Positions 1-64,000 of a stretch of 64,000 bases of DNA are shown here, in pieces; position 1 is the stretch's first letter; every line of letters starts with the position of its first letter. The notes under the pieces were generated by a model. That model had not been told where the DNA came from. It ran no database searches and saw nothing but the letters and a program-made list of their open reading frames with translations. This DNA is from an uncultured Eggerthellaceae bacterium (GTDB lineage: Bacteria; Actinomycetota; Coriobacteriia; Coriobacteriales; Eggerthellaceae). Both the position numbers and the translations under genes were made by a program. The stretch spans positions 1 to 64,000 of the forward strand of contig CAIFEG010000007.1 of assembly GCA_903789415.1 (NCBI GenBank), written 5' to 3'.

Positions 1-50
1 CTTCATACCTTTGAAGTGCAGCTGCTTTTACGTTTCCAAGGAGTCATACC

Positions 51-1118
51 GTGTCGCTTTCAATAGGTATTGTTGGCCTGCCAAATGTAGGAAAATCCAC
101 GTTGTTCACCGCTCTGACCAAAAAGGGTGGTCTGGCGGCAAACTATCCATTTGCAACGATTGATCCAAATGTAGGAATTGTTCCCGTGCCGGATCATCGT
201 CTCGATCGTCTTGCAGAAATTGATCACCCCAAACGCATTGTGCCGGCAACGGTGGAATTTGTTGACATTGCAGGTTTGGTTTCTGGTGCATCAAAAGGCG
301 AAGGCCTGGGGAATCAGTTTTTAGCAAATATTCGTGAAACCGATGCGATTTGCGAGGTTGTTCGCTATTTCTCGGATCCCGATGTGGTTCATGTGGCGGG
401 TAAAGTAGATCCGGTAAGCGACGTTGACACCATTAAAACCGAGCTCATCTTGGCTGATATGGGAACGCTTGAAAAGGCCATGGGGCGTCTTGAGAGAGAA
501 GCGCATCGTGGAGACAAAGAGAGCAAGCTTCGTCTTGAAACGGCAAAAAAGGTATACGCCGGTTTAAACGACGGACATCGCGCACTCACGCTTGGCCTGA
601 ACGACGACGAAAAAGATGCCATCAAAGAGCTTTGCCTTATGACCATGAAGCCCATCATGTATGTGGCAAACGTTGACGAAGATGCGATCACTAAGAAGCT
701 CGATCCTATCGATGGGGTGCAGCCGATTCCTATTTGTGCGGAAGTTGAAGCAGAACTATCTGAGCTTTCTGCCGAGGATGCCAAGGAATATCTTGAGACG
801 TTGGGCCTCGAAGAAAGCGGTCTGGCTCGTCTGATTCGTGCGGCCTATCATCTGTTGGGTCTGCAAAGCTTCTTTACCTCAGGTGAAAAAGAATCGCGTG
901 CCTGGACAATTCCTATTGGATGCAAGGCGCCTCAGGCTGCAGGTACGATTCACTCAGATTTTGAGCGCGGCTTCATCAAAGCGGAAACCTGCAGTTTTGA
1001 AGACTACGACAAGCTTGGGGGAGAAGAAGGCTGCCGTGCCGCCGGCAAGCTTCGCCAAGAAGGCAAAGATTACGTGGTTCAAGATGGCGACATCATGAAC
1101 TTCAAATTCAATGTGTAG
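51..1118 (+). CDS. ychF: YchF/EngD-type redox-responsive P-loop ATPase
   Basis: A 355-residue cytoplasmic P-loop NTPase of the Obg-related YchF family, which binds ATP in preference to GTP and associates with ribosomes. The G1 loop GLPNVGKST lies at about residues 9-17, the G3 region DIAGLVSGASKGEGLG at about 72-87, and the base-recognition site reads NVDE, the NxxE form that replaces NKxD in YchF and explains ATP preference. A C-terminal TGS-like domain ends in DGDIMNFKFNV. Length is normal for the family. The GTG start is supported by AAGGAG at 38-43, seven bases upstream. Its stop overlaps the GTG start of the downstream RNase H gene, so the two are translationally coupled. Confidence 0.96.
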   Translation: MSLSIGIVGLPNVGKSTLFTALTKKGGLAANYPFATIDPNVGIVPVPDHRLDRLAEIDHPKRIVPATVEFVDIAGLVSGASKGEGLGNQFLANIRETDAICEVVRYFSDPDVVHVAGKVDPVSDVDTIKTELILADMGTLEKAMGRLEREAHRGDKESKLRLETAKKVYAGLNDGHRALTLGLNDDEKDAIKELCLMTMKPIMYVANVDEDAITKKLDPIDGVQPIPICAEVEAELSELSAEDAKEYLETLGLEESGLARLIRAAYHLLGLQSFFTSGEKESRAWTIPIGCKAPQAAGTIHSDFERGFIKAETCSFEDYDKLGGEEGCRAAGKLRQEGKDYVVQDGDIMNFKFNV

Positions 1119-1585
1119 TGGCCATGCGCGTTCAAGCATTTTGTGACGGCGGATGCCGCAATAATCAGTCTGACAAGAACATCGGTGGCTGGGGCGTCTA
1201 TCTTGTGTGGGGATCACACGATAAGAAGCTCTATGGCGCCGCGGTGAATACAACCAACAACAAAATGGAACTTCAAGCAGCCATTGAAGCGCTTCGTGCC
1301 ATCAAAAACAAAAACGTTGGTGTTGATCTGTCCATGGATAGTGCCTATGTATATAACGGCATTACCAAATGGATCTTCGGTTGGCAGAAAAACGGATGGA
1401 AAAATTCGAAAAAGCAACCGGTTGCTAACAAAGATTTGTGGCTTGAGTTAATTGCGGAAAAGAAGCGCTTTTCTGATTTAGCCTTTTATAAAGTAGAAGG
1501 TCACGCGGATAATGAGGGAAACAACATGGCTGATGCCTTGGTAAATCAAGCCATGGACGAATTATCCGCTTCGATGGCGAAATAG
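1118..1585 (+). CDS. rnhA: Ribonuclease HI
   Basis: A 155-residue type 1 RNase H that cuts the RNA strand of RNA-DNA hybrids, such as Okazaki primers and R-loops. The metal-binding acidic residues are visible: Asp in CDGGCRNN near residue 10, Glu in NKMELQA near 52, Asp in MDSAYV near 74 and the last Asp in NNMAD near 138. The His of the flexible loop is in EGHADNEGN. The GTG start shares one base with the ychF stop; an ATG two codons later (1124) is an equally possible start. No separate promoter is visible, so it is probably read from the ychF transcript. Confidence 0.95.
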   Translation: MAMRVQAFCDGGCRNNQSDKNIGGWGVYLVWGSHDKKLYGAAVNTTNNKMELQAAIEALRAIKNKNVGVDLSMDSAYVYNGITKWIFGWQKNGWKNSKKQPVANKDLWLELIAEKKRFSDLAFYKVEGHADNEGNNMADALVNQAMDELSASMAK

Positions 1586-1601
1586 TGAAATGAGCATGAC
1601 G

Positions 1602-1619
1602 AAACGAACCATTTCGTTT
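1602..1619 (+). terminator. Weak hairpin after rnhA
   Basis: AAACGA (1602-1607) pairs with TCGTTT (1614-1619), followed by GTTTTG. The stem is only six base pairs and AT-rich, so it is at best a weak terminator for ychF-rnhA. Confidence 0.3.
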
Positions 1620-1726
1620 GTTTTGATATAGAAATGATGCCGAGAGCTTCAACGTTTTTTAAAGACGTTAGTGTTTTGAAAGTTTTAACGTTCCAAAGAA
1701 GTCTGGCATAAAAGAGGGATGTGCGG

Positions 1727-3460
1727 GTGGCAAGCCTTTTTCACAAAAAGCATGACAATACGCCTCGTGAGGTGAATCTTACTCAGGAGAAGTTTGCACG
1801 CGAGAAAAAGCAAGCCGAAGCTCAGGCTCGACATAACGAGCACGCGCATCAATTTTCTCGAAAGAACCAAACTAAGAAGAATAAACCAGTCCATGAGCCC
1901 GGGCCACTTCGCAGGCGCATCAATGCATGGTTTGAGCGCCTGTTAGGTGCCGCGCAGCATGGTTCCTTTTCAAAAGCGGAAGCTGAATATGCGGCGGGCC
2001 AAACGAAGCAGGACTACTTCTGGAACACCGCGGGGCAAACGGTGTGGGGAGCCGTATTTCCGCTCTTCACGATCATCGTTACCCAACTTGCTGGCGTAGA
2101 GCAGGCAGGTATTTTTTCTTTGGCAATGGTTGTGGGCATGTTGCTCATGATTTTGGGCAACTATGGCGTGCGTACCTTCCAAGTTTCAGACATTCATGAG
2201 AATTTTTCTTTTACCGAATACCAGGTCAACCGTTGGCTCACGTGCTTCTTGATGCTTCTGGCGGGTTATTTCTTCATCCGCGTCCGTGGCTTTGATACCT
2301 CTATCGCCCAGATCTTTATGGCGGTGTTCATCTATAAAATGATGGATGCCTTGGCTGATGTGTATGAAGGCCGCTTGCAGCAAAAAGACAAGTTGTATCT
2401 AGCAGGCATATCGATTGGTATTCGCTCCCTTGCGGTTCTTGTCGTGTTTACCGTGATCTTATTTATCACGCGCAACGTATTTGCAGCATCAGTTGCCATG
2501 GACATCGCAGCGATCGCATCGTTTGTCATCGTGACGTTTCCTCTTTCGCTTTTGGAAACGCCGCGTTCGGCACGTTTGAGCATTAAACGCGTGGCAGGGT
2601 TGTTTAAGCAATGCTTCCCGGTGTTTGTCGCCTTATTCTTGTACAACTTGATCGATAACATGCCAAAGTTTGTCATGGACGGCACCTTGCCCTATGACAA
2701 CCAGTTGTATTTCAACGCGCTCTATTTCCCTGCGCAGATGGTTTTGCTGATCGTCGGCTTTGTCTATCGCCCGATGCTGGTAACCATTTCAAATGCATGG
2801 GCAGATCGCTCGAAGCGCCGCAGGTTCGACTTGTTTGTGCTTGCAATGATCGCGCTTTCCGCGGTACTTGCGATTGTGGGCATTCTTTTGATGGGGTGGA
2901 TCGGTATTCCTATCATGTCGTTCCTCTACGGTATCGACTTCGAACAATTCCGTACCCTAAGCTACATCATGATCGCCGCAGGTGGCGTAACCGGCGCCAT
3001 TGACTTTTTGTATTCGATCATTACGGTCATGCGCCATCAACGCGATGTCACGAAAATCTATTTGATTACGATGGTCTTTGCCATTGTGGTGCCGATCATG
3101 CTCATCCACATCGCCGAACTGCGTGGTGCTGTTGTTGGATACTTTATTGTCATGTGCATTCTGCTTGCGCTTTTGGCTTTGGAATACGTTCGTGTGCGCT
3201 ATACCTATGAGCTTCACCCAGAGCTCGACCCGAATTCCACGGAGGGCAAAGCGGCACGTGCAGAAATGCATGCAGAGCAGCAGCACGATCGTGAGGTCCG
3301 TCGTGAAGAGAAAAAGACGGAGCATGCGGCGGCAGATAAGATAGCTTCGCAGCGCCATAGCAAGGTTGTTCGCGGGCAGCTCCAGCGTAAAATGCACCAG
3401 CAAAATGGTGCTTCTTCCGATGCCCATTCGCATACAAAATCGCATACAAAACGTCATTAG
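1727..3460 (+). CDS. Wzx/MATE-like polysaccharide flippase
   Basis: A 577-residue polytopic membrane protein resembling lipopolysaccharide/teichoic-acid flippases of the MOP superfamily, which move undecaprenyl-linked glycans across the membrane. About 80 charged cytoplasmic residues precede the first membrane segment near TAGQTVWGAVFPLFTIIV. Roughly 12-14 hydrophobic segments follow, ending near residue 500. The C-terminus is a charged Lys/Arg/Glu/His-rich tail of about 75 residues. A GTG at 1721 lies one base after AGAGGGA, whereas the GTG at 1727 has GAGGGA at seven bases, so 1727 is preferred. The last codons contain an exact 12-bp tandem duplication (HTKS/HTKR). The transported substrate cannot be read from the sequence. 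Confidence 0.8.
   Translation: MASLFHKKHDNTPREVNLTQEKFAREKKQAEAQARHNEHAHQFSRKNQTKKNKPVHEPGPLRRRINAWFERLLGAAQHGSFSKAEAEYAAGQTKQDYFWNTAGQTVWGAVFPLFTIIVTQLAGVEQAGIFSLAMVVGMLLMILGNYGVRTFQVSDIHENFSFTEYQVNRWLTCFLMLLAGYFFIRVRGFDTSIAQIFMAVFIYKMMDALADVYEGRLQQKDKLYLAGISIGIRSLAVLVVFTVILFITRNVFAASVAMDIAAIASFVIVTFPLSLLETPRSARLSIKRVAGLFKQCFPVFVALFLYNLIDNMPKFVMDGTLPYDNQLYFNALYFPAQMVLLIVGFVYRPMLVTISNAWADRSKRRRFDLFVLAMIALSAVLAIVGILLMGWIGIPIMSFLYGIDFEQFRTLSYIMIAAGGVTGAIDFLYSIITVMRHQRDVTKIYLITMVFAIVVPIMLIHIAELRGAVVGYFIVMCILLALLALEYVRVRYTYELHPELDPNSTEGKAARAEMHAEQQHDREVRREEKKTEHAAADKIASQRHSKVVRGQLQRKMHQQNGASSDAHSHTKSHTKRH
3428..3451 (+). repeat. 2 x 12 bp exact tandem repeat at flippase 3' end
   Basis: The unit TCGCATACAAAA occurs twice in direct succession, immediately before the last codons and stop of the flippase gene. 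It encodes the His-Thr-Lys-Ser / His-Thr-Lys-Arg tail. Confidence 0.85.
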
Positions 3461-3661
3461 CACGCGCCATTAAACCCATAGGAAAACGCTGCCAAAAACT
3501 ATGAGAAAAAAGATGATTTTGTATCTGCGCTTCATATCCGCTTGATAACAAGCTCGCAGGTTTTCGATGAAAATACTTGAAAACTCGACGGGTGTCTCTA
3601 ATGTTGCATATGCAATTAATCCGTAATTGCTGTTTGCACTTTCGAATTCAGGGGCTTTCAG

Positions 3662-5455
3662 TTGGAACGCAATTTAAATGAACATATGACGCATAGCACA
3701 CAGAATCCGAACATGGCGCGTAGGGTCAATGTACCTGAAGTTTCTGCGCCTTCGGAGTCTTTTGTAAATGCATCATCAGCTGAAGTATCACATTCTTCCG
3801 GGGTATCTGTTCAAGAGCCGTGGGAGGCCAATCGGCCAAAGCCAACGAATCCGACGCGTCCGTTCGAATCGTTTAGCCGGAGCTCATCCTATCCTGGAGT
3901 TTCATCAACTGCGCGCACATCGCGCCATTATTATCAGCCAACCGATAGCGGAAAGACGTCACGTCAAGAAACGTCGTCCGATGGTGACGTTGCAGCGCCC
4001 AGTCAAGGGATAACACCTGACCAAGGAGCGGCGTTTAATGGAGGCGCTGCGACATCCGATCAAGGCGTAGCAGCATCGGGGCAAATGCGGAACGCACAGC
4101 AGGCATATCATGCGCGCGGCGAAGCGCAAACGCGACAATTTGATCAGCCACGGTATGCGGGCCGGCATGCTTCGAGGGCGCAAACGCAACGCTCAAATGA
4201 TCAAGCGAATAATGCCGCATATGGTGGTGGTTACCCACAAACAAACGCACCGGCGAACGGGCAAATTAACGGTGCACAATATTCACCTGCTACGGTCATG
4301 CAGGGAGACAATGCGCAAAATGGATATCTGAATCCTGCATATGATGCGTTTGATGATCTTCACCATGACAGAGTGGTAGTTGTAGAGGAACACAAGAAAA
4401 AAGAATCCGAGAAGGGCGTTTTTACTGATCTGTCTATGCCGCAGGTCATTGCAGGTGCGCTTGCCGCGGTCACATCGCTTTTGCTTTCAAACGTCATCGG
4501 TCTTGCGGGATCTGTTATCGGTGTTGCTGTTGCATCCATCGTTTCAACGGTTTCATCGCAGGCATATAAGCATTTCTTGGCAAAGTCTGCCGAAAATATT
4601 AAGTCCCACGTCCATAACGAGGATGACTCAAATAAAGAGTGGGAAGAGAATATCGAAAATGGCACCGCTGCACGGCCTATCCCTGGTGCGGCAGCTACGA
4701 ACACCGAATCTCGAGTTGCGACCCGTCAAATGCAGGCGACGCGCGCTACAGCGACGCCGCATTTGGGTGATAAGGGCGCGATGACGCAAGCGGGCATTGA
4801 TAAACGTGCTTCACGCATCAAGAAAACAAAGGTTCAGCGTGGAGTGATTATCATTTCTATCATTTCCGCACTGCTCGCGGTTGTGGTCTATGCGGTATTT
4901 ATCAATGTGGCAACGCAGGGTCAGGGCGTCGGAACAAAAACACCTTCCATTATTTCTACCGATACATCGAATAGTCAGTTATCGTCGAACAGATCAAATC
5001 AAAGCGAACCGACAACCCAGCGGCCAGAATCAGAAAATAATGCTGCTGAAAATAATGCTAATACCCAAAATCAAAATGCGAATAATGAGCAGAATGCACA
5101 GAACAATGCGTCAACAAACAACTCGGAGAATAACGAGAGCAGCACAAGTTCTTCTCAAAACCAAAGCGGAACAGGTGAGAGTACTACCACTAATAGCGGA
5201 AGCTCGTCTACGGGGTCAGGAACCTCGGGATCGCAGAGCCAATCAAGCTCGCAGAACTCAAATTCCTCCTCGAATAGCTCAAGCGGATCCGGAACGGGAA
5301 CTTCTGGCAACTCGGGATCCACGTCAAACAACTCGTCGAGCTCGAATGGATCGGGGTCGAATAGTTCTTCATCGTCAAATAATTCAACGAGCAACGGAAC
5401 ATCGAACGGATCCAATTCATCGAATGGGTCTTCTTCAGCCACACAAACGCAGTAG
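3662..5455 (+). CDS. Membrane protein with Ser/Asn/Gly-rich low-complexity tail
   Basis: Not recognised as a characterised family. Residues 1 to about 255 are polar and disordered (Gln, Ala, Ser, Pro, Asn). A hydrophobic, glycine-spaced stretch at about 260-305 (from DLSMPQVIAGALAAV to VASIVSTVSSQAY) could be a membrane hairpin. A clear single membrane helix near 395-420 begins VIIISIISALLAVVVYAV. The final ~170 residues are almost only Ser, Asn, Gly, Gln and Thr, without a sortase motif. With the basic RIKKTKVQR just before the helix, the tail is predicted to be outside the cell. The start is TTG with AGGGG at 3650-3654; ATG at 3686 is an alternative. The downstream terminator suggests a single-gene unit. 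Confidence 0.75.
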   Translation: MERNLNEHMTHSTQNPNMARRVNVPEVSAPSESFVNASSAEVSHSSGVSVQEPWEANRPKPTNPTRPFESFSRSSSYPGVSSTARTSRHYYQPTDSGKTSRQETSSDGDVAAPSQGITPDQGAAFNGGAATSDQGVAASGQMRNAQQAYHARGEAQTRQFDQPRYAGRHASRAQTQRSNDQANNAAYGGGYPQTNAPANGQINGAQYSPATVMQGDNAQNGYLNPAYDAFDDLHHDRVVVVEEHKKKESEKGVFTDLSMPQVIAGALAAVTSLLLSNVIGLAGSVIGVAVASIVSTVSSQAYKHFLAKSAENIKSHVHNEDDSNKEWEENIENGTAARPIPGAAATNTESRVATRQMQATRATATPHLGDKGAMTQAGIDKRASRIKKTKVQRGVIIISIISALLAVVVYAVFINVATQGQGVGTKTPSIISTDTSNSQLSSNRSNQSEPTTQRPESENNAAENNANTQNQNANNEQNAQNNASTNNSENNESSTSSSQNQSGTGESTTTNSGSSSTGSGTSGSQSQSSSQNSNSSSNSSSGSGTGTSGNSGSTSNNSSSSNGSGSNSSSSSNNSTSNGTSNGSNSSNGSSSATQTQ

Positions 5456-5518
5456 TTTTGCTTAGTGAATTGCCCAGAGGGTTTTCCTCGTGCAAAACGT
5501 GTTAATCGTACTGAGCGC

Positions 5519-5555
5519 AAAAGAGGCAAGATGAAAGTTCATCAAGCCTCTTTTT
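5519..5555. terminator. Bidirectional intrinsic terminator
   Basis: A long interrupted hairpin: outer stem AAAAGAGGC / GCCTCTTTT and inner stem GATGAA (5530-5535) / TTCATC (5538-5543), closed by a two-base loop. There are T-runs on both strands, so it can end the Ser/Asn-rich gene (+) and the Elp3 gene (-). Confidence 0.85.
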
Positions 5556-5562
5556 GATGTTC

Positions 5563-5607
5563 AGAGAAGACAGGTACAGAGAAGACAGGTACAGAGAAGA
5601 CAGGTGC
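5563..5607 (-). repeat. 3 x 15 bp tandem repeat in the elp3 3' UTR
   Basis: The unit AGAGAAGACAGGTAC is present three times without spacer; the third copy differs by one base. It lies between the elp3-like stop codon and the shared terminator. Confidence 0.95.
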
Positions 5608-5617
5608 GGGAAGAAAA

Positions 5618-7618
5618 TTACCGCTGAACGAGCTGCTTGATCATGCTTCCGTGTTTTTTCTCGAAGCCAAGACGTCTAAACGTTTCGCGCATCCCACAGG
5701 CGCAATTAACCTGTACTTCGGCGCACCCCAAACCTGCTGCTTCACTGCATGCGCGATCAACAAGTGCAATAAAGAGCCGTTTCCCCAGCGTAGGTGCCTG
5801 ATTTTGATCTTCCCCAGGGAAATCCTCGAACAGGGGGTCTTCATCGTCAAACACTTGAACCTCGCGTAACAATGCCGTTTGATGTGCGGGTTTTTCATTC
5901 GAACTATCGGACTGAGAAGCGTCTGTTTCAGCGGCGTTTCTTTGAGCTTTGCAAGAGGCAAGCATAGGTGTCGTAAGAGAAGAATCGGCCATGGGTACCG
6001 AAAGCCGCGCAAACCCCACAAGCTTATTATCAGGCGTGGTCCACTGGATAAAACGCTCCTCGGATGTTGTTTGCTGCGGAGTTCTCGTTTGATATGAAAT
6101 CACATCAAGGTGAAGATTATCTTCGGAGACCTCAGACAAGCGTATTGAACGCTCACGCATTTCGTCAGAATGCTCATGGTTTTCTTTGATTACCTGCTGA
6201 ACGTTTTGGCGCAGATTGATTTTTTTATTGCCCACTTCGATGTCGGTAGAGGGAATATCGCGAATCATCCGCGAAACACGGATATAGGGTGGCGTAATCA
6301 TCAGGTCGTATTTCAGCACGTCAATTAGCTGATCATGGGTATAGGGGCGCCACGCATCCCGCTCCCACAAGCGATAGAGCCCCGTACCGCGAACAAGTGC
6401 GCACGGGTAAAGTTTTATTTCATCCGGTTTGAATTGCGGATCTTCAACCAGACGTTTGTAGCCCGCCTTATCAATTTCTGGTGTTGATTGGTACAAGTTT
6501 GCCATAAAGTGTGCGTGAAGCTTCAATCCATAGCTTCTGACAAGCGAGAAGGCTTCAGAGATGGCATCAACGCTTGCATGCCGGGAATTGACCGACAAAA
6601 CATGCGGATCCAGGCTCTGAACACCAAGTTGCACACGTGTGACGCCGAGTGAGCGCATGAATGCAAGATTTTCGTCGCTCACACGCTCGGGGCGTGTTTC
6701 AACCGAAAGCCCCACGCATTGGTGCTTGGATGTTTCGTTGGAATCTTGCTCGGAAAATAATTCCTCGGGCGAGCATGTTTGCCACGCGGAAACTTCTGCC
6801 CATCCTCCTGTTTTGTAGAGTGCTTCAACGGCTTGGTTGAAATCCACCGTGGCATTGTCTACGCGCGCCTGTTCAAATGCACAGCGGCGTGCAATCTCTG
6901 TACGATCTTCCGTGATCCCTGCCTGGTGATACGCTTCAATACGCGCCTCGCGATGTGCCGCGCGATCTTCGGCAACATCGTTTAAGGCACGAAACATTTC
7001 TTTGCAAAACCACGCACGATACGCAGCAGGGTAGTCATCCCATGTGCCCCCGAGCACGATCAGTTCTACCTTATTGGTTCGGTGTCCCATTGACTCCAGT
7101 ACCGAAAGACGCGATGTTACCTGCAAATATGGGTCGAACATGTTGAGCTCGGCCCGCTGACATGCAGGTTCATCGTGTAAATAGCTTTTTGGCATGCGAA
7201 CATCGCGCGGGCAAAACAAACATCCGCCACCGCACATCCAGGGTTTGGTGAGCACCGTTACCGTCGCCACTCCGTTTGACGTGCGCGAGGGCTTCATTCG
7301 CAAGGTCAAAATAAGTTGATGTTCCAGATCGCGATCGATATTCCACGAGTTCCAAAGTTCCTGATTGGTGCCGCGCACGTATGCGTAGTAGGGAAGAAGC
7401 ATTTTCTTCGCGCGTGCATGCACCGACTTTGGAAGCGTGCGGTTGTACGCGCGAATCGTATGGTCAAGTGTGTTTGCATCAAGCGGGCCATTGTTGCGCA
7501 CGCGTTCGATGATGTGCTCAAGGATTTCCTGGGTATAGGCATCATCGGCTTGCGGATGATACATCTTCTCTGCAACGGTGTGTTTTTGGGGTTCGATGTC
7601 GTTCATGTCGGTTTTCAT
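5618..7618 (-). CDS. elp3: Elp3-like tRNA U34 radical SAM/GNAT enzyme
   Basis: A 666-residue homologue of Elp3, which attaches a carboxymethyl-type group to C5 of wobble uridine in tRNA using a radical-SAM domain and an acetyl-CoA-binding GNAT domain. The iron-sulfur cysteines appear as CGGGCLFC (C-x3-C-x2-C) near residue 130, shorter than the C-x9-C-x2-C of eukaryotic Elp3. Family blocks follow: FDPYLQ, KVELIVLGGTWDDYP, SVETRPERV, QLGVQSLD, LKLHAHFMANL, IKLYPCALVRGTGLY. The GNAT part begins around LVGFARL and ends RRLGFEKKHGSMIKQL. Its acetyl-CoA loop (QAPTLGK) and the usual YYRKLGY tyrosines are degenerate. About 45 acidic/polar residues are inserted inside the GNAT domain. Start ATG 7618 has GGA five bases upstream; TTG 7627 is possible. 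It is divergent from a Trm9-like methyltransferase. Confidence 0.85.
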   Translation of the reverse strand: MKTDMNDIEPQKHTVAEKMYHPQADDAYTQEILEHIIERVRNNGPLDANTLDHTIRAYNRTLPKSVHARAKKMLLPYYAYVRGTNQELWNSWNIDRDLEHQLILTLRMKPSRTSNGVATVTVLTKPWMCGGGCLFCPRDVRMPKSYLHDEPACQRAELNMFDPYLQVTSRLSVLESMGHRTNKVELIVLGGTWDDYPAAYRAWFCKEMFRALNDVAEDRAAHREARIEAYHQAGITEDRTEIARRCAFEQARVDNATVDFNQAVEALYKTGGWAEVSAWQTCSPEELFSEQDSNETSKHQCVGLSVETRPERVSDENLAFMRSLGVTRVQLGVQSLDPHVLSVNSRHASVDAISEAFSLVRSYGLKLHAHFMANLYQSTPEIDKAGYKRLVEDPQFKPDEIKLYPCALVRGTGLYRLWERDAWRPYTHDQLIDVLKYDLMITPPYIRVSRMIRDIPSTDIEVGNKKINLRQNVQQVIKENHEHSDEMRERSIRLSEVSEDNLHLDVISYQTRTPQQTTSEERFIQWTTPDNKLVGFARLSVPMADSSLTTPMLASCKAQRNAAETDASQSDSSNEKPAHQTALLREVQVFDDEDPLFEDFPGEDQNQAPTLGKRLFIALVDRACSEAAGLGCAEVQVNCACGMRETFRRLGFEKKHGSMIKQLVQR

Positions 7619-7635
7619 ATTTTCCAATTTTATAC

Positions 7636-7641
7636 GATAAT
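7636..7641 (+). promoter_or_regulatory. -10 box for a leaderless Trm9-like gene
   Basis: GATAAT ends eight bases before the ATG at 7650. No Shine-Dalgarno sequence lies between them, so transcription would begin at or within two bases of the start codon. No good -35 is visible. Confidence 0.4.
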
Positions 7642-7649
7642 CAAAATCT

Positions 7650-8543
7650 ATGAGTGTCTCTCAACATACCGCACGTATCTTAATCGAGCTCAACCGCGAT
7701 TTTTATCGTCGTGTGGCCCGTTCATTCTCTCAGACGCGCCATAGTGTTTGGCCAGGGCAGGCACATTGTGCACAGATTATCTATACCAATTCAGAGAACC
7801 GCGATCGCTCGGATTGCACTCCCGTGCGCGTTTTGGACGTGGCAAGCGGAAATGCGCGTTTTGAGCAGCTTTTGGGCCAAGGCGCCCCACATATGCAATT
7901 CGAATGTGTTGCCGCAGATGTATCTTCGGGGATGTCTGACGCGCATCTCGATATTCCGTCAAACGTACAGGTAACATTCGAACAAGTCGATTTTATGGCT
8001 CCGTTTCTTGACGAACATGGGGGTGGGGATAGCGAGATTGCCCGTTTCAGCAACTCCTGCCAAGAAACGGCACCTTTTGATGCATGTGTATGCTTCGGGT
8101 TTTTCCATCACATACCCATCCAGTCATGGCGCAAGCAGCTTCTTGCGTGTATGTGCGAGGCGGTGTCGAAGAAAGCAGAGCAAACACGCAACGCATCTCA
8201 AACAGGTACACCAAATTCCGTAACCGCTCATTCAGCGGGGGTAGTTGCAATATCGCTCTGGCGATTTCTAGATGATCCAAAAATGGCCGCACGTGCACAA
8301 AAGGCAACGGAACGCGCATTCGATCTGCATGTAGGTGGGCTTTCCCCAGAAAATCTTGGTCCAAACGATCGCTTTTTAAGCTGGCAAGGGAAAGATGTTT
8401 TTCGCTATTGCCACAGCTTTACCGATGAGGAAGTTTCCGATCTTGCGAGTGTCTGTCCGGCTAACATGAAGGCCGAGCGATTCTTCAGTGATGGGAAAAG
8501 TGGCAAGCTCAACGAATATCTCGTTTTTGTTCCGCGAGATTAG
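7650..8543 (+). CDS. Trm9/ALKBH8-like tRNA wobble-uridine methyltransferase
   Basis: A 297-residue class I SAM-dependent methyltransferase. The N-terminal motif YRRVARSFSQTRHSVWP matches the FSxTRxxxWP signature of the Trm9/ALKBH8 methyltransferase domain, which converts 5-carboxymethyluridine at tRNA position 34 to its methyl ester (mcm5U). SAM-binding motif I is VLDVASGNARF near residue 57. Motif IV is FDACVCFGFFHHIP, where Trm9 also has a paired His-His. The C-terminal blocks ISLWRFLDD and RFLSW...FRYCHSFTDEEVSDL resemble the Trm9 tail. It lies 31 bases from the Elp3-like gene in divergent orientation, which strengthens the assignment. Small insertions (a Ser-Gly rich loop and a Gln/Asn stretch) enlarge it. 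The substrate is inferred, not shown. Confidence 0.7.
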   Translation: MSVSQHTARILIELNRDFYRRVARSFSQTRHSVWPGQAHCAQIIYTNSENRDRSDCTPVRVLDVASGNARFEQLLGQGAPHMQFECVAADVSSGMSDAHLDIPSNVQVTFEQVDFMAPFLDEHGGGDSEIARFSNSCQETAPFDACVCFGFFHHIPIQSWRKQLLACMCEAVSKKAEQTRNASQTGTPNSVTAHSAGVVAISLWRFLDDPKMAARAQKATERAFDLHVGGLSPENLGPNDRFLSWQGKDVFRYCHSFTDEEVSDLASVCPANMKAERFFSDGKSGKLNEYLVFVPRD

Positions 8544-8577
8544 TTCGAAAAGGGCACAGGCTCGAAAGGACACAAAG
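8544..8577 (+). repeat. Degenerate 2 x ~17 bp repeat after trm9-like stop
   Basis: TTCGAAAAGGGCACAGG is followed by CTCGAAAGGACACAAAG. Two imperfect copies lie directly after the stop codon. Confidence 0.45.
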
Positions 8578-8719
8578 ATTTCCGCGGCTTCTCATCCCGC
8601 CCGTCGTCAATCTTTAGCACTTTTCAAATGAAATCGCTCAAGCTGCCCATGACGTGGTAATGTTCAAAGTGTCATGTACCAAAAGCGTACGATATATTCG
8701 ACTACGAAAAGGTGGCGTC

Positions 8720-9895
8720 ATGAAAGAACTTCCTTTGAAGTATGGTTGCAATCCCAACCAAAAACCTGCGCGGCTTTATATGCCCGATGGGTCTGATCTT
8801 CCTCTGCAGGTGCTCAATGGCAATCCCGGCTATATCAACTGCCTCGATGCGCTCAATAGTTGGCAGCTGGTGCGTGCACTTCGCCGCGCGACCAACACCC
8901 CGGCGGCTGCGTCCTTCAAGCATGTTTCACCTGCCGGTGCAGCAATTGGTGAGCCTCTTTCTGATGTCGAAAAGCAAATGTATTTCCAGCAGGATGCCGA
9001 CCTTTCGCCTTTGGCAACGGCATATGTGCGTGCGCGCGGAGCCGACCGCCTATGCTCATATGGCGATTGGGCGGCGCTTTCAGATGTTTGCGATGAATCA
9101 ACGGCGCGCGTGCTGAAACATGAGGTGTCCGATGGCGTCATTGCGCCGGGATATACCGACGAAGCGCTGGCGATTTTGAAAACGAAGCGTCACGGTGGCT
9201 ATACCATTTTGCAGATGGATCCAAACTACGAGCCTTCTCTTGTTGAGCGTCGTACCATCTTTGGCGTGGGATTTGAGCAGCGCTATAACGATTCGGTGAT
9301 CGACGAATCGTTTCTCCAAAAGATTGTGACCAAGAATACGGATCTTCCCGATACGGCAAAACGCGATATGCTCATTGCGCAGATTACGTTGAAATACACA
9401 CAATCAAACTCGGTGTGCTATGTGAAAAATGGGCAGACGATCGGCGTGGGCGCAGGGCAACAGTCACGCATCCACTGCACGCGCCTTGCGGGCGATAAGG
9501 CAGATATTTGGTGGCTTCGCCACAATCCGAAAGTGTTGAATTTGCCGTTCTTGGATGAAATCAACAAAACGGGTCGCGATAATGCGATCGATGTTTATAT
9601 CAGCCCTGAACACGATGATGTACTTGCCGATGGTCAGTGGCAGCAGCTGTTCACCGAGCGCCCCGAGGTTTTAACCGAAGAAGAGAAGAAAGACTGGATC
9701 GCAAAACAAACTGACCTGGTTTTAGGTTCTGATGCATTCTTCCCGTTTGGCGACAACATCGAGCGTGCGTACAAATCGGGCGTGAAATACGTGGTGCAAC
9801 CAGGTGGATCAATCCGCGACGACAACGTGATTGAAGCAGCAAACGACCATGATATGGTGATGTGCTTTACGGGTTTGCGCCTGTTCCATCACTGA
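8720..9895 (+). CDS. purH: AICAR formyltransferase (PurH C-terminal type, stand-alone)
   Basis: A 391-residue protein matching the AICAR transformylase half of PurH, which transfers a formyl group from 10-formyl-THF to AICAR in the penultimate step of purine synthesis. It begins directly with MKELPLKYGCNPNQKPA, the start of the transformylase region, and has the folate/AICAR-site blocks PAAASFKHVSPAGAA near residue 65, and SNSVCYVKNGQTIGVGAGQQSRIHC and SDAFFPF further on. The IMP-cyclohydrolase (MGS-like) domain of ordinary bifunctional PurH is absent, so a separate cyclohydrolase is needed elsewhere. Start ATG 8720 is preceded by AAGGTGG at 8708-8714; a longer reading frame from 8654 lacks a binding site. 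Confidence 0.88.
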   Translation: MKELPLKYGCNPNQKPARLYMPDGSDLPLQVLNGNPGYINCLDALNSWQLVRALRRATNTPAAASFKHVSPAGAAIGEPLSDVEKQMYFQQDADLSPLATAYVRARGADRLCSYGDWAALSDVCDESTARVLKHEVSDGVIAPGYTDEALAILKTKRHGGYTILQMDPNYEPSLVERRTIFGVGFEQRYNDSVIDESFLQKIVTKNTDLPDTAKRDMLIAQITLKYTQSNSVCYVKNGQTIGVGAGQQSRIHCTRLAGDKADIWWLRHNPKVLNLPFLDEINKTGRDNAIDVYISPEHDDVLADGQWQQLFTERPEVLTEEEKKDWIAKQTDLVLGSDAFFPFGDNIERAYKSGVKYVVQPGGSIRDDNVIEAANDHDMVMCFTGLRLFHH

Positions 9896-9936
9896 GGGAA
9901 AAGTCGCGGGAAAGCTTTTAAAGTGTTTGGACTCTC

Positions 9937-10008
9937 AGTGTTTACCCGCAAGAGTTTAGCTTTAAGTGTTCACCTGTAAGCGCCCGCCTGTAAGCGTTCA
10001 CCCATAAG
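9937..10008 (+). repeat. Four degenerate 14-16 bp repeats after purH
   Basis: Units at 9937-9952, 9965-9980, 9981-9994 and 9995-10008 share the pattern (A/C)G-TGTTCACC-TGTAAG, for example AGTGTTCACCTGTAAG and CGCCCGCCTGTAAG. They fill the gap between purH and the convergent plsC gene. Confidence 0.6.
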
Positions 10009-10038
10009 CTTTCGTCCTAAACGCTTTTGCCCCGCAAT

Positions 10039-10908
10039 TTATGAATGATTTGATGGCGTGTATGGCCCTTTGAGCATGCGCGCCATCTGCGTTTTTACAT
10101 CATGCATCAGATTGAAGCTTGCACGACGCAAGGAAACATTTTGCGTTTGTGCATACATGGGCGCGCCAACGACTACAGTAAAGCTCGGCTTATGGCGAAG
10201 GCGCTGAATCCCGCGCGAAGGCTTTTGCCGCAGGACAATGGGAACCACGGGAACGTGATAGTACGTCGATGCTAAAAATGCACCGCGGTGGAATTTCCCT
10301 AGCCCCTTGCGGTAGGGCACAAGCATTCCTTCTGGGTAGATACACACGCTTTGACCCTTCGCGAATGCGTCCCTCATTTTTTCGGAAAGTTTTTTCAGGC
10401 CACTGAGCTTTTCGCCAAGCGTCCAAGTTTCGGCCATACGCAGAATTACGCCGGCCACGGGAATCTTAAAGTTCTGATTCATGGATACATAATGGGGAAT
10501 CTTCGGCCATACGCCCATCCCCACGAGCGATTCGTCGAGGTATTGCACATGGTTCGGCGTAAAAATAAGCGGGCCTTTGTATCTGCGAACATTGAAGTTC
10601 GCTGCCCGCTCGTAGCTGGTATCGATATCGAATCCAAACCAAATCTTGCATACGATCCAGAGCAGCGGTGCAGCAATGAAACATACAAACACGCGCGAAA
10701 GCGCATGTCGAACCACATGATGATGTCTCGGTGCAACCGCAGTGCTTTCAGGTTCGCTTTCGACAGGCCATACCGTTTCGCCGGGCATTTCGGGCATGGT
10801 CTGCTCATTGGGAAGCGCATCCTCATTCGGCAGCACTGCCTCACCCTGAGCAACCTCATTGTATTGGGTATATTGTTGGCTAGTGGCGCGCATAAGCCTC
10901 CAAGTCAT
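10039..10908 (-). CDS. plsC: 1-acyl-glycerol-3-phosphate acyltransferase family (PlsC)
   Basis: A 289-residue membrane-associated lysophospholipid acyltransferase. The catalytic HX4D box is NHVQYLDES near residue 117 and the substrate-binding block is VCIYPEGMLVP near 190. A hydrophobic helix lies near residue 75 (VFVCFIAAPLLWIVCKIWF). The N-terminal ~65 residues are disordered and include three degenerate six-residue repeats (VLPNED/ALPNEQ/TMPEMP). The gene overlaps the end of the upstream glycosyltransferase by 29 bases. The start is uncertain: ATG 10908 has no clear binding site, while ATG 10893 has TGGAGG only three bases away. Pairing with a GT4 gene suggests glycolipid or phospholipid headgroup work in the inner leaflet. 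Confidence 0.85.
   Translation of the reverse strand: MTWRLMRATSQQYTQYNEVAQGEAVLPNEDALPNEQTMPEMPGETVWPVESEPESTAVAPRHHHVVRHALSRVFVCFIAAPLLWIVCKIWFGFDIDTSYERAANFNVRRYKGPLIFTPNHVQYLDESLVGMGVWPKIPHYVSMNQNFKIPVAGVILRMAETWTLGEKLSGLKKLSEKMRDAFAKGQSVCIYPEGMLVPYRKGLGKFHRGAFLASTYYHVPVVPIVLRQKPSRGIQRLRHKPSFTVVVGAPMYAQTQNVSLRRASFNLMHDVKTQMARMLKGPYTPSNHS
10783..10836 (-). repeat. 3 x 18 bp in-frame degenerate repeat in plsC
   Basis: Three consecutive 18-base units encode VLPNED, ALPNEQ and TMPEMP in the disordered N-terminus of the acyltransferase. Confidence 0.55.
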
Positions 10909-12043
10909 CAGCTATCGCCACGTCCATAAATTCTGAGAATTCTTCAATGCAATGGGAAAGCCGGTATTTTGTAGCAGATTCTGCATATACTTTACTCACT
11001 TCTGCGCGTTTTTCAGGATGATCCATCCAAAAATCAATGCGGGACGCGAGTGCGCGCGCGTCGGATGCAGGGAACAGATTCTCGTCGTATGCGGCAAATT
11101 GATTTGCTGCCGACAACGGTGAGTCGGAAATAACGGGCACCAAACCGCAGGCAAACGCTTCGATGCATGAAATAGATTCCGAATCGACAATAGAGGCGTG
11201 CACGTATAAATCACACGCGCGGATCAGATCAACCAGCTCATTGGTCGGATGATACGCAATCTCGGGCATATGCGGAAGTTTAAGTTTCCTGCTGAGCCGC
11301 TCAAGTGAATGGAGGAGCGGGCCATTTCCCGCAATGTGCAAACAGATCTTTTCTGGGTGCTTCGTATACGGAATTGCCCGCAAGATCGTCTTTTGATCCT
11401 TCTCGGTAGCAAGGCGCCCGATCGTCAAGATGTGAAAAAGTCCATCGTTGAATGGATGTGCAGAAGGCCCCGGACAAAACTCGTCGGTCACGCCGTTAGA
11501 AATCACATGGGTTTGACACGTATAGCCCATGCGCTTAATTTGATGCGCAATAAAGCGAGACGGGCAGTGCACATGGCGAATGTGTGAGTAAAAACTATCG
11601 TTGAACCTGCGGTAAATGAGCCGTGCTGCTTCGGCATTTTCCGCAAGACCAGCATTGAAGGTAATATTTTCCGGCTGTACGTGAAAGCCCGCCGAGACGG
11701 GAATCTGATGCGCACGTGCATAGGTGAGTGCATGTCGCTCCAGAGAAAACGGCATGAACAGATGAACCAGATCAACGCCGTCAAAGGCGCGCTCGAAGAC
11801 ATCTTCTTCAGGTTTTCCAAAAATGAAATTTTGCTTGTCGGCAAAAAAGGTAACTACCGGAATGTGACGCATTGGGACGGGGTAGTCATGCAGACCGTCG
11901 GCGCCATGCGCTACGATGCGAACTTCGTAGCCAGATTTGCGAAGCTCAGCAGCATAGCGAAGAGCGCTCATGGTTGTACCATTTTTCTTTTCAGAAATAT
12001 CGTCTACAACAAATGCAATAGTTTTTGGATGTATATGCGTCAT
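10880..12043 (-). CDS. GT4 family glycosyltransferase
   Basis: A 387-residue GT-B retaining glycosyltransferase. The N-terminal acceptor domain opens with IAFVVDDISEKKNGTTMSALR. The C-terminal nucleotide-sugar domain has ILTIGRLATEKDQKTILRAI near residue 205, HIAGNGPLL, and the acidic E-x7-E element in SESISCIEAFACGLVPVIS, as in the family. Its stop overlaps plsC, so the two probably act together; monoglycosyl-diacylglycerol synthesis is one possibility, seen in related GT4 enzymes. There is no Shine-Dalgarno sequence; a perfect TATAAT lies 11 bases before the ATG, which points to a leaderless or nearly leaderless mRNA. Confidence 0.85.
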   Translation of the reverse strand: MTHIHPKTIAFVVDDISEKKNGTTMSALRYAAELRKSGYEVRIVAHGADGLHDYPVPMRHIPVVTFFADKQNFIFGKPEEDVFERAFDGVDLVHLFMPFSLERHALTYARAHQIPVSAGFHVQPENITFNAGLAENAEAARLIYRRFNDSFYSHIRHVHCPSRFIAHQIKRMGYTCQTHVISNGVTDEFCPGPSAHPFNDGLFHILTIGRLATEKDQKTILRAIPYTKHPEKICLHIAGNGPLLHSLERLSRKLKLPHMPEIAYHPTNELVDLIRACDLYVHASIVDSESISCIEAFACGLVPVISDSPLSAANQFAAYDENLFPASDARALASRIDFWMDHPEKRAEVSKVYAESATKYRLSHCIEEFSEFMDVAIADDLEAYARH

Positions 12044-12054
12044 AACGTTGCAAA

Positions 12055-12060
12055 ATTATA
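12055..12060 (-). promoter_or_regulatory. -10 box TATAAT upstream of GT4-plsC
   Basis: A perfect TATAAT on the minus strand lies 11 bases before the GT4 ATG, predicting a 5' UTR of about four bases. No recognisable -35. Confidence 0.5.
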
Positions 12061-12098
12061 CACGTGCGAGGTCGCGTGCGTGCCATTTGCCACGGATT

Positions 12099-12159
12099 TT
12101 CTAATCCAGAGACCTAAGTTTCTAACCCGGTACCCGAGTTCCTAATCCAGATGCCCAAG
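12099..12159 (-). repeat. 3 x ~20 bp repeats of an ABC gene's 3' end
   Basis: Three degenerate units (12099-12118, 12119-12138, 12139-12159) share TTCTAATCCAG-type cores. The unit nearest the gene carries its last codons and stop (LGHLD-stop). The outermost unit, read in register, gives LRSLD-stop, so the C-terminal codons plus stop have been copied outward. Confidence 0.75.
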
Positions 12160-12924
12160 AAAATCTTTGGTGCGCTGCGATTTTGGATGATCAAAAACCT
12201 CCGAAGGAGTTCCTTCTTCGACGACGAGGCCATTTTCCATGAATACCACGTGATTGGAAACGTCGCGTGCAAATTGCATTTCGTGGGTAACCACAATCAT
12301 GGTCATGCCTGTGTCGGCGAGCTTGCGCAGAACATCTAACACATCACGCACGAGTTCGGGGTCGAGGGCACTGGTCGGTTCATCGAAAAGCATGACATGC
12401 GGGTGCATCGCAAGTGCGCGTGCAATGGCCACGCGTTGCTGCTGTCCGCCGGAAAGCTGTGCGGGAGTGTAATCGGCACGATTTGCCAGTCCTACCTTTT
12501 CAAGCTGCTCCATGGCAACTTGTTCGGCTTCTTCTTTTGAACGTTTGAGCACCTTTACCTGGGCCAACATGACGTTCTTTTTCGCCGTGAGGTGGGGGAA
12601 CAAATTGAAGTTCTGAAACACCATGCCCACATGTTCACGGAGCTTGTTCACGTTGATGCCCGGCTCGGTAATGTCTTTGCCTTCGACCAAGATGTGGCCG
12701 CCGCTTGGCTCTTCTAGCAAGTTGATGCAGCGAAGCATCGTCGATTTGCCGGACCCGGATGGCCCGAGCACCACTGTTACGTGACCTTTCTTTACCTCAA
12801 TGTTGACATCCCGAAGAACTTCCAGGTCACCGAAGGATTTCTTCAGATGCTGAATGCTTACGATCGAATCACTGGGGTGCGCTGCAGGACCTGCGTCGTA
12901 CTGCGAATGTTTGTGCCTAATCAT
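12142..12924 (-). CDS. Polar amino-acid ABC transporter ATPase (GlnQ family)
   Basis: A 260-residue cytoplasmic ATPase energising amino-acid uptake. Walker A is GPSGSGKST near residue 54, the Q-loop is [12 protein letters not shown], the signature is LSGGQQQR, Walker B is [14 protein letters not shown] and the switch His is in VVTHEM. About 20 extra polar residues precede the domain. Its start overlaps the stop of the permease gene by eight bases, and it is the last gene of a lipoprotein-permease-ATPase operon. The ligand (glutamine, glutamate, cystine or another polar amino acid) cannot be assigned. Confidence 0.93.
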
Positions 12925-14356
12925 GCAGGCCCTCCTCTCTTTCTACGGCTATTTCGGTGTCTTTGCCTGCTTGGCTTTTCGCATCTTGTGCGAGCTCATC
13001 TTTTGAACCAAGCGGAAGACGTGGTTCATCATTTTTCTTTGTAGCGTTCTTCTTGCCAAACAGGTGATGCTTTTTCTTTGGCGTCGGTGCTACATTTCCG
13101 TCCGCAATAGCCAGGCGCTTCTCAAATTTTGTCGCCACATGGGTAAGAGGCAACGTAACGATCAGGTAGAAGACGGCAGCTACCATGTACGGCGTCATAT
13201 TGCCGGTAACCGCAACGATGCCACGCGAGTACAGCATCAGCTCCATAACGCCGACTGCAGCCAACAGTGAGGTGTCTTTGTACAGCAAGATAAATTCGTT
13301 TGTCATCGTTGGGACGATACGGCGAACGGTCTCAGGAATAATAACCGAGAACGTCGTTTGAAAATGGTTCATGCCAAGCGACCGCGCCGCTTCCTCTTGT
13401 CCGCGCGGAATTGACTGAATACCTGCGCGAATGATCTCGGTCATATATGCACCAGAGTTGAAGGCAAGTACGAGTACTGCCAACACATATTGGTTCATGT
13501 TGACGCCCATCAGTGGCAAACCGAAAAACGCAATATAGATCTGCAAAAACAGTGGGGTACCACGAACGAGGCCCGTGTAGATGGATGCAAGCCCGTTAAA
13601 CAGGCGCCGCTTAGAAACTTTCATTAGCGATCCCAAAAGGCCGAGCGGGACAGCCAGAGGGAACCCGATTAACACGAGTGCCATTGAAAGCAGCCAGCCG
13701 TATGCCACGGTAGGAATGGATGTCACCACTAATTGCGGGTTTAAGAACAGGCGTAATACCGTGTTGGAATTCCACGCCTGTACCCAGGATTGTTCACCCA
13801 GCCAGTTTGAAATGCGCTCTTCGGTGCTTGCGCGAGTGATGGTGATGCCAGGGGATTGGGCCAGCTCATGTGTTTGACCATCAGCGGTGGTATAAGATCC
13901 CGTGATATAGACGTCTCCGTCTACGTTGGGAAGGGACGTCCGATATAGCTCGATTCTCAGGCGCTGACCTTGCGTAAGAGGTTGGTCGAACGTAACCGTC
14001 GCCGTGCTATTGTGCTGGTCAATGTTGGTGGTATTGCCCACGTCTAAACGTCTTGTTCCGTCGAGGACGGTCGGACGCATGGTGGAATCGTTTGTAAATT
14101 GCGAACCTTCAGGCATTTGCAGAGTGACCTGCGTTACCTGTTCTCCTTCGTCAACCACACCTTCCCACGTAACGCGTGTTGGGGTGTCGCCAAGGACGTT
14201 GTTCGTCGAAGTTTCATTGCTTCGGGCCGTGGTGGTGTCTACCGAAATACCGGATGCCTGTTGGATGATTGGTCCAGAAATACTCATGACCAGGATCAGA
14301 GCAAAGGCAAGTCCAAATATCTTTTTAAAAGCGGTTTTTAAATCGCTTGCATGCAT
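12917..14356 (-). CDS. Amino-acid ABC permease with extracytoplasmic N-domain
   Basis: A 479-residue HisM/GlnP-type permease. The typical part starts near residue 205 ([20 protein letters not shown]) with about five membrane segments and the ATPase-contact EAA loop [17 protein letters not shown]. Before it are an N-terminal membrane anchor ([19 protein letters not shown]) and about 150 residues of Thr/Asn/Asp-rich, beta-type sequence (from [10 protein letters not shown] to ITRAST) predicted to lie outside the membrane. This domain is absent from ordinary permeases of about 220 residues. The C-terminus has a Lys-rich tail of about 70 residues. ATG 14356 (MHASDLK), with GAGG upstream, is preferred to ATG 14392, which lies in the untranslated region. 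Confidence 0.85.
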
Positions 14357-14427
14357 AATTCTGCGTTCCTCAATAAAAAACGCGCACGACATCCGCCGTG
14401 CACGTTTCGTTCAAACAAATACTACGT

Positions 14428-15261
14428 TTAGTCGGTTGAACCGATGTATTGCTGCTTCAGCTGGTCCAGGGTACCGTCGTTCTGCATATCGGTAAGAGCC
14501 TGGTTGATTGCAGCAGTAAGCTCAGGGTTGTCCTTGTTCACTGCGATGCCATACTGCTCGCCTGTAGGAATGACTTCGAGGATCTTGCAGTCGCTGTATT
14601 CGCCGTTGACATGGTTACGTGCAACGGGCTCGTCATAGACGACTGCTTCCACTTGACCAGCACGAAGTGCGGCAAGGGAATCAGGAACTTCTTGGAATGA
14701 AGTGTAGCGCGCATCCCTTAAGTTCTCGTTGATCCAGTCTTCGCCCGAGCTGCCTTGCTGACCAGCAACACTGGTGATCTGAGAAGGATCCGTGATGTTG
14801 GAATCTGCTCTGACTACAATTGCCAGGTTTGAATCGTAGATAGGCTGGGTGAAGTCAACTTCTTCTTCACGCTCATCGTTAATAGTAATTGCCGATGCAG
14901 CGCAGTCCATCGAAGTGCCTGCAGCAACTTGGGTGATCAGAGAGTCAAAGCTTGATGTTACAAAATTAAGCTGAAGACCTAAGCGATTTGCAACTTCTTG
15001 CATAACGCCGTATTCATATCCGGTGATATTGCCGTTGTCATCCAGGTATTCCATTGGTCTAAAGTCAGGGGATGTGCCGACGGTTAATTCACCTGCGTTG
15101 ACCAGCTTGTAATCGCTTTGCTGTCCAGATTGTTGGTTGTCTGTGCTTGAGCTTGAGCTTGAGCTCGAGCTCGATCCACTGCAGGCAGCCAACGCAAAGC
15201 AAGCTGCAACAGCTGCCAGTGCAACTGCAATACTTACCATAAATTTGCGTTTATTTTTCAT
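14428..15261 (-). CDS. Amino-acid-binding lipoprotein (SBP family 3)
   Basis: A 277-residue extracellular solute-binding lipoprotein that delivers a polar amino acid to the permease downstream. The signal peptide MKNKRKFMVSIAVALAAVAA ends in the lipobox LAAC. A poly-Ser linker follows, then the PBPb fold: TVGTSPDFRPMEYLDDNGNITGYEYGVMQEVANRLG, DCAASAITINDEREEEVDFTQPI and VPDSLAALRAGQVEAVVYDEPVA. The start ATG 15261 has GGAAGG just upstream; the frame extends a few codons further but into the leader. It is first in the operon, with a -10 box at 15296-15301. Confidence 0.94.
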   Translation of the reverse strand: MKNKRKFMVSIAVALAAVAACFALAACSGSSSSSSSSSSTDNQQSGQQSDYKLVNAGELTVGTSPDFRPMEYLDDNGNITGYEYGVMQEVANRLGLQLNFVTSSFDSLITQVAAGTSMDCAASAITINDEREEEVDFTQPIYDSNLAIVVRADSNITDPSQITSVAGQQGSSGEDWINENLRDARYTSFQEVPDSLAALRAGQVEAVVYDEPVARNHVNGEYSDCKILEVIPTGEQYGIAVNKDNPELTAAINQALTDMQNDGTLDQLKQQYIGSTD

Positions 15262-15295
15262 GATATCCTTCCCGCTCTTAAATAATGACTCGCCT

Positions 15296-15301
15296 ATCAT
15301 A
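15296..15301 (-). promoter_or_regulatory. Candidate -10 box for the amino-acid ABC operon
   Basis: TATGAT on the minus strand lies 34 bases before the lipoprotein ATG. No convincing -35 is present at the usual spacing. Confidence 0.35.
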
Positions 15302-15487
15302 CTCCGAGTTGTTACCGTGACGTTTGAAATTCAATACATTCACTAAAAAATGCAAAAAATTGCATAAAAATCTATGCAAACGCACTATTTATGAATATCT
15401 GTGTGAATTGTTTTCACAGCTTCCGTATTGTTTGGGCGTCTTGTTTGCTTTGCTGAATTCACGAACGATTTCATGCATCGCACGTGC

Positions 15488-15538
15488 AACGAAAAACCAC
15501 CTACAACGAAAAACCACCTACAACGAAAAACCACCTAC
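15488..15538 (-). repeat. 3 x 17 bp exact repeat of a terminator arm
   Basis: AACGAAAAACCACCTAC occurs three times in exact succession. Read on the minus strand, each copy is the 3' stem arm plus U-tract of the metQ terminator (GTAGGTGGTTTTTCGTT). Confidence 0.97.
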
Positions 15539-15563
15539 AACTCTATGAAAAGTCTGCAGGTGG
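15526..15563 (-). terminator. metQ intrinsic terminator
   Basis: On the minus strand CCACCTGCA (15563-15555) pairs with TGTAGGTGG (15539-15531), followed by TTTTT. Two further copies of the 3' arm and U-tract follow. Confidence 0.85.
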
Positions 15564-15599
15564 TCTGGTGTTTGATGAGCGATCTCTAATGTTCAGCCA

Positions 15600-16505
15600 T
15601 TAATCAGTCTCTGGTCCGTTAAAGATAGGAATAACCGCTCCGTTGTAGTTGCTGTTGATGAAGTCGCGCGTCTGATCAGACTGCAGTGCCTGAATGAGAG
15701 CCTGGATCTTTGGAGAATCCTGGTCTCCGTTGCGCACTGCAACGATATTTGCATATCTGCTTGCAGCGTCAGAATTTGCATCTTCGGTCGCAACAATCAG
15801 GTCATTGGACAGATTTGCTGAAATTGCATAGTTACGATTGATCACAGCAAAATTGCAATCTTCAAGCTGGCGAGGAAGCGCTGCGGCTTCTGCCTCGACT
15901 AATTGAATGTTATGAGGATTGTCGGTAATGTCGTTGGCGGTAGCCTCAAGACCGGCACCTTGGCGAAGCGTAATGACGCCATTCGCCTCGAGTAAGTTCA
16001 GCGCACGTGCCTCGTTTGTTGGGTCTGACGGAACAGCGATTTTTGCACCATCGGGGACGTTTTCGAGATCGTTAGAGCTGCCGGCATATACCGCGAGCGG
16101 CTCGAAGTGGACAGAACCTACAGAAACGAGGTCGGTTCCATTTTCCTGGTTGTAGTTTTCCAGGTAGGGGGTGTGCTGATAGAAGTTTGCGTCGATTTCG
16201 CCATTTGCAAGGGCTTCATCTGGTGTGACGTAATCGCTGTACTCAACAACGTTGAGCGTATATCCCTCGTTGGCCAAGGTATCTGAAATATTGTTTAAGA
16301 TCTCTGCATGAGGAGTCGGTGAGGCGCCCACAGTAATGGTTGTGTCATCGCTCGATGAGCTGCTGGTTCCGCTGGTTGAGCTGCTCGAGTTGCTTGAGCT
16401 GTTTGAACCGCATCCGGCAAGTGCAAATGCGCAGAGCGCAGCAACGAGCCCGATGCAAATTGCCAAAATTAGTTTTCTATTTTGAGAATGATTTGTGCGT
16501 TCCAT
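15600..16505 (-). CDS. metQ: MetQ/NlpA methionine-binding lipoprotein
   Basis: A 301-residue lipoprotein of the NlpA family that captures methionine for MetNI. Signal peptide residues are followed by the lipobox LAGC near residue 32 and a Ser/Asn-rich linker. The binding domain has VGASPTPHAEIL, VVEYSDYVTPDEALANGEID, ANFYQHTPYLENYN and PSDPTNEARALNLLE, all typical of MetQ. Unusually, the order here is metN-metI-metQ with metQ last. The Ser/Asn linker resembles that of the amino-acid-binding lipoprotein encoded just downstream on the same strand. Confidence 0.94.
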   Translation of the reverse strand: MERTNHSQNRKLILAICIGLVAALCAFALAGCGSNSSSNSSSSTSGTSSSSSDDTTITVGASPTPHAEILNNISDTLANEGYTLNVVEYSDYVTPDEALANGEIDANFYQHTPYLENYNQENGTDLVSVGSVHFEPLAVYAGSSNDLENVPDGAKIAVPSDPTNEARALNLLEANGVITLRQGAGLEATANDITDNPHNIQLVEAEAAALPRQLEDCNFAVINRNYAISANLSNDLIVATEDANSDAASRYANIVAVRNGDQDSPKIQALIQALQSDQTRDFINSNYNGAVIPIFNGPETD

Positions 16506-16559
16506 TGTTTGTCCTCCCAGTTAATGTACGTAGTTATTTCTTTTATTGATTTAAATTGT

Positions 16560-17237
16560 TTATCGATTTCTTTTATCTATTCTGCGTGCCCAGTGGGTAC
16601 CGACGCTTTGTACGATTTGAACCAAAATGATCAGTATGATGATGGTCGCGAACATGACGTCATTTTGATACCGCTGATATCCATAGCGAATTGCGATATC
16701 GCCGAGGCCGCCGCCGCCAACGGTGCCAGCCATTGCGGAATATCCGAAGATCGTGATAAAGGTGATGGCTCCTCCGCGAATGAGCGAAGGCAAGCTTTCC
16801 TTTAGATACACCTTGTAGACGATCTGCCATGTGGATGACCCAAAACTTTGAGCTGCTTCTATGAGTCCGCCATTTACTTCTTGCAAACTTTGCTCGACCA
16901 TACGAGCAACAAACGGAGCTGCAGAAACAACCAGCGGAACAATCGCTCCCGGTACACCGAGTGACGTTCCGACAATCCATCGCGTAAACGGAATCAACGC
17001 AACTAACAAGATGATGAACGGGATAGAACGTCCAATGTTAACGATCCAGCCCAACACCGTGTTGAAAATGCGATGCGGATGAAGCCCGTCGGGGTTCGTC
17101 ACGACGACAAGCACACCTAAAGGAATTCCAATTACATAAGCAAGCGCCGTAGAAACAAAGGTCATGACGATCGTTGCCCATGTTCCCTGCGCTAAAAGCG
17201 TGCCGTACTGGTTAAAAAATGCCTGTAAGTATTCCAT
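16560..17237 (-). CDS. metI: MetI methionine ABC permease
   Basis: A 225-residue inner-membrane permease with about five membrane helices. The family block NIGRSIPFIILLVALIPFTR lies near residue 66 and the ATPase-coupling loop EAAQSFGSSTWQIV near 127, followed by GYSAMAGTVGGGGLGDIAIRYGYQRY, a MetI hallmark. The start codon follows the metN stop directly, with no spacer, so the two are translationally coupled. Confidence 0.95.
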   Translation of the reverse strand: MEYLQAFFNQYGTLLAQGTWATIVMTFVSTALAYVIGIPLGVLVVVTNPDGLHPHRIFNTVLGWIVNIGRSIPFIILLVALIPFTRWIVGTSLGVPGAIVPLVVSAAPFVARMVEQSLQEVNGGLIEAAQSFGSSTWQIVYKVYLKESLPSLIRGGAITFITIFGYSAMAGTVGGGGLGDIAIRYGYQRYQNDVMFATIIILIILVQIVQSVGTHWARRIDKRNR

Positions 17238-17999
17238 TTATGCCAGCGCCTTTCCTTCCATATCCAGAAGTTCACGCGTGACTTTTGCTTGAGGATGTGC
17301 AAACACATCATGTGTTTTCCCTTGCTCAACAATCTTGCCATCGTCGATGACGGCGATTCGGTTGCAAATCGAATTAGCGACCGCAAGCGAATGGGTGATG
17401 AACACAATCGTTACGCCCAGTTCCTTATTGATGCGTTTAAGCAGATTCAAGATGGTATTTGTGGTCATCGTATCAAGAGCACTGGTCGCTTCATCGCAAA
17501 GCATTATTGATGGAGCGGTTGAGAGTGCACGCGCGATGGCAACACGCTGCTGTTGGCCTCCGGAAAGTTGAGAAGGGTACAACTTCTCTTTGTCCGAGAG
17601 ACCCACCATGCTTAAAAGCTTGCGCGCACGTGCTTCGCGTGCGTCTTTTGCTTCGCCGGCAACTTCCAACGGATACGTGACATTCTGCAGCACGGAACGC
17701 TGTGCAAACAGGTTGAAGTTTTGGAAAACCATTCCAATACCTCGGCGAAGTTGCACGAGTTGCTTTCCGCTGTAGTTGGTAACGTCGGTTCCGTTGATAA
17801 TAACTTTGCCCGAAGTAGGCTTTTCAAGCAGGTTAATGCAGCGAACTAACGTAGACTTACCTGCGCCACTTTCGCCAATGATGCCAAACGTATCGCCGTC
17901 TTCTACCGTGAACGAAACATCTTTGAGCACATGATGCTCGTGATGTTCGCCATGTTCGACGTGATCGAAGGTTTTAGTAATATGCTCAAGTTGAATCAT
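17238..17999 (-). CDS. metN: MetN methionine ABC transporter ATPase
   Basis: A 253-residue ATPase of the methionine uptake system. Walker A is GESGAGKST near residue 40, Q-loop [10 protein letters not shown], signature LSGGQQQR, Walker B IMLCDEATSALD, switch His in ITHSLA. A His-rich insert (HVEHGEHHEHH) sits near residue 14. The C-terminal ACT-like regulatory domain of about 90 residues that gives substrate inhibition in E. coli MetN is absent. ATG 17999 (MIQLEHITK) fits the domain start. An in-frame GTG at 18053 lies in the loop of a leader hairpin and lacks a binding site, so it is less likely. Confidence 0.92.
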   Translation of the reverse strand: MIQLEHITKTFDHVEHGEHHEHHVLKDVSFTVEDGDTFGIIGESGAGKSTLVRCINLLEKPTSGKVIINGTDVTNYSGKQLVQLRRGIGMVFQNFNLFAQRSVLQNVTYPLEVAGEAKDAREARARKLLSMVGLSDKEKLYPSQLSGGQQQRVAIARALSTAPSIMLCDEATSALDTMTTNTILNLLKRINKELGVTIVFITHSLAVANSICNRIAVIDDGKIVEQGKTHDVFAHPQAKVTRELLDMEGKALA

Positions 18000-18033
18000 A
18001 GGAAGTATCGCTTGCTTATTGTTGTTATCGTTT

Positions 18034-18117
18034 GAAAAGATAAGATGCGGCACAAAGGCCGCGCGGAAGCTAGGCCTGAGCGTTCAGGTAGCACCTAGAA
18101 TGCTCAGGCTTGAGCAT
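18034..18117 (-). promoter_or_regulatory. Putative attenuator in the metNIQ leader
   Basis: Three stems can form in the leader RNA. Stem A: ATGCTCA/TGAGCAT at 18117-18100. Stem B: GCCTGAGC (18109-18102) with GCTCAGGC (18081-18074); it shares bases with A, so A and B exclude each other. Stem C: GCGGC/GCCGC at 18062-18047, followed by the T-rich ATCTTATCTTTTC. This is the layout of a transcription attenuator. The Met codons of the leader peptide lie on the 5' arm of stem A. Confidence 0.55.
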
Positions 18118-18156
18118 CTGCATGTACATAGCGATATGTTGATCCGTGAATTTCAT
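18070..18156 (-). CDS. Met-rich leader peptide of metNIQ
   Basis: A 28-codon open frame beginning MKFTDQHIAMYMQMLK and ending in AQA followed by TAG. It has Met codons at positions 1, 10, 12 and 14. The ATG lies seven bases after a -10 box (TATGAT), so transcription should begin at or next to its first base: a leaderless mRNA, common in actinobacteria. Codons 14 onward lie inside mutually exclusive RNA hairpins upstream of metN. Ribosome pausing at the clustered Met codons under methionine shortage would plausibly switch the fold. The role is inferred; the reading frame, promoter and stems are seen. Confidence 0.55.
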   Translation of the reverse strand: MKFTDQHIAMYMQMLKPEHSRCYLNAQA

Positions 18157-18163
18157 GCCCTCA

Positions 18164-18191
18164 ATCATAGGATAGAATTAGGGCTTGTCAA
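18164..18191 (-). promoter_or_regulatory. metNIQ promoter
   Basis: Perfect -35 TTGACA at 18191-18186 and -10 TATGAT at 18169-18164 on the minus strand, with a 16-base spacer. The predicted start of transcription is about 18157-18156. Confidence 0.75.
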
Positions 18192-18300
18192 TATGACCTG
18201 CGAGAACTGCACGGTTATTGGATATTCAAGTTGTTCTCATCTAGTTATCTTATAAACAGATAGCAACACGGGCGATTTTTCATCTTTTCCCTTATAAATG

Positions 18301-18357
18301 TTGCTACTTTGCCGTACATTTCCTGCTTTGCCGTATGTGGTGCTGCTCTGCTTACTT
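18301..18357 (-). repeat. 3 x 19 bp degenerate repeats at an MFS-CBS stop codon
   Basis: Units at 18301-18319 and 18320-18338 share CTTTGCCGTA. The third, more degenerate unit at 18339-18357 contains the stop codon of the MFS-CBS gene. Confidence 0.65.
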
Positions 18358-20379
18358 GCTTGCCTGATCGCTCTGCATAGGTTGTGTACCGAGGGACTCG
18401 TGGGACTCTTCGGCTTTCTTTTGTAGTTGATCGGTGACATAACTCATTGAAGCACGAATAATATCGCTTCGGCTTACGGTTCCGATTAATTTATTGTCGT
18501 CATCGACAACAGGAACTTTTTTAATGCGATTCGTTGCAAGCAAGCGGCTTACCATTCCGACGGATTCGTCGGGAGAAATTGAAATGACGTGTTTGGTGGC
18601 AATCGTCATAACATTGAGCTTGAGCAGATCTTCCACGCGTGACGAAAAATCTTCGTCATCGGCAATCTGATATCCATATTTTCCGCTTAGTAACTCATAG
18701 TCTTTGTCGCCTAAGTATTTCATGACGTCGCCATCACTGATAAACCCCACGACATGGTGGTCGTCATCGACGACGGGAAGGCCGCTCGTCTCATCTTTGA
18801 TAAACAGCTGGGCGACGTTGCCGACGGTGTCATGCTCGTTGACGGTGTAGGTACGATCGTGCATGAATTCTTTTGCAGGAATATTTTTCATGGTTGCATC
18901 AATCACGTGGGTAACGGAATCGGGGGCCTTTATTGCTGCGTTAGCCTGGACGGTGGATGGTGCGGCAGTTTCGGTAGGCGTCTTTGCAGCGCGTGAAGGT
19001 TGTGCCTTCTTGTCCGTTACAAATTTCATTGCCAAGATAATCGTAATCATTGAAACGACAGCCACAAGAGCCAGGGTAATCTGATATCCGAGAGCATTTT
19101 GCTCCCATTCGCCTGCTTGCGGAATAATTGCAGTGCCTATGTTTGACACTGAAACAAACAATGCCGTTCCAAACGCCGCTGCTACTTGATTCAAGGTATT
19201 TTGCAGCGGTGTTGCATGCTGAATTGCACTGTTGGGAAGAGAATTAAATCCCCAGGTGCTGATGGGTGTAAGCGAAATGCAGATCCCAAATTCCATGAGG
19301 GTAAAGATCAGCGTTACGTAGATAACGCTCGCATTTCCATCGAAGAAAAACATCAAAAAGCCGCCGATGAATACCGTCGGGGCGAATCGCATGATGATCT
19401 TGTGTGCCCCGATGCGATCGTATGCACGGCCGCTGTACAGCGATGCAAAGGCTGACGCTACCGAGCAGGGGACCATCACCAAGCCTGCTATGGTTGCGCT
19501 CTGTCCCAAAACATTTTGCAAATAAAGGGTCATGATGGTATCGCCACCAATGAAAATGGCTTCGCACAGCATACAGATACCCACATCGATGGCGAAGTTT
19601 CTGGTTTTTAATAGATTCACCCGAAGCATGGGCTCAGAAAGCCCGTCTTGTCTGCGCACAAATAAGTAGACAAAGAATGCGCCCACGACAATTGCACAGA
19701 AGGTAATAACCAGGTTGCTTCCCGACGAGATATTCGAGATGCCCCAAAGTATTCCACCTAAACCGATTGTGCTGAAAACAACCGAGCGGAAATCAAAATG
19801 GGAGCGTGCAAACTGGTGTTCCCAATGAAGGAAAATGATGGCCGCAACGGCAATAATCAACGAAACGATCGTGATAATGATAAACGACTCGCGCCATCCC
19901 ATGGTGTCGGTGAGGTACCCGCCGAGCGCAGGACCAACCGCAGGCGCAATGCCAATGATCAGGGATACGAGCCCCATGGCGCTTCCACGGCTTTCGCGAG
20001 GAAAAATGGTTAAAATGGCCGCCATGCTCATGGGCATCAAGATGCCTGTACCACATGCTTCAGCGACACGGCCAACTAAAAGCCAGGTAAACGATGGCGA
20101 AAACGCACATAATGCCGTTCCCGCGGCATACAAAAGCATCGTCGTAATAAAAATTTTCCTGACACGTGTCAGTCCCATGACGAATGCGGAAAGGGGAATG
20201 ACGATGGCTTCGGTTAAAGAGTAGATTGAAATGGTCCACTGAACCGTCGTGCGAGATATATCCATGTCTCGCATGATTGAAGGAAGTGCTGGTGAAAGAA
20301 GCGTCTGATTGAGCACTACCAGCATCGATCCTGCAAGAAGTACGACTACGGTCGAAATCTGTTGTTTAGTGAGTCCCAT
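18352..20379 (-). CDS. DHA2-type MFS transporter fused to a CBS pair (copy 1)
   Basis: A 675-residue protein. Residues 1 to about 475 are an EmrB/QacA-like drug:proton MFS transporter: VVLNQTLLSPALPSIM in helix 1, motif A-like loop GLTRVRKIFI, motif C-like GIAPAVGPALGGYL, and about 14 membrane helices. An Ala/Pro/Thr linker leads to two CBS domains. CBS1 (about 515-575) has SGLPVVDDDHHVVGFISDGDVM, and CBS2 (about 600-655) has IKKVPVVDDDNKLIGTVSRSDII. Both keep the G-h-h-S-x-x-D ribose-binding motif, so an adenine nucleotide or SAM may gate transport. Two paralogues with the same architecture lie nearby. The substrate is unknown. Confidence 0.85.
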   Translation of the reverse strand: MGLTKQQISTVVVLLAGSMLVVLNQTLLSPALPSIMRDMDISRTTVQWTISIYSLTEAIVIPLSAFVMGLTRVRKIFITTMLLYAAGTALCAFSPSFTWLLVGRVAEACGTGILMPMSMAAILTIFPRESRGSAMGLVSLIIGIAPAVGPALGGYLTDTMGWRESFIIITIVSLIIAVAAIIFLHWEHQFARSHFDFRSVVFSTIGLGGILWGISNISSGSNLVITFCAIVVGAFFVYLFVRRQDGLSEPMLRVNLLKTRNFAIDVGICMLCEAIFIGGDTIMTLYLQNVLGQSATIAGLVMVPCSVASAFASLYSGRAYDRIGAHKIIMRFAPTVFIGGFLMFFFDGNASVIYVTLIFTLMEFGICISLTPISTWGFNSLPNSAIQHATPLQNTLNQVAAAFGTALFVSVSNIGTAIIPQAGEWEQNALGYQITLALVAVVSMITIILAMKFVTDKKAQPSRAAKTPTETAAPSTVQANAAIKAPDSVTHVIDATMKNIPAKEFMHDRTYTVNEHDTVGNVAQLFIKDETSGLPVVDDDHHVVGFISDGDVMKYLGDKDYELLSGKYGYQIADDEDFSSRVEDLLKLNVMTIATKHVISISPDESVGMVSRLLATNRIKKVPVVDDDNKLIGTVSRSDIIRASMSYVTDQLQKKAEESHESLGTQPMQSDQASK

Positions 20380-20467
20380 CTATCCCTCAAGTTTCGCAAT
20401 AGTATGTATATGTGTAAAACTGATTAACCGTCGAACTTCTAGGATATCAAATCTGAACCTCAAATAA

Positions 20468-20473
20468 TATAAT
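20468..20473 (+). promoter_or_regulatory. -10 box for nifS-mnmA
   Basis: TATAAT lies 44 bases before the nifS ATG. The hexamer at -35 spacing (TATCAA) is poor. Confidence 0.4.
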
Positions 20474-20517
20474 TGCGAAAGCAAATGCTCTTTTGCGTTA
20501 CCAATGGAGGGTCCCTC

Positions 20518-21702
20518 ATGATTTATATGGATAGTGCCGCAACGACGCCCATGTCTGATGCCGCCTTATCGGCTATGGAACCATATTGGCAACGTGAATT
20601 TGGAAATTCTCATGCGGTCTATTCGGCAGGTCAGCATGCTGCTGCGGCGATCATGGATGCGCGTAAACGGGTCGCGAAATGTTTGGGATGCACCCCCAGG
20701 CAAATTATTTTTACCTCTGGCGGAACAGAATCTGATAATCAAGCCCTTGCTTCCCTTGCGCTTCGCCGCTTGGGATCAGGCAAATCAGACGGCGGATCTG
20801 AAAACTCGGGTCTGCATGTCCGAAATAAAATCATTACGTTTCAGTTCGAGCATGCCGCAGTTCTGCGCTCGGTCGAACGCCTCTCTCAATTCGGGTTCGA
20901 TGTTGAAGTTTTGCCGGTATTTTCTGATGGAGTCGTGCAGGTAAATGAGCTTTTACCGTATCTCACCGATGACGTTCTCTGCGTTTCGATGATGATGGTA
21001 AATAACGAAGTCGGTACGATCCAACCCGTCCAAGAGGTTGCGCGTCTGTGCAAGGAGCGGGGAATTCTCTTCCATTGTGATGCGGTGCAGGCTGCGGGTC
21101 ATATTCCTATTCATATAAATGATTGGGAAATCGGGACACTTGCCATATCGGCGCATAAATTTCACGGTCCCAAAGGGGTTGGCGTGCTGGTCCATCAGCC
21201 GAATGACTACGTGGAACCGCTGATCGTAGGCGGAGGACAAGAGCGCGGGTTTCGTTCCGGGACCTCGAATACGCCTGGGGCAGTTGGTTGCGCGGCCGCG
21301 CTTGAAGAAGCCTGTGCGCATATGGAAGAGAACAGTCAGTCGCTTTGGGAAATCAATGATGTGCTACGCGCGGGCATTTTGCGCATCCCCGATTCCCGTT
21401 TAACTGGAACCGCAGATCACAGCAAGCGCGTTCCCGGTATTTTGCATTTTTGCTTTAAAGACATTGATGCCCAGACGCTTCTTATCTACCTTGATGCGCA
21501 TGGAATATGTGCATCGGCGGGGTCGGCGTGCATGGCGGGGGCCGTACAAAAAAGCAATACGCTTGTGGCAATGGGTGTCCCGGACGTGTGGGCGCGCGGA
21601 GCATTGCGCCTTTCATTTGACGCATCGATTACGCTTGAAGAAGCACATCGTGTGTGCGATGTGGTTGCCCAAGGAGTGGCGGCGCAGCGGGATCGCGCAT
21701 AG
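20518..21702 (+). CDS. nifS: Cysteine desulfurase (NifS/IscS family)
   Basis: A 394-residue PLP enzyme that takes sulfur from cysteine as an enzyme-bound persulfide for Fe-S clusters and tRNA thiolation. The N-terminus MIYMDSAATTPMSDAAL is typical. The PLP lysine is in ISAHKFHGPKGVGVL near residue 205; His of the cofactor stack is in FEHAAVLRS. The persulfide cysteine is in CASAGSACMAG near 335, and the SGTSN block precedes it. ATG 20518 has GGAGGG at 20505-20510. It lies 25 bases before mnmA, so its sulfur probably goes at least partly to tRNA 2-thiouridine. Confidence 0.94.
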   Translation: MIYMDSAATTPMSDAALSAMEPYWQREFGNSHAVYSAGQHAAAAIMDARKRVAKCLGCTPRQIIFTSGGTESDNQALASLALRRLGSGKSDGGSENSGLHVRNKIITFQFEHAAVLRSVERLSQFGFDVEVLPVFSDGVVQVNELLPYLTDDVLCVSMMMVNNEVGTIQPVQEVARLCKERGILFHCDAVQAAGHIPIHINDWEIGTLAISAHKFHGPKGVGVLVHQPNDYVEPLIVGGGQERGFRSGTSNTPGAVGCAAALEEACAHMEENSQSLWEINDVLRAGILRIPDSRLTGTADHSKRVPGILHFCFKDIDAQTLLIYLDAHGICASAGSACMAGAVQKSNTLVAMGVPDVWARGALRLSFDASITLEEAHRVCDVVAQGVAAQRDRA

Positions 21703-21727
21703 TAAGGAAACACGGATATTCAAAAAA

Positions 21728-22990
21728 ATGACTCAACCTACGTCTGTTGCAGAACATATAACGAATGAAAATACAGCGAATCTCCCCGGAAAAGGGAAAA
21801 AGGTCCTTGTCGCCATGAGCGGTGGGGTGGACTCGAGCGTTTCGCTGTGCTTGCTTCATGACAAAGGATATGAATGTGTGGGCGTGACCATGCGGCTCTA
21901 CGACAATCCGCCTGATGTCGTGAATGCGAAAACATGCTGCAGTTTATCTGATGTAGAAGATGCGAAAGCCGTCGCATACGCCATGGGCGTGCCTCATTAC
22001 ACCATGGAATGCACCGATGAGTTCGCGCGTGATGTGATCTCCCGTTTCGTTAAAGGATATGAAGCGGGAAAAACTCCGAACCCCTGCATCGATTGTAATC
22101 GGTTTTTGAAGTTTGACTTGCTGTATACACGGGCGCGTCAGCTGGGATGCGATTTTATTGCCACCGGTCATTATGCGCGCATCACCTGCGACGACGGTAT
22201 CTACCATCTGCGCCGTGGCGTGGATAGCAAGAAGGATCAAAGCTATGTCGTGAGTATGCTCTCTCAGGAAAAGCTCGCGCATACCCTTTTCCCTCTTGGT
22301 GATTTGACGAAAACACAGGTGCGCAAGATTGCCGAAGAGCATGGACTCGAAAATGCTCAAAAGCAGGAGAGCCAAGATATTTGCTTTGTTCCCAACGGCG
22401 ATTACGCGGGCTTTCTGCATTCTTATACGGGGCATAGCGATGTGCCGGGAAACTTCGTTGACATGAAGGGAAACATTCTTGGTCAACATCAAGGGCTTAT
22501 CCACTACACCATTGGCCAGCGCAAAGGTCTTGGAGTTGCGGTGGGACATCCGCTTTATGTTGTCAAAAAAGATGCGGAAAAAAATGAGGTTGTACTCGGC
22601 ACGCGTGAAGATTTAGCGCGCAAGGATTTCTTCGTTGACGATATGCATTGGACAAATACCACATCTCTTGCAGATGGCTTAGATGTCGATGCGGTCACCA
22701 GATATCGGGGGGTCCCGCATGCGGCACATGTGACGTCAGCACCTATCAATGTTCAACGCGAAGAATCCCTAACGGTAGATCAATCCATGGCAGATCAACC
22801 CACGGAAGATCAATCCGCAGAACATCAACCCGCCAAAACCAAAGAAGACAGTCAAAGCGAAATTTCGCCGCGTTCGATTCACGTGGTTTTTGACCAGCCG
22901 CAAATACAGATTGCTCCAGGTCAGACTGCAGTATTGTATAAGCCTGATGCGAAGGGTGACATTGTCTTAGGTGGGGGAATCATTCGCTAA
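21728..22990 (+). CDS. mnmA: tRNA-specific 2-thiouridylase MnmA
   Basis: A 420-residue enzyme that adenylates and thiolates U34 of tRNA-Lys, -Glu and -Gln. The PP-loop is VLVAMSGGVDSSVSL near residue 28. The two catalytic cysteines are present in TPNPCIDCNRFLKFD and QESQDICFV. The GHYAR block lies between them. The C-terminal beta-barrel carries an insertion of about 35 residues between SAPINVQ and RSIHVVFDQP. The insertion includes four tandem pentapeptides (DQSMA, DQPTE, DQSAE, HQPAK) from a 15-bp repeat. Cotranscribed with nifS. The window also encodes Elp3-like and Trm9-like proteins that would act on the same base. Confidence 0.95.
   Translation: MTQPTSVAEHITNENTANLPGKGKKVLVAMSGGVDSSVSLCLLHDKGYECVGVTMRLYDNPPDVVNAKTCCSLSDVEDAKAVAYAMGVPHYTMECTDEFARDVISRFVKGYEAGKTPNPCIDCNRFLKFDLLYTRARQLGCDFIATGHYARITCDDGIYHLRRGVDSKKDQSYVVSMLSQEKLAHTLFPLGDLTKTQVRKIAEEHGLENAQKQESQDICFVPNGDYAGFLHSYTGHSDVPGNFVDMKGNILGQHQGLIHYTIGQRKGLGVAVGHPLYVVKKDAEKNEVVLGTREDLARKDFFVDDMHWTNTTSLADGLDVDAVTRYRGVPHAAHVTSAPINVQREESLTVDQSMADQPTEDQSAEHQPAKTKEDSQSEISPRSIHVVFDQPQIQIAPGQTAVLYKPDAKGDIVLGGGIIR
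22778..22837 (+). repeat. 4 x 15 bp in-frame repeat in mnmA
   Basis: Units such as GATCAATCCATGGCA and GATCAACCCACGGAA follow each other four times in frame, coding D-Q-(S/P)-x-x pentapeptides. Confidence 0.85.
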
Positions 22991-23227
22991 GCAATGTTTT
23001 CGCTTGGACAGATTTGTGAGTCAGATTATCTAGGTAGATTTTCCCTCACGAGCGCGTTCTCCTTGCATTCTTCGTGACTGAATTCTTACGAATTTATCGC
23101 GTATTGCTGGTTTGTGGGATGAGATTGCAATGGGTGGTACTATCAAAGAGATCGAGAAAAAATTGATAATTACAAGGTATATATCCATATCTTGTTGCCT
23201 TAGTTAGATGTATTGGAGGAGGCCGTA

Positions 23228-24088
23228 ATGGCTGATTTAGAAGAAAAGCCGACTGAGAAGAAGTCTCCTGCGCAAAAATCTTCTGCGCCATTTTATCGAA
23301 TGGAGTTTACGCAAATCACCGATTCGGGCCGTGCGTGGATCCAGATTGCACAAATTGATGATGAAGCATACGAGGTTAAGACCGAGCAAGGGCCTCATAA
23401 TGATGCGATTTCGAATGAATTTCGTGTGAACACCGCGTCTGTTGTTTCTCTTCGCAACAAGATGGCCGAAATTGGTGTTTTTGGTTGGGAAGAGGAATAC
23501 AAAGACGCGCCGCTTGTTCCTAATCTGTCGTGGGCATTGACGATCGTGTTCCAAAAGGATGTTTTCACCCAGACGTCTCGTGGCGGAAGCGATGTCCCAC
23601 TGGGGTTTGATAAGTTTATTCACTTGCTTGAACAAGCGGGTATGCCGAAACCTTCTAAGGGAACACGTCCTGAGGCAAACCCTGCAGCAGGTCCTGCGGG
23701 ATTTGTGTTCCCATTTGATATTTCCGCGTTAGGTGGAAATATGCCGTTTAATCCCATGGGCGGAAATCCTGGGGGATCGAATCCGACTGAAAATGCTAAC
23801 AATCCGTCTACCACGGATAACCAGGACAACTCTGGTGAAACTTCTAATAATTCCGGCGTGCCCTTTGATTTTGGTGCTGCGATGAACTCTCCTATTTTTA
23901 ACGAGGAGATCATTCATCAAATTGAGGCGGCGCTCCAGCAGATGCGTGATCATCCAGAGATGTTCCAAAGTGAAATGCGCCGCGAATTCAACATGCTCAC
24001 CCCTGATCAGCAGGAACAAATGCTTGGTTTCTTGAGCCAAACAGGCATTGGTGATAGACAATGGTGGGAGAATTTCCTGCGTGGCTAG
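23228..24088 (+). CDS. Uncharacterised two-domain protein next to ogg
   Basis: Not recognised. It is 286 residues, with no signal peptide or membrane helix. Residues about 20-140 form a compact-looking domain (FYRMEFTQITDSGRAW ... GVFGWEEEYKDAP ... LSWALTIVFQKD ... FIHLLEQAG). The Trp-x-Leu-x-Ile pattern suggests a beta-sandwich ligand or scaffold fold. Residues 145-220 are a Gly/Asn/Pro linker. The C-terminus (FNEEIIHQIEAALQQMRDHPEMFQSEMRREFNMLTPDQQEQML) is helical and mildly reminiscent of STI1-type helices. ATG 23228 is preceded by GGAGGAGG. The stop overlaps the next gene's start. Confidence 0.65.
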   Translation: MADLEEKPTEKKSPAQKSSAPFYRMEFTQITDSGRAWIQIAQIDDEAYEVKTEQGPHNDAISNEFRVNTASVVSLRNKMAEIGVFGWEEEYKDAPLVPNLSWALTIVFQKDVFTQTSRGGSDVPLGFDKFIHLLEQAGMPKPSKGTRPEANPAAGPAGFVFPFDISALGGNMPFNPMGGNPGGSNPTENANNPSTTDNQDNSGETSNNSGVPFDFGAAMNSPIFNEEIIHQIEAALQQMRDHPEMFQSEMRREFNMLTPDQQEQMLGFLSQTGIGDRQWWENFLRG

Positions 24089-24124
24089 AGATCGCGTGGC
24101 TAAAGACCGCATTGCAAAAGATCA
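24080..24124 (+). repeat. 3 x 15 bp repeat spanning a stop/start junction
   Basis: CGTGGCTAGAGATCG, CGTGGCTAAAGACCG and CATTGCAAAAGATCA follow each other. The first unit holds both the stop codon of the upstream gene (TAG 24086-24088) and the GTG start of the glycosylase (24081); the second holds an alternative GTG (24096). Confidence 0.9.
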
Positions 24125-24920
24125 CATCATCCCTGTTTCGCACCTTGACCTGGATTTGACTGCAAATTCAGGTCAAGTTTTTCGATGGGTCAAGCCCTCA
24201 GATATCAAGCCTCCAGAAACAAAGGTAGATACGCTGTCGTCATTCGACGAAGCAAATACATATGTCATTCCTGCGGCCGAACATCTGGCAGTCGTATGGC
24301 AAGCTAAGCCAGACGAGCTCCATCTGTACTGCGAAGATGCAGATCTTGATTTTTGGAAGCGTTATTTCGCGCTCGATGTTGATTACGACAGCATTATTCG
24401 CCGCCTCTCGAGTGCAGACACGCGTCTTGCTGAAATTACCCGTGTGTGTGATGGGGTACGCGTGCTCAGACAGCCATTGTTTGAAACGGTTGCCACATTT
24501 ATGGCGAGCCAGAACAATAACATTCCGCGCATAAAGAAAAATGTGGCTCGTATGTGTGAGGGACTGACGTGCCCATTTCCCACGCCGTCTGAGCTTGCAT
24601 CGAGACTTTCCATAAACGACTGTGGCCTGGGATATCGGCGCCAAAGCATTTTAGACATGGCGCGATCATGGGACGGGCTCCAGTTGCAGCTGGGAAAAAG
24701 TTATGCCGAAGATAAGCAGACGTTAATGCAGGTAAGAGGCATTGGCCCCAAGGTTGCCGATTGCATTTGTCTGTTCGGACTCGGTCACACCGAAGCATAT
24801 CCGGTGGATACATGGATGCGCAAAGCGGATGCAAAATACCATTTTCCGCTAGTGCACGGGATCGAAGGCATCGAACAACAATTCGTATTCACCTGGATGC
24901 GTTTGTTTGCGCGCGATTGA
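24081..24920 (+). CDS. ogg: OGG-like 8-oxoguanine DNA glycosylase/AP lyase
   Basis: A 279-residue HhH-GPD glycosylase of the eukaryotic-type OGG1 family, which excises 8-oxoguanine from DNA. The N-terminal block LDLTANSGQVFRW is the OGG1 entry motif. Helical core FMASQNNNIPRIKKNVARM precedes the hairpin-helix-hairpin LMQVRGIGPKVADCICLFGLG. Its Lys is the expected catalytic nucleophile and the GPD Asp lies in AYPVDTWMRKA near residue 250. The GTG start at 24081 has GGGAG ten bases upstream and overlaps the preceding stop. The N-terminal codons ARDRVAKDRIAKDHI come from a 15-bp tandem repeat, so GTG 24096 could serve too. Confidence 0.85.
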   Translation: MARDRVAKDRIAKDHIIPVSHLDLDLTANSGQVFRWVKPSDIKPPETKVDTLSSFDEANTYVIPAAEHLAVVWQAKPDELHLYCEDADLDFWKRYFALDVDYDSIIRRLSSADTRLAEITRVCDGVRVLRQPLFETVATFMASQNNNIPRIKKNVARMCEGLTCPFPTPSELASRLSINDCGLGYRRQSILDMARSWDGLQLQLGKSYAEDKQTLMQVRGIGPKVADCICLFGLGHTEAYPVDTWMRKADAKYHFPLVHGIEGIEQQFVFTWMRLFARD

Positions 24921-25094
24921 CGCGAACACCTAAAGCACAAGCAGCGTGAACTTCTTAAAATCAAACATGTTATTAATGTGACTTTAATGTATGCAGCTTT
25001 GTAAAGATGAAATGCGAATCATGTGCACATCATCGCGGTAATTAAACAGAGCCATATAGTAATGAATGGAAGATTTGACTTAATTCCACTTTTG

Positions 25095-25125
25095 AAGACG
25101 TCCTATTTTTGGGTACGTCTTTTTT
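25095..25125 (+). terminator. Hairpin between ogg and the MFS-CBS gene
   Basis: AAGACGT (25095-25101) pairs with ACGTCTT (25115-25121) and is followed by TTTT. It lies 175 bases after ogg but only 30 before the next ATG, so it may be a terminator or an attenuator. Confidence 0.65.
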
Positions 25126-25155
25126 CATGCATAGATTAACTAGGGGAATCGATAT

Positions 25156-27072
25156 ATGTCGGAAATGAAAATGACTACAAGACAATGGATTGCATTGGGA
25201 GTATTAACGCTGGGAGCATTTGTTGCGGTGCTCAACCAGACTCTGCTTACTCCTGCCTTTCCTGCCATTATGGCGGAATACGGTGTTGATACTGCGACCG
25301 TACAGTGGCTTACTACAGGATTTACGCTGGTCAACGCCATAATGATCCCCATTACCGCATATCTTACCGATCGCTTTCCTGTACGAACTCTGTTTGCTGT
25401 TGCAATGGGAATTTTCACGCTCGGCACGTTTTTTGATGCCATTGCCCCGACGTTTGGCGCTCTGTTAACCGGTCGTCTGATTCAAGCTGCCGGCGCCGGT
25501 ATCATGATGCCGATGATTTTAAACGTCTTTATGCTCACGTTTCCTATTGAAAAGCGTGGTCAGGCGATGGGATTCTATGGCCTGATTATTGCCGTAGCAC
25601 CTTCAATCGGACCCACTCTTGCCGGTGTTGTCATCGACCATGCAAGCTGGCACGATCTGTTCTTTGGGATGACAATCCTATGCCTTATCGTCCTTGTGCT
25701 TGGTGTTATTTTTGCTGACAAAACTCCTGCAAATAATGCGGGGGTAACGCTGGATAAACTTTCTGTTGTTCAGTCTTCGGTCGGTTTTGGATCGCTTCTG
25801 TATGGCTTCTCGAGCATGACGAACGCGAGCCCTCTCATCTGCGTGATTTGGATGATAGTCGGTGTCATTTTCGTTGTTGCATTCTTCCGTCGTCAGAATC
25901 GGCTCGAGCATCCTATGCTGCAAGTTGATATTCTGAAAACCCGCCGCTTTGCCTTAAGCAATATCATCGGCATGGTGGTACAAGCTTCGCTGCTTTCCTT
26001 TGGTATTATTCTCCCTATTTATATGCAGTCGATGCGTGGGTATTCCGCAACCGTTTCTGGTTTGGTCTTGCTTCCCGCAACGTTGGTCATGGGAGCCATG
26101 GGACCAATCGCAGGGCGCCTGTTCGACCGCCATGGCGCACGTAAGCTGGCCCTTGTCGGTACGGTTATTCTGGCAATCACGACGCTTATGTTTGCAACGC
26201 TCAGCGATTCGACAAGTGCCGTTACCGTGGCAACAATCTATGCAGTTCGCCTGTTCGGGCTTTCCCTGGTCAACATGCCGATCAGTACCTGGGGTATGAA
26301 CGCCTTAGACAATAAGGTGATTAACCACGGAAATGCACTCATGAATACGTTCCGCCAGGTGGCAGGCTCGTTTGGTGGTGCACTCTTGGTTGTGGTGATG
26401 GACGCCGGCGCTTCGATGTCCTCGAGCTATCTTGATCCGCTGCATTCTCAGATTTTCGGTGTGGATCTGGCCTTTGGTCTGTCAGGTCTTCTATGCGTTG
26501 TCGCGTGCGTCCTCACGTTTATCCACGTTCGTGATGAAGCGCCCTCGAAAGATGTTCGAGTTTCTGCCAGCACAAAGAGCAGCGGAAATGTGGTTGCCAA
26601 TATCATGAAGCGTGACGTGTATACCGTGCATGAGAATGACAGAATCTTAGATGTACTTCGTCTTTTCTCCGAGAAACACATCAGTGCGGTGCCTGTTGTT
26701 GATGATCAAAACAAAATGGTGGGATTTATCAGCGACGGCGATGTGATGCGCTTCTTGTCGACGCGCGCGGAGATCATGGTTGATCCGGTGATGATGATTG
26801 CCCAGGTTGCGCGCGATGATGAAAAGTTTGACGATCGCCTCGATAAACTTATGAATAAGTCGGTGAAAGAAGTGGAACATCACGGAGCGATTGCGGTTCG
26901 CGAGGATGCCAGTATGGGCGATGTATGCCGCGTGATGGGGCAGAACCACCTAAAGAAAGTCCCCGTGGTTGGGCCAAACAATACGCTTGTTGGTGTGATT
27001 AATCGTTCCAACATTACCAACTACGCCATCACGCGCTACCTTGAGCGCACGAATCAAATGGCAACAGCTTAA
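25156..27072 (+). CDS. DHA2-type MFS transporter fused to a CBS pair (copy 2)
   Basis: A 638-residue paralogue of the two other MFS-CBS proteins here. The MFS part opens MTTRQWIALGVLTLGAFVAVL and has NQTLLTPAFPAIM, AVAPSIGPTLAGVV and about 14 helices to residue 460. The CBS pair follows a short linker. CBS1 (VANIMKRDVYTVHEND ... VPVVDDQNKMVGFISDGDVM) keeps Ser and Asp of the nucleotide motif. In CBS2 (KKVPVVGPNNTLVGVINRSNIT) both are replaced by Asn. It faces thiC tail to tail. Transport of thiamine-related compounds is possible from context, but the fold itself is of drug-efflux type. Confidence 0.85.
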   Translation: MSEMKMTTRQWIALGVLTLGAFVAVLNQTLLTPAFPAIMAEYGVDTATVQWLTTGFTLVNAIMIPITAYLTDRFPVRTLFAVAMGIFTLGTFFDAIAPTFGALLTGRLIQAAGAGIMMPMILNVFMLTFPIEKRGQAMGFYGLIIAVAPSIGPTLAGVVIDHASWHDLFFGMTILCLIVLVLGVIFADKTPANNAGVTLDKLSVVQSSVGFGSLLYGFSSMTNASPLICVIWMIVGVIFVVAFFRRQNRLEHPMLQVDILKTRRFALSNIIGMVVQASLLSFGIILPIYMQSMRGYSATVSGLVLLPATLVMGAMGPIAGRLFDRHGARKLALVGTVILAITTLMFATLSDSTSAVTVATIYAVRLFGLSLVNMPISTWGMNALDNKVINHGNALMNTFRQVAGSFGGALLVVVMDAGASMSSSYLDPLHSQIFGVDLAFGLSGLLCVVACVLTFIHVRDEAPSKDVRVSASTKSSGNVVANIMKRDVYTVHENDRILDVLRLFSEKHISAVPVVDDQNKMVGFISDGDVMRFLSTRAEIMVDPVMMIAQVARDDEKFDDRLDKLMNKSVKEVEHHGAIAVREDASMGDVCRVMGQNHLKKVPVVGPNNTLVGVINRSNITNYAITRYLERTNQMATA

Positions 27073-27073
27073 A

Positions 27074-27164
27074 CCGAGTGGTGACGGCCTATACGGTTAA
27101 GCGGGCTCATTTAAATGCAGTCCGAAAGCTGGGCGATTAAACCACTCGGCTAAACCGTCAGGCC
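27074..27164. repeat. Interleaved inverted repeats between MFS-CBS and thiC
   Basis: CCGAGTGGT (27074-27082) is inverted at 27141-27149. GGCCTATACGGTTAAG (27086-27101) is imperfectly inverted at 27150-27164, where it forms the last codons and stop of thiC. The order A-B-A'-B' means the two pairings interlock or exclude each other. They could act as a bidirectional terminator. Confidence 0.5.
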
Positions 27165-28451
27165 CATTCTTTTCAGCGTTTCGTTGACGGTCTTTACGGC
27201 GCACATTTGTCCACACATGGTGCAGGTGCCCTCTTCTTGTGGGGGCGCAGCTTCAAGCATAGAACGCGCCTTGTCGCCGTCGATCGCAAGTTCAAACATG
27301 CGATCCCAATCGAACTGGCTTCGGGCCACTGCCATTTTGTGATCCCATTCTTTTGCGCCGGGAACATGTTTCGCCAGGTCAGCTGCATGAGCGGCAAGCT
27401 GCGTGGCGGCGATGCCATCGCGCACGTCTTGGGCGTCAGGCAAGCGTAAGTGCTCTGATGGCGTGACATAGCACAGGAAATCGGCGCCGGCAGTTGCAGC
27501 AATCGCGCCACCAATTGCGGCGGTGATGTGGTCATAGCCAGGTGCAACATCGGTTACGAGAGGACCGAGTACATAAAATGGGGCATGGTGGCAAAGCGTC
27601 TTTTCTACCTTGATGTTTGCCTCAATTTGGTCGATCGGCACATGGCCGGGTCCTTCGACCATCGCTTGCACGCCATTTTCCTGCGCACGCGTTACGAGTT
27701 CACCCAGCTGTACAAGTTCTGAAATTTGTGCCTGGTCAGTTGCATCGTCAATACAACCCGGACGCATCGCATCTCCAAGCGAAATGGTGATGTCGTATTT
27801 CCGGAGAATTTCGCAAAGCTCATCAAAATGTTCGTAGAACGGGTTTTCGTTTCCCGTTATTTTCATCCAGGCAAAAATCAGCGATCCACCGCGACTCACA
27901 ATGTTCAAGGTGCGCTTTTCTTTCAGCCATGTGTCTATAACGGCACGCGTGATGCCTGCATGAATCGTGACAAAATCAACGCCGTCTTCGGCGTGCTTGC
28001 GTACTACGTCTAAAAAGTCATCGGCAGAAATATCTTCGAGGGGCTTTTCGAGATATCCAATCGCATCATACATGGGGACGGTACCGATCATGGCAGGGCT
28101 CGTTTGAACCAGGCTGGTGCGGAAACGGGATGTCTTACCGCAGTTTGAAAGGTCCATGATGGCGTCGGCGTGCATGTTATCGGCGAGTTCAACTTTTTTC
28201 ATTTCGTTGGCATAGTTATGCTGATCGCCAGAGACGCCTAAATTTACATTGATTTTTGTCGAAAGGCCTTCGCCGACGCCGTGGGCATGAAGGTTTGTAT
28301 GGTTGTGATTTGCGGGAATAACAATTCGTCCCAATGCCACGCTGTCACAGATCCACTGGGGATCGCGGTGCTCATCGCGGGCAACTGTTTGCATTTCTGC
28401 GGTGATGATATGCTTTCGGGCAGCTTCAATTTGAGTAAGATCGCTATCCAT
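27150..28451 (-). CDS. thiC: Phosphomethylpyrimidine synthase ThiC
   Basis: A 433-residue radical-SAM enzyme that rearranges aminoimidazole ribotide to HMP phosphate, the pyrimidine half of thiamine. The Fe-S cysteines are at the C-terminus in EGTCTMCGQMCAVK (C-x2-C-x3-C spacing). Other hallmarks are KINVNLGVSG, MDLSNCGKTSRFR, DFVTIHAGIT, SRGGSLIFAWM, SLGDAMRPGCIDDATD, MVEGPGHVPIDQIEANI and FYVLGPLVTDVAPGYDHI. It is the short bacterial form without the long N-terminal region. ATG 28451 follows AAGGAGAGTC; an upstream ATG lies before that binding site and is rejected. Confidence 0.96.
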   Translation of the reverse strand: MDSDLTQIEAARKHIITAEMQTVARDEHRDPQWICDSVALGRIVIPANHNHTNLHAHGVGEGLSTKINVNLGVSGDQHNYANEMKKVELADNMHADAIMDLSNCGKTSRFRTSLVQTSPAMIGTVPMYDAIGYLEKPLEDISADDFLDVVRKHAEDGVDFVTIHAGITRAVIDTWLKEKRTLNIVSRGGSLIFAWMKITGNENPFYEHFDELCEILRKYDITISLGDAMRPGCIDDATDQAQISELVQLGELVTRAQENGVQAMVEGPGHVPIDQIEANIKVEKTLCHHAPFYVLGPLVTDVAPGYDHITAAIGGAIAATAGADFLCYVTPSEHLRLPDAQDVRDGIAATQLAAHAADLAKHVPGAKEWDHKMAVARSQFDWDRMFELAIDGDKARSMLEAAPPQEEGTCTMCGQMCAVKTVNETLKRMGLTV

Positions 28452-28506
28452 GACTCTCCTTTGCATATGGGAGAGAAAACGACCTTATAACATTTCTCAT
28501 ATAATC

Positions 28507-28583
28507 TTTTGCTGAATCCGCATTGTCGGACTCGTCGTTCGGTCGCGCGGTATGCGCCTCTCAGCCGTTTTTACAGCTCCCGT
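28507..28583 (-). promoter_or_regulatory. Structured thiC leader, partly TPP-riboswitch-like
   Basis: The leader contains GGCTGAGAGG followed by GACCGAACG, like the thi-box 5' half. The second half, GAGTCCG/CGGATTC around a six-base loop, forms a plain hairpin instead of the usual CCTGAT...GCGTAGGGA element. It may be a diverged TPP riboswitch or an unrelated structure. Confidence 0.35.
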
Positions 28584-28600
28584 TTATATCAACGACTCAA

Positions 28601-28628
28601 ATCATAGCACGCCGAAATGGGGTATCAA
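28601..28628 (-). promoter_or_regulatory. thiC promoter
   Basis: -35 TTGATA at 28628-28623 and -10 TATGAT at 28606-28601 on the minus strand with a 16-base spacer. The predicted leader is about 140 bases and includes the structured element. Confidence 0.6.
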
Positions 28629-28630
28629 AA

Positions 28631-28725
28631 ATAGATATCAACATAGATATCGACATGGACATCGTAGCAATACAGTATGGCCGCCGTAGCAAAACAACCT
28701 GGATGTCGAAGCAATAGTGCTGGCC
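28631..28725. repeat. Two adjacent tandem repeat arrays (3 x 12 and 3 x 22 bp)
   Basis: Three 12-bp units (ATAGATATCAAC, ATAGATATCGAC, ATGGACATCGTA) at 28631-28666 overlap the start of three degenerate 21-22 bp units at 28661-28725, each containing TAGCAA or AAGCAA near its centre. The arrays lie between the stop of MFS-CBS copy 3 and the thiC promoter. Confidence 0.75.
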
Positions 28726-28754
28726 TTGCCACAGACGCTTGCCAAACACAATTG

Positions 28755-30641
28755 TTATTCAGTCACATATGAATTCATAAGCGTGCGGACGATGTTACTT
28801 CGGCTGAGCGTTCCCACCAGCACACCGTCTTTGAGCACGGGTAATTTCTTAATGCGCCGCTTAGAGAGCACCTCACATGCTTGGCGCAAACTCGTCGTGG
28901 TGTTGACCGAGACAATATCCTGGGTTGCAAGCTCCATAACATTCAACGACATCACTTCGTCGAGTCTCTGCTTAAAATCGTTGTCATTAGCGTAGTAGTT
29001 CAGGCCGTATGCAAGCTCGAGCCCGGTGGGTGCCTTTTGTCCAAGCGCTGCCATGATGTCGCCATCGCTGATAAATCCCACCATCTTATTGTTGGAGTCC
29101 ACTACGGGCAGTCCGCTGGTGTGCAAGGCAACCATTGCATGCATGACCTGCTTGATGGAATCGCTTGCCCCAACGGTAAACGGCTCTTGCATAACTTGTA
29201 TGACAGTGGGCGCGACCTCGTTCGCTTCGGAAGAAGTTTCGAGTGCCTTTTTACTTGCGAGCGTGATGCGTTTGCGTGAATAGACCACGGCTAAAATGGC
29301 TGCGGCAAACGCAATGCCAGCGGCGACAACCATGGTATATACAAATCCGATAGACTGCTGCATGCTTTCTGAAAGCGCGGGGTTTGATGCGGCGGCCTGT
29401 GCTCCGGTAAGGGTCATCACACCGATAAACAACGATGGTCCAATGCATGCCGCGATCTGCACAAACGTGTTGACAATTGCGACGCCCGATTCGTTCTGCT
29501 CACGTGGCAGAACCGAAAGTGCTGCGGTTTGCGAAGGTGAAAGCACCGAGCCAACCGATCCATATCCGATGATAGAACCCACGAATACGAGCAAGGTATT
29601 TCCTGCCGAGGCGAAACCTCCGCAGGTAAGAAGACCCACGGTGGCGCATCCAAATCCCAACGGCAAAAGCGGCCATGCTCCCTTGTGGTCCATCGTGCGT
29701 CCACCAACAACGGCAAAAAGGGCATTGAAAAGAATAGGAACGATAAGCATAAATCCCGCTTCACGTGCGCTCATTCCCAGTGCGGCTTCGTAATAGAGAG
29801 GAAGCAGCACACTTAAAGAAAACAGCATCATCATCGCCACGATGACAAGTACGCATGCAAGCGAAAACATAGGGTTTTTCATTGGGGTTAAGTCCAGAAG
29901 CGCGTGTGATGTGCGGTTTTGGCGAATGCAAAATGCGGCAATCACCACAAGGCCAAGGGCAAGGAGGGCAAGCCCTTCACCGATATTCGTAAAGATTTGA
30001 GAGATGCCCATGACGAAGGTCGAAAGACCAAGTGCAGAAAGAATAACGGAAAGGATATCGAGTTTTACCAGCTGTGGCTCTTGAATGTTGCGGACAAAAA
30101 ACGCTCCGAGCACCACCAAGATTGGGCAGAGCACAACTGCGGGCAGGAACACAAAATGCCATCCGAATGCTGTGTCAAGCACACCGGTAATAACCGGTGC
30201 AAATGCAGGCCCTAAGGTAATCATGCAGCTTCCGATAGATAGGTACGTGCCCAGTTTATTGTGCGGCGCAAGTAAGAGAACGGTGGTCATCGTTGCTGGA
30301 ATAAAGATCCCTGATCCGATGCCTTGAAACATACGTGATACCAAGAGAAGCGGAAACGTAGGCGCGAACATACTTGCGAGGGAACCGATGCCGAGCAGTG
30401 CAGCGGCAGAAAAGAAAATTGAACGCAAGGTGAAGCGCTTCAAGAGAAACGCGGTTATCGTCGTCACGATCGCACAAACAATCATATAGCCGGTCACAAG
30501 CCACTGAGCAGTTTGTGCGGTCACCTGGTATTGCGCCATGATGTCGACGAGTGCAACGTTGACGGTATTTTCGTTAAAAGCCGCCAAAAAGGCGCTGATA
30601 TACAAAACAATAAGCATCGGAAGTACGTTCCGTTTTTCCAT
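28755..30641 (-). CDS. DHA2-type MFS transporter fused to a CBS pair (copy 3)
   Basis: A 628-residue third paralogue. The MFS part has AAFNENTVNVALVDIM in helix 1, then GIGSGIFIPATM and LGPAFAPVITGVLD, with about 14 helices to residue 455. After a short linker, CBS1 has SGLPVVDSNNKMVGFISDGDIM with the intact nucleotide motif. CBS2 has IKKLPVLKDGVLVGTLSRSNIV, where Asp is replaced by Asn. It lies divergent to thiM and upstream of thiC on the same strand, but thiC has its own promoter. The helix-1 NEN motif differs from the NQT of copies 1 and 2, so substrates may differ. Confidence 0.85.
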   Translation of the reverse strand: MEKRNVLPMLIVLYISAFLAAFNENTVNVALVDIMAQYQVTAQTAQWLVTGYMIVCAIVTTITAFLLKRFTLRSIFFSAAALLGIGSLASMFAPTFPLLLVSRMFQGIGSGIFIPATMTTVLLLAPHNKLGTYLSIGSCMITLGPAFAPVITGVLDTAFGWHFVFLPAVVLCPILVVLGAFFVRNIQEPQLVKLDILSVILSALGLSTFVMGISQIFTNIGEGLALLALGLVVIAAFCIRQNRTSHALLDLTPMKNPMFSLACVLVIVAMMMLFSLSVLLPLYYEAALGMSAREAGFMLIVPILFNALFAVVGGRTMDHKGAWPLLPLGFGCATVGLLTCGGFASAGNTLLVFVGSIIGYGSVGSVLSPSQTAALSVLPREQNESGVAIVNTFVQIAACIGPSLFIGVMTLTGAQAAASNPALSESMQQSIGFVYTMVVAAGIAFAAAILAVVYSRKRITLASKKALETSSEANEVAPTVIQVMQEPFTVGASDSIKQVMHAMVALHTSGLPVVDSNNKMVGFISDGDIMAALGQKAPTGLELAYGLNYYANDNDFKQRLDEVMSLNVMELATQDIVSVNTTTSLRQACEVLSKRRIKKLPVLKDGVLVGTLSRSNIVRTLMNSYVTE

Positions 30642-30694
30642 TACCTATCCCTTAATCTGAATCTGAATGAATTAATGAACCAGGATCAAGCTTT

Positions 30695-30716
30695 TATAGT
30701 AAGGACTTCCTGAAGT
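30695..30716 (+). promoter_or_regulatory. Possible thiM -10 box and palindrome
   Basis: TATAGT (30695-30700) is followed by the palindrome ACTTCCTGAAGT (30705-30716), which would overlap the transcription start. The -35 is poor; low confidence. Confidence 0.25.
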
Positions 30717-30809
30717 ATCCCTGCGCGATAGCCAGAAAATGACCACATTTCGCCCCATAATCCGTTAGGGTTAAATGGACAAAGATTTGCGACAAGGTTT
30801 GAGAAAGGT

Positions 30810-31727
30810 GTGAGATCATTGTCTTCATTCGACAGCCCAGAAAAAGGATCAACAAATTCCAAAAACGCGAATACGGAATTGCTCACAGAGGATAGTTTGC
30901 GTACACGTATTGCTGAAACAGTTCGTGAAGTTCGTGATCAAACGCCACTTGCAGGATCTATCACGAACACCGTAACCCAGAATCTTGTAGCAAACGCACA
31001 GCTTGCCTTTGGTGGATCTGCAGCAATGGTCTATATGCCCGATGAGGCCCGCGGAATAGTCCAAGCGGGCAGGGCGTTCTATATCAACGCCGGCACGATC
31101 CTTCCGATTTACGAGCAGTCAGTGGTTGCAGGCATGGATGAAGCTCATAGCCAACACAAGCCGTGGGTTTTAGACCCGGTAGCGGTTGGTCTGGGAGAAC
31201 TTCGCTCGAGCCTCTTACGTCAGGCAAAACAATATCCTCCCACGATCATTCGGTGCAATGCATCGGAGGCTATCGCGCTTGCAGGTCTTTGGGAGTTGAA
31301 TGCGGGCAATGCGGAAGGCCATGCGCGTGGGGTAGATTCATGCGATTCGGTAGACTCTGCATATGCATCTGCGATATCCCTTGCGCGCTGCACCGGCGAA
31401 GTTGTTGCCGTCTCTGGTGAAGTTGACCTGGTTACCGATGGAAAAACGGTTATATATTGCACGGGCGGCTCACCTCTGATGGAAAAGATCACCGGATCGG
31501 GATGCGCGCTCGGTGGCGTGACGGCGGTGTGTGCCGCGGTTTCTGATCCGCTGTCAGCGGCCCTTACGGCAAGTCTTGCGTTCGACGTCGCGGGAAAAAA
31601 TGCTGCCGAAAAGCCCGAAGTTCATGGGCCTGGGAGTTTTCAGGTGGCATTTTTAGACGAGCTTTATACGCTTTCGCCCGAGGAAATCAGCTCTGCAGAT
31701 TTTCGCGTGGAGCAGGTGTCCGAATGA
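30810..31727 (+). CDS. thiM: Hydroxyethylthiazole kinase ThiM
   Basis: A 305-residue ribokinase-fold enzyme that phosphorylates 4-methyl-5-hydroxyethylthiazole, salvaging the thiazole half of thiamine. Family blocks are PLAGSITNTVTQNLVANAQLAFGGSAAMVYMPDE, INAGTILP, KPWVLDPVAVGLGELR, IRCNASEAIALAG, and the catalytic/anion-hole GSGCALGGVTA near residue 232. A Ser/Asn-rich N-terminus of about 25 residues precedes the fold. The GTG start has AGAAAGG nearby. It is followed 59 bases later by thiE, presumably as one transcript. The stop codon lies in a 23-bp tandem repeat. Confidence 0.93.
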   Translation: MRSLSSFDSPEKGSTNSKNANTELLTEDSLRTRIAETVREVRDQTPLAGSITNTVTQNLVANAQLAFGGSAAMVYMPDEARGIVQAGRAFYINAGTILPIYEQSVVAGMDEAHSQHKPWVLDPVAVGLGELRSSLLRQAKQYPPTIIRCNASEAIALAGLWELNAGNAEGHARGVDSCDSVDSAYASAISLARCTGEVVAVSGEVDLVTDGKTVIYCTGGSPLMEKITGSGCALGGVTAVCAAVSDPLSAALTASLAFDVAGKNAAEKPEVHGPGSFQVAFLDELYTLSPEEISSADFRVEQVSE

Positions 31728-31770
31728 TTGTGGAGTAGGTGTCCGAATAATATAGGTCCGAATAATCTGA
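31708..31770 (+). repeat. 23 bp repeat (2.7 copies) spanning the thiM stop
   Basis: Two 23-base units (31708-31730 and 31731-31753), both built on GGTGTCCGAAT, plus a shortened third (31754-31770). The first includes the last codons and stop of thiM (VSE-stop). Confidence 0.85.
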
Positions 31771-31786
31771 TGGGTAAGGATGAAAC

Positions 31787-32614
31787 ATGATATTTCGGTC
31801 TCACGGTGTTTTTAAAAAGAATCTTGATGGCGCAGCGGGCGGTTCTGGCTTTGATACCTTGCAGGAAGCAGAACCAAATCCGCGCGATTTCGTGCGACAC
31901 AATATTGCAAAGTATCTGATTTTGGGGCGCGAAAATACGGGAGCGCGCTCGGTAGGTGAAGTCGTGGGGTCTGCCGTGCGAGCAGGCTTTACGTGCATTC
32001 AAGTGCGCAGTAAAACACATTCGGCCCGCCAGATTATCGATCAGCTTGCCGAAGCCGCACAAGCAATTGATGCAAACCAGCAGGGAGACATTCGCCCCAC
32101 ACTTTTAGTGGATGACCGCGTCGATGTTGCATATGCAGCGCGCGAAGAGGGCATTCACGTCGATGGAGTGCACGTGGGACAGTCTGATGTGCCTGTTCCT
32201 ATTTGCCGTAAACTTTTGGGCCCACGCGCCGTCATCGGAATGTCTATGCCAACAACTCAGATGATCGAATATGTACAACATGCCGATCTATCTGATGTTG
32301 ATTATCTAGGAGTCGGTCCCGTTCATCCTTCAGTAACAAAACCTGACTGCGGTCAGCTTCCCGATGGAACCATTCGAACGAAGAGCATGGATGATCTAGC
32401 TAAACTTGTGCAATCGACGAACATCCCTGCCGTTGTCGGTGGTGGAGTAAAGGCTGCAGATATTGCCGCGATCTCAAAAACGGGAATCGCAGGTTTCTTT
32501 GTAGTATCGGCAGTTTGCAGCGCATCCGATCCTTACATTGCGGCAAAAGAGCTCGTCGATGCATGGGACGCAAACCATTCTTCGAACAATGAGCCATCAG
32601 CGATTAATAATTGA
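31787..32614 (+). CDS. thiE: Thiamine-phosphate synthase ThiE
   Basis: A 275-residue TIM-barrel enzyme joining HMP diphosphate and thiazole phosphate into thiamine phosphate. Barrel blocks are CIQVRSKTHSARQI near residue 70, LLVDDRVDVA, VHVGQSDVPV, IGMSMPTTQM, DYLGVGPVHPSVTK and PAVVGGGVKAADI. An additional 40 N-terminal residues before YLILGREN are unlike standard ThiE of about 210 residues. ATG 31787 has AAGGATG upstream. ThiD (HMP kinase) is not in this window. Confidence 0.93.
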   Translation: MIFRSHGVFKKNLDGAAGGSGFDTLQEAEPNPRDFVRHNIAKYLILGRENTGARSVGEVVGSAVRAGFTCIQVRSKTHSARQIIDQLAEAAQAIDANQQGDIRPTLLVDDRVDVAYAAREEGIHVDGVHVGQSDVPVPICRKLLGPRAVIGMSMPTTQMIEYVQHADLSDVDYLGVGPVHPSVTKPDCGQLPDGTIRTKSMDDLAKLVQSTNIPAVVGGGVKAADIAAISKTGIAGFFVVSAVCSASDPYIAAKELVDAWDANHSSNNEPSAINN

Positions 32615-32651
32615 GTCTGCGCCCCCTACGTCTTGGGCGTCTCAGGTTGAC

Positions 32652-33608
32652 CTACGCTTCAGGCTGAATTACCGCAGATGAATCCCCGTGTGCATATTCG
32701 CCAAGTGGAATCGTATGAAGCGTGATGTCGTCCCATGTGCGGTAGTAATAGGTCTGCGTTCTTGCGCTGAAGCACGAGGTGTACAACGTGTGCTGATAGG
32801 TGTGATTTACCGTTTGCGCACTTCCTTCTACAACAGAGACTCCCTCAAGCGTGTGGAACATACGATTCACGTTGTCCTTTTCGGTGTCCTTTTCAGGATA
32901 ATGTGCATTCAAAAACGCAGCGCGCACGAAACGCGATGGTGAATAGGGATCGCCCGGAATACCACGCATACCCAGCCCGGCTCCATACGGATGCAGAATT
33001 GCGGTATCCCATTTCGCTGATGGAACGGGCTCTTCAGTGATGTTTACATAGTTGCGCAGATTTTCCATATGCCAATCAAACGTTGGCTGGCTGGTGAGCG
33101 TATCAACAGAATCATGGTAGATATGCATACCTGAACTGGTGTATTCGACCACGATGCTTCTCTCGACATCGGCAATCATCCAGTGATACATCGGAAGGCC
33201 CATCGCAAGGCTGATTGGCTTGCCCACGATCGCAACATCATGAAGTGCATTTTCGACTTCGTCCACCGAGGTAAAAGTGGCGGCAACCCAAAGAGGAAAT
33301 TCATACGCTGCAATATTGGTTTTGCCATCAACGGCATCATTCTCGTAGGCGGCATACCCCGTAAACTGAAGTGCGGCAACTCCGAGTCCCGCTTCATTGG
33401 CACAATCAAAATACATCGGCGTGCCATGAAACACATTTGCCATACCGATAATTGCATGGGATACCGGCGCATCGTTTTCAAATGCATACGGAGCGGAAAA
33501 TCCTTGCGGCGTAATTGCAACATGGGCACCGTATATGCGGTCATCGTCGTAGTTGCGTCCGAAATACATGTGGCGGGAATTGTCGGTGAATCGAATTGCC
33601 GTAGACAT
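32652..33608 (-). CDS. Choloylglycine hydrolase/penicillin V acylase homologue with Ser-2
   Basis: A 318-residue Ntn-hydrolase-fold protein related to bile salt hydrolases and penicillin V acylases. Start MSTAIRFTDNSRHMYFGRNYD aligns with the family start MCTAI...YFGRNFD, so the catalytic Cys-2 is Ser here (codon TCT). Arg and Asp of FGRNYD and the Arg of SPSRFVRAAF are kept. The oxyanion Asn region, usually TNNPxF or TNSPxF, reads TSQPTFDWH. ATG 33608 is supported by AAGGA six bases upstream. There is no signal peptide. It may be a Ser-type amidase, an altered-specificity enzyme or inactive. Confidence 0.85.
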   Translation of the reverse strand: MSTAIRFTDNSRHMYFGRNYDDDRIYGAHVAITPQGFSAPYAFENDAPVSHAIIGMANVFHGTPMYFDCANEAGLGVAALQFTGYAAYENDAVDGKTNIAAYEFPLWVAATFTSVDEVENALHDVAIVGKPISLAMGLPMYHWMIADVERSIVVEYTSSGMHIYHDSVDTLTSQPTFDWHMENLRNYVNITEEPVPSAKWDTAILHPYGAGLGMRGIPGDPYSPSRFVRAAFLNAHYPEKDTEKDNVNRMFHTLEGVSVVEGSAQTVNHTYQHTLYTSCFSARTQTYYYRTWDDITLHTIPLGEYAHGDSSAVIQPEA

Positions 33609-33638
33609 ATGGTTCCTTTGGTCGTGGTGAATTGAGAC

Positions 33639-33658
33639 TTTTGTAATGTTTTGTAATG
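33639..33658. repeat. 2 x 10 bp exact tandem repeat
   Basis: TTTTGTAATG occurs twice in succession in the 109-base gap between the choloylglycine hydrolase homologue and the LysR gene. Confidence 0.7.
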
Positions 33659-33717
33659 TATAGTTTCGCAAATTTTCTGACGGAGGGCTTATCTGATGAC
33701 TCATGTATGAGTGAGAA

Positions 33718-34632
33718 CTATGTATCTTTGTGTTGCTTTTCCTTACGTATAAGCTTTGAAATTTCGTTGATGAGCCTTTGGACTTGAGGACTTGGATTTT
33801 TCGCATAGATGACGCCAAACGGCATGATGTAATTCCAGTCTACGGGAATGGTTTTGAGCATGGGGTGCACGTTTGCCCAGCATTCATTATTGAGCAGCAC
33901 ATTTCCGCTGGTAACTGCATCATTAAATACTGACATATCGTAGTGAATCGGTGCATCCTGAATGGTGATCTCTGGGTCGTTTTTTGAAAGGTCGGCGCGA
34001 ATTTTATCGTTGGTTACTGAGTCACCTTCACCAACCATGATCAGCGTGCGTCCGTGAAGATCGCCTCGGGTGACCAGGGTCTTTTTTGCCAAGGGATCAT
34101 TGAGTGGGACCGCAACCATCTTTCTCATTGTTCCCGTTTGTAGAAAGCTTACGTGCTGTTTCCATCCTCTGGAATCACAGACGCCAATGAAAAAATCAAA
34201 CGTTTTTCCGATCTGGGAAATCTCATTCATGATGTCGGAATGATCATCGTCAAACGGTACCATTTCAAGGGTAAAACCAGGGAATTGATCTGAGATTTGC
34301 TTCCACATATCCAAAAAGGGCATGGCAGGATTTAAGATCGATGTGCCAATACGAAAAACACGATGTTCGCGCCCTTCGGCTTGTTGAGCTTCGCGAATTG
34401 CTGTATCGGACAGATCGATGATTTGCTCGGCGTAACGATATATTATCTGCCCCGCTTCGGTAAGCGTGCATCCCTGGGGACGACGATCGAAAAGCTTCAC
34501 GCCGAGTCGACCTTCCAGCGCGTTCATCTGTTTCATAACCGCAGTAGGGGATAGGAATAAGTGTGACGATGCTTTGGTAAAGCTGCTGTAGTCCGCTACC
34601 GTCAAAAATGTCTTGAGCGCAGGATCATACAT
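33718..34632 (-). CDS. LysR-family transcriptional regulator
   Basis: A 304-residue regulator. The N-terminal winged helix-turn-helix is FLTVADYSSFTKASSHLFLSPTAVMKQMNALEGRLGVKLFDRR, followed by the linker helix and a two-lobed effector domain beginning VFRIGTSILNP. ATG 34632 has GGGAGAG upstream; an ATG five codons earlier lies before that site. It is divergent from the flavodoxin, cupin and CMD genes. A 9-bp inverted repeat just upstream of its own start suggests autoregulation and control of that cluster. The effector is unknown. Confidence 0.93.
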   Translation of the reverse strand: MYDPALKTFLTVADYSSFTKASSHLFLSPTAVMKQMNALEGRLGVKLFDRRPQGCTLTEAGQIIYRYAEQIIDLSDTAIREAQQAEGREHRVFRIGTSILNPAMPFLDMWKQISDQFPGFTLEMVPFDDDHSDIMNEISQIGKTFDFFIGVCDSRGWKQHVSFLQTGTMRKMVAVPLNDPLAKKTLVTRGDLHGRTLIMVGEGDSVTNDKIRADLSKNDPEITIQDAPIHYDMSVFNDAVTSGNVLLNNECWANVHPMLKTIPVDWNYIMPFGVIYAKNPSPQVQRLINEISKLIRKEKQHKDT

Positions 34633-34647
34633 TGTCTCTCCCTTCAA

Positions 34648-34670
34648 GGTATTAACCTTATGTTAACACC
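34648..34670. promoter_or_regulatory. Candidate LysR operator
   Basis: GGTATTAAC and GTTAACACC form a near-perfect 9-bp inverted repeat around a five-base centre, containing the T-N11-A pattern typical of LysR sites. It sits 15 bases upstream of the LysR start. Confidence 0.5.
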
Positions 34671-34775
34671 CTCACAACCGACTGAAGATTCCCCTGTACA
34701 ACTTTTCGCGTTGTAATGGCGGTACCGAAATAAAAGGTCAAAACAAAAGACCAATACAAAGGTATTTCGCGACAG

Positions 34776-34822
34776 AGCGCATGGTTTGCAGCGCACATGG
34801 TTTGCAGCGAATCGCAGCGCGG
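34776..34822 (+). repeat. Tandem AGCGC-type repeats upstream of flavodoxin
   Basis: AGCGCATGGTTTGC and AGCGCACATGGTTTGC are followed by shortened units AGCGAATCGC and AGCGCGG. Confidence 0.6.
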
Positions 34823-34855
34823 TAACGCGAAATGCCCAAGAAGAAAGAAGATGCT

Positions 34856-35380
34856 ATGAAGCAACTTGTAGTATATTTCTCTAAAACGGGTGGCACCTAT
34901 ATGGCTGGCCGCATTGTTGATGTAACACAGGGTAATACCGATAAAGTAGCAAAAATGATTGCCGAAGATACGGGCGCAGATCTTTTCCAACTTGAGCCGG
35001 AGCAGCCCTATCCCGATGATTACAACGCATGTACCGAAATTGCGGCACAAGAGCAAAAGCGCAACGCGCGTCCGGCCTTGAAGGCGCTTCCCAATATTGA
35101 TGACTATGACGTCATTTGGCTTGGATATCCATGCTGGTGGGGAACGTATCCCCAAGTTGTTCAGACCCTTCTTGATGGCGTGGATTTCAGCGGCAAAACG
35201 ATTTTCCCCTTCTGCACCAACGAGGGAAGTGGCATGGGTTCTTCAATGTCAGATTTGAAAAGGAGCTGCCCCAATGCAACCATTGGCGAAGGGCTTCCGC
35301 TTACGGGAAATCGTGTGGATCAGTCTGGTGACCAGGTGAAAGCGTGGACTGAATCACAGCTTGCATCCGTCGTTTCATAA
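34856..35380 (+). CDS. Flavodoxin
   Basis: A 174-residue FMN electron carrier. The N-terminal phosphate loop region is MKQLVVYFSKTGGT. The FMN ring loops are WLGYPCWWGTYPQV near residue 88 and FCTNEGSGMGSS near 122. This form (long-loop, with GYPxWW) is typical of Firmicutes/Actinobacteria flavodoxins linked to stress or aromatic metabolism. The fourth-position loop after the P-loop is extended (YMAGRIVDVTQGNT). ATG 34856 is preferred over 34832. It is first of a flavodoxin-cupin-CMD cluster divergent from a LysR regulator. Confidence 0.92.
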   Translation: MKQLVVYFSKTGGTYMAGRIVDVTQGNTDKVAKMIAEDTGADLFQLEPEQPYPDDYNACTEIAAQEQKRNARPALKALPNIDDYDVIWLGYPCWWGTYPQVVQTLLDGVDFSGKTIFPFCTNEGSGMGSSMSDLKRSCPNATIGEGLPLTGNRVDQSGDQVKAWTESQLASVVS

Positions 35381-35504
35381 TGCAAAATGCGCCGCGATAC
35401 TTTCGGAGGTTCTTCTTTAAACCGTTGAGCTAAATGACGCACGCGCTCATGGACCATGCATCTACCATATAAATTACCTGTTCGTTGGAGAAAGGATATG
35501 CATC

Positions 35505-35948
35505 ATGACAGATCAGGATCTATTAAATGAGAAATTGAAGATCGCAAATGGCTTAAGCCAATTTCCTGCAGGACAACCAAATACGGGATTTGCACAGTAC
35601 TTTATTGGGCAAAGTTTCTTAGCCCCAATTTCTACCGAGCAAGTACCTGTTTCAAATGTGACGTTTGAGCCGGGCTGCAGAAATAATTGGCATATTCATC
35701 ATGCAAAGACTGGCGGTGGGCAAGAACTCATTGTCACGGCTGGTCGCGGCTGGTATCAAGAAGAAGGGAAGCCTGCACGTGAATTGCACCCCGGCGATGT
35801 CGTGAATATCCCTGCAAATGTGAAGCACTGGCATGGCGCAGCGAAAGATTCTTGGTTCCAGCATTTGGCGATTCCTGTTCCCGGTACTGAGGTCAGCAAT
35901 GAGTGGCTCGAGCCGGTAACCGACGAAGAGTACAACAAGCTTGATTAG
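35505..35948 (+). CDS. Cupin-domain protein
   Basis: A 147-residue single-domain cupin. The metal-binding motif 1 is GCRNNWHIHHAKTGGGQELIVTAGRGWYQEEG and motif 2 is PGDVVNIPANVKHWHGA, giving three His and one Glu ligands. Small cupins of this type often sit beside carboxymuconolactone-decarboxylase-like proteins, as here, and have been linked to redox or aromatic-compound metabolism. AAAGGA lies upstream of the ATG. The exact reaction is unknown. Confidence 0.88.
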   Translation: MTDQDLLNEKLKIANGLSQFPAGQPNTGFAQYFIGQSFLAPISTEQVPVSNVTFEPGCRNNWHIHHAKTGGGQELIVTAGRGWYQEEGKPARELHPGDVVNIPANVKHWHGAAKDSWFQHLAIPVPGTEVSNEWLEPVTDEEYNKLD

Positions 35949-35981
35949 TCGAGCGATGTGCATATCGCTTAATTGTTCTTG

Positions 35982-36022
35982 AATGAAGCTATACCTGGTT
36001 AACGAAGCTACATCTGGAGGTT
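35982..36022 (+). repeat. 2 x ~20 bp repeat before the CMD gene
   Basis: AATGAAGCTATACCTGGTT is followed by a 22-base variant (36001-36022). The second copy carries the GGAGG binding site of the next gene. Confidence 0.65.
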
Positions 36023-36026
36023 AAAT

Positions 36027-36347
36027 ATGGAAAAGCAAACAGCAGGACATGATCAACTCGGAACATTTGCTCCAAAATTCGCGGAGCTCAATGATGATGT
36101 CTTGTTTGGTGAAGTGTGGTCACGTGAAAAAGAGTTGTCGACGCATGAACGGTGCGTGATCACAGTCGTTGCGCTTATTTCAAGTGGCATTACCGATAGC
36201 TCGCTGAAGTACCATCTTCAAAATGCGAAAAACAATGGAGTGACGAAGCAGGAAATTTCGGAGATCATTACTCATATCGCGTTTTATGTGGGATGGCCGA
36301 AGGCATGGGCGGCATTTGGGTTTGCTAAGGAAGTTTGGGCTGACTAG
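36027..36347 (+). CDS. Carboxymuconolactone decarboxylase-family protein
   Basis: A 106-residue AhpD/CMD-fold protein: LNDDVLFGEVWSREKELSTHERCVITVVALISSG, then LKYHLQNAKNNGVTKQEISEIITHIAFYVGWPKAWAAF. The CxxC pair of peroxidase-active AhpD is missing; only the Cys of HERCVIT remains. The His of YHLQNA and ITHIAFYVGWP are kept as in the CMD group. GGAGG is six bases before the ATG. With the cupin and flavodoxin it forms a small redox cluster. The stop codon is inside an 18-bp tandem repeat. Confidence 0.88.
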   Translation: MEKQTAGHDQLGTFAPKFAELNDDVLFGEVWSREKELSTHERCVITVVALISSGITDSSLKYHLQNAKNNGVTKQEISEIITHIAFYVGWPKAWAAFGFAKEVWAD

Positions 36348-36384
36348 CTGTTTTGGGCTGACTAGCTGTATTGGGCTGACTTGA
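36335..36384 (+). repeat. 18 bp repeat (2.8 copies) spanning the CMD stop codon
   Basis: TTGGGCTGACTAGCTGTT, then the same with a final A, then a partial third copy. The first unit includes the last codons and stop (W-A-D-stop). Confidence 0.93.
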
Positions 36385-36499
36385 TCACAAGAACACCATT
36401 CATTTAACAACTTGTAACATGTGAATTCGCGACATGTGCAAAAGGCTTTGGTATCATCTGCTTACTTAAAACGTAGATATTCGCAGAGAAAGGCCGCCC

Positions 36500-37948
36500 G
36501 TGGCGGACAAAAACAAAGACACCAAGGCAACCCAAAAATCCGATGCACATTCTCGCAATTCTTCTCAGACGCAAGGGCGTCCTCAAACGCCTTTCATCCC
36601 TGAAGTGCACGCGCGCGATCGAAAACGCGCACATTTTATTGAACTTACCCATTCATCCACGTTGGCAGCAGGAGTCATGCTCGCTGCTGCCATCGTGGCA
36701 TTGATTATTGCAAACACGCCTGCTTATAGCCCGTTTATCGGTTTTTGGCATACCCAGCTCACCCTTGGGTTCGGCGACCACATGGCGTCTATGTCTCTCG
36801 CTCACATCATCAACGATGTGCTCATGGCTCTGTTTTTCTTATTGGTGGGTCTCGATATTAAGTATGAGATGACCGCGGGCGCTTTGCGGAATATTCGTCA
36901 GGCAATTCTGCCTATTGTTGCGGCACTCGGTGGTGTGCTGGTGCCGATTATTATCTACACCCTCTTTAATGCAGGGACCGCTGATTCGCATGGATGGGGC
37001 GTTCCCACCGCAACCGATATTGCGTTTGCCCTAGGCGTTCTTGCGCTTTTGGGAGACAAGGTTCCGGGAGGAGTGAAGGTATTTTTATCCACGCTCGCGG
37101 TTGCTGATGACATCATTGCCATTTTGGTTATTGCGATTTTCTATGGGCAAGCGCCTCAGGTTTCATGGCTTTTCGCTGCGGCAGTCGTCATGATCGTGCT
37201 GATTGCGCTCAACAAGAAACATGTCTATAGCCTCAAACCCTATATCTTCGTGGGCTTGGTGCTTTGGTATTGTGTATTTATGTCAGGTGTTCATTCGACG
37301 ATTGCGGGCGTGCTTCTTGCGCTCACGATTCCTTCGGGCTCTCGCGTGAACCTGCATCAGTTTAATGATTGGAGCAAAAAGCAAGTCCATCAGGCAAGCC
37401 TTTCGCTCCGTCTCGATGATCCGGTTATTGCCCAAACGGACTATCTGGAAACGGTTCGCCATCTGGAAAAAGTTTCCCACCATATAGCGCCGCCTTCTGT
37501 CCGCTTGGAGCGAAGCCTTTATCCGTGGGTCTACTTTGGCGTGCTTCCGCTGTTTGCGCTTACCAATGCCGATGTTTCTTTTGCCGGCATTTCTTTTGCC
37601 ACACTCATCTCCAGCGATGTATTCCATGGCGTGTTCTTCGGACTGCTCCTTGGTAAACCAATCGGAATCATGATCGCGAGCTTGATTGTGGTAAAGAGTG
37701 GGCTTTCCACGCTTCCCGAAGGTGTCACCTGGATCCATATTTTTGGCGCATCCATCTTAGGTGGTGTTGGATTCACCATGGCCATCTTTGTCGCGAATCT
37801 GGCGTTTGTCTCTGAGGCGACGATCGCCATGGCGAAGGCAGGCGTCTTGCTGGCATCGGCATTTGCAGGAATTCTTGGATTCTTGTTCTTGTCCATCGAA
37901 GCAAAAAAGCACCCTGCACAGGTGCAAGGTGCCGAAGAAGAGTCTTAA
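36500..37948 (+). CDS. nhaA: NhaA Na+/H+ antiporter
   Basis: A 482-residue NhaA-type antiporter that exchanges internal Na+ or Li+ for protons. The ion-binding Asp pair is in STLAVADDIIAILVIAIFYG near residue 205. Other hallmarks are HIINDVLMALFFLLVGLDIKYEM, PTATDIAFALGVLALLG, KPIGIM and GVGFTMAIFVANLAF. About 12 helices are predicted. The N-terminal ~45 residues are polar and charged. The GTG start at 36500 has AGAAAGG about seven bases upstream. Confidence 0.95.
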   Translation: MADKNKDTKATQKSDAHSRNSSQTQGRPQTPFIPEVHARDRKRAHFIELTHSSTLAAGVMLAAAIVALIIANTPAYSPFIGFWHTQLTLGFGDHMASMSLAHIINDVLMALFFLLVGLDIKYEMTAGALRNIRQAILPIVAALGGVLVPIIIYTLFNAGTADSHGWGVPTATDIAFALGVLALLGDKVPGGVKVFLSTLAVADDIIAILVIAIFYGQAPQVSWLFAAAVVMIVLIALNKKHVYSLKPYIFVGLVLWYCVFMSGVHSTIAGVLLALTIPSGSRVNLHQFNDWSKKQVHQASLSLRLDDPVIAQTDYLETVRHLEKVSHHIAPPSVRLERSLYPWVYFGVLPLFALTNADVSFAGISFATLISSDVFHGVFFGLLLGKPIGIMIASLIVVKSGLSTLPEGVTWIHIFGASILGGVGFTMAIFVANLAFVSEATIAMAKAGVLLASAFAGILGFLFLSIEAKKHPAQVQGAEEES

Positions 37949-37977
37949 GCCTCACGCCAAAGTTTTGCGCTCAAAAC

Positions 37978-39648
37978 TTACGCCAACTGCTGCATCGTTG
38001 CCAAAATATTCATGCGACAGCGATACCAAATGCGTTCGCTTTCTGCGGCTTGCGCAACAAGCATTTCAATACCGCCAAATGCGGGAATGCCCCGTTTACG
38101 CGCGTCGCGAATAAGCTTAGTCTCGCGCGGATAATAAATTGCATCCATGACGAAAATCTTTTCTGGCAAGATGTCTGTGGGGATGGGGGACTCATCGATA
38201 TGAGCACGCTCATCGTCGGCCTCGCCCATACCTACATTGGTTGCATTAATCAAGATTGAGGATGCATCCAGGCATTTCTTTACCTGGTCGGTATCTGACA
38301 TATTTGATACTTCAATTTCGGTTTGAACCTGCTCACTAATGCGTTTTGCCAGGTCTCTCGCATCTTGAGCACCGTGTTCGCTATGGGCAAGCACGAAAAT
38401 TCGATGCGCACCCTCAAGTGCTGCGGCCGCAATAATCGAAGCGGCAGCACCACCAGTGCCCAGAACGGTCATTGTGGCATCTTTGACTGATATGCGATGG
38501 AAGGCGAGTGCTTGGATCAAACCAGACCCATCCGTGTTGAATCCTTTTGCCTTACCCTCTTCGAAGCTGATGACGTTCACCGAATTCGTCAGCTTTGCAA
38601 CTGGAGACAGCTCGTCGGCATATTGAGCAGCGGCTCGTTTAAGCGGCATCGTGATGTTGCATCCGTCGACCCCGCCAAGCGCCCTAAAGGTATCAAGCAC
38701 AGACGGCAATTCGCTCTCTTTTACATCAAACGCCAGGTATTTTGCGTCTATTCCGCACCGCGCAAACGATGCATTATGAATGGCAGGGGAAAGTGAATGT
38801 TCAACCGGATCACCCAATAGGCACACCATATGTGTCGATCCACTGATTGGCTTTTCTTTATCTTCTGGGATTGAATGTGCGGGACTTAACAGCGAAATGA
38901 TCTGCCGTGTCGGGCGTATTCCCATCTGGCCTGGGGCTGATGGATTATCGAGCGCGGCAAATGCGATTGCCGATCCAAACTGTTGACCGGCAACGCGCGT
39001 GATGGTCCCTGAAGAATCCATTGCCATGGTTATCAGCGGGCAGATACCCACCTCGTTGCTTGCTTCAGTTGATGCGGTAAGAAGGTCTACCGTATCGTGT
39101 GGTCCATATGACATGACGGCCAGTTTTGGCATGTCGGCGCCCAGATCGCTTAAATGTTGAAGTGTCTTGACCATAGACTTGACCGATGGGGTGCCATCAA
39201 GAATATGCTTCGAGACAATTGTCCTTAAATGTGCCTGATGGGCCAGGTCACAGAGCTCTTTTGCCTCGTCATCTCCGATGCGCCCTTCGATATCGATAAA
39301 GTCGAACAACTTGCTTTCAATAGCGGTTTTCACGAACTCTATATATGCGGTGTCGTCGAGTTGTGTGACGCCACCTTCACCTTCGGTGCGGAGCGTACAT
39401 ATGAGCGGGGTGAAGCGGCACACTTCAGAAAAGGCTTCGCCGAATTGCTCGACCATATCTTTCGCAGAAATACCCTGTGTGTTTGCCTGCTCGGCATAAT
39501 CGGCACGCCATTCGATGACCTCTGCACCTTTTTGAATGGCTTCGCGTGCTTTTGCGGTGCACGTTTCAGGGGTCGTTTCCATTATCGACACGGTAACTTT
39601 TGGACGATCCTGTCCGAAGGGAACACCTTTTACGTTAAATGCAGGCAT
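37978..39648 (-). CDS. aroDE: AroD-AroE fusion (dehydroquinase type I / shikimate dehydrogenase)
   Basis: A 556-residue bifunctional shikimate-pathway enzyme. Residues 1 to about 265 are type I dehydroquinase: VSIMETTPETCTAK, EVIEWRADYAE, catalytic His in TIVSKHILDGTPSV, Schiff-base Lys in DMPKLAVMSYG and the substrate loop PSAPGQMGIRPTRQ. Residues about 280-556 are shikimate dehydrogenase: LLGDPVEHSLSPAIHNASF, CNITMPLK with the catalytic Lys, GFNTDGSG, the NADP loop VLGTGGAAAS and INATNVGMGE. The fusion order AroD-AroE is known from plants and some bacteria. It would convert dehydroquinate to shikimate without releasing the intermediate. Confidence 0.93.
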   Translation of the reverse strand: MPAFNVKGVPFGQDRPKVTVSIMETTPETCTAKAREAIQKGAEVIEWRADYAEQANTQGISAKDMVEQFGEAFSEVCRFTPLICTLRTEGEGGVTQLDDTAYIEFVKTAIESKLFDFIDIEGRIGDDEAKELCDLAHQAHLRTIVSKHILDGTPSVKSMVKTLQHLSDLGADMPKLAVMSYGPHDTVDLLTASTEASNEVGICPLITMAMDSSGTITRVAGQQFGSAIAFAALDNPSAPGQMGIRPTRQIISLLSPAHSIPEDKEKPISGSTHMVCLLGDPVEHSLSPAIHNASFARCGIDAKYLAFDVKESELPSVLDTFRALGGVDGCNITMPLKRAAAQYADELSPVAKLTNSVNVISFEEGKAKGFNTDGSGLIQALAFHRISVKDATMTVLGTGGAAASIIAAAALEGAHRIFVLAHSEHGAQDARDLAKRISEQVQTEIEVSNMSDTDQVKKCLDASSILINATNVGMGEADDERAHIDESPIPTDILPEKIFVMDAIYYPRETKLIRDARKRGIPAFGGIEMLVAQAAESERIWYRCRMNILATMQQLA

Positions 39649-39809
39649 GGTTTCACTTCCGTTTTGCTTTGACCAACATCAATTCAACATCGATACAATA
39701 AATCGTATATAAGACTTTACTACTCAAATCCGTATCGCACTTGAGCAGTCAAAAGTTTTCGATAGGGAACCCATGGAGAGATAGAAAACGTACTAAGGGC
39801 AAAGAGAAT

Positions 39810-40346
39810 ATGCGGCTATTCATCGCACTGCACTTTAATGATGAGGTAGAAAAATCATTGCGTGATGCAATCGCTCAGGCAAAGTCTTTTTCAGAAAAGG
39901 GTTCATTTACCTGGGATGACAATCTCCATATGACACTTGCGTTTCTGGGTGAATGCACCGAAGAGCAAAAACAGCAAGTGATTGAGGTTATGCAAACGAT
40001 CCCGGCCATCCCGTTTACGCTTCGTCTGGAAGGTGTTCACGAATTTAAAGGCAAGGGCAAGGGGCGCGGCGAAGTCCTTTGGGTAGGCGTGCGCCGAGAA
40101 ATTGCGCTCAATGCACTTGCCGACAGGCTGAATCTCAGACTTCGGCTTGCGGGGTTTTCTCTTCCGCAAAGAGATTTTCGCCCTCACATCACGCTGGCGC
40201 GTCGAATCGTGTGGAAAGACGGGCACAGTGCTTCGTCTCTTCGTGTGAAACCCGCCGCATGCAACATCAATTCCATACATCTGATGTGGTCGCACCGCGT
40301 ACAGGGGCGTCTCGTCTATACGTCGATCTATGACCGAACGTTTTGA
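39810..40346 (+). CDS. thpR: RNA 2',3'-cyclic phosphodiesterase (ThpR, 2'-5' ligase family)
   Basis: A 178-residue two-lobed 2H phosphoesterase. Both HxTx motifs are present: HMTLAFLGE near residue 38 and HITLARR near 128. The N-terminus MRLFIALHFNDEV is typical. It opens 2',3'-cyclic phosphates on RNA; the physiological substrate is not known. ATG 39810 fits the family start, with AAAGAG upstream. Its 3' end overlaps the convergent acetyltransferase gene by 19 bases. Confidence 0.9.
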   Translation: MRLFIALHFNDEVEKSLRDAIAQAKSFSEKGSFTWDDNLHMTLAFLGECTEEQKQQVIEVMQTIPAIPFTLRLEGVHEFKGKGKGRGEVLWVGVRREIALNALADRLNLRLRLAGFSLPQRDFRPHITLARRIVWKDGHSASSLRVKPAACNINSIHLMWSHRVQGRLVYTSIYDRTF

Positions 40347-41017
40347 TTGGCATCATTGGCACTATCTAAGATTGTTTGTGCTTGCTCTCTGATTTGGGGA
40401 AATGGAATAAAATCAGGCATTTCTTCCTTGTGATCGCCAATGATTTTTTCCATCAGGGTGATGTCGTTCCAACGCCCAAATTTATAGTTCGCCTTGTGGA
40501 GATGCGCAACTTCTGTATAACCAATATGTTCATGAAAATCATGACTGTTGGTTGTTATGTACGGGTCATCTTTAACAGAAGGAACGCCTATGCAGGCATA
40601 CATGTTTGTGACGTTTTGTAAGCACAGAATATGGTGCATGCACTGCTCAAGCATCTTCCCCACGCCCTGATGACGTGCCTGAGAATTTACATATATCGAG
40701 GTCTCAACTGCCCATTGATACGCTTCACGATTATTAAACTCGGCAACATACATATATCCGAGAAGGGGGTTGGCATGAGTGCCTTGAGAAGATGAGGAAG
40801 TATCGGAAGAAAGATCATCTGTTAAGGACTTATCTGCATGCTCTTCTGCCACAAGATACGGATAGTCCTTCAAGACGGCCTTGATACGTTGGTGAAACTC
40901 TTCAAGAGAAGGCACATTGTATTCGGCGGTAATGTTCGTTTTTTCTACATATGGTTTATAAATATCAAGTAAAGCGGGTGCATCATCTAACCGAGCGAAT
41001 CTGATATTTACCGACAT
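40328..41017 (-). CDS. GNAT N-acetyltransferase (phosphinothricin-acetyltransferase-like)
   Basis: A 229-residue GNAT of the Pat/Bar-like group: IRFARLDDAPALLDIYKPYVEKTNITAEYN at the N-terminus, YVAEFNNREAYQWAVETSIYVNSQARHQGVGKMLEQCM with the acetyl-CoA loop QARHQGVGKM near residue 115, then MYACIGVPSVKDDP and FHEHIGYTEVAHLHKANYKFGRW. About 20 Ser/Asp-rich residues are inserted near residue 70. Related proteins acetylate methionine sulfone or phosphinothricin-type amines; the natural substrate here is unknown. It converges on and overlaps thpR. Confidence 0.87.
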   Translation of the reverse strand: MSVNIRFARLDDAPALLDIYKPYVEKTNITAEYNVPSLEEFHQRIKAVLKDYPYLVAEEHADKSLTDDLSSDTSSSSQGTHANPLLGYMYVAEFNNREAYQWAVETSIYVNSQARHQGVGKMLEQCMHHILCLQNVTNMYACIGVPSVKDDPYITTNSHDFHEHIGYTEVAHLHKANYKFGRWNDITLMEKIIGDHKEEMPDFIPFPQIREQAQTILDSANDANQNVRS

Positions 41018-41112
41018 AATGGTTCCTCCTCATTTTTAAGATAAAAATATACGCAGTTAAAAAGGGGAGATACAAGTTCATCAGAAGCTCTCGAAAAATA
41101 TTCATATTTAAA

Positions 41113-41138
41113 AAATCGCGTTTGTAAATCGCATTTGT
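41113..41138 (+). repeat. 2 x 13 bp tandem repeat upstream of tag
   Basis: AAATCGCGTTTGT is followed by AAATCGCATTTGT (one difference). The following bases contain TATGCGCATA palindromic sequence. Confidence 0.75.
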
Positions 41139-41255
41139 ATATGCGCATACAGATTTTGTATACGCATGCGCGCCAACGGCTAAAATTTGATGTCTCAGGC
41201 TGTTAGTGAGAAACCGAAAGCGCATGTTCATGTGCACAGAAGAAATGGATAGGAA

Positions 41256-41846
41256 ATGCCAAAGAATACTTCCATAGAGCAGGAATGCCGGAACTGGGCG
41301 AAAGATGATCCTCTTTCTATTGCGTATCACGATAAGCGATGGTGTGTGCCGGTGCATGATGAGCAGGAACTGTTCGCCATGTTGTGTCTCGAAGGAATGC
41401 AGGCAGGGCTTTCCTGGCGGACGATCCTTAACAAAGAGCAAGACATACGCCGTGCGTTTGCAGGTTTTGATGTTGAGAAAGTTGCTTCTTTTACCGAGGG
41501 CGACATGCAGCGCCTGATGAAGACACCGGGAATCATTCACAATAAGCAGAAAATCAAATCGGTTATTACTAACGCGAGGGCATTTCAGAAGGTTCAACAA
41601 GAATTTGGGAGTTTTGATACGTACATCTGGCGCTATACCGGCAATAAGACGATCGTGCATCATCCGAAACATTTCTCGGATGTTCCTGCTACGTCTGATC
41701 TATCCGTAAAACTTTCAAAAGACCTGAAGAAGCGTGGGTTTTCATTTGTGGGTCCTAAAGTGGTGTATTCCTACATGCAAGCAATCGGCATGTACGATGA
41801 CCACCTGGATGATTGTCCCTACAAAGCCATCCATGCGCAGCGATAG
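41256..41846 (+). CDS. tag: DNA-3-methyladenine glycosylase I
   Basis: A 196-residue Tag glycosylase that removes 3-methyladenine from DNA. Family blocks are ECRNWAKDDPLSIAYHDKRWCVPVHDEQELFAMLCLEGMQAGLSW, AGFDVEKVASFTEGDMQRLM, PGIIHNKQKIKSVITNARAF and FKFVGP-type GFSFVGPKVVYSYMQAIGMYDDHLDDCPY. The zinc ligands include Cys near residue 11, His near 24 and the C-terminal Cys. It is the second alkylation/oxidation base-excision enzyme in the window, after ogg. Confidence 0.94.
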   Translation: MPKNTSIEQECRNWAKDDPLSIAYHDKRWCVPVHDEQELFAMLCLEGMQAGLSWRTILNKEQDIRRAFAGFDVEKVASFTEGDMQRLMKTPGIIHNKQKIKSVITNARAFQKVQQEFGSFDTYIWRYTGNKTIVHHPKHFSDVPATSDLSVKLSKDLKKRGFSFVGPKVVYSYMQAIGMYDDHLDDCPYKAIHAQR

Positions 41847-41968
41847 GTGCGTAACTGCGTGCCGCATATTTAGTGCGGCATATGGTGCGTAAATGCCGTA
41901 ATCGAGTAAGCGCTTTAATAGAACTTTAAAAAAGTTCGCTTGAACAATGCCTTCGTTTCTAAAGAGAT

Positions 41969-41992
41969 AAACACATTCAGAAACACATTCAG
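41969..41992 (+). repeat. 2 x 12 bp exact tandem repeat
   Basis: AAACACATTCAG occurs twice in succession between tag and the terminator of the flavoprotein gene. Confidence 0.85.
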
Positions 41993-42001
41993 CTAAGAAG
42001 A

Positions 42002-42039
42002 AAGCCAATTCAACAGAGAGAGGACTGCGGAATTGGCTT
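42002..42039 (-). terminator. Terminator of the flavoprotein gene
   Basis: A perfect 10-bp inverted repeat AAGCCAATTC / GAATTGGCTT with an 18-base loop. On the minus strand it is followed by TTCTTCTT, fitting termination after the flavoprotein gene. Confidence 0.65.
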
Positions 42040-42092
42040 GCTTCACAAATTAAAGAGATGGCAAGATTTTGCCTGCTTCAAAGGATGTTTGT

Positions 42093-43823
42093 CTATGCCT
42101 GCTGAGCGTTTTGCACAATCATCTTTGCGACTTGACGCCCGCCGGTAGCGCAGCGTCCGGCATTAAGGCCAGCTGCCAGGTTCATGTACGTTCCGTTGTA
42201 CATTCCGCCGCAGTCATTGCCGACCACATACACGCCTTCAATAGGGGCGCCATCAGGACCGTAAGGTTGATACTGACCATTGGTCCGAATGCCGTCTAAG
42301 GTGCAAAGCGTCAGACCCGTGTTTTTCACGGTTCCGTAGAATGGTGGCTGACGCAGCGCACTCAAGCGGAACGGTTCTTTCCCAAAGTCAGGATCGTTTT
42401 GCGCATCGAAGTTTTCATTCTGGCGCGCGCAGGTATCCAAGAACTGCTGTTTATCGGTAATTCCCAACTTATCGGCAAGTTCCTCAAGGGTGTCAGCTTT
42501 TGCGATAAAGCCCGCATCAACAAATTCTTCCATTTCGGGTTCAACCATCAAATCAAGTTCACCAGGAAATGCATCATGGTCTGCGCCATCGCGATACACA
42601 AGCGTTGAACAGCCAACGGTATGGAAGCGATTAACATCATCTTTCCAATTAGCATCCCAGATTTGGTGCCAATACCGCTGATCAGCTGGCTCGCGTCCAA
42701 TAGCGCTCAAAACATAATCGTATGGCGCACTTTCGTTATGAAAACGACGACCTTGATTGTTGACGCGCAGGAATGGTTGACTGCTGAAGAACCAATAGCC
42801 GAAGTCCCCGTTTGCATTATATGGGTCCCCTACGGTTCTATCGGGTGTCAACAGACAACGATTAAAAGACATTGACGTGGGAATAGGGTCCATTTGCGCA
42901 CCGAGCCACATCAATGATTTAATACCATCGCCTTGAACCCCTTGGAATCCGCCATATGCGCCCAAGCAGCTCATGCGATTTGACTGACGTGCGGAATACA
43001 TTTCTGGGTTATTCGAATATCCGCCCGTTGCAATAATGACTGCTTGGCGTGTATTAATGCGAATAGGCTGATTGTCTTTATTCGTCGCATAAAGACCCAC
43101 AACTTTTCCATTTTCGGAGATCAGTTTCGTCATTGAGGTTAAGAAACGCTCATGACCATTGGGAAAAGATGTGATGTAGTTATCGAGAATAGCCTTAACC
43201 TTTGGTTCGCGCTCTGTATAGTCGCCCCCATTGGTTCCATGGCCTGTAGGGTATTCGGTATAAAATGTTCCCTCAGGCATGTTCCATTCCAACTGAACAT
43301 CGATGCCATTTTGAGCCAAAATATTGGTATACCAATCGATTGCTTCGCCGGAATTGTCCAGCCAGGAACGAACCAGCTCTGTATTTTGATGCCCGTTTGT
43401 GTATCGATTGAAGTCGTTTAAGAACTGAGCCTTATCAATATGAACGTTTTGTTCCTTTTGCGCGGTGCTATCGATAGCGCCCAATGCAGATGAGCGAACG
43501 CCATCACCTTCTGCGCCTTTTTCGATAAGAAGTGTATCAAGACCCTGCTCTGCGGCCGTTCCCGCTGCGAAATATCCCGAAGTGCCGGCACCTACTACAC
43601 ATACATCACAGTCGATAGTTTCCACGCAATCTGCGTCTGATACGGCTGGCTCATCACCAAGCCAACTTGGCTTCGAGGCATCAGCTGAATCATGATTGCC
43701 TTCCTGAACTCCTTGTGTGGATGGCGAAGCCGAAGCATGTTTCGCACCCGCGAGCTCGCCAATAGTTGCAAGCACTCCTGTCGCGAGAGTTCCGGTTAAA
43801 AATGTGCGCCGTGAGATATCCAT
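42093..43823 (-). CDS. Tat-exported FAD-dependent reductase (fumarate/urocanate-reductase-like)
   Basis: A 576-residue flavoprotein of the soluble fumarate-reductase-like family. The Tat signal is MDISRRTFLTGTLATGVLAT, predicting folding before export. The FAD dinucleotide fold is CDVCVVGAGTSGYFAAGTAAEQG near residue 75. Other blocks are QAVIIATGGYSNNPEM, GDGIKSLMWLGA, the C-terminal GLTLCTLDGIRTNGQYQ and GVYVVGNDCGGMYNGTYMNLAAGLNAGRCATGGR. No N-terminal haem or FMN-binding domain is present. It probably reduces an unsaturated organic acceptor in anaerobic respiration or detoxification. It is divergent from a membrane-bound LuxR regulator, a recurring Eggerthellaceae arrangement. Confidence 0.87.
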   Translation of the reverse strand: MDISRRTFLTGTLATGVLATIGELAGAKHASASPSTQGVQEGNHDSADASKPSWLGDEPAVSDADCVETIDCDVCVVGAGTSGYFAAGTAAEQGLDTLLIEKGAEGDGVRSSALGAIDSTAQKEQNVHIDKAQFLNDFNRYTNGHQNTELVRSWLDNSGEAIDWYTNILAQNGIDVQLEWNMPEGTFYTEYPTGHGTNGGDYTEREPKVKAILDNYITSFPNGHERFLTSMTKLISENGKVVGLYATNKDNQPIRINTRQAVIIATGGYSNNPEMYSARQSNRMSCLGAYGGFQGVQGDGIKSLMWLGAQMDPIPTSMSFNRCLLTPDRTVGDPYNANGDFGYWFFSSQPFLRVNNQGRRFHNESAPYDYVLSAIGREPADQRYWHQIWDANWKDDVNRFHTVGCSTLVYRDGADHDAFPGELDLMVEPEMEEFVDAGFIAKADTLEELADKLGITDKQQFLDTCARQNENFDAQNDPDFGKEPFRLSALRQPPFYGTVKNTGLTLCTLDGIRTNGQYQPYGPDGAPIEGVYVVGNDCGGMYNGTYMNLAAGLNAGRCATGGRQVAKMIVQNAQQA

Positions 43824-43843
43824 GGTTCCTCCCTTAACGATGG

Positions 43844-43872
43844 ATTGAAATTGATTGAGAACTCATTTCAAT
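43844..43872. promoter_or_regulatory. Inverted repeat in the flavoprotein/LuxR intergenic region
   Basis: ATTGAAAT (43844-43851) and ATTTCAAT (43865-43872) are perfect inverse copies, with nested ATTGAG...CTCAAT. Candidate operator or start-site element for the flavoprotein gene. Confidence 0.35.
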
Positions 43873-43918
43873 GTCTCAATTGATGGTTCTTACTATGGCT
43901 GCGTTTTTACCCATATAC

Positions 43919-43954
43919 ATCACGTAAGCTACGTGTTTTCTCAATATCACGTAA
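43919..43954. promoter_or_regulatory. Candidate LuxR operator region
   Basis: CACGTAAGCTACGTG (43921-43935) is an inverted repeat. ATCACGTAA recurs directly at 43919-43927 and 43946-43954. The position between the divergent genes fits a regulator site. Confidence 0.4.
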
Positions 43955-44050
43955 AATAGGTGAGGTGGATGACCTGCCTAAATGCTTGTATGATTAAAAA
44001 TGGCATCCAGCATTGAGTAAACACAAGAAATTGGAGTGAGGGGAGTGAAC

Positions 44051-45622
44051 GTGGCAACGAATCAGAATACGAATGCAGGGAATATTATTGATACGTTGGA
44101 TACGCACGTTCTTCCCCAGTATCTCGGTGTCGGATTTGTATGGGCTTGGATCTATAGCGCATTTTCAACGCATGCACTCTTTCGATCGCAGACAGGTATT
44201 GCAATTAACTCTGACCCAAGTTGGATTATTTCAGCAATAACGGTTGTGCTTGTCTTTCTCGTCAGTGGATTTGTATGGCGCAAGAGTCATATTGCTCAGC
44301 GTTCATCAGTGTGCTGGGCTGCGGTGGGCATGCTTGCAATTGGCTCTTTGGTAAGTGCATTCCCTCAATGGTTACCTGGCAATTTCAGCGCCGAATCATC
44401 GCTAGCCATACTCATTTGCGAAATACTCGGCGGGGTGATGACTGGAATTGGCTCGGGATGGCTCGTACTTTTATGGGGAGATTTCTTCTCTTTTCTTCAT
44501 ACCGAGCAGGTCGAAATTGTCGTTCCACTTTCTGCTCTCATCACCCTCGCGTGTTCTCTCACATTCCCGTCCCTTCCAAATGTCTTAGGAACAATTGCTG
44601 TTATTTCTCTTCCGATATTCTCCGGAATATGCCTTCGGTTCTCCTTGCGATCGATTTCTATATTGCGTGCAAAAAGTGAAGAGCCTCAAAGCAGCTCTCG
44701 CATACAAAACGAACGTCATGGGAAAAATGGAGCAACGATTTATCTAGGGCGTAATACCGGAGGTTTATTGGTACAAACTGAGCAAAGTCAGGTTTCTATC
44801 AAAAATACCATCAGAATCTGTTTATTTTTATGCCTGTGCTACATAGCGATTGGGGCTATCGAATCGCTTGTCACCGGGATGGATCCCGTAGGAGTATCTT
44901 TGGGCGTAGACATTGCGACCTCCTTGGGATCCTTGGTAGGAATCGCACTTGCCGTAGCTTTTATTTCGCTTTCGTATCGTGTTGATCTTACGGCATTCTG
45001 CAGATGGATATCTCCAGTAATCATCGTTTCAAGCGCCGCGATGATCATGGGAACACAAGCTGCGGGATTTGTCTCAGATATCTGTATTCAAGCGGCTGAT
45101 CTCTCGCTCCAGACGGTTATTTTTATCTATTGTGCAAGTCTGGCTTCCCGGATTCATGCTTCAGATGTTCTGTTTGTAGGATTGTGCTGTGGCTTTCAGC
45201 AGCTCGGGGTTTTGATTGGTAATTTGCTTGGAATTGGGGTACGACCCGACGCAACTGCGGCGCTTTATCTTGTGCTTATCCTTATTTGTGCGGTGGCTTT
45301 TAGTCCTCTTATTGTTCCGTCGACTCGGCAAGATCTTGCCCAAATTCAGCAAAGTGCGACCCGTCAAACTTCATCGGACAATCTTGAGACTGCCTTAGAT
45401 AAAATTGCCGATCGCTATGGACTTTCAGAGCGTGAACGGGAAGTCTTTCGTTATCTCGCGCGTGGTCGTAGTCAAACATATATAAGAGAACAACTTGTTC
45501 TTTCGAAGAATACGGTTTCAAGCCACGTGAAGCATATTTATCAAAAGATGAATGTGCATTCCAGGCAAGAGCTCTTAGACATTGTCGAGAAAGCGAGCGA
45601 TCGCACGAATAGCAATGCGTAG
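44051..45622 (+). CDS. LuxR-type regulator with N-terminal multi-pass membrane domain
   Basis: A 523-residue protein. Residues ~30-430 hold about 12 hydrophobic segments (for example VVLVFLVSGFVWR, AILICEILGGVMTGIGSGW, LYLVLILICAVAFSPLIV), like a transporter fold. The last ~65 residues are a GerE/LuxR DNA-binding domain: YGLSEREREVFRYLARG, then VLSKNTVSSHVKHIYQKMNVHSRQELLDIV. Such proteins are abundant in Eggerthellaceae beside reductase genes and are thought to sense substrates through the membrane part. GTG 44051 has GAGGGGAG five bases upstream; the upstream GTG at 44036 sits directly on its own weak site. Confidence 0.87.
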   Translation: MATNQNTNAGNIIDTLDTHVLPQYLGVGFVWAWIYSAFSTHALFRSQTGIAINSDPSWIISAITVVLVFLVSGFVWRKSHIAQRSSVCWAAVGMLAIGSLVSAFPQWLPGNFSAESSLAILICEILGGVMTGIGSGWLVLLWGDFFSFLHTEQVEIVVPLSALITLACSLTFPSLPNVLGTIAVISLPIFSGICLRFSLRSISILRAKSEEPQSSSRIQNERHGKNGATIYLGRNTGGLLVQTEQSQVSIKNTIRICLFLCLCYIAIGAIESLVTGMDPVGVSLGVDIATSLGSLVGIALAVAFISLSYRVDLTAFCRWISPVIIVSSAAMIMGTQAAGFVSDICIQAADLSLQTVIFIYCASLASRIHASDVLFVGLCCGFQQLGVLIGNLLGIGVRPDATAALYLVLILICAVAFSPLIVPSTRQDLAQIQQSATRQTSSDNLETALDKIADRYGLSEREREVFRYLARGRSQTYIREQLVLSKNTVSSHVKHIYQKMNVHSRQELLDIVEKASDRTNSNA

Positions 45623-45778
45623 CACTTTCGCGAAGTACCATGTTCGTTCTTTCCCTGTTCAGAAGCGAGGTTTTGAAGCAATCTCTGAGTGCGTAGTATC
45701 ATATACACTGTCGAGAAATATTCGTGATAGCTCGCATGAAGAGCTTTTGTTTGTAGCGCTAAGGGAGTTTATTGAAAA

Positions 45779-47203
45779 ATGAGTCAGCAGAGCCACAAGA
45801 ACTCTCCTGCTGATTCTGCTCCAGAGAATCTTCTCTCGGAAGAAGAAAAAGAGAAACTTCTTTCCTACGAAATTGATCCAAATCTTCGGCCGACTTCAAT
45901 CTCGGAGCTTCCCGCAAATTCTTTTATTAATATTGACGCAACGAAGCGCACGCCGTCTCTAAAGATTTCAATCAGACTTGTCTGTGCGGCGGTCATTATT
46001 GGGGTAGTGGCGGGTCTTTCCATTGCGCTGCTCACTTATGCCATAGATTTTGTTACAAACATTTTTAATCGAACCTGGTGGTTGCCCTGGGCCATGCCGG
46101 TTGCGGGCTTTTTAACGTATGGACTATATCACCTGTTAAAAATTCCCTTTTCGCGTTCAACCTCTGATGTTATCGATGCGGCTCGACTATCCTTTCCCGT
46201 GCATGCGGTCCTTGCTCCTGCAATTTTTGTTGGTACGTGCCTCACGGTTCTTTGCGGCGGATCGGCTGGTAAAGAGGGCGCTGCAATGCAGCTGGGTGGC
46301 GCCATTTCTTCAAGACTTGGCGGTCTGTGCGGCTTGCATGAAAGGCGCTATCAAGAAGTACTGCTTATGTGCGGTATTGCCGCAGGTCTAAGCGCGGTAC
46401 TGAGCGCTCCCATCACCGCGTTTATTTTTGTTTTCGAAGTGATGCATCAGCTTTCCAAACGTCTTGTTCGTATCATTATCCCGCTCATTTCATCCTTCGT
46501 ATCATGGGGCATCTCGCGCGCCTGCGGCGTCCAGGGTCTGATTAATCCCGCATTTGCCTCTATTAATATGGGCCAGATTTCAATTGCTGAACTTCTATGC
46601 ATCGGCATCGTCTGCGGAATTTGTGCCTGGGCTTTTTGTAAGGCGTTGCGCGGTATGCGTTTCGCGATTTCAAAGCTTCATGCTCCGCTTGTCGCACTCC
46701 TTGTTGGGGGGCTTATTATTGGCGTCCTGTTCTGCACGAATGATGTGTTCCGTCCCTTTGCCGGCACAGGGCAAGATCAGATGAATGAAGCTCTTGCGGG
46801 TGTTTCCATGCCTGCATATGGCTTTGCCATAAAAATGCTGCTTACCATACTCACGCTTTCGTTTGGGTTTAAAGGTGGGGAAGTCATGCCCATGCTTGCG
46901 ATTGGAGCGTGCATCGGCGCGGCGTTGGTATATGTCTTGCCGTCTGAACAGTCAGTGCTCGTTGCGTTTTCGATGATTGCTTTTTTTGCTGGTGCAACGA
47001 ATTGTCCGATTGCTTCTATTTTCTTTGGGGTATGGCTGTTCGGTCCCGCATGTATTCCCGCGATGATCCTCGTTTGTGTCTTGTCATATGGTGTTTCTAT
47101 TTCCACGAGCGTCTATCGCTCGGCACGTGTTGAGTATTCGTCCATTGGCATGATCAAAGAGCTTCACGCCCTAGCGAAGGCGCGAAGACATGCGGAAAAG
47201 TAA
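45779..47203 (+). CDS. CLC-family anion channel/antiporter
   Basis: A 474-residue CLC protein with about 60 polar N-terminal residues and roughly 10 membrane segments. The gating-glutamate motif is GGSAGKEGAAMQLGGAISSR near residue 165 (GKEGA instead of GREGP). The second helix-end motif is FGFKGGEVMPMLAIGACIGA near 365. The variant motif is compatible either with a chloride/proton exchanger or with a fluoride-exporting CLC-F protein; the sequence alone does not decide. There are no CBS domains at the C-terminus. Confidence 0.88.
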   Translation: MSQQSHKNSPADSAPENLLSEEEKEKLLSYEIDPNLRPTSISELPANSFINIDATKRTPSLKISIRLVCAAVIIGVVAGLSIALLTYAIDFVTNIFNRTWWLPWAMPVAGFLTYGLYHLLKIPFSRSTSDVIDAARLSFPVHAVLAPAIFVGTCLTVLCGGSAGKEGAAMQLGGAISSRLGGLCGLHERRYQEVLLMCGIAAGLSAVLSAPITAFIFVFEVMHQLSKRLVRIIIPLISSFVSWGISRACGVQGLINPAFASINMGQISIAELLCIGIVCGICAWAFCKALRGMRFAISKLHAPLVALLVGGLIIGVLFCTNDVFRPFAGTGQDQMNEALAGVSMPAYGFAIKMLLTILTLSFGFKGGEVMPMLAIGACIGAALVYVLPSEQSVLVAFSMIAFFAGATNCPIASIFFGVWLFGPACIPAMILVCVLSYGVSISTSVYRSARVEYSSIGMIKELHALAKARRHAEK

Positions 47204-47303
47204 CCTGATAAGAAAAAGTAGCCTTCTCGATCTTTTGCAGTCAATGTAAGAGAACTAAAAGCATTCTGTGCTGAGGGCTTACGTCAAACCTTGCTCATAA
47301 AAA

Positions 47304-47331
47304 ATGCCTGCTTGCATAGGCAAACAGGCAT
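47304..47331 (-). terminator. Terminator of map
   Basis: ATGCCTG/CAGGCAT stem with an inner TTGC/GCAA. On the minus strand it is followed by TTTTTT, about 45 bases after the map stop. Confidence 0.75.
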
Positions 47332-47376
47332 AAACTTTGCATTTTTATGGTTCCGGAGCTCAGAAACACTTACGAA

Positions 47377-48261
47377 TTACCAGCTTAAAAGTTTGTATCC
47401 GTTATCGGTGACTTCCAGCTGCACTTCCCATTGTGCGGAGAGCTTCCCGTCAACGGTGCGTACGCCCCAGCCATCGGGATCGCTGTCGTCAATGTCCGGT
47501 TTCCCTTCATTGATCATAGGCTCAATGGTAAATACCAAGCCCGGGGCAAGTACCATTCCGGTGTTCTTCCTGGAGACAAAGCTTACAAACGGGTCCTCGT
47601 GGAATTCTTTTCCAATTCCGTGTCCGCCATATTCAGCAACCACCGAATATCCGTTTTTCTTCGCAAACTTATTGATGGCAGCACCCACGTCTCCCAGGCG
47701 TCCCCAAGGCTTTACCTGGTCAAGACCTACTTGGATTGCTTGGTGGCATACATCCACCAATCGTTTGGCATTTTCAGGAACATTGCCGATGCAAAGCATG
47801 CGCGAACTGTCTGAAAAGTATCCGTCTTTGATGGTCGAGGCATCCACATTTATGATGTCGCCATCTTTTAAGATGGTCTTGTCGTTGGGAATACCATGAC
47901 AAATAACGTTGTTGATGGAGGTGCATACGCTCTTTGGGTAACCTTCGTAATTCAAATCAGCCGGAATTGCGTCGTGTGCCACGGTATAGTCATACACCCA
48001 TTTGTCAATTTCTGCGGTTGAAACTCCGGCTTTAATGTGCTCACCAACGTAGTCGAGCAGGCCAATATTCACCTCGGCTGATTTCTGAATGCCCTCGATA
48101 TCAGCTTCACTCTTTAATAAGCTGCGAGGCGGAACTTCAAGCCCTTTGCCATCAAGCTCGGCTAGATGTTCGTCTTCTGCCCAATGGCATTTCTTGTACT
48201 TCTTGCCACTCCCACACCAACATGGATCATTGCGGCCCGGAGAGTCCATTCCGTCGTACAT
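47377..48261 (-). CDS. map: Methionine aminopeptidase with N-terminal SEC-C zinc motif
   Basis: A 294-residue type I methionine aminopeptidase removing initiator Met from nascent proteins. The N-terminus has a SEC-C motif (RNDPCWCGSGKKYKKCHW), as in the ribosome-associated MetAP-I forms. Metal ligands are Asp in IINVDAS, Asp in YFSDSSR, His in GGHGIGKEFHE, Glu in FTIEPM and Glu in WEVQLEVTDNGY. ATG 48261 has AGAAGGA upstream; an earlier ATG lies before it. Confidence 0.95.
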   Translation of the reverse strand: MYDGMDSPGRNDPCWCGSGKKYKKCHWAEDEHLAELDGKGLEVPPRSLLKSEADIEGIQKSAEVNIGLLDYVGEHIKAGVSTAEIDKWVYDYTVAHDAIPADLNYEGYPKSVCTSINNVICHGIPNDKTILKDGDIINVDASTIKDGYFSDSSRMLCIGNVPENAKRLVDVCHQAIQVGLDQVKPWGRLGDVGAAINKFAKKNGYSVVAEYGGHGIGKEFHEDPFVSFVSRKNTGMVLAPGLVFTIEPMINEGKPDIDDSDPDGWGVRTVDGKLSAQWEVQLEVTDNGYKLLSW

Positions 48262-48386
48262 ATATCCTTCTTTCTTACATAAACGTGTCAATGACTTTTC
48301 ACGTGGATAATCATACGCCCTTTTGCGTTTTTTCGTTTGTTTGTTTATAAGCTGCGTATATAGTTAGGAATATTGGAGTGATTGTT

Positions 48387-49109
48387 ATGAATACATATGA
48401 TGGTGCAATTTTCGATATGGATGGAACCATCTTAGATACCCTGGTTGATTTGTGTAATGCCGTAAATTATTCCATGGGGAAATTTGGCCACAAACATGAT
48501 TTCTCACCTGAAACCATGCGTCACTTCTTTGGAAGCGGTGCAGAGGTTGCCATTACGCGCGCCCTTGCCGTGGAAGCGGGTGCTTCAAGCGATGATGTGA
48601 TGAGTATAGGGACTCCGGAGCAAAATCCTGATCTCTCAGTTGACCTTCGTGAAGTACACCAGATCCAAGACGTGTTTGATCCCTACTACACAAAAAACTG
48701 CACGCAGAACACGGCTCCTTTTAAAGGCATTTCGGAAGTGATACAAAAGTTGCGCGCACAGGGCGTAAAGTGCGCGGTTGTTTCGAATAAGACGGATGGT
48801 GCCGTTCAAAAACTGGTCAAAGATGATTTTGCAGGTCTGTTTGATGCCCAGATGGGTGTTCATAAAGGTCTTGTGCGTAAACCCGCGCCTGACATGGTCT
48901 TGGCTGTCTTGAAGGAACTGAACGTCGACCCCTCGCATGCGGTTTATATCGGTGATACCGAAATCGATCGGCAGACGGCTCAAAATGCTGGTCTTGACTG
49001 CATAAGCGTGGCCTGGGGATTCCGTAGCTATGACTTTTTGCACAATCTTGGCGCTTCCATGATTGCGCGCACCCCTCAAGATATCTACGACTTTATTTGT
49101 GCGCGTTAG
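48387..49109 (+). CDS. HAD-family phosphatase (phosphoglycolate-phosphatase-like)
   Basis: A 240-residue HAD hydrolase. Motif I is FDMDGTILDT with nucleophile Asp and acid Asp. Motif II is AVVSNKTDGA, motif III the Lys in LVRKPAPDMVL, and motif IV is YIGDTEIDRQTA. The helical cap lies between residues 20 and 95, giving a Gph/PgmB-like subgroup. The substrate is uncertain, with phosphoglycolate or a sugar phosphate likely. ATG 48387 has GGAG eight bases upstream; GTG 48378 would overlap that site. Confidence 0.85.
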   Translation: MNTYDGAIFDMDGTILDTLVDLCNAVNYSMGKFGHKHDFSPETMRHFFGSGAEVAITRALAVEAGASSDDVMSIGTPEQNPDLSVDLREVHQIQDVFDPYYTKNCTQNTAPFKGISEVIQKLRAQGVKCAVVSNKTDGAVQKLVKDDFAGLFDAQMGVHKGLVRKPAPDMVLAVLKELNVDPSHAVYIGDTEIDRQTAQNAGLDCISVAWGFRSYDFLHNLGASMIARTPQDIYDFICAR

Positions 49110-49165
49110 GCTTTGCGCGTACCAAACAAAAGGAGATCAATGGGTACCTATACAGAAGGAAAAAG

Positions 49166-49202
49166 AAGAGCCCCTGAGTTCAAGTTGAACTGAGGGGCTC
49201 TT
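49166..49202 (-). terminator. Terminator of fdhD
   Basis: A 16-bp stem with one mismatch around AAGAGCCCCT...AGGGGCTCTT. On the minus strand it is followed by CTTTTTCC. It lies 15 bases after the fdhD stop. Confidence 0.85.
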
Positions 49203-49217
49203 CGAGTCTCTTACCGA

Positions 49218-50084
49218 TTAATTAAATCGGTCAATTTCCGTGTAGGGATCCACAAATATATTTGCCCCTGATGGTGGTTTTACAATTCTCATCGGATCAT
49301 TCATGATATCGATCGAATCAGGATGTGCTGAGCAAATAAGGGTGAGGTCGAATTTCCGTGCAATTTGCACCGTCTTGTCGGTTGCCACTGCTTTGCTTAC
49401 CAAAATAGGCACATGGGCGCGAATTGCCTTGGTTACCATATCCGTCGGGACGCGTCCGCTGGTGAGTATCGCGCATTTGCGTAGGTCAACGTCGTGATTG
49501 AGCGCCCAGCCGATAACTTTATCAAAGGCATTGTGCCGTCCAATATCTTCGCGGAAGCACAAAATCTTATCCGGTGTGGAAAGATATGCGGAATGTGTCC
49601 CGTTGGTTCGTGCGTGCACGGTTTCGTCTTTAGCAAAAATGTCAGTGAGCTGGAAAATCCATTCGGGAGTCCATTCAATAGGTGCGACGGGTTTGAGCGG
49701 CTCTCCTGTTCCAAAGTAATTGTTCAGGGTTTTGTTGTTCGTGCAGCATGTTGGTGTGGTTTCAATGGTGTGGTTCGATAAATCCGCTTTGCGATCTTTG
49801 AGATACACTTCGGCGCGCATAGAATTTTCGCATATAGACATGCAATCAATCTCGTCTGCGCTTCGAATCATGCCCTCGGTAAACAGACGACCAACCACGA
49901 GCTCCACTAAATGATTTGCCGAACATCCCAACTGCATCGTCAAGATGTCATTGACATACACCTTCAGTAGGCTTTCTTCTTGAAGAGCGTCATATTCTTT
50001 TTTGACTTTTCCATCGCGCGAAAGACGTAGTGTTGATATGTCGATCGGCGTGTCCTGAACCTCTATTGTTCCGATTACATCCAT
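49218..50084 (-). CDS. fdhD: FdhD formate dehydrogenase accessory sulfurtransferase
   Basis: A 288-residue FdhD that passes IscS-derived sulfur to the molybdenum cofactor of formate dehydrogenase. Family blocks are VELVVGRLFTEGMI, VHARTNGTHSAYL, CFREDIGRHNAFDKVIGWA, LTSGRVPTDMVTKAIRAHVPILVSKAVATD and KFDLTLICSAH. The usual CxxC sulfur-carrying loop reads TPTCCTNNK, so the two cysteines are adjacent. No formate dehydrogenase or molybdenum-cofactor gene lies nearby, so its client is elsewhere. Confidence 0.93.
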   Translation of the reverse strand: MDVIGTIEVQDTPIDISTLRLSRDGKVKKEYDALQEESLLKVYVNDILTMQLGCSANHLVELVVGRLFTEGMIRSADEIDCMSICENSMRAEVYLKDRKADLSNHTIETTPTCCTNNKTLNNYFGTGEPLKPVAPIEWTPEWIFQLTDIFAKDETVHARTNGTHSAYLSTPDKILCFREDIGRHNAFDKVIGWALNHDVDLRKCAILTSGRVPTDMVTKAIRAHVPILVSKAVATDKTVQIARKFDLTLICSAHPDSIDIMNDPMRIVKPPSGANIFVDPYTEIDRFN

Positions 50085-50358
50085 GAGAACTTCCGATACA
50101 TAAAAATGATGAATAAAACCATGTTTTCTTTATTGGGCCCTATTCTATGCCATTACGCGCCTTTCTAGGACTGTATGAGCAGTTCAACCCAAATAAAACA
50201 TGTTTTTTCTATCTGCTGTGTACGCCGTGTGTGAAACGCAATCTGTACAAAATTCGTCTGGCGAGGTTAGGTACTATATAGGTATCGGAAGGTTAACAGA
50301 ACTCTTACAGAACCGTTAACCTTTTCGCTTTTTCACGTCGTTTTGAGAGGACACCCAC
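50085..50358. other. fdhD/purine permease intergenic region
   Basis: About 270 bases between divergent genes. The right-hand third holds a possible -10 (TATATA near 50275) and an attenuator-like hairpin (listed separately). No purine riboswitch motifs were seen, and the left part shows nothing recognisable. Confidence 0.45.
50289..50330 (+). terminator. Attenuator-like hairpin before the purine permease
   Basis: AAGGTTAAC (50289-50297) pairs perfectly with GTTAACCTT (50315-50323), followed by TTCGCTTTTTC. It ends about 30 bases before the GTG start and begins near the predicted 5' end of the mRNA. CAGAAC occurs twice in and beside the loop. Confidence 0.6.
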
Positions 50359-51687
50359 GTGCAGGCTTTAGATAAGTTTTTCAAAGTGTCTGAGCGTAAC
50401 TCTACGCTGGGAACTGAATTTATGGGCGGACTTACCACCTTCTTAACGATGGCATACATCGTTGTGGTAAATCCAGGCATGTTGGAACAAGCAGGAATCC
50501 CATTTCACGCTGCATTAACGGCCACCTGCTTAGGCGCCGCCATCATGACAGCCATCATGGGTCTGGTTGCGAATCGTCCTCTTGCCATGGCTTCCGGAAT
50601 GGGTCTCAATGCCATCGTGACGTTCAGCCTTGTCCTCGGGGTAGGAGTTGACTGGCGCGTCGGCATGGCCTGCGTGCTCGTTGAAGGTCTTATCACATTG
50701 TTGCTCGTGCTCTGCGGTCTGCGTGAAGCGATCATGGACTCCATACCGGTTGGTATCCAACATGCAATCGGCATCGGCATTGGCATCTTTGTTGCGTTTA
50801 TCGGTTTGAAAAACGGCGGCATCATCGTTCTGTCGAATGATTCTTCACTCATTACGATGGGGGCCGTTACAACGCCAACGGCTATTGTAGCTATCGTCTC
50901 CATCGTCTTTGCGGCTATTTTCCAAGCCCGGAACGTTCGCGGGGGATTGCTGTGGTCGATCTTAATCGCAACGGTTGTCGGTATTCCCCTGGGTGTCACC
51001 CAAGCGCCTTCGGACTGGAACTTTGGCCTAGACTTCTCTACGTTTGCTGCTCCGTTCCAAAGAACACCTGATGGAACGTTGGCAATTGTTCAAGTCTTCG
51101 CCGAACCAATTTTGCTTCTCTGGGTCTTCAGCATGTTCATGAGTGACTTCTTCGATACCATGGGCACCGTGTTCGCCGTAGGGCAGAAAGCGAACTTTGC
51201 GACAAAGGATGGCAAAGTTGAGGATATCCGCAAGATCTTAACGGTGGACTCTGCTTCTGCTGCCGCAGGTGGTTTCTTTGGCGCAAGCTCCATCACCACC
51301 TATGCAGAATCTGTTTCGGGCGCAGCGGCTGGTGCACGTACCGGATTATCGGACATGGTTGTCGCGGCGCTGTTTTTGGTCTGCGCTTTCTTGGCTCCAC
51401 TGGTCGACGTCATCAGCGAAGCTGCGACGGCGGGCGCTCTGATTGTCGTTGGCTACTTAATGATGACCGAGATTGCGAGCATCGATTGGCACGACATGTG
51501 CATTGCATTCCCTGTATTTTTGACCATCATCGGAATCCCGTTGACCGGGTCCATTACCGATGGCATCGGATATGGTTTCATCGCATATTGCTTGGTTATG
51601 GTCGTGATGGGTCGTGCACGTGAGATTCATCCGTTGATGTGGGGCTCTTCAATTGCGTTCTTAGTGGCATTTATTTTGATAGCGTGA
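50359..51687 (+). CDS. NCS2-family purine permease (AzgA-like)
   Basis: A 442-residue transporter of the AzgA/GhxP group, which takes up guanine, hypoxanthine or adenine by proton symport. Hallmarks are GTEFMGGLTTFLTMAYIVVVNPGML, MASGMGLNA near residue 77, IGIGIFVAFIGLKNGGII, MSDFFDTMGTVFAVGQKA and the ASSITTYAESVSGAAAGARTGLS loop near 308. About 12-14 helices are predicted. The GTG start has GAGAGGA upstream. With the stand-alone AICAR transformylase nearby, the cell appears able both to make and to import purines. Confidence 0.93.
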   Translation: MQALDKFFKVSERNSTLGTEFMGGLTTFLTMAYIVVVNPGMLEQAGIPFHAALTATCLGAAIMTAIMGLVANRPLAMASGMGLNAIVTFSLVLGVGVDWRVGMACVLVEGLITLLLVLCGLREAIMDSIPVGIQHAIGIGIGIFVAFIGLKNGGIIVLSNDSSLITMGAVTTPTAIVAIVSIVFAAIFQARNVRGGLLWSILIATVVGIPLGVTQAPSDWNFGLDFSTFAAPFQRTPDGTLAIVQVFAEPILLLWVFSMFMSDFFDTMGTVFAVGQKANFATKDGKVEDIRKILTVDSASAAAGGFFGASSITTYAESVSGAAAGARTGLSDMVVAALFLVCAFLAPLVDVISEAATAGALIVVGYLMMTEIASIDWHDMCIAFPVFLTIIGIPLTGSITDGIGYGFIAYCLVMVVMGRAREIHPLMWGSSIAFLVAFILIA

Positions 51688-51737
51688 CGCCTGTAATTAT
51701 TAATTTTCCCTAAGCACAGAAACGTAAAGAAAAAACG

Positions 51738-51776
51738 AAGAAGGCTGATCGAAGATTTCCGATCAGCCTTCTTTGA
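51738..51776. terminator. Bidirectional terminator
   Basis: A 14-bp perfect stem AAGAAGGCTGATCG / CGATCAGCCTTCTT with an eight-base loop, T-rich on both sides. It is shared by the purine permease (+) and the MetE-like gene (-). Confidence 0.92.
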
Positions 51777-51840
51777 TGCTGTATACATTTAATAATGCAT
51801 ATCTATGGAGCAGTAATGCAATCAAACGACTGCACAAAAT

Positions 51841-52992
51841 TTAGTCCTGTGGTCCCCAAACTTTATCGGCGATGCGCTTGACCAGCTTGACCTTTTCCCA
51901 CTGCTGATCTTCGGTAATCTTGTTGCCTTCTTCGGTACTTGAGAAGCCGCATTGAGGAGAAAGACGCAAACGATCAAGCGGAATATATTTTTCTGCCTCA
52001 TGAATTCGCTTGATGACGGTGTCTTCATCTTCGAGCTCAGGAGTTTTGGTCGTGATAAGTCCTAAGACGACGATCTGATCCTTGATATAGCGCAACGGCT
52101 CAAATCCACCTGCGCGATCGCTGTCGTACTCAAGGAAGAATGCGTCCACATTGCAATTTGCAAATAGAATCGGCGCAACCGGTTCGTAGCCACCCGAAGA
52201 GAACCATGATGAGCGGAAGTTACCACGGCAAATATGCATGGTGATCGTCATATCATCGGGTTTTACTTCCAAAACACGATTAATGGTATCAACGTAGCGT
52301 TTTTCGAGTGCGTCAAGATCAAAACCGGCTTCTTCGTATTCCTTGCGTTTTTCCTGATCGCAGAATTCGCCCCAGCTTGTATCGTCAAACTGAAGATAAC
52401 GGCAGCCATTTTGATAAAGGGCAGTAACGGCATCTTGATATGTTTTCACAATGTCGTTGAAAAGAAGATCGTCATTATCTTGGTAGCGTGAGATGGGCCA
52501 GTATGATGCACGACCACGGACACAGGGGATTAAATGCAACATTGAAGGAGAAGGGATGGTGAACTTTACCGGTTTTGCTCCAGCAAGCTGGAGTAAGCGG
52601 CGAAAATGATTGATAAACGGATGGTTGTCAGGGAAGCTGATCTTTCCCGTAAACCGAAGCTGAGCCCCATTTGGCTTTTCTCCTTTAAAGTTTACCGACC
52701 ATGTAGCCGCATCGATTTTCTCAACACCCTCTAAGGCTTCAAGAAAATCCATGTGCCACATCCCACGACGAAATTCGCCATCGGTAACGGCTTTCAGACC
52801 TGCATCTTCTTCCTTGTTAATGAGCTGTTGGATGCATTCATCTTCGACACCTTCAAGCTCGGTCGAAGAGATCTTGCCTTTTTCGTATTGATCCCGCGCA
52901 TCTTTGATTTTTTGCGGTCGCAAAAAGCTTCCCACAATGTCATAGGTGTACGGAGGCTGCTTTAATGTGGTACCGTTTGCATTTTCTGCCAT
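51841..52992 (-). CDS. MetE C-terminal-domain-like methionine synthase (YxjG/YxjH type)
   Basis: A 383-residue protein equivalent to the catalytic C-terminal half of cobalamin-independent methionine synthase. Zinc-site blocks are MTITMHICRGNFRSSW (His and Cys), an acidic FFLEYDSDRAGGFEPL and LRLSPQCGFSSTEEGN (Cys). Others are VGSFLRPQ, VTDGEFRRGMWHMDFLE and YLQFDDTSWGEFC. Stand-alone proteins of this kind are thought to methylate homocysteine with a small methyl donor; the donor is unknown. AAGGACAACGTT lies before the ATG. Confidence 0.88.
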   Translation of the reverse strand: MAENANGTTLKQPPYTYDIVGSFLRPQKIKDARDQYEKGKISSTELEGVEDECIQQLINKEEDAGLKAVTDGEFRRGMWHMDFLEALEGVEKIDAATWSVNFKGEKPNGAQLRFTGKISFPDNHPFINHFRRLLQLAGAKPVKFTIPSPSMLHLIPCVRGRASYWPISRYQDNDDLLFNDIVKTYQDAVTALYQNGCRYLQFDDTSWGEFCDQEKRKEYEEAGFDLDALEKRYVDTINRVLEVKPDDMTITMHICRGNFRSSWFSSGGYEPVAPILFANCNVDAFFLEYDSDRAGGFEPLRYIKDQIVVLGLITTKTPELEDEDTVIKRIHEAEKYIPLDRLRLSPQCGFSSTEEGNKITEDQQWEKVKLVKRIADKVWGPQD

Positions 52993-53582
52993 AACGTTGT
53001 CCTTCCGCGCGAACGATTTTACAACTCGCTTACTGCGTAGCTCATTGATTTCTTATTGCTGATTGAACCACATTTGAGCTTGGAAAAAAGTTGCGATACC
53101 CATTTATTGAGATAACAACAAAGACAAAACAAAAATACATGCTTCGATATATGACCTGCTTGTTATTGGCATTCTGTTTCATCGAATGCAGGGCAGTTTG
53201 GATCCTGAGTAATGATTCTGAATAATGAGACTCTTTGTCGTGCTGTATCCAGTGTTGAAGTTGCTTACCACAGAGTGATGAGGATATCACGAGCGCGAAT
53301 ACGAGAGGGAAAATGAATATATGATCAGCATGTTCAACTTTTTAGCTTTCTCGCCCTCGTTTGCCAGAATAATTGCACCCTTTTCAAAAAAACAGATTCT
53401 CAACATGGGGAAAATGATACTCGTGCAGTAAACTTATAAACATTCATTTTTCGTTTATGGGTGCGATCTCTCGTAAGGTGTAACAAGTGTAATGAAATAG
53501 TGCGCTCATCACACTTTTCATGCATTTTTTGCATTGGTATGTGATGCATCGGAACCCAAGTCTCTTTTGGAAGGAGGGGATC
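52993..53582. other. 590-base intergenic region
   Basis: It lies between divergent genes. It contains a 13-bp degenerate tandem repeat (53203-53228: TCCTGAGTAATGA, TTCTGAATAATGA) and a long inverted repeat (53485-53516). No supported gene was found; two short minus-strand frames lack binding sites and family features. It presumably holds both promoters, but no convincing -35/-10 pair was identified. Confidence 0.5.
53485..53520 (+). promoter_or_regulatory. Hairpin/operator upstream of the DASS transporter
   Basis: AAGTGTAATGA (53485-53495) and TCATCACACTT (53506-53516) form an 11-bp inverted repeat with one mismatch, followed by TTTC. It could be an attenuator or a repressor site; it lies 65 bases before the ATG. 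Confidence 0.4.
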
Positions 53583-55169
53583 ATGGCGCAACAAGCACAA
53601 ACCAAAAACGGAGTGGTTACGCAAGATTCGAAAAGCGTAAAGAAGTCCGAGAACGGTAAACATCTTGAGCAGAAAAACAAAGTGTTTACGCGTGGTCACA
53701 TAGGAGCTGTTCTCGGCCCTCTTTTAGCGATTATTGGGTATCTCATTCCAATTGCGGGTCTGGCTCCTGAGGGCCATATCATGCTCGCTGTCATGCTTCT
53801 CGTATGCACTTGGTGGATTACTGAACCTGTTCCAATTCCGGTCACGTCCCTCTTGGGTCCCGTTCTATGCGTAATTTTTGGTGTTGCAACGGTCTCTGAC
53901 GCACTGAGGTCTTTTGCAAACCCAATTATTTTCCTTTTTATGGGCGGCTTCATCTTGGCGGATGCTATGACGGTCCATGGCTTGGATAAGCGATTCTCGT
54001 ACGCATTGCTTTCCATGAAGTGGGTAGGTTCAAACCCTCGGAGAATTTTCCTCGCAGTAGGCATCGCAACGATGTTGTGCTCTGGATGGATTTCCAACAC
54101 CGCGACTGCTGCAATGATGCTCCCTATTTCTTTAGGTCTTTTAGGCACGATTGCAGAAATGATGTCGAAGGCAGGGCATCCAATTGATCTGAAGAACTAT
54201 AAGTATGCAACGGGCCTTATGCTGATCACGGCGTATGCGGCTTCCATCGGTGGCGTTTTAACACCTATCGGAACACCTCCTAACATGCTGATGATGGGTT
54301 TCTTAGAGTCTATGGCAGATATCCACATTTCATTCTTCCAGTGGATGATTTGGGGCTTTGTTGCCATGGTCATCTATTTCATTCTCGCTGCATTCGTCGT
54401 CGGACGCATGTTCCCGCCTGATGTTAAGGAGATCAAAGGCGCGGACAAGATGATTGCGGAGCGTCGTGCAAGCTTAGGCCCTTGGACACGCGGCCAGAAA
54501 AATACACTGATTGCTTTCTTAGTCGCTGTTGTCCTGTGGATTCTCCCTGGCGTTGTCTCCATGGTTTTTGGTTCTTCATCAGATCAAAATACGTTCTTAA
54601 GCTCGCATTTCCCTGAATCAATCGTTGCATTGATCGGTGCAATCTTGCTGTTCTTAATCCCTCAAGGAAAAGGTAAACCAACGCTTACCTGGAAAGAAGC
54701 AAGCCAAGGTGTTGATTGGGGAACGCTGATCCTGTTTGGCGGCGGCTTATCTCTTGGTTCTCTGATGTATAGCTCAGGTCTTTCAAGCTGGCTCGGTGAT
54801 GCCATTGTTGCTGGTTTAGGTGGAGCTCCTGCCCAGGTAGCTCTTGTTGTTACCTTCTCGGTGCTGACGCTGGTTATGTCGGAGGTTACCTCTCATACGG
54901 CTGCAACAAATATGGTTGGACCGCTTGCCATTACCACTGCGGTAAGCGCAGGACTTAACCCAATCCCGGTAGCAGTTGCTGTTGCTCTTTCTGCATCTCT
55001 TGGATTTATGCTTCCAGTATCTACACCTCCAAACGCGATTGTGTATGCATCTGGATACATTCCTATTACCAAGATGCTCAAAGCTGGCGTCATTATCGAC
55101 ATTGTGGGCATCTTCTGCATTACGATTCCAATCGTTCTGCTTATTGTTCCTGCGGTTATAGGAATCTGA
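53583..55169 (+). CDS. DASS/SLC13-family anion symporter
   Basis: A 528-residue divalent anion:sodium symporter family protein (di- or tricarboxylates or sulfate). The first Na+ motif is the canonical SNTATAAMMLPI near residue 175. The second, usually SNTAT, reads SHTAATNMVGP near 440. TPIGTPPNMLMMG and LPVSTPPNAIVYASGYI are the paired substrate loops. About 11-12 helices follow a charged N-terminus of 38 residues. ATG 53583 has GGAGGGG upstream. Reading through from an ATG at 53520 is unlikely. Confidence 0.92.
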   Translation: MAQQAQTKNGVVTQDSKSVKKSENGKHLEQKNKVFTRGHIGAVLGPLLAIIGYLIPIAGLAPEGHIMLAVMLLVCTWWITEPVPIPVTSLLGPVLCVIFGVATVSDALRSFANPIIFLFMGGFILADAMTVHGLDKRFSYALLSMKWVGSNPRRIFLAVGIATMLCSGWISNTATAAMMLPISLGLLGTIAEMMSKAGHPIDLKNYKYATGLMLITAYAASIGGVLTPIGTPPNMLMMGFLESMADIHISFFQWMIWGFVAMVIYFILAAFVVGRMFPPDVKEIKGADKMIAERRASLGPWTRGQKNTLIAFLVAVVLWILPGVVSMVFGSSSDQNTFLSSHFPESIVALIGAILLFLIPQGKGKPTLTWKEASQGVDWGTLILFGGGLSLGSLMYSSGLSSWLGDAIVAGLGGAPAQVALVVTFSVLTLVMSEVTSHTAATNMVGPLAITTAVSAGLNPIPVAVAVALSASLGFMLPVSTPPNAIVYASGYIPITKMLKAGVIIDIVGIFCITIPIVLLIVPAVIGI

Positions 55170-55204
55170 CCTAAAAGCATTGAACGAAAAACTTTCAGCG
55201 TTTG

Positions 55205-55244
55205 AAAATGTGCTCTTCGAATTATTTCGAGGGGCACATTTTTT
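55205..55244 (+). terminator. Terminator of the DASS transporter gene
   Basis: AAAATGTGC / GCACATTTT outer stem with an inner TTCGAA-type pairing, followed by TTTTTT. Confidence 0.88.
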
Positions 55245-55353
55245 AGGTGCGCCAGGCATAGCGCGGTAATTCCTTATCTCCTACTCGATTACGAACGTGC
55301 TGCTGGTATGATGCTTTTGAGGATGTTGTTTTGAATGAAGGGGAAGAAGAGAG

Positions 55354-56244
55354 ATGTGCAGAAATTTTCGCACCACTTCATATACTGAACTCCTCCAGGC
55401 AGCACGTGAGATTGCTGCTGACCTGCACGCGCATGTTGATGTCCGCGGCTCTGCGGAAATGATGGCTGAGCCGAAATCCAACCAAATGGGCATGCAGCTT
55501 TCTCTTGGGCTGGAAGATGTGTCTGGCTTAGAAGGTATATCTGGCCAAGCTACCCAAATAGCCTCCCCATCTATTGGCGGAAATTCATCCAACCAATCAC
55601 GCCAGATAGGAAATCAGCCTATCACGGAAAAAGATACATCTGCTAAAAACATGATTCCCGGGCGTACTATGCCCGCAATATGCGTTGATTATGGCTCTGT
55701 TTTGGCAGCGCAAGAGCATTCACAAAAAGATATTCCTACGCAACGCGGCGAATTTGACGCGCAAGAAGAATTTGACACGCAAGATTATTTTCCATTGACA
55801 TTAAAAATATCTCCGTTGATATGGGGATATGAGGCAGATTGGTCATCGCATCTGCTTTTTAATACCCGTGTCGAAACGGCAGCTGGTCCAAAAGAAAATA
55901 TGTGGTCCGACTCATATCGCTGCCGTCATTGTGTGCTCCCCGCAACGAGGTTTGATGAACGTAACACTGAAAAATTGACGATCGATGGGTATGTGCCGTC
56001 CCGATGCTCATTTACACAAAAAGGCAACGCGCCATTTTTCTTAGCAGGAATTTGGCGGGAAAATCGCTTTTCGCTTCTCACGTGTGCTCCTAATTCGGTT
56101 GTTTCGCCAGTGCACAACAGAATGCCTATCGTCATGGGCATCCCTGAAGCAGTTCAGTGGCTCAATCCATACAAAAAACCGCATTTTCGCAATGATGCGA
56201 TCGATCTTATATGCACTCCGGAATTTAGATACAAACATGTGTAG
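55354..56244 (+). CDS. SRAP/HMCES-like abasic-site protein with repeat-bearing insertion
   Basis: A 296-residue SOS-response-associated peptidase family (YedK/HMCES) protein, which crosslinks to abasic sites in single-stranded DNA through Cys-2. MCRNF gives the Cys directly after Met. NTRVETAAG supplies Asn and Glu, RCRHCVLPATRFDE is the core strand, PFFLAGIWRENRFSLLTCAPNSVVSPVHNRMPIVM carries the active His. Between about residues 50 and 150 lies a low-complexity insertion with two in-frame 18-bp duplications. Start ATG 55354 is fixed by the need for Cys-2, with GAAGAGAG upstream. Confidence 0.88.
   Translation: MCRNFRTTSYTELLQAAREIAADLHAHVDVRGSAEMMAEPKSNQMGMQLSLGLEDVSGLEGISGQATQIASPSIGGNSSNQSRQIGNQPITEKDTSAKNMIPGRTMPAICVDYGSVLAAQEHSQKDIPTQRGEFDAQEEFDTQDYFPLTLKISPLIWGYEADWSSHLLFNTRVETAAGPKENMWSDSYRCRHCVLPATRFDERNTEKLTIDGYVPSRCSFTQKGNAPFFLAGIWRENRFSLLTCAPNSVVSPVHNRMPIVMGIPEAVQWLNPYKKPHFRNDAIDLICTPEFRYKHV
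55507..55542 (+). repeat. 2 x 18 bp in-frame repeat in the SRAP gene
   Basis: Codes GLEDVS followed by GLEGIS inside the insertion. Confidence 0.7.
55750..55785 (+). repeat. Second 2 x 18 bp in-frame repeat in the SRAP gene
   Basis: GAATTTGACGCGCAAGAA followed by GAATTTGACACGCAAGAT, coding EFDAQE and EFDTQD. Confidence 0.85.
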
Positions 56245-56341
56245 GGAAAGAGTAAATTTTCTGCGGTTTGTTCCCTCAACAAGAAACAATCGTTACTTTT
56301 AATTCTTCTTCAAAAAACATGCGCGCCAGTGCGGTATCCTT

Positions 56342-56355
56342 AAACGCTAGCGTTT
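56342..56355. promoter_or_regulatory. 14-bp perfect palindrome before the polysaccharide cluster
   Basis: AAACGCTAGCGTTT lies 40 bases before the first export gene. Size and symmetry suit a dimeric repressor site; no regulator can be named. Confidence 0.4.
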
Positions 56356-56394
56356 GTTTGTTTCAACGTATTGTATGGTTGAAAGGTACGGTTG

Positions 56395-57300
56395 ATGGCT
56401 GATACGGCGGAACAGAAAAAAGTTTCAGATGACGCAAAATCTACTTCATCTCAAAAAGACTCTGATTCTCAAGCAGCTTTGGTCCAACGAGGGGATACCC
56501 TTTCTGGATCAAAAGACGTCAAGAAAAAACCTACGACAAGGTGGCAACATAACTGGTTCGTTATGAGCTCGCTGGTAAGTAAAGACTTCAAGCTTAAATA
56601 TCGTCGCAGCGTTTTAGGCGTAGCGTGGAGTGTTTTAAATCCTTTACTGATGATGCTTGTTCTCACGGCAGTTTTCTCGTATATGTTTCGTTTCAACATT
56701 CCTAATTTCCCGCTTTATTTGATTTTGGGCCAGGTTATGTTTGATACGATGAGCCGCGCAACATCTGGTGCGATGAGCTCGATCATCGATGCGCAGTCTT
56801 TGATCAAAAAAATTCGAATTGAAAAAATGATTTTTCCTATCGAAAAAGTTCTCTTCGAACTGCTTAACTTTGTAATCTCGCTTATCGCCGTTGCCATCGT
56901 TCAAGCATTCTTCCGTGTCCCTCCGAGCATTTACGCGATTGTGGGTCTGCCGTTTGCGGTACTTTGTGTAACGATGCTTTCAGCGGGGCTTGGATTACTT
57001 ATTTCGGCGTTGTCGGTGTTCTTCCGCGATGTTATGCATCTTTGGGGTGTGGTGATTACGGCATGGACCTATGCAACCCCAATTTTCTATCCGTATGAAA
57101 TGCTGGAGCCGTGGATGCAACAGGTGATGCTGTTCAACCCGATGTACCATTACATCACGTACTTCCGTGACGTCATGATGTGGAATACGTGGCCAGGTTT
57201 TAGGGAAACGTTTATCTGCCTTGCAATGGCGCTTATCACCCTTGCGGTGGGGTACGTGGTATTCCGTAAAACCGAGAGTAAATTCATCCTCTATGTGTAG
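56395..57300 (+). CDS. ABC-2 polysaccharide/teichoic-acid export permease
   Basis: A 301-residue permease of the Wzm/TagG type. A charged N-terminus of about 55 residues precedes the family block VSKDFKLKYRRSVLGVAWSVLNPLLMMLVLTAVFSYMF, followed by about six helices and the conserved FFRDVMHLWGVVITAWTYATPIFYPYEML near residue 210. It forms a pair with the ATPase encoded eight bases later. The complex exports a lipid-linked glycan. ATG 56395 with GAAAGG upstream is preferred to TTG 56392. Confidence 0.93.
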   Translation: MADTAEQKKVSDDAKSTSSQKDSDSQAALVQRGDTLSGSKDVKKKPTTRWQHNWFVMSSLVSKDFKLKYRRSVLGVAWSVLNPLLMMLVLTAVFSYMFRFNIPNFPLYLILGQVMFDTMSRATSGAMSSIIDAQSLIKKIRIEKMIFPIEKVLFELLNFVISLIAVAIVQAFFRVPPSIYAIVGLPFAVLCVTMLSAGLGLLISALSVFFRDVMHLWGVVITAWTYATPIFYPYEMLEPWMQQVMLFNPMYHYITYFRDVMMWNTWPGFRETFICLAMALITLAVGYVVFRKTESKFILYV

Positions 57301-57308
57301 AGGCGAAC

Positions 57309-58322
57309 ATGAGTAAGAAAAAAATATCGAGAAGCAAGTATTTGCCCTATGACGTGCCTGCGCCTGGACAACCTATCATTACCGTTGACCATGTGTCCAT
57401 GATGTTCAATATGGCAAGCGAACAGTTGAATAGCCTAAAAGAGTATTTCATCAAGATCATGAAACACCAGCTCTTTTTCAAGAAATTCATGGCGCTTGAG
57501 GATATTACCTTTACCGTTAATCGTGGCGATGTGTATGGCATCGTCGGTACAAACGGTTCGGGCAAGTCCACCATGCTCAAGATTATCGCCGGCGTGCTTG
57601 AACCATCAGAGGGCATGGTCACGGTCAGAGGAACCATTGCACCGCTGATTGAGCTTGGTGCCGGCTTTGATATGGAGCTTACCGCGCGTGAAAATATTTA
57701 TCTGAACGGTGCGCTGCTTGGCTACAGCAAGAAGTTCATTTCTGATCGTTTCGAAGAAATCGTTGATTTTGCTGAAGTTCGCGACTTTTTAGACATGCCC
57801 ATGAAGAACTATTCTTCAGGTATGGTTGCACGTGTTGCGTTCGCTGTCGCAACGGCGACAATTCCGGATATTCTCGTTGTTGACGAGGCACTTTCTGTTG
57901 GCGACTTCCGTTTTCAGGAGAAGTGTGAGAAGCGCATTCAGGATTTGGTGACCAATCATGGCACCACACTTTTATTTGTATCTCATTCCATCGACCAGGT
58001 TGAAAGAGTATGCGAAAAATGCCTCTGGATTGAGCGCGGGCACCTTCGCATGAAAGGCGACGTAGAGAAGGTCTGCGAATATTATCGCCACATGGACGAA
58101 CCGGGCTGGACGTATGATCCTGAGAAGGTACGAGAAGAACGTATTGAGCAAGCCGAGCAACAACAGGACAAATTCTTCGATGCGGATAACAAGAAAGCAG
58201 AGGAAAATTCTGCTTCCGATGTCAACACACATGCTGATGATGCTGTTTCTGCTGATGCACCCGTAGATAATAGTGGAGACACCTCACAGGCCGCCGAAAA
58301 AGTCGTAGAAGATGCCAAATAG
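57309..58322 (+). CDS. ABC polysaccharide export ATPase (Wzt/TagH type)
   Basis: A 337-residue ATPase. Walker A GTNGSGKST is near residue 80, the family-typical TVRGTIAPLIELGAGFDMELTARENI follows, then the signature YSSGMVARVAFAVAT, Walker B ILVVDEALSVGD and the switch His in FVSHSIDQ. The C-terminal ~80 residues are acidic, Ala/Asp/Glu-rich and low in complexity; no carbohydrate-binding domain like that of O9a-type Wzt is seen. The substrate is therefore presumably selected by the permease or the glycan carrier. Confidence 0.94.
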   Translation: MSKKKISRSKYLPYDVPAPGQPIITVDHVSMMFNMASEQLNSLKEYFIKIMKHQLFFKKFMALEDITFTVNRGDVYGIVGTNGSGKSTMLKIIAGVLEPSEGMVTVRGTIAPLIELGAGFDMELTARENIYLNGALLGYSKKFISDRFEEIVDFAEVRDFLDMPMKNYSSGMVARVAFAVATATIPDILVVDEALSVGDFRFQEKCEKRIQDLVTNHGTTLLFVSHSIDQVERVCEKCLWIERGHLRMKGDVEKVCEYYRHMDEPGWTYDPEKVREERIEQAEQQQDKFFDADNKKAEENSASDVNTHADDAVSADAPVDNSGDTSQAAEKVVEDAK

Positions 58323-58494
58323 GATTCTAAAAAAAGAACCCGACAAATAATAGGTAAACTAGTAGTACTGCAGCTAAAGGGCAGATGCACAGAGCACCTG
58401 TTCTTTGACTGAGCAGATCGTCGAAAGCATAACAAAAACCATGGTCGGCATGGCATATTGTGCTGGAAATCATTAACGTAGATAGTGATAATTT

Positions 58495-59811
58495 ATGACA
58501 ACATCGAATCTTAAAAGTAAACCCCTTGTTTCTGTAATCATGCCTATCTATAACGCTGAAGGTTCGCTTGATAATGCCCTGAAAAGCGTTGAACACCAGA
58601 CATTGGAAAATATTGAGATTCTTGCCATCAACGACGGATCCACCGATGCATCACTCCAAATCATGATTCATCATGCAGAAATGGACCCGCGCATCCGCGT
58701 TATCGATAAGCCAAATCAAGGGTATGGTGCCTCATGCAACCGTGGCATTGATGAGGCTCGTGGCACCTGGATTGCTATTTTGGAACCTGATGATTGGCTG
58801 AAGCCGGGGATGTTCAAGGATATGCTTGACTATGCCAATGGTTTTGACGAACAGCCAATCGATATTGTGAAAACCCCGTATATCCGTATTCTGGATTCAA
58901 ACACAGAAAACCAAAGAGCATATCAATGCAGCTATTACCATCGTATCCATCCTCGGCATCAGCCGTTTACCATAGATGACCCAGGCGTAGTTGATATCTT
59001 GCGTCATCATCCGTCTATATGGTCGGCAATCTATCGCAAGGATTTCTTAGACAAAAAGAATATTCGTTTCCGTCCTATTCCTGGTTCTGGGTGGGCGGAT
59101 AATCCATTTTTGATTGATACCTTGTGCCAAGCAGATCGTATTGTGTATTTCGATATTCCGTATTATTGCTATCGAGAGAACACTGATGAAGAAGATTTCA
59201 ACTTTGCTATGCGAAATCCAACGGTCCCTTTTCAGCGCTGGAATGATATGCAGGATGAACTCGATCGTTTCCAAGTGAACAGTGATGAAATTCAGTGTGC
59301 GCATAATAGCCGTGGTTTCACCTATTTAAGCGGAATTATCGAATATATTCCCTTGTCAGATCCAAAAGTTCACGATGCAGCGGTCAAGATGGTTTCCCGT
59401 ATGAATGTCCGATTAGTTCTTGGCGACCCTATGATTTCTCCTGCAATGAAAAAACTGTTTTGCAAGCTTCGCGGTCTGCCTGAACCGAAGGCAAATTATC
59501 CGCAGTATATGCGTTCACTCATAGGTGAAACAGCATATCAATTACGTAACAATGGTCCAGCGTTTACGTTAGGATCTATCGAGGGCTATCTAAAGGGGTA
59601 TGCAACACGTAACGGTGAGCAAAATGCATCTTCTGAAGAATTGCTCAAGCACATGGAAGGGTTTCAGAATCAAAACCGTCGCGCCGCACAATTAAAGGAA
59701 GAAGCGCAACAGCAAAAAGATAATGTTGAAGTTATTACCGCAGATGGCACCGAAGCTACCAATGCAGAAAGCCTAATGTCAAAAACGCCTGATTCACCTT
59801 CTTCTAAATAA
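58495..59811 (+). CDS. GT2-family glycosyltransferase
   Basis: A 438-residue inverting GT-A enzyme. LVSVIMPIYNAEGSLDNALKSV is at residues ~11-32, INDGSTDASLQIM is the nucleotide-binding DGS, and AILEPDDWLKPGMF carries the DxD-like EPDD. PGSGWADNPFLIDTL is a further family block. The C-terminal ~170 residues are helical and polar, with a Gln/Glu/Ala-rich end. It probably adds one sugar to the exported glycan. A 172-base gap upstream contains TTGACT...CATAAC as a weak promoter candidate. Confidence 0.88.
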   Translation: MTTSNLKSKPLVSVIMPIYNAEGSLDNALKSVEHQTLENIEILAINDGSTDASLQIMIHHAEMDPRIRVIDKPNQGYGASCNRGIDEARGTWIAILEPDDWLKPGMFKDMLDYANGFDEQPIDIVKTPYIRILDSNTENQRAYQCSYYHRIHPRHQPFTIDDPGVVDILRHHPSIWSAIYRKDFLDKKNIRFRPIPGSGWADNPFLIDTLCQADRIVYFDIPYYCYRENTDEEDFNFAMRNPTVPFQRWNDMQDELDRFQVNSDEIQCAHNSRGFTYLSGIIEYIPLSDPKVHDAAVKMVSRMNVRLVLGDPMISPAMKKLFCKLRGLPEPKANYPQYMRSLIGETAYQLRNNGPAFTLGSIEGYLKGYATRNGEQNASSEELLKHMEGFQNQNRRAAQLKEEAQQQKDNVEVITADGTEATNAESLMSKTPDSPSSK

Positions 59812-59837
59812 CGCACAAAGAAGTTGCTCGACAATTA

Positions 59838-61133
59838 ATGAACTCGTCTACGAACATAGTTTCTCGTACAAATGCCCATTCTGATCAGCATCTTCGTCAT
59901 CATGAGTCAAAGGTGAGAAAGCATATTGCCGTGGTGACAATGGGCGTGAAACTCGGCGATGAAACACAAGGCTATACACGTTTTCGCAAGATTTCCGAAC
60001 TGTTGGTCCAAGCGGGTTTCGATGTCGACTTAATTACGACGAGTTTTCAGCATTGGGAAAAGGCCCAACGTGACATCTCGAAGCCGTGCTATCACGATCT
60101 TCCGTATCGTGTTATTTTTATCCCCGAACCAGGCTATAAGCGGAATTTAGATCTCAAGCGCATTCACAGTCACGCGGTAGCTGCTCGGAATCTGGAAAAC
60201 TACTTTGGCAGTAATCCGTGGAACTATGACCTTGTGTATTCCGAAATTCCACCAAATAATATTGCCCGCGTATGCGCCGAATCGGCACATGCCCAAGGTG
60301 TGCCGTACGTTGTAGATATCAATGATCTATGGCCAGAAGCGATGCGCATGGTCTTCAATGTGCCCGTGATTTCGGACATCTTGTACCATGGTTTCACCCG
60401 TGACGCTCATATTGTCTATAACCTGATCAGCGCCGCGGTTGGTACATCGAATGAATATGCCCTGCGCCCAGCGAAAGATCGGGAAAAGCCCTATCCCCAT
60501 ATCACGGTCTATGTTGGTAACGATTTAGAGCGCTTTGACGAAGGCGTAAAAAAGTACGCCGCGCAGATAAAAAAGCCCATTGAAGAAGTTTGGGCAGTAT
60601 ATGCAGGTACACTCGGTGCCAGTTATGGTCTGGAATCTCTTATACGCGCATCGGTGCTTGTGAAAGAGAAAATTCCCGGATTTCGCTTGAAAATATTAGG
60701 GGATGGACCCGAACGTGAGAAGCTTGAAGAAGTTGCGCAAAAAACGCACGCTCCCGCAGATTTTCTGGGCTATACCGACTATCCAAAGATGGCGGCATGG
60801 CTGTCTCGATGTGATATCACCGTCAACTCACTTGCACGTGGGGCGGCGCAGTCAATCGTCACGAAAATCGGTGACTACTTGGCATCTGGCCATCCAATTT
60901 TAAACACAGGTAGTTCGCCTGAGTTTTGCCACAAAATTGCCAATGACGGTATTGGGGTAAATGTTCCGGCAGAAAACGTTGAAGCAATTGCGCGTGCGCT
61001 TCGCCGACTGGGGCAAAATGCAAGCATGCGCAAAATAATGGGAACACGTGCTCGTGTCGTTGCCGAGCAGGAATTTAATCAGAACAATTCGTATCAGAAG
61101 ATTGTCCATCTCATTCAAACGCTTTTAGTGTAA
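59838..61133 (+). CDS. GT4-family glycosyltransferase
   Basis: A 431-residue GT-B enzyme. The N-terminal domain begins near residue 32 with IAVVTMGVKLGDETQGYTRFRKISELLVQAGFDV. The donor domain has VYAGTLGASYGLESLIRA near 255, LKILGDGPEREKLEE and the acidic/loop region KIGDYLASGHPILNTG. The first 30 residues are polar and could be dispensable, so the start is not certain (a later start near the VRKHIAVV block is possible). It lies 26 bases after the GT2 gene. Confidence 0.87.
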   Translation: MNSSTNIVSRTNAHSDQHLRHHESKVRKHIAVVTMGVKLGDETQGYTRFRKISELLVQAGFDVDLITTSFQHWEKAQRDISKPCYHDLPYRVIFIPEPGYKRNLDLKRIHSHAVAARNLENYFGSNPWNYDLVYSEIPPNNIARVCAESAHAQGVPYVVDINDLWPEAMRMVFNVPVISDILYHGFTRDAHIVYNLISAAVGTSNEYALRPAKDREKPYPHITVYVGNDLERFDEGVKKYAAQIKKPIEEVWAVYAGTLGASYGLESLIRASVLVKEKIPGFRLKILGDGPEREKLEEVAQKTHAPADFLGYTDYPKMAAWLSRCDITVNSLARGAAQSIVTKIGDYLASGHPILNTGSSPEFCHKIANDGIGVNVPAENVEAIARALRRLGQNASMRKIMGTRARVVAEQEFNQNNSYQKIVHLIQTLLV

Positions 61134-61251
61134 AAAATGCTTTTCAAGCAGATGAAGCATTCCTTGGTACTACACTAAAACCTTATGTGAGCCTCGTACT
61201 TCAGTTTTGCTCTCGTACGGAAACGAGGGCACATACAATGGAGGAGTTTTT

Positions 61252-62484
61252 ATGGCAGATTCTCTCAAGAAACAAGCTCAGCGGACTATTCCATTTTCTC
61301 CGCCGGATATTAGTGATGCAGAAGTCAATGAGGTATGTGACGCGCTTCGCAGCGGTTGGATTACCACGGGCCCCCGTACAAAAAAATTAGAAAAACAATT
61401 ACGTGATTTCACCGGCGCTGCAGGTTTTGCGTGCCTCAATTCTGGTACGGCAGGCCTGGAGACCGCCCTTCGTCTTTTAGACATTGGCGAAGGTGACGAA
61501 GTTATTGTGCCTGCGTACACCTACACTTCATCGGCCTCATGCGCGGTTCATGTGGGTGCAACACCAATTTTTTGCGATGTGAAAAAAGATACGTATCAGC
61601 TCGATATTGATCAGCTTCCGTCGTTGATTACAGAAAAAACGAAGGCGGTTATCCCGGTTGACCTTGGTGGCATGATGGTCGACTACGACCACTTGTTTGA
61701 AGTGTTAGATAGCGTTGCCGATCGTTTCTACCCGCAAAATGACATTCAAGCTCATTATTCGCGCGTAATTGTTGTGGCCGATGCGGCGCATGCCCTTGGC
61801 GCAACCTACAAGGGACGCCCGGCAGGAAGTGTGGCCGATTTTACCGCATTCAGTTTCCATGCAGTCAAGAATTTCACCACAGCAGAAGGCGGCGGTGTGT
61901 GCTGGCGTGAAGCGGGCTTTGACAACGATGAAATGTATCATCAGGCAATGCTGTGGTCGCTTCATGGTCAGGATAAGGATGCGCTCGCAAAAACGCGTCC
62001 TGGTGCATGGGAATATGACATTAAGTTCCCTGGTTATAAGTGCAATATGACCGACATCCAGGCGGCAATTGGGCTTGCGCAACTCAAGCGCTATCCCGGC
62101 ATGCTTGCACGCAGACAGCAGCTCATTGCTCGCTATGAGAAAAATCTCGCGGGCACGGCATTTTCGATCATGCCGCATAAAACCGATACATGCGTCGGGA
62201 GCGGCCATCTGCTTCTTACACGCATTAAGGGTGCAACTGAGCAGATGCGTAATGACTTCATCGCCAAGATGGGCGAGCGTGGTATTGCGACGAACGTTCA
62301 CTACAAACCACTTCCGCTGATGACAGCATACAAAGCGCTGCGCTACGACATTAAAGATTTCCCCAATTCCTATGCACAGTATGTAAATGAGGTCACATTG
62401 CCGCTTTATACCTTGTTGATGGATGACGATGTGGACTACATCTGCGAAAATGCAAAAGAAGTGCTACAGGAAATTTTGAACTAA
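61252..62484 (+). CDS. DegT/DnrJ/EryC1/StrS sugar aminotransferase
   Basis: A 410-residue PLP-dependent aminotransferase that installs an amino group on a nucleotide keto-sugar. Blocks are IPFSPPDISDAEVNEVCDALRSGWITTGPRTKKLE, CLNSGTAGLETALRLLDIGEGDEVIVPAYTYTSSA, VVADAAHALGATYKG and the PLP Lys in FSFHAVKNFTTAEGGGVCW near residue 208. GYKCNMTDIQAAIGLAQL confirms the family. ATG 61252 has GGAGG upstream. The glycan therefore probably contains an amino sugar, such as a 4-amino-4,6-dideoxyhexose. Confidence 0.94.
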   Translation: MADSLKKQAQRTIPFSPPDISDAEVNEVCDALRSGWITTGPRTKKLEKQLRDFTGAAGFACLNSGTAGLETALRLLDIGEGDEVIVPAYTYTSSASCAVHVGATPIFCDVKKDTYQLDIDQLPSLITEKTKAVIPVDLGGMMVDYDHLFEVLDSVADRFYPQNDIQAHYSRVIVVADAAHALGATYKGRPAGSVADFTAFSFHAVKNFTTAEGGGVCWREAGFDNDEMYHQAMLWSLHGQDKDALAKTRPGAWEYDIKFPGYKCNMTDIQAAIGLAQLKRYPGMLARRQQLIARYEKNLAGTAFSIMPHKTDTCVGSGHLLLTRIKGATEQMRNDFIAKMGERGIATNVHYKPLPLMTAYKALRYDIKDFPNSYAQYVNEVTLPLYTLLMDDDVDYICENAKEVLQEILN

Positions 62485-62509
62485 CTTTTAACTTGAGGGA
62501 ATTTGGGAA

Positions 62510-63166
62510 ATGTACGTACATTTCTTTAAACGCGTTATAGACATCTGCATAGGCATTATTGCCATGCCCTTTTTAGGGATTCTCATCTTGGTGTTTGGTC
62601 CTCAAATCAAACACGAAGATGGGGGACCCATTTTCTATAACGCTCCTCGCATGGGAAAAGACAGACGTCCCTTTAAAATGTACAAGTTCCGCAGCATGCG
62701 CGTAAACGCTCCTGACCTGGTTATGGAAGATGGTTCTACGTACAATGGCGTGGATGACCCCCGCATGACGCGCGTTGGTGCATTCATGCGGCGCACAAGT
62801 CTCGATGAATTCCCTCAGTTTCTCAATGTGTTAAACGGAACCATGAGCGTCGTAGGTCCCCGTCCAGATCTTGAACGCGAATGTGATCTCTACCGCGGAA
62901 ACGAAGCAGAAAAGCTTTCCGTCAAGCCGGGCATTACCGGGTATGCAGCGGTGTATGGCAAACGCAACGCAAAAGCGTGGCACGACCGCCTGGCGATGGA
63001 CGTGTATTATGTCCATCATGTAAGCTTTCTGTTAGACCTTAAGATTTTCTTTAAGACATTTTCCACCGTATTTGGTGAAGAAGGTATCTATATAGAAAAC
63101 GACAAAGGGCAAAGTGCGGCGAAAGTAGCACAAAAAAGCTCGGGGGAAGATAACGAAAAGGATTGA
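62510..63166 (+). CDS. Undecaprenyl-phosphate sugar-1-phosphate transferase (PglC type)
   Basis: A 218-residue monotopic phosphoglycosyl transferase that starts glycan assembly by moving a sugar-1-phosphate to undecaprenyl phosphate. The reentrant helix is FKRVIDICIGIIAMPFLGILILVF. The catalytic Asp-Glu pair is in RTSLDEFPQFLNVLNGTMSVVGPRPDLE near residue 103. KMYKFRSMR and KPGITGYAAVYGKR are typical. It lies 25 bases after the aminotransferase whose product is likely its substrate. Confidence 0.93.
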   Translation: MYVHFFKRVIDICIGIIAMPFLGILILVFGPQIKHEDGGPIFYNAPRMGKDRRPFKMYKFRSMRVNAPDLVMEDGSTYNGVDDPRMTRVGAFMRRTSLDEFPQFLNVLNGTMSVVGPRPDLERECDLYRGNEAEKLSVKPGITGYAAVYGKRNAKAWHDRLAMDVYYVHHVSFLLDLKIFFKTFSTVFGEEGIYIENDKGQSAAKVAQKSSGEDNEKD

Positions 63167-63167
63167 T

Positions 63168-64000
63168 ATGAGCAAGTACGATTATTTAGTTGTTGGAGCC
63201 GGTATTACCGGTGCGGTGTTCGCGCACGAAGCGGCGAAAGTGCATAAAAGTTGTCTCGTAATTGATAGACGGCCTCATATTGCAGGTAATATTTACACGA
63301 AGCCTGTCGAAGGTATCAATGTGCATGTGTATGGTGCTCATATCTTCCATACGTCAATTCGCAGAGTATGGAACTACGTCAATCAATTCGCGGAGTTCAA
63401 CAATTACATCAATAGCCCTGTCGCAATCTACAAGGACGAGCTCTACAATCTTCCGTTTAACATGAATACGTTTGCCGAAATGTGGGGCGTCAAGACTCCT
63501 GCCGAAGCAAAGGCGCATATCCAAAAGCAAATTGATGCCGAGCACATCGGAACTCCCCAAAATTTGGAAGAACAGGCGCTTTCACTGGGCGGCCGCGATA
63601 TCTACGAAAAATTAATCAAAGGCTACACCGAAAAGCAGTGGGGGCGTGATTGCACACAGCTGCCCGCAAGTATCATTAAGCGCCTGCCGTTCCGCTTCCG
63701 CTTCGATAACAATTATTTCAACGATCGTTGGCAGGGCATTCCTATGGGCGGCTATACCAAGATGATTGAACGCATGCTGGGTGATACCGAAGTGCGTTTG
63801 AACTGCGAATATAAGGATCTGATCGCAAAAGAGCCTGATATCGCAGATCGTGTTATTTACTGTGGACCAATCGACGAGTTCTATGACTACAAATTGGGCC
63901 GTCTCGAATATCGAAGCTTGCGTTTTGAAAGCGAAATTTTAGATGAGGAAAACCACCAGGGCAATGCGGTGGTGAACTATACCGCGCGCGATGTTCCGTA
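63168..64000 (+). CDS. glf: UDP-galactopyranose mutase (partial, runs off the window)
   Basis: 277 codons are visible before the window edge. It converts UDP-galactopyranose to UDP-galactofuranose with reduced FAD. The FAD-binding N-terminus is YDYLVVGAGITGAVFAHEAAK. Substrate and family blocks are INVHVYGAHIFHTSIRRVWNYVNQF, LPFNMNTFAEMWG, LIKGYTEKQWGRDCTQLPASIIKRLPFRFRFDNNYFNDRWQGIPMGGYTKMIERML. It starts one base after the sugar-transferase stop, so it belongs to the same transcript. The exported glycan is therefore expected to contain galactofuranose. Confidence 0.95.
   Translation, partial: MSKYDYLVVGAGITGAVFAHEAAKVHKSCLVIDRRPHIAGNIYTKPVEGINVHVYGAHIFHTSIRRVWNYVNQFAEFNNYINSPVAIYKDELYNLPFNMNTFAEMWGVKTPAEAKAHIQKQIDAEHIGTPQNLEEQALSLGGRDIYEKLIKGYTEKQWGRDCTQLPASIIKRLPFRFRFDNNYFNDRWQGIPMGGYTKMIERMLGDTEVRLNCEYKDLIAKEPDIADRVIYCGPIDEFYDYKLGRLEYRSLRFESEILDEENHQGNAVVNYTARDVP

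Follow-up and report, generated by a model that had tools for sequence, protein, structure and literature searches.

A reference survey (PMC7694415) lists the tRNA nucleosides mcm5U and mcm5s2U for eukaryotes, and mcm5U for archaea as well, but neither of them for bacteria. An archaeal precedent for genomic linkage is the clustering of elp3 and trm9 in Sulfolobus solfataricus, noted in a 2017 review, which also states that bacterial homologues of Trm112-dependent methyltransferases could not be detected, describes an R29A phenotype in Trm9, and reports that R29, H115, R241, Y243, and N271 of yeast Trm9 affect tRNA affinity and catalysis (PMC5372719). Regarding Elp3 itself, investigations on the M. 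infernus enzyme revealed that E207, K302, and Y304 are needed for the formation of cm5U from acetate and that the yield of cm5U from free acetate is similar to that from acetyl-CoA (PMC13315578). Among bacteria, Dehalococcoides mccartyi possesses a single-subunit Elp3 with radical SAM and KAT domains, and the available portion of the corresponding paper does not name a bacterial methyltransferase partner (PMC6367351). A literature search, with most subscription papers outside its reach, found no published description of a bacterial Elp3–Trm9 pathway.

The window, a 64,000-nucleotide stretch of DNA from an uncultured Eggerthellaceae bacterium, contains an elp3 gene and a methyltransferase gene, both of which are intact open reading frames in divergent orientation. 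The former (positions 5618–7627, minus strand) encodes an Elp3-type radical SAM/KAT protein of 669 aa from a TTG start, or of 666 aa from the ATG at 7618, and the latter (7650–8543, plus strand, start ATG at 7650) encodes a Trm9-like class I SAM-dependent methyltransferase of 297 aa. The sequence of the divergent gap (7619–7649) was read; it measures 31 bp with the Elp3 ATG and 22 bp with the Elp3 TTG, so that the spacing of 31 bases given in the first-pass annotation is exact when Elp3 starts at ATG 7618. A promoter scan of this 31-bp gap returned promoter-like matches no more often than chance. Judging from sequence comparisons, the pair is probably a bacterial version of the eukaryotic and archaeal wobble-uridine pathway, which would replace MnmE/MnmG in Coriobacteriia and would operate without Trm112.

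The window Elp3 passes the cutoff of TIGR01211 (ELP3) with 354.8 bits versus 350, carries the Radical_SAM and Radical_SAM_C domains, and matches Elp3 chains in the PDB with an E-value of 1e-72, which bears out its earlier description as an Elp3-type radical-SAM protein. The [4Fe-4S] motif CGGGCLFC (7211–7234, minus strand) contains Cys132, Cys136, and Cys139, and alignment places K405 and Y407 (6407–6415, minus strand) at K302 and Y304 of the M. infernus enzyme, which belong to the acetate/U34 site of the radical SAM domain, and E310 at the position of E207. All six residues are invariant across the aligned Elp3 sequences, and the radical SAM domain of the window protein retains 110 of 115 conserved positions.

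Regarding the methyltransferase, the window protein alone matched only generic methyltransferase models of Pfam, below their gathering cutoffs, no NCBIfam model, and, by phmmer, no PDB entry, and its identity was therefore worked out through its relatives. An alignment of 27 Coriobacteriia relatives (A1; the wider family comprises 94 Coriobacteriia members) revealed the conserved blocks FSxTR...W, D-x-x-x-GN, HH, D-x-h-h-x-W, R[YF]CH, and LN.Y. When the A1 profile was compared with 177,635 PDB sequences, Yarrowia Trm9 (5cm2_Z) came first with an E-value of 4e-6, followed by generic methyltransferases at 1.1e-4 and weaker and by CmoA-type entries at 0.003; CmoM was not among the matches listed. 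Applied to 346 genomes sampled across the phylum, the same profile detected six positive genomes outside Coriobacteriia. These belong to deep-branch Actinomycetota, and their methyltransferases are more Trm9-like (FSETR..W, FIPWK, and RY[YCF]HAF); one deep-branch member found 5cm2_Z as the best of all PDB matches (1.8e-18, nearly full-length). A yeast Trm9 query, checked by its match of 7.7e-71 to 5cm2_Z and by R29, H115, R241, Y243, and N271 at the published positions, retrieved the deep-branch genes as best matches in five deep-branch genomes (1e-15 to 1e-21), and its search of the window's own genome did not recover the window methyltransferase. Profile–profile comparison gave 98.3% for the Coriobacteriia family versus fungal Trm9 (218 columns, with the two terminal blocks inside the aligned region), 99.7% for the family versus the deep branch, and a non-significant 32.6% for the window protein alone versus Trm9. 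The link between the window methyltransferase, which keeps 34 of 35 family-conserved columns, and Trm9 is accordingly a transitive one at the level of sequence, via the family and its deep-branch homologues. In the profile comparison the enzyme groups with Trm9 rather than UbiE, CmoM, or generic methyltransferases, as the first-pass annotation had proposed. An identity as UbiE or as a generic Methyltransf_11 enzyme is not supported, there being no curated NCBIfam match and only Pfam scores under gathering.

An ordinary small-molecule or quinone enzyme of the UbiE/UbiG/RquA type that adjoins elp3 by chance would fit the Pfam result, which comprises only generic Methyltransf_11/12/25 matches, as well as the weak, far from specific matches of some family members to UbiG/RquA. 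The predicted structure (pLDDT 89.9) likewise gave 443 Foldseek matches at E ≤ 0.001 with TM ~0.4, namely generic (O-)methyltransferases, and Trm9 was not among the best 50 of the 443. Against this explanation stands the conservation of Trm9-specific N- and C-terminal blocks outside the SAM core, and it is rendered highly improbable by the conservation of the gene pair. Among 149 Coriobacteriia genomes, with Elp3 called at E<1e-50, the methyltransferase occurs in 61, all of them among the 62 genomes with Elp3 and none outside, and in the phylum sample of 346 genomes the Elp3 set and the methyltransferase set are the same (27/27). Fisher's test gives p ~1e-41 for each sample, a significance that is inflated by shared ancestry; more telling are the joint absences within genera, where both genes appear to have been lost together. 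In genus g20, G044, G068, and G082 have both genes and G056 has neither, and in genus g12, G134 has both and G112 has neither. A contig scan found Elp3 in the fetched flank of 77 of 80 named methyltransferase loci, nearly always immediately upstream and divergent, and two of the three remaining loci are contig ends; in the deep-branch loci showing both genes, the methyltransferase lies beside or near elp3. The pairing is thus conserved across Coriobacteriia, a point which the first-pass annotation had left to be checked.

The sequence blocks from which Trm9 was first suspected (FSQTR...W, HH, and RYCH) are present and correspond to family-conserved columns in A1. The FSQTR motif (7725–7739, plus strand) contains R30, the counterpart of yeast Trm9 R29, and is followed by His153-His154 (8106–8111, plus strand), in which H153 corresponds to H115. 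The D-x-h-h-x-W motif reads DRFLSW (8367–8384, plus strand) and aligns with DVFVPW of Trm9 and DTFIPW of the deep branch. In the RYCH block R252-Y253-C254-H255 (8403–8414, plus strand), R252 equals Trm9 R241 and C254 occupies the Y243 position, and Asn288 (8511–8513, plus strand) equals N271. The succession of D-x-h-h-x-W and R[YF]xH is found in 100 of 101 sequences, and yeast Trm9 has both, with a long insertion. The counterparts of R29, H115, R241, and N271 are invariant in all 94 Coriobacteriia-type proteins (94/94 each), as is the His of the RYCH block, and the counterparts of Trm9 H116 and H244 are also conserved in this family. The Y243 position is occupied by Cys in 90 of the 94 members, and the deep branch has Y, F, or C there. 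A search for Trm112 (PF03966) found no match in the window's genome, which is 96% complete, and matched 8 of 14 control genomes, including the archaeal ones; a very short divergent Trm112 could escape this search. The change from Y243 to Cys and the Trm112 result would also be expected if the methyltransferase acted on the Elp3 product or on the wobble uridine to form a compound different from the mcm5 ester, for instance by esterifying a further-processed carboxylate or by methylating another base position, and the strong coupling to Elp3 needs only a shared pathway. Such a product seems quite unlikely, considering that the counterparts of all the other residues named above are kept and that the rest of the architecture is shared by the deep-branch relatives whichever of Y, F, or C they carry, implying that the position tolerates change.

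Concerning the usual bacterial enzymes for this position, MnmE exceeded its model cutoff in none of the 149 Coriobacteriia genomes, and MnmG was absent from 148 of the 149, the single positive genome being one without Elp3. In the phylum sample, MnmG was found in none of the Elp3 genomes and in 62 of the others. The first-pass annotation had called for a search of the complete genome for mnmE and mnmG, and neither gene is present in the window's genome; the top-scoring candidates there, the GTPase Der (EngA) for MnmE and TrmFO for MnmG, were both rejected. MnmA occurs in 146 of the 149 Coriobacteriia genomes, and therefore the s2 group is probably still added. In the window, a NifS/IscS-type cysteine desulfurase (20473–21702, plus strand; Aminotran_5), a sulfur donor for s2U34, is matched by NifS-type models, yet under their equivalog cutoffs, and the ORF for MnmA, the tRNA U34 2-thiolase (21464–22990, plus strand; MnmA domain from ~21797), matches NF001138 with 420 bits against a cutoff of 284. 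Both genes lie ~12 kb from the pair, as had been noted. This proximity was rejected as evidence. Among the seven single-contig genomes that carry the pair, MnmA falls within 20 kb in just one; that genome and two more linked genomes belong to one genus, and the NifS/MnmA neighbourhood, limited to the window plus a single further genus, is not conserved. The earlier proposal was that mcm5s2U is made instead of, or in addition to, cmnm5s2U. Since MnmE and MnmG are both missing, the product would be formed instead of, and not in addition to, that of MnmE/MnmG. The conserved pairing and the Trm9 affinity of the methyltransferase also favour the proposal, which is supported in part: the unconserved NifS/MnmA neighbourhood does not count as evidence for it, and the loss of KAT residues in the window Elp3 limits it for this genome.

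The KAT (acetyl-CoA) domain of the window Elp3 (residues 583-669; 5621–5881, minus strand) is eroded, with H591Q, H611A, G613T, Y649T, Y650F, and other changes. It differs at 15 of the 32 positions that its relatives conserve, compared with at most three in any relative among the aligned Elp3s. The acetyl-CoA-binding motifs QHxGxG, YY, and H have become QAPTLG, TF, and Q, respectively, while the relatives keep the originals; E589, at the position of D. mccartyi E386, is retained. The protein is an Elp3 by family, but its KAT domain is altered in the window species, to which the erosion is confined among the compared relatives. This erosion of the KAT/GNAT half is a feature that the first-pass annotation missed. 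Position 649 corresponds to Y517 of M. infernus Elp3, and the Y517A variant of that enzyme shows reduced acetyl-CoA binding and strongly reduced or abolished acetyl-CoA hydrolysis (PMC6367351). The Elp3 of the window species may draw on free acetate; alternatively, this lineage may be losing the pathway. In the latter case, an Elp3 that no longer binds acetyl-CoA would make no cm5U and the intact methyltransferase would be a leftover, a possibility that is less likely than not, though favoured by the changed Y517 and QHxGxG equivalents. On the other side, the 669-aa Elp3 ORF has neither a stop nor a frameshift, the radical SAM domain is preserved as described above, including the equivalents of E207, K302, and Y304, the methyltransferase has departed from its family at a single conserved column, and the M. 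infernus enzyme yields similar amounts of cm5U with free acetate and with acetyl-CoA (PMC13315578). The use of free acetate would plausibly fit an anaerobe in an acetate-rich niche. Decay in the window species is compatible with the wobble-uridine pathway in the remaining class. Because the window Elp3 has lost its acetyl-CoA-binding residues, the mcm5 assignment can be made with more confidence at the level of the class than in the window genome.

In the wobble-uridine pathway preferred here, the [4Fe-4S]/SAM site of Elp3 would, by analogy with its family, add an acetate-derived carboxymethyl group to tRNA U34 to give cm5U34. The Trm9-type methyltransferase would then use SAM to methylate the carboxylate and generate mcm5U34, as homology, conserved residues, and gene pairing suggest, and MnmA with the cysteine desulfurase would add s2 in Lys, Glu, and Gln tRNAs to yield mcm5s2U34. 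We infer every one of these chemical steps, setting out from the observed genes, residues, co-occurrence, and absences. In Coriobacteriia the Elp3–methyltransferase route probably replaces MnmE/MnmG, and the methyltransferase seems Trm112-independent, with none found in the one genome searched. The sequence evidence supports use of the pathway in a large share of Coriobacteriia, among them culturable species with both genes such as Slackia piriformis, Collinsella tanakaei, and Senegalimassilia anaerobia, and in some deeper Actinomycetota. As the pair is present and the class is without the usual bacterial genes for the wobble task, the window organism, a gut-type actinobacterium, probably decodes mRNA with an mcm5-type mark so far unassigned in bacteria. 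A more far-reaching scenario, in which many Coriobacteriia swapped MnmE/MnmG for a Trm112-free Elp3–Trm9 route and the window Elp3 in addition shed acetyl-CoA chemistry for free acetate, with the KAT domain retained solely for structure or tRNA binding, is unlikely to hold in full. With a conserved Elp3–Trm9 pair in Actinobacteria that are common in the human gut and mouth, all three domains would have the full pathway. The pair would also account for what stands in for MnmEG across much of a bacterial class, and it would make available, for mechanistic studies, a Trm9 that does without Trm112.

Comparison with described systems supports a pathway of a familiar type in a domain to which it had not been assigned, with two departures, namely the Trm112 that was not found and the Cys at the Y243 position. 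Like Trm9 (S. cerevisiae; Y. lipolytica 5cm2) and ALKBH8, the bacterial family has the FSxTR..W entry block, the HH of the SAM core, D-x-h-h-x-W, R[YF]xH, and the C-terminal Asn, shares the invariant R29, H115, R241, and N271, and depends genomically on Elp3. Unlike these enzymes, which need Trm112, it carries the two departures mentioned above and has DxASGN/DLACGN as motif I instead of the DVGCGN of Trm9; the window sequence has diverged so far that direct pairwise comparison does not detect the relationship. MnmE/MnmG (cmnm5U) and CmoM (mcmo5U ester) of other bacteria also modify the wobble U34, and CmoM likewise makes a carboxymethyl ester; in contrast to bacteria with MnmE/MnmG, both of these genes are absent here. 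The archaeal Trm9 systems with Elp3 (Haloferax HVO_0574/HVO_1032 and Sulfolobus) share the stand-alone Elp3 without Elp1/2/4/5/6, whereas archaeal genomes, as seen in the controls, have Trm112. With D. mccartyi Elp3, the window protein shares the single-subunit radical SAM and KAT organization; however, the KAT domain of the former binds an acetyl-CoA analogue (PMC6367351), and that of the latter is eroded, which would make the window protein a natural KAT-eroded Elp3 for testing the 2026 free-acetate model.

In the window species, 15 of the 32 conserved positions of the acetyl-CoA (KAT) domain of Elp3 are altered (5621-5881, minus strand), a feature confined to this species among the relatives compared, in contrast to the radical-SAM domain of the same protein, which is intact. 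Judged from its sequence, this Elp3 is a candidate for an acetate-fed or decaying enzyme. Elsewhere in the window, a DHA2/EmrB-type MFS transporter (18352-20379, minus strand) carries two CBS domains at its C-terminus, an unusual fusion. A 597-aa ORF (3662-5455, plus strand) ends in a long, low-complexity, Ser/Asn/Gly/Gln-rich tail preceded by an apparent membrane stretch, and its product is perhaps surface-exposed.

Rare exceptions to the pairing of Elp3 with the Trm9-like methyltransferase are a genome (G096) with Elp3 from which the methyltransferase is missing and a methyltransferase locus (L045) with no Elp3 inside 5 kb. Genome G058 encodes the methyltransferase twice (C4:255276-256094 and C6:123764-124519), and Elp3 adjoins the C6 copy only. 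In family f26 of the deep Actinomycetota, mnmG paralogues lie in tandem (e.g., C5:14185-15939 and C5:15975-17789 in G166), one member of the pair being further from the MnmG model than the other.

Elp3 and the Trm9-like methyltransferase are both missing in 87 of the 149 sampled Coriobacteriia genomes. Just one of these 87 contains MnmG and none contains MnmE; MnmA is kept by nearly all of them. U34 in these bacteria may carry s2 alone or an unknown C5 group, and a similar remark has been made on U34 of M. tuberculosis (PMC10531406).
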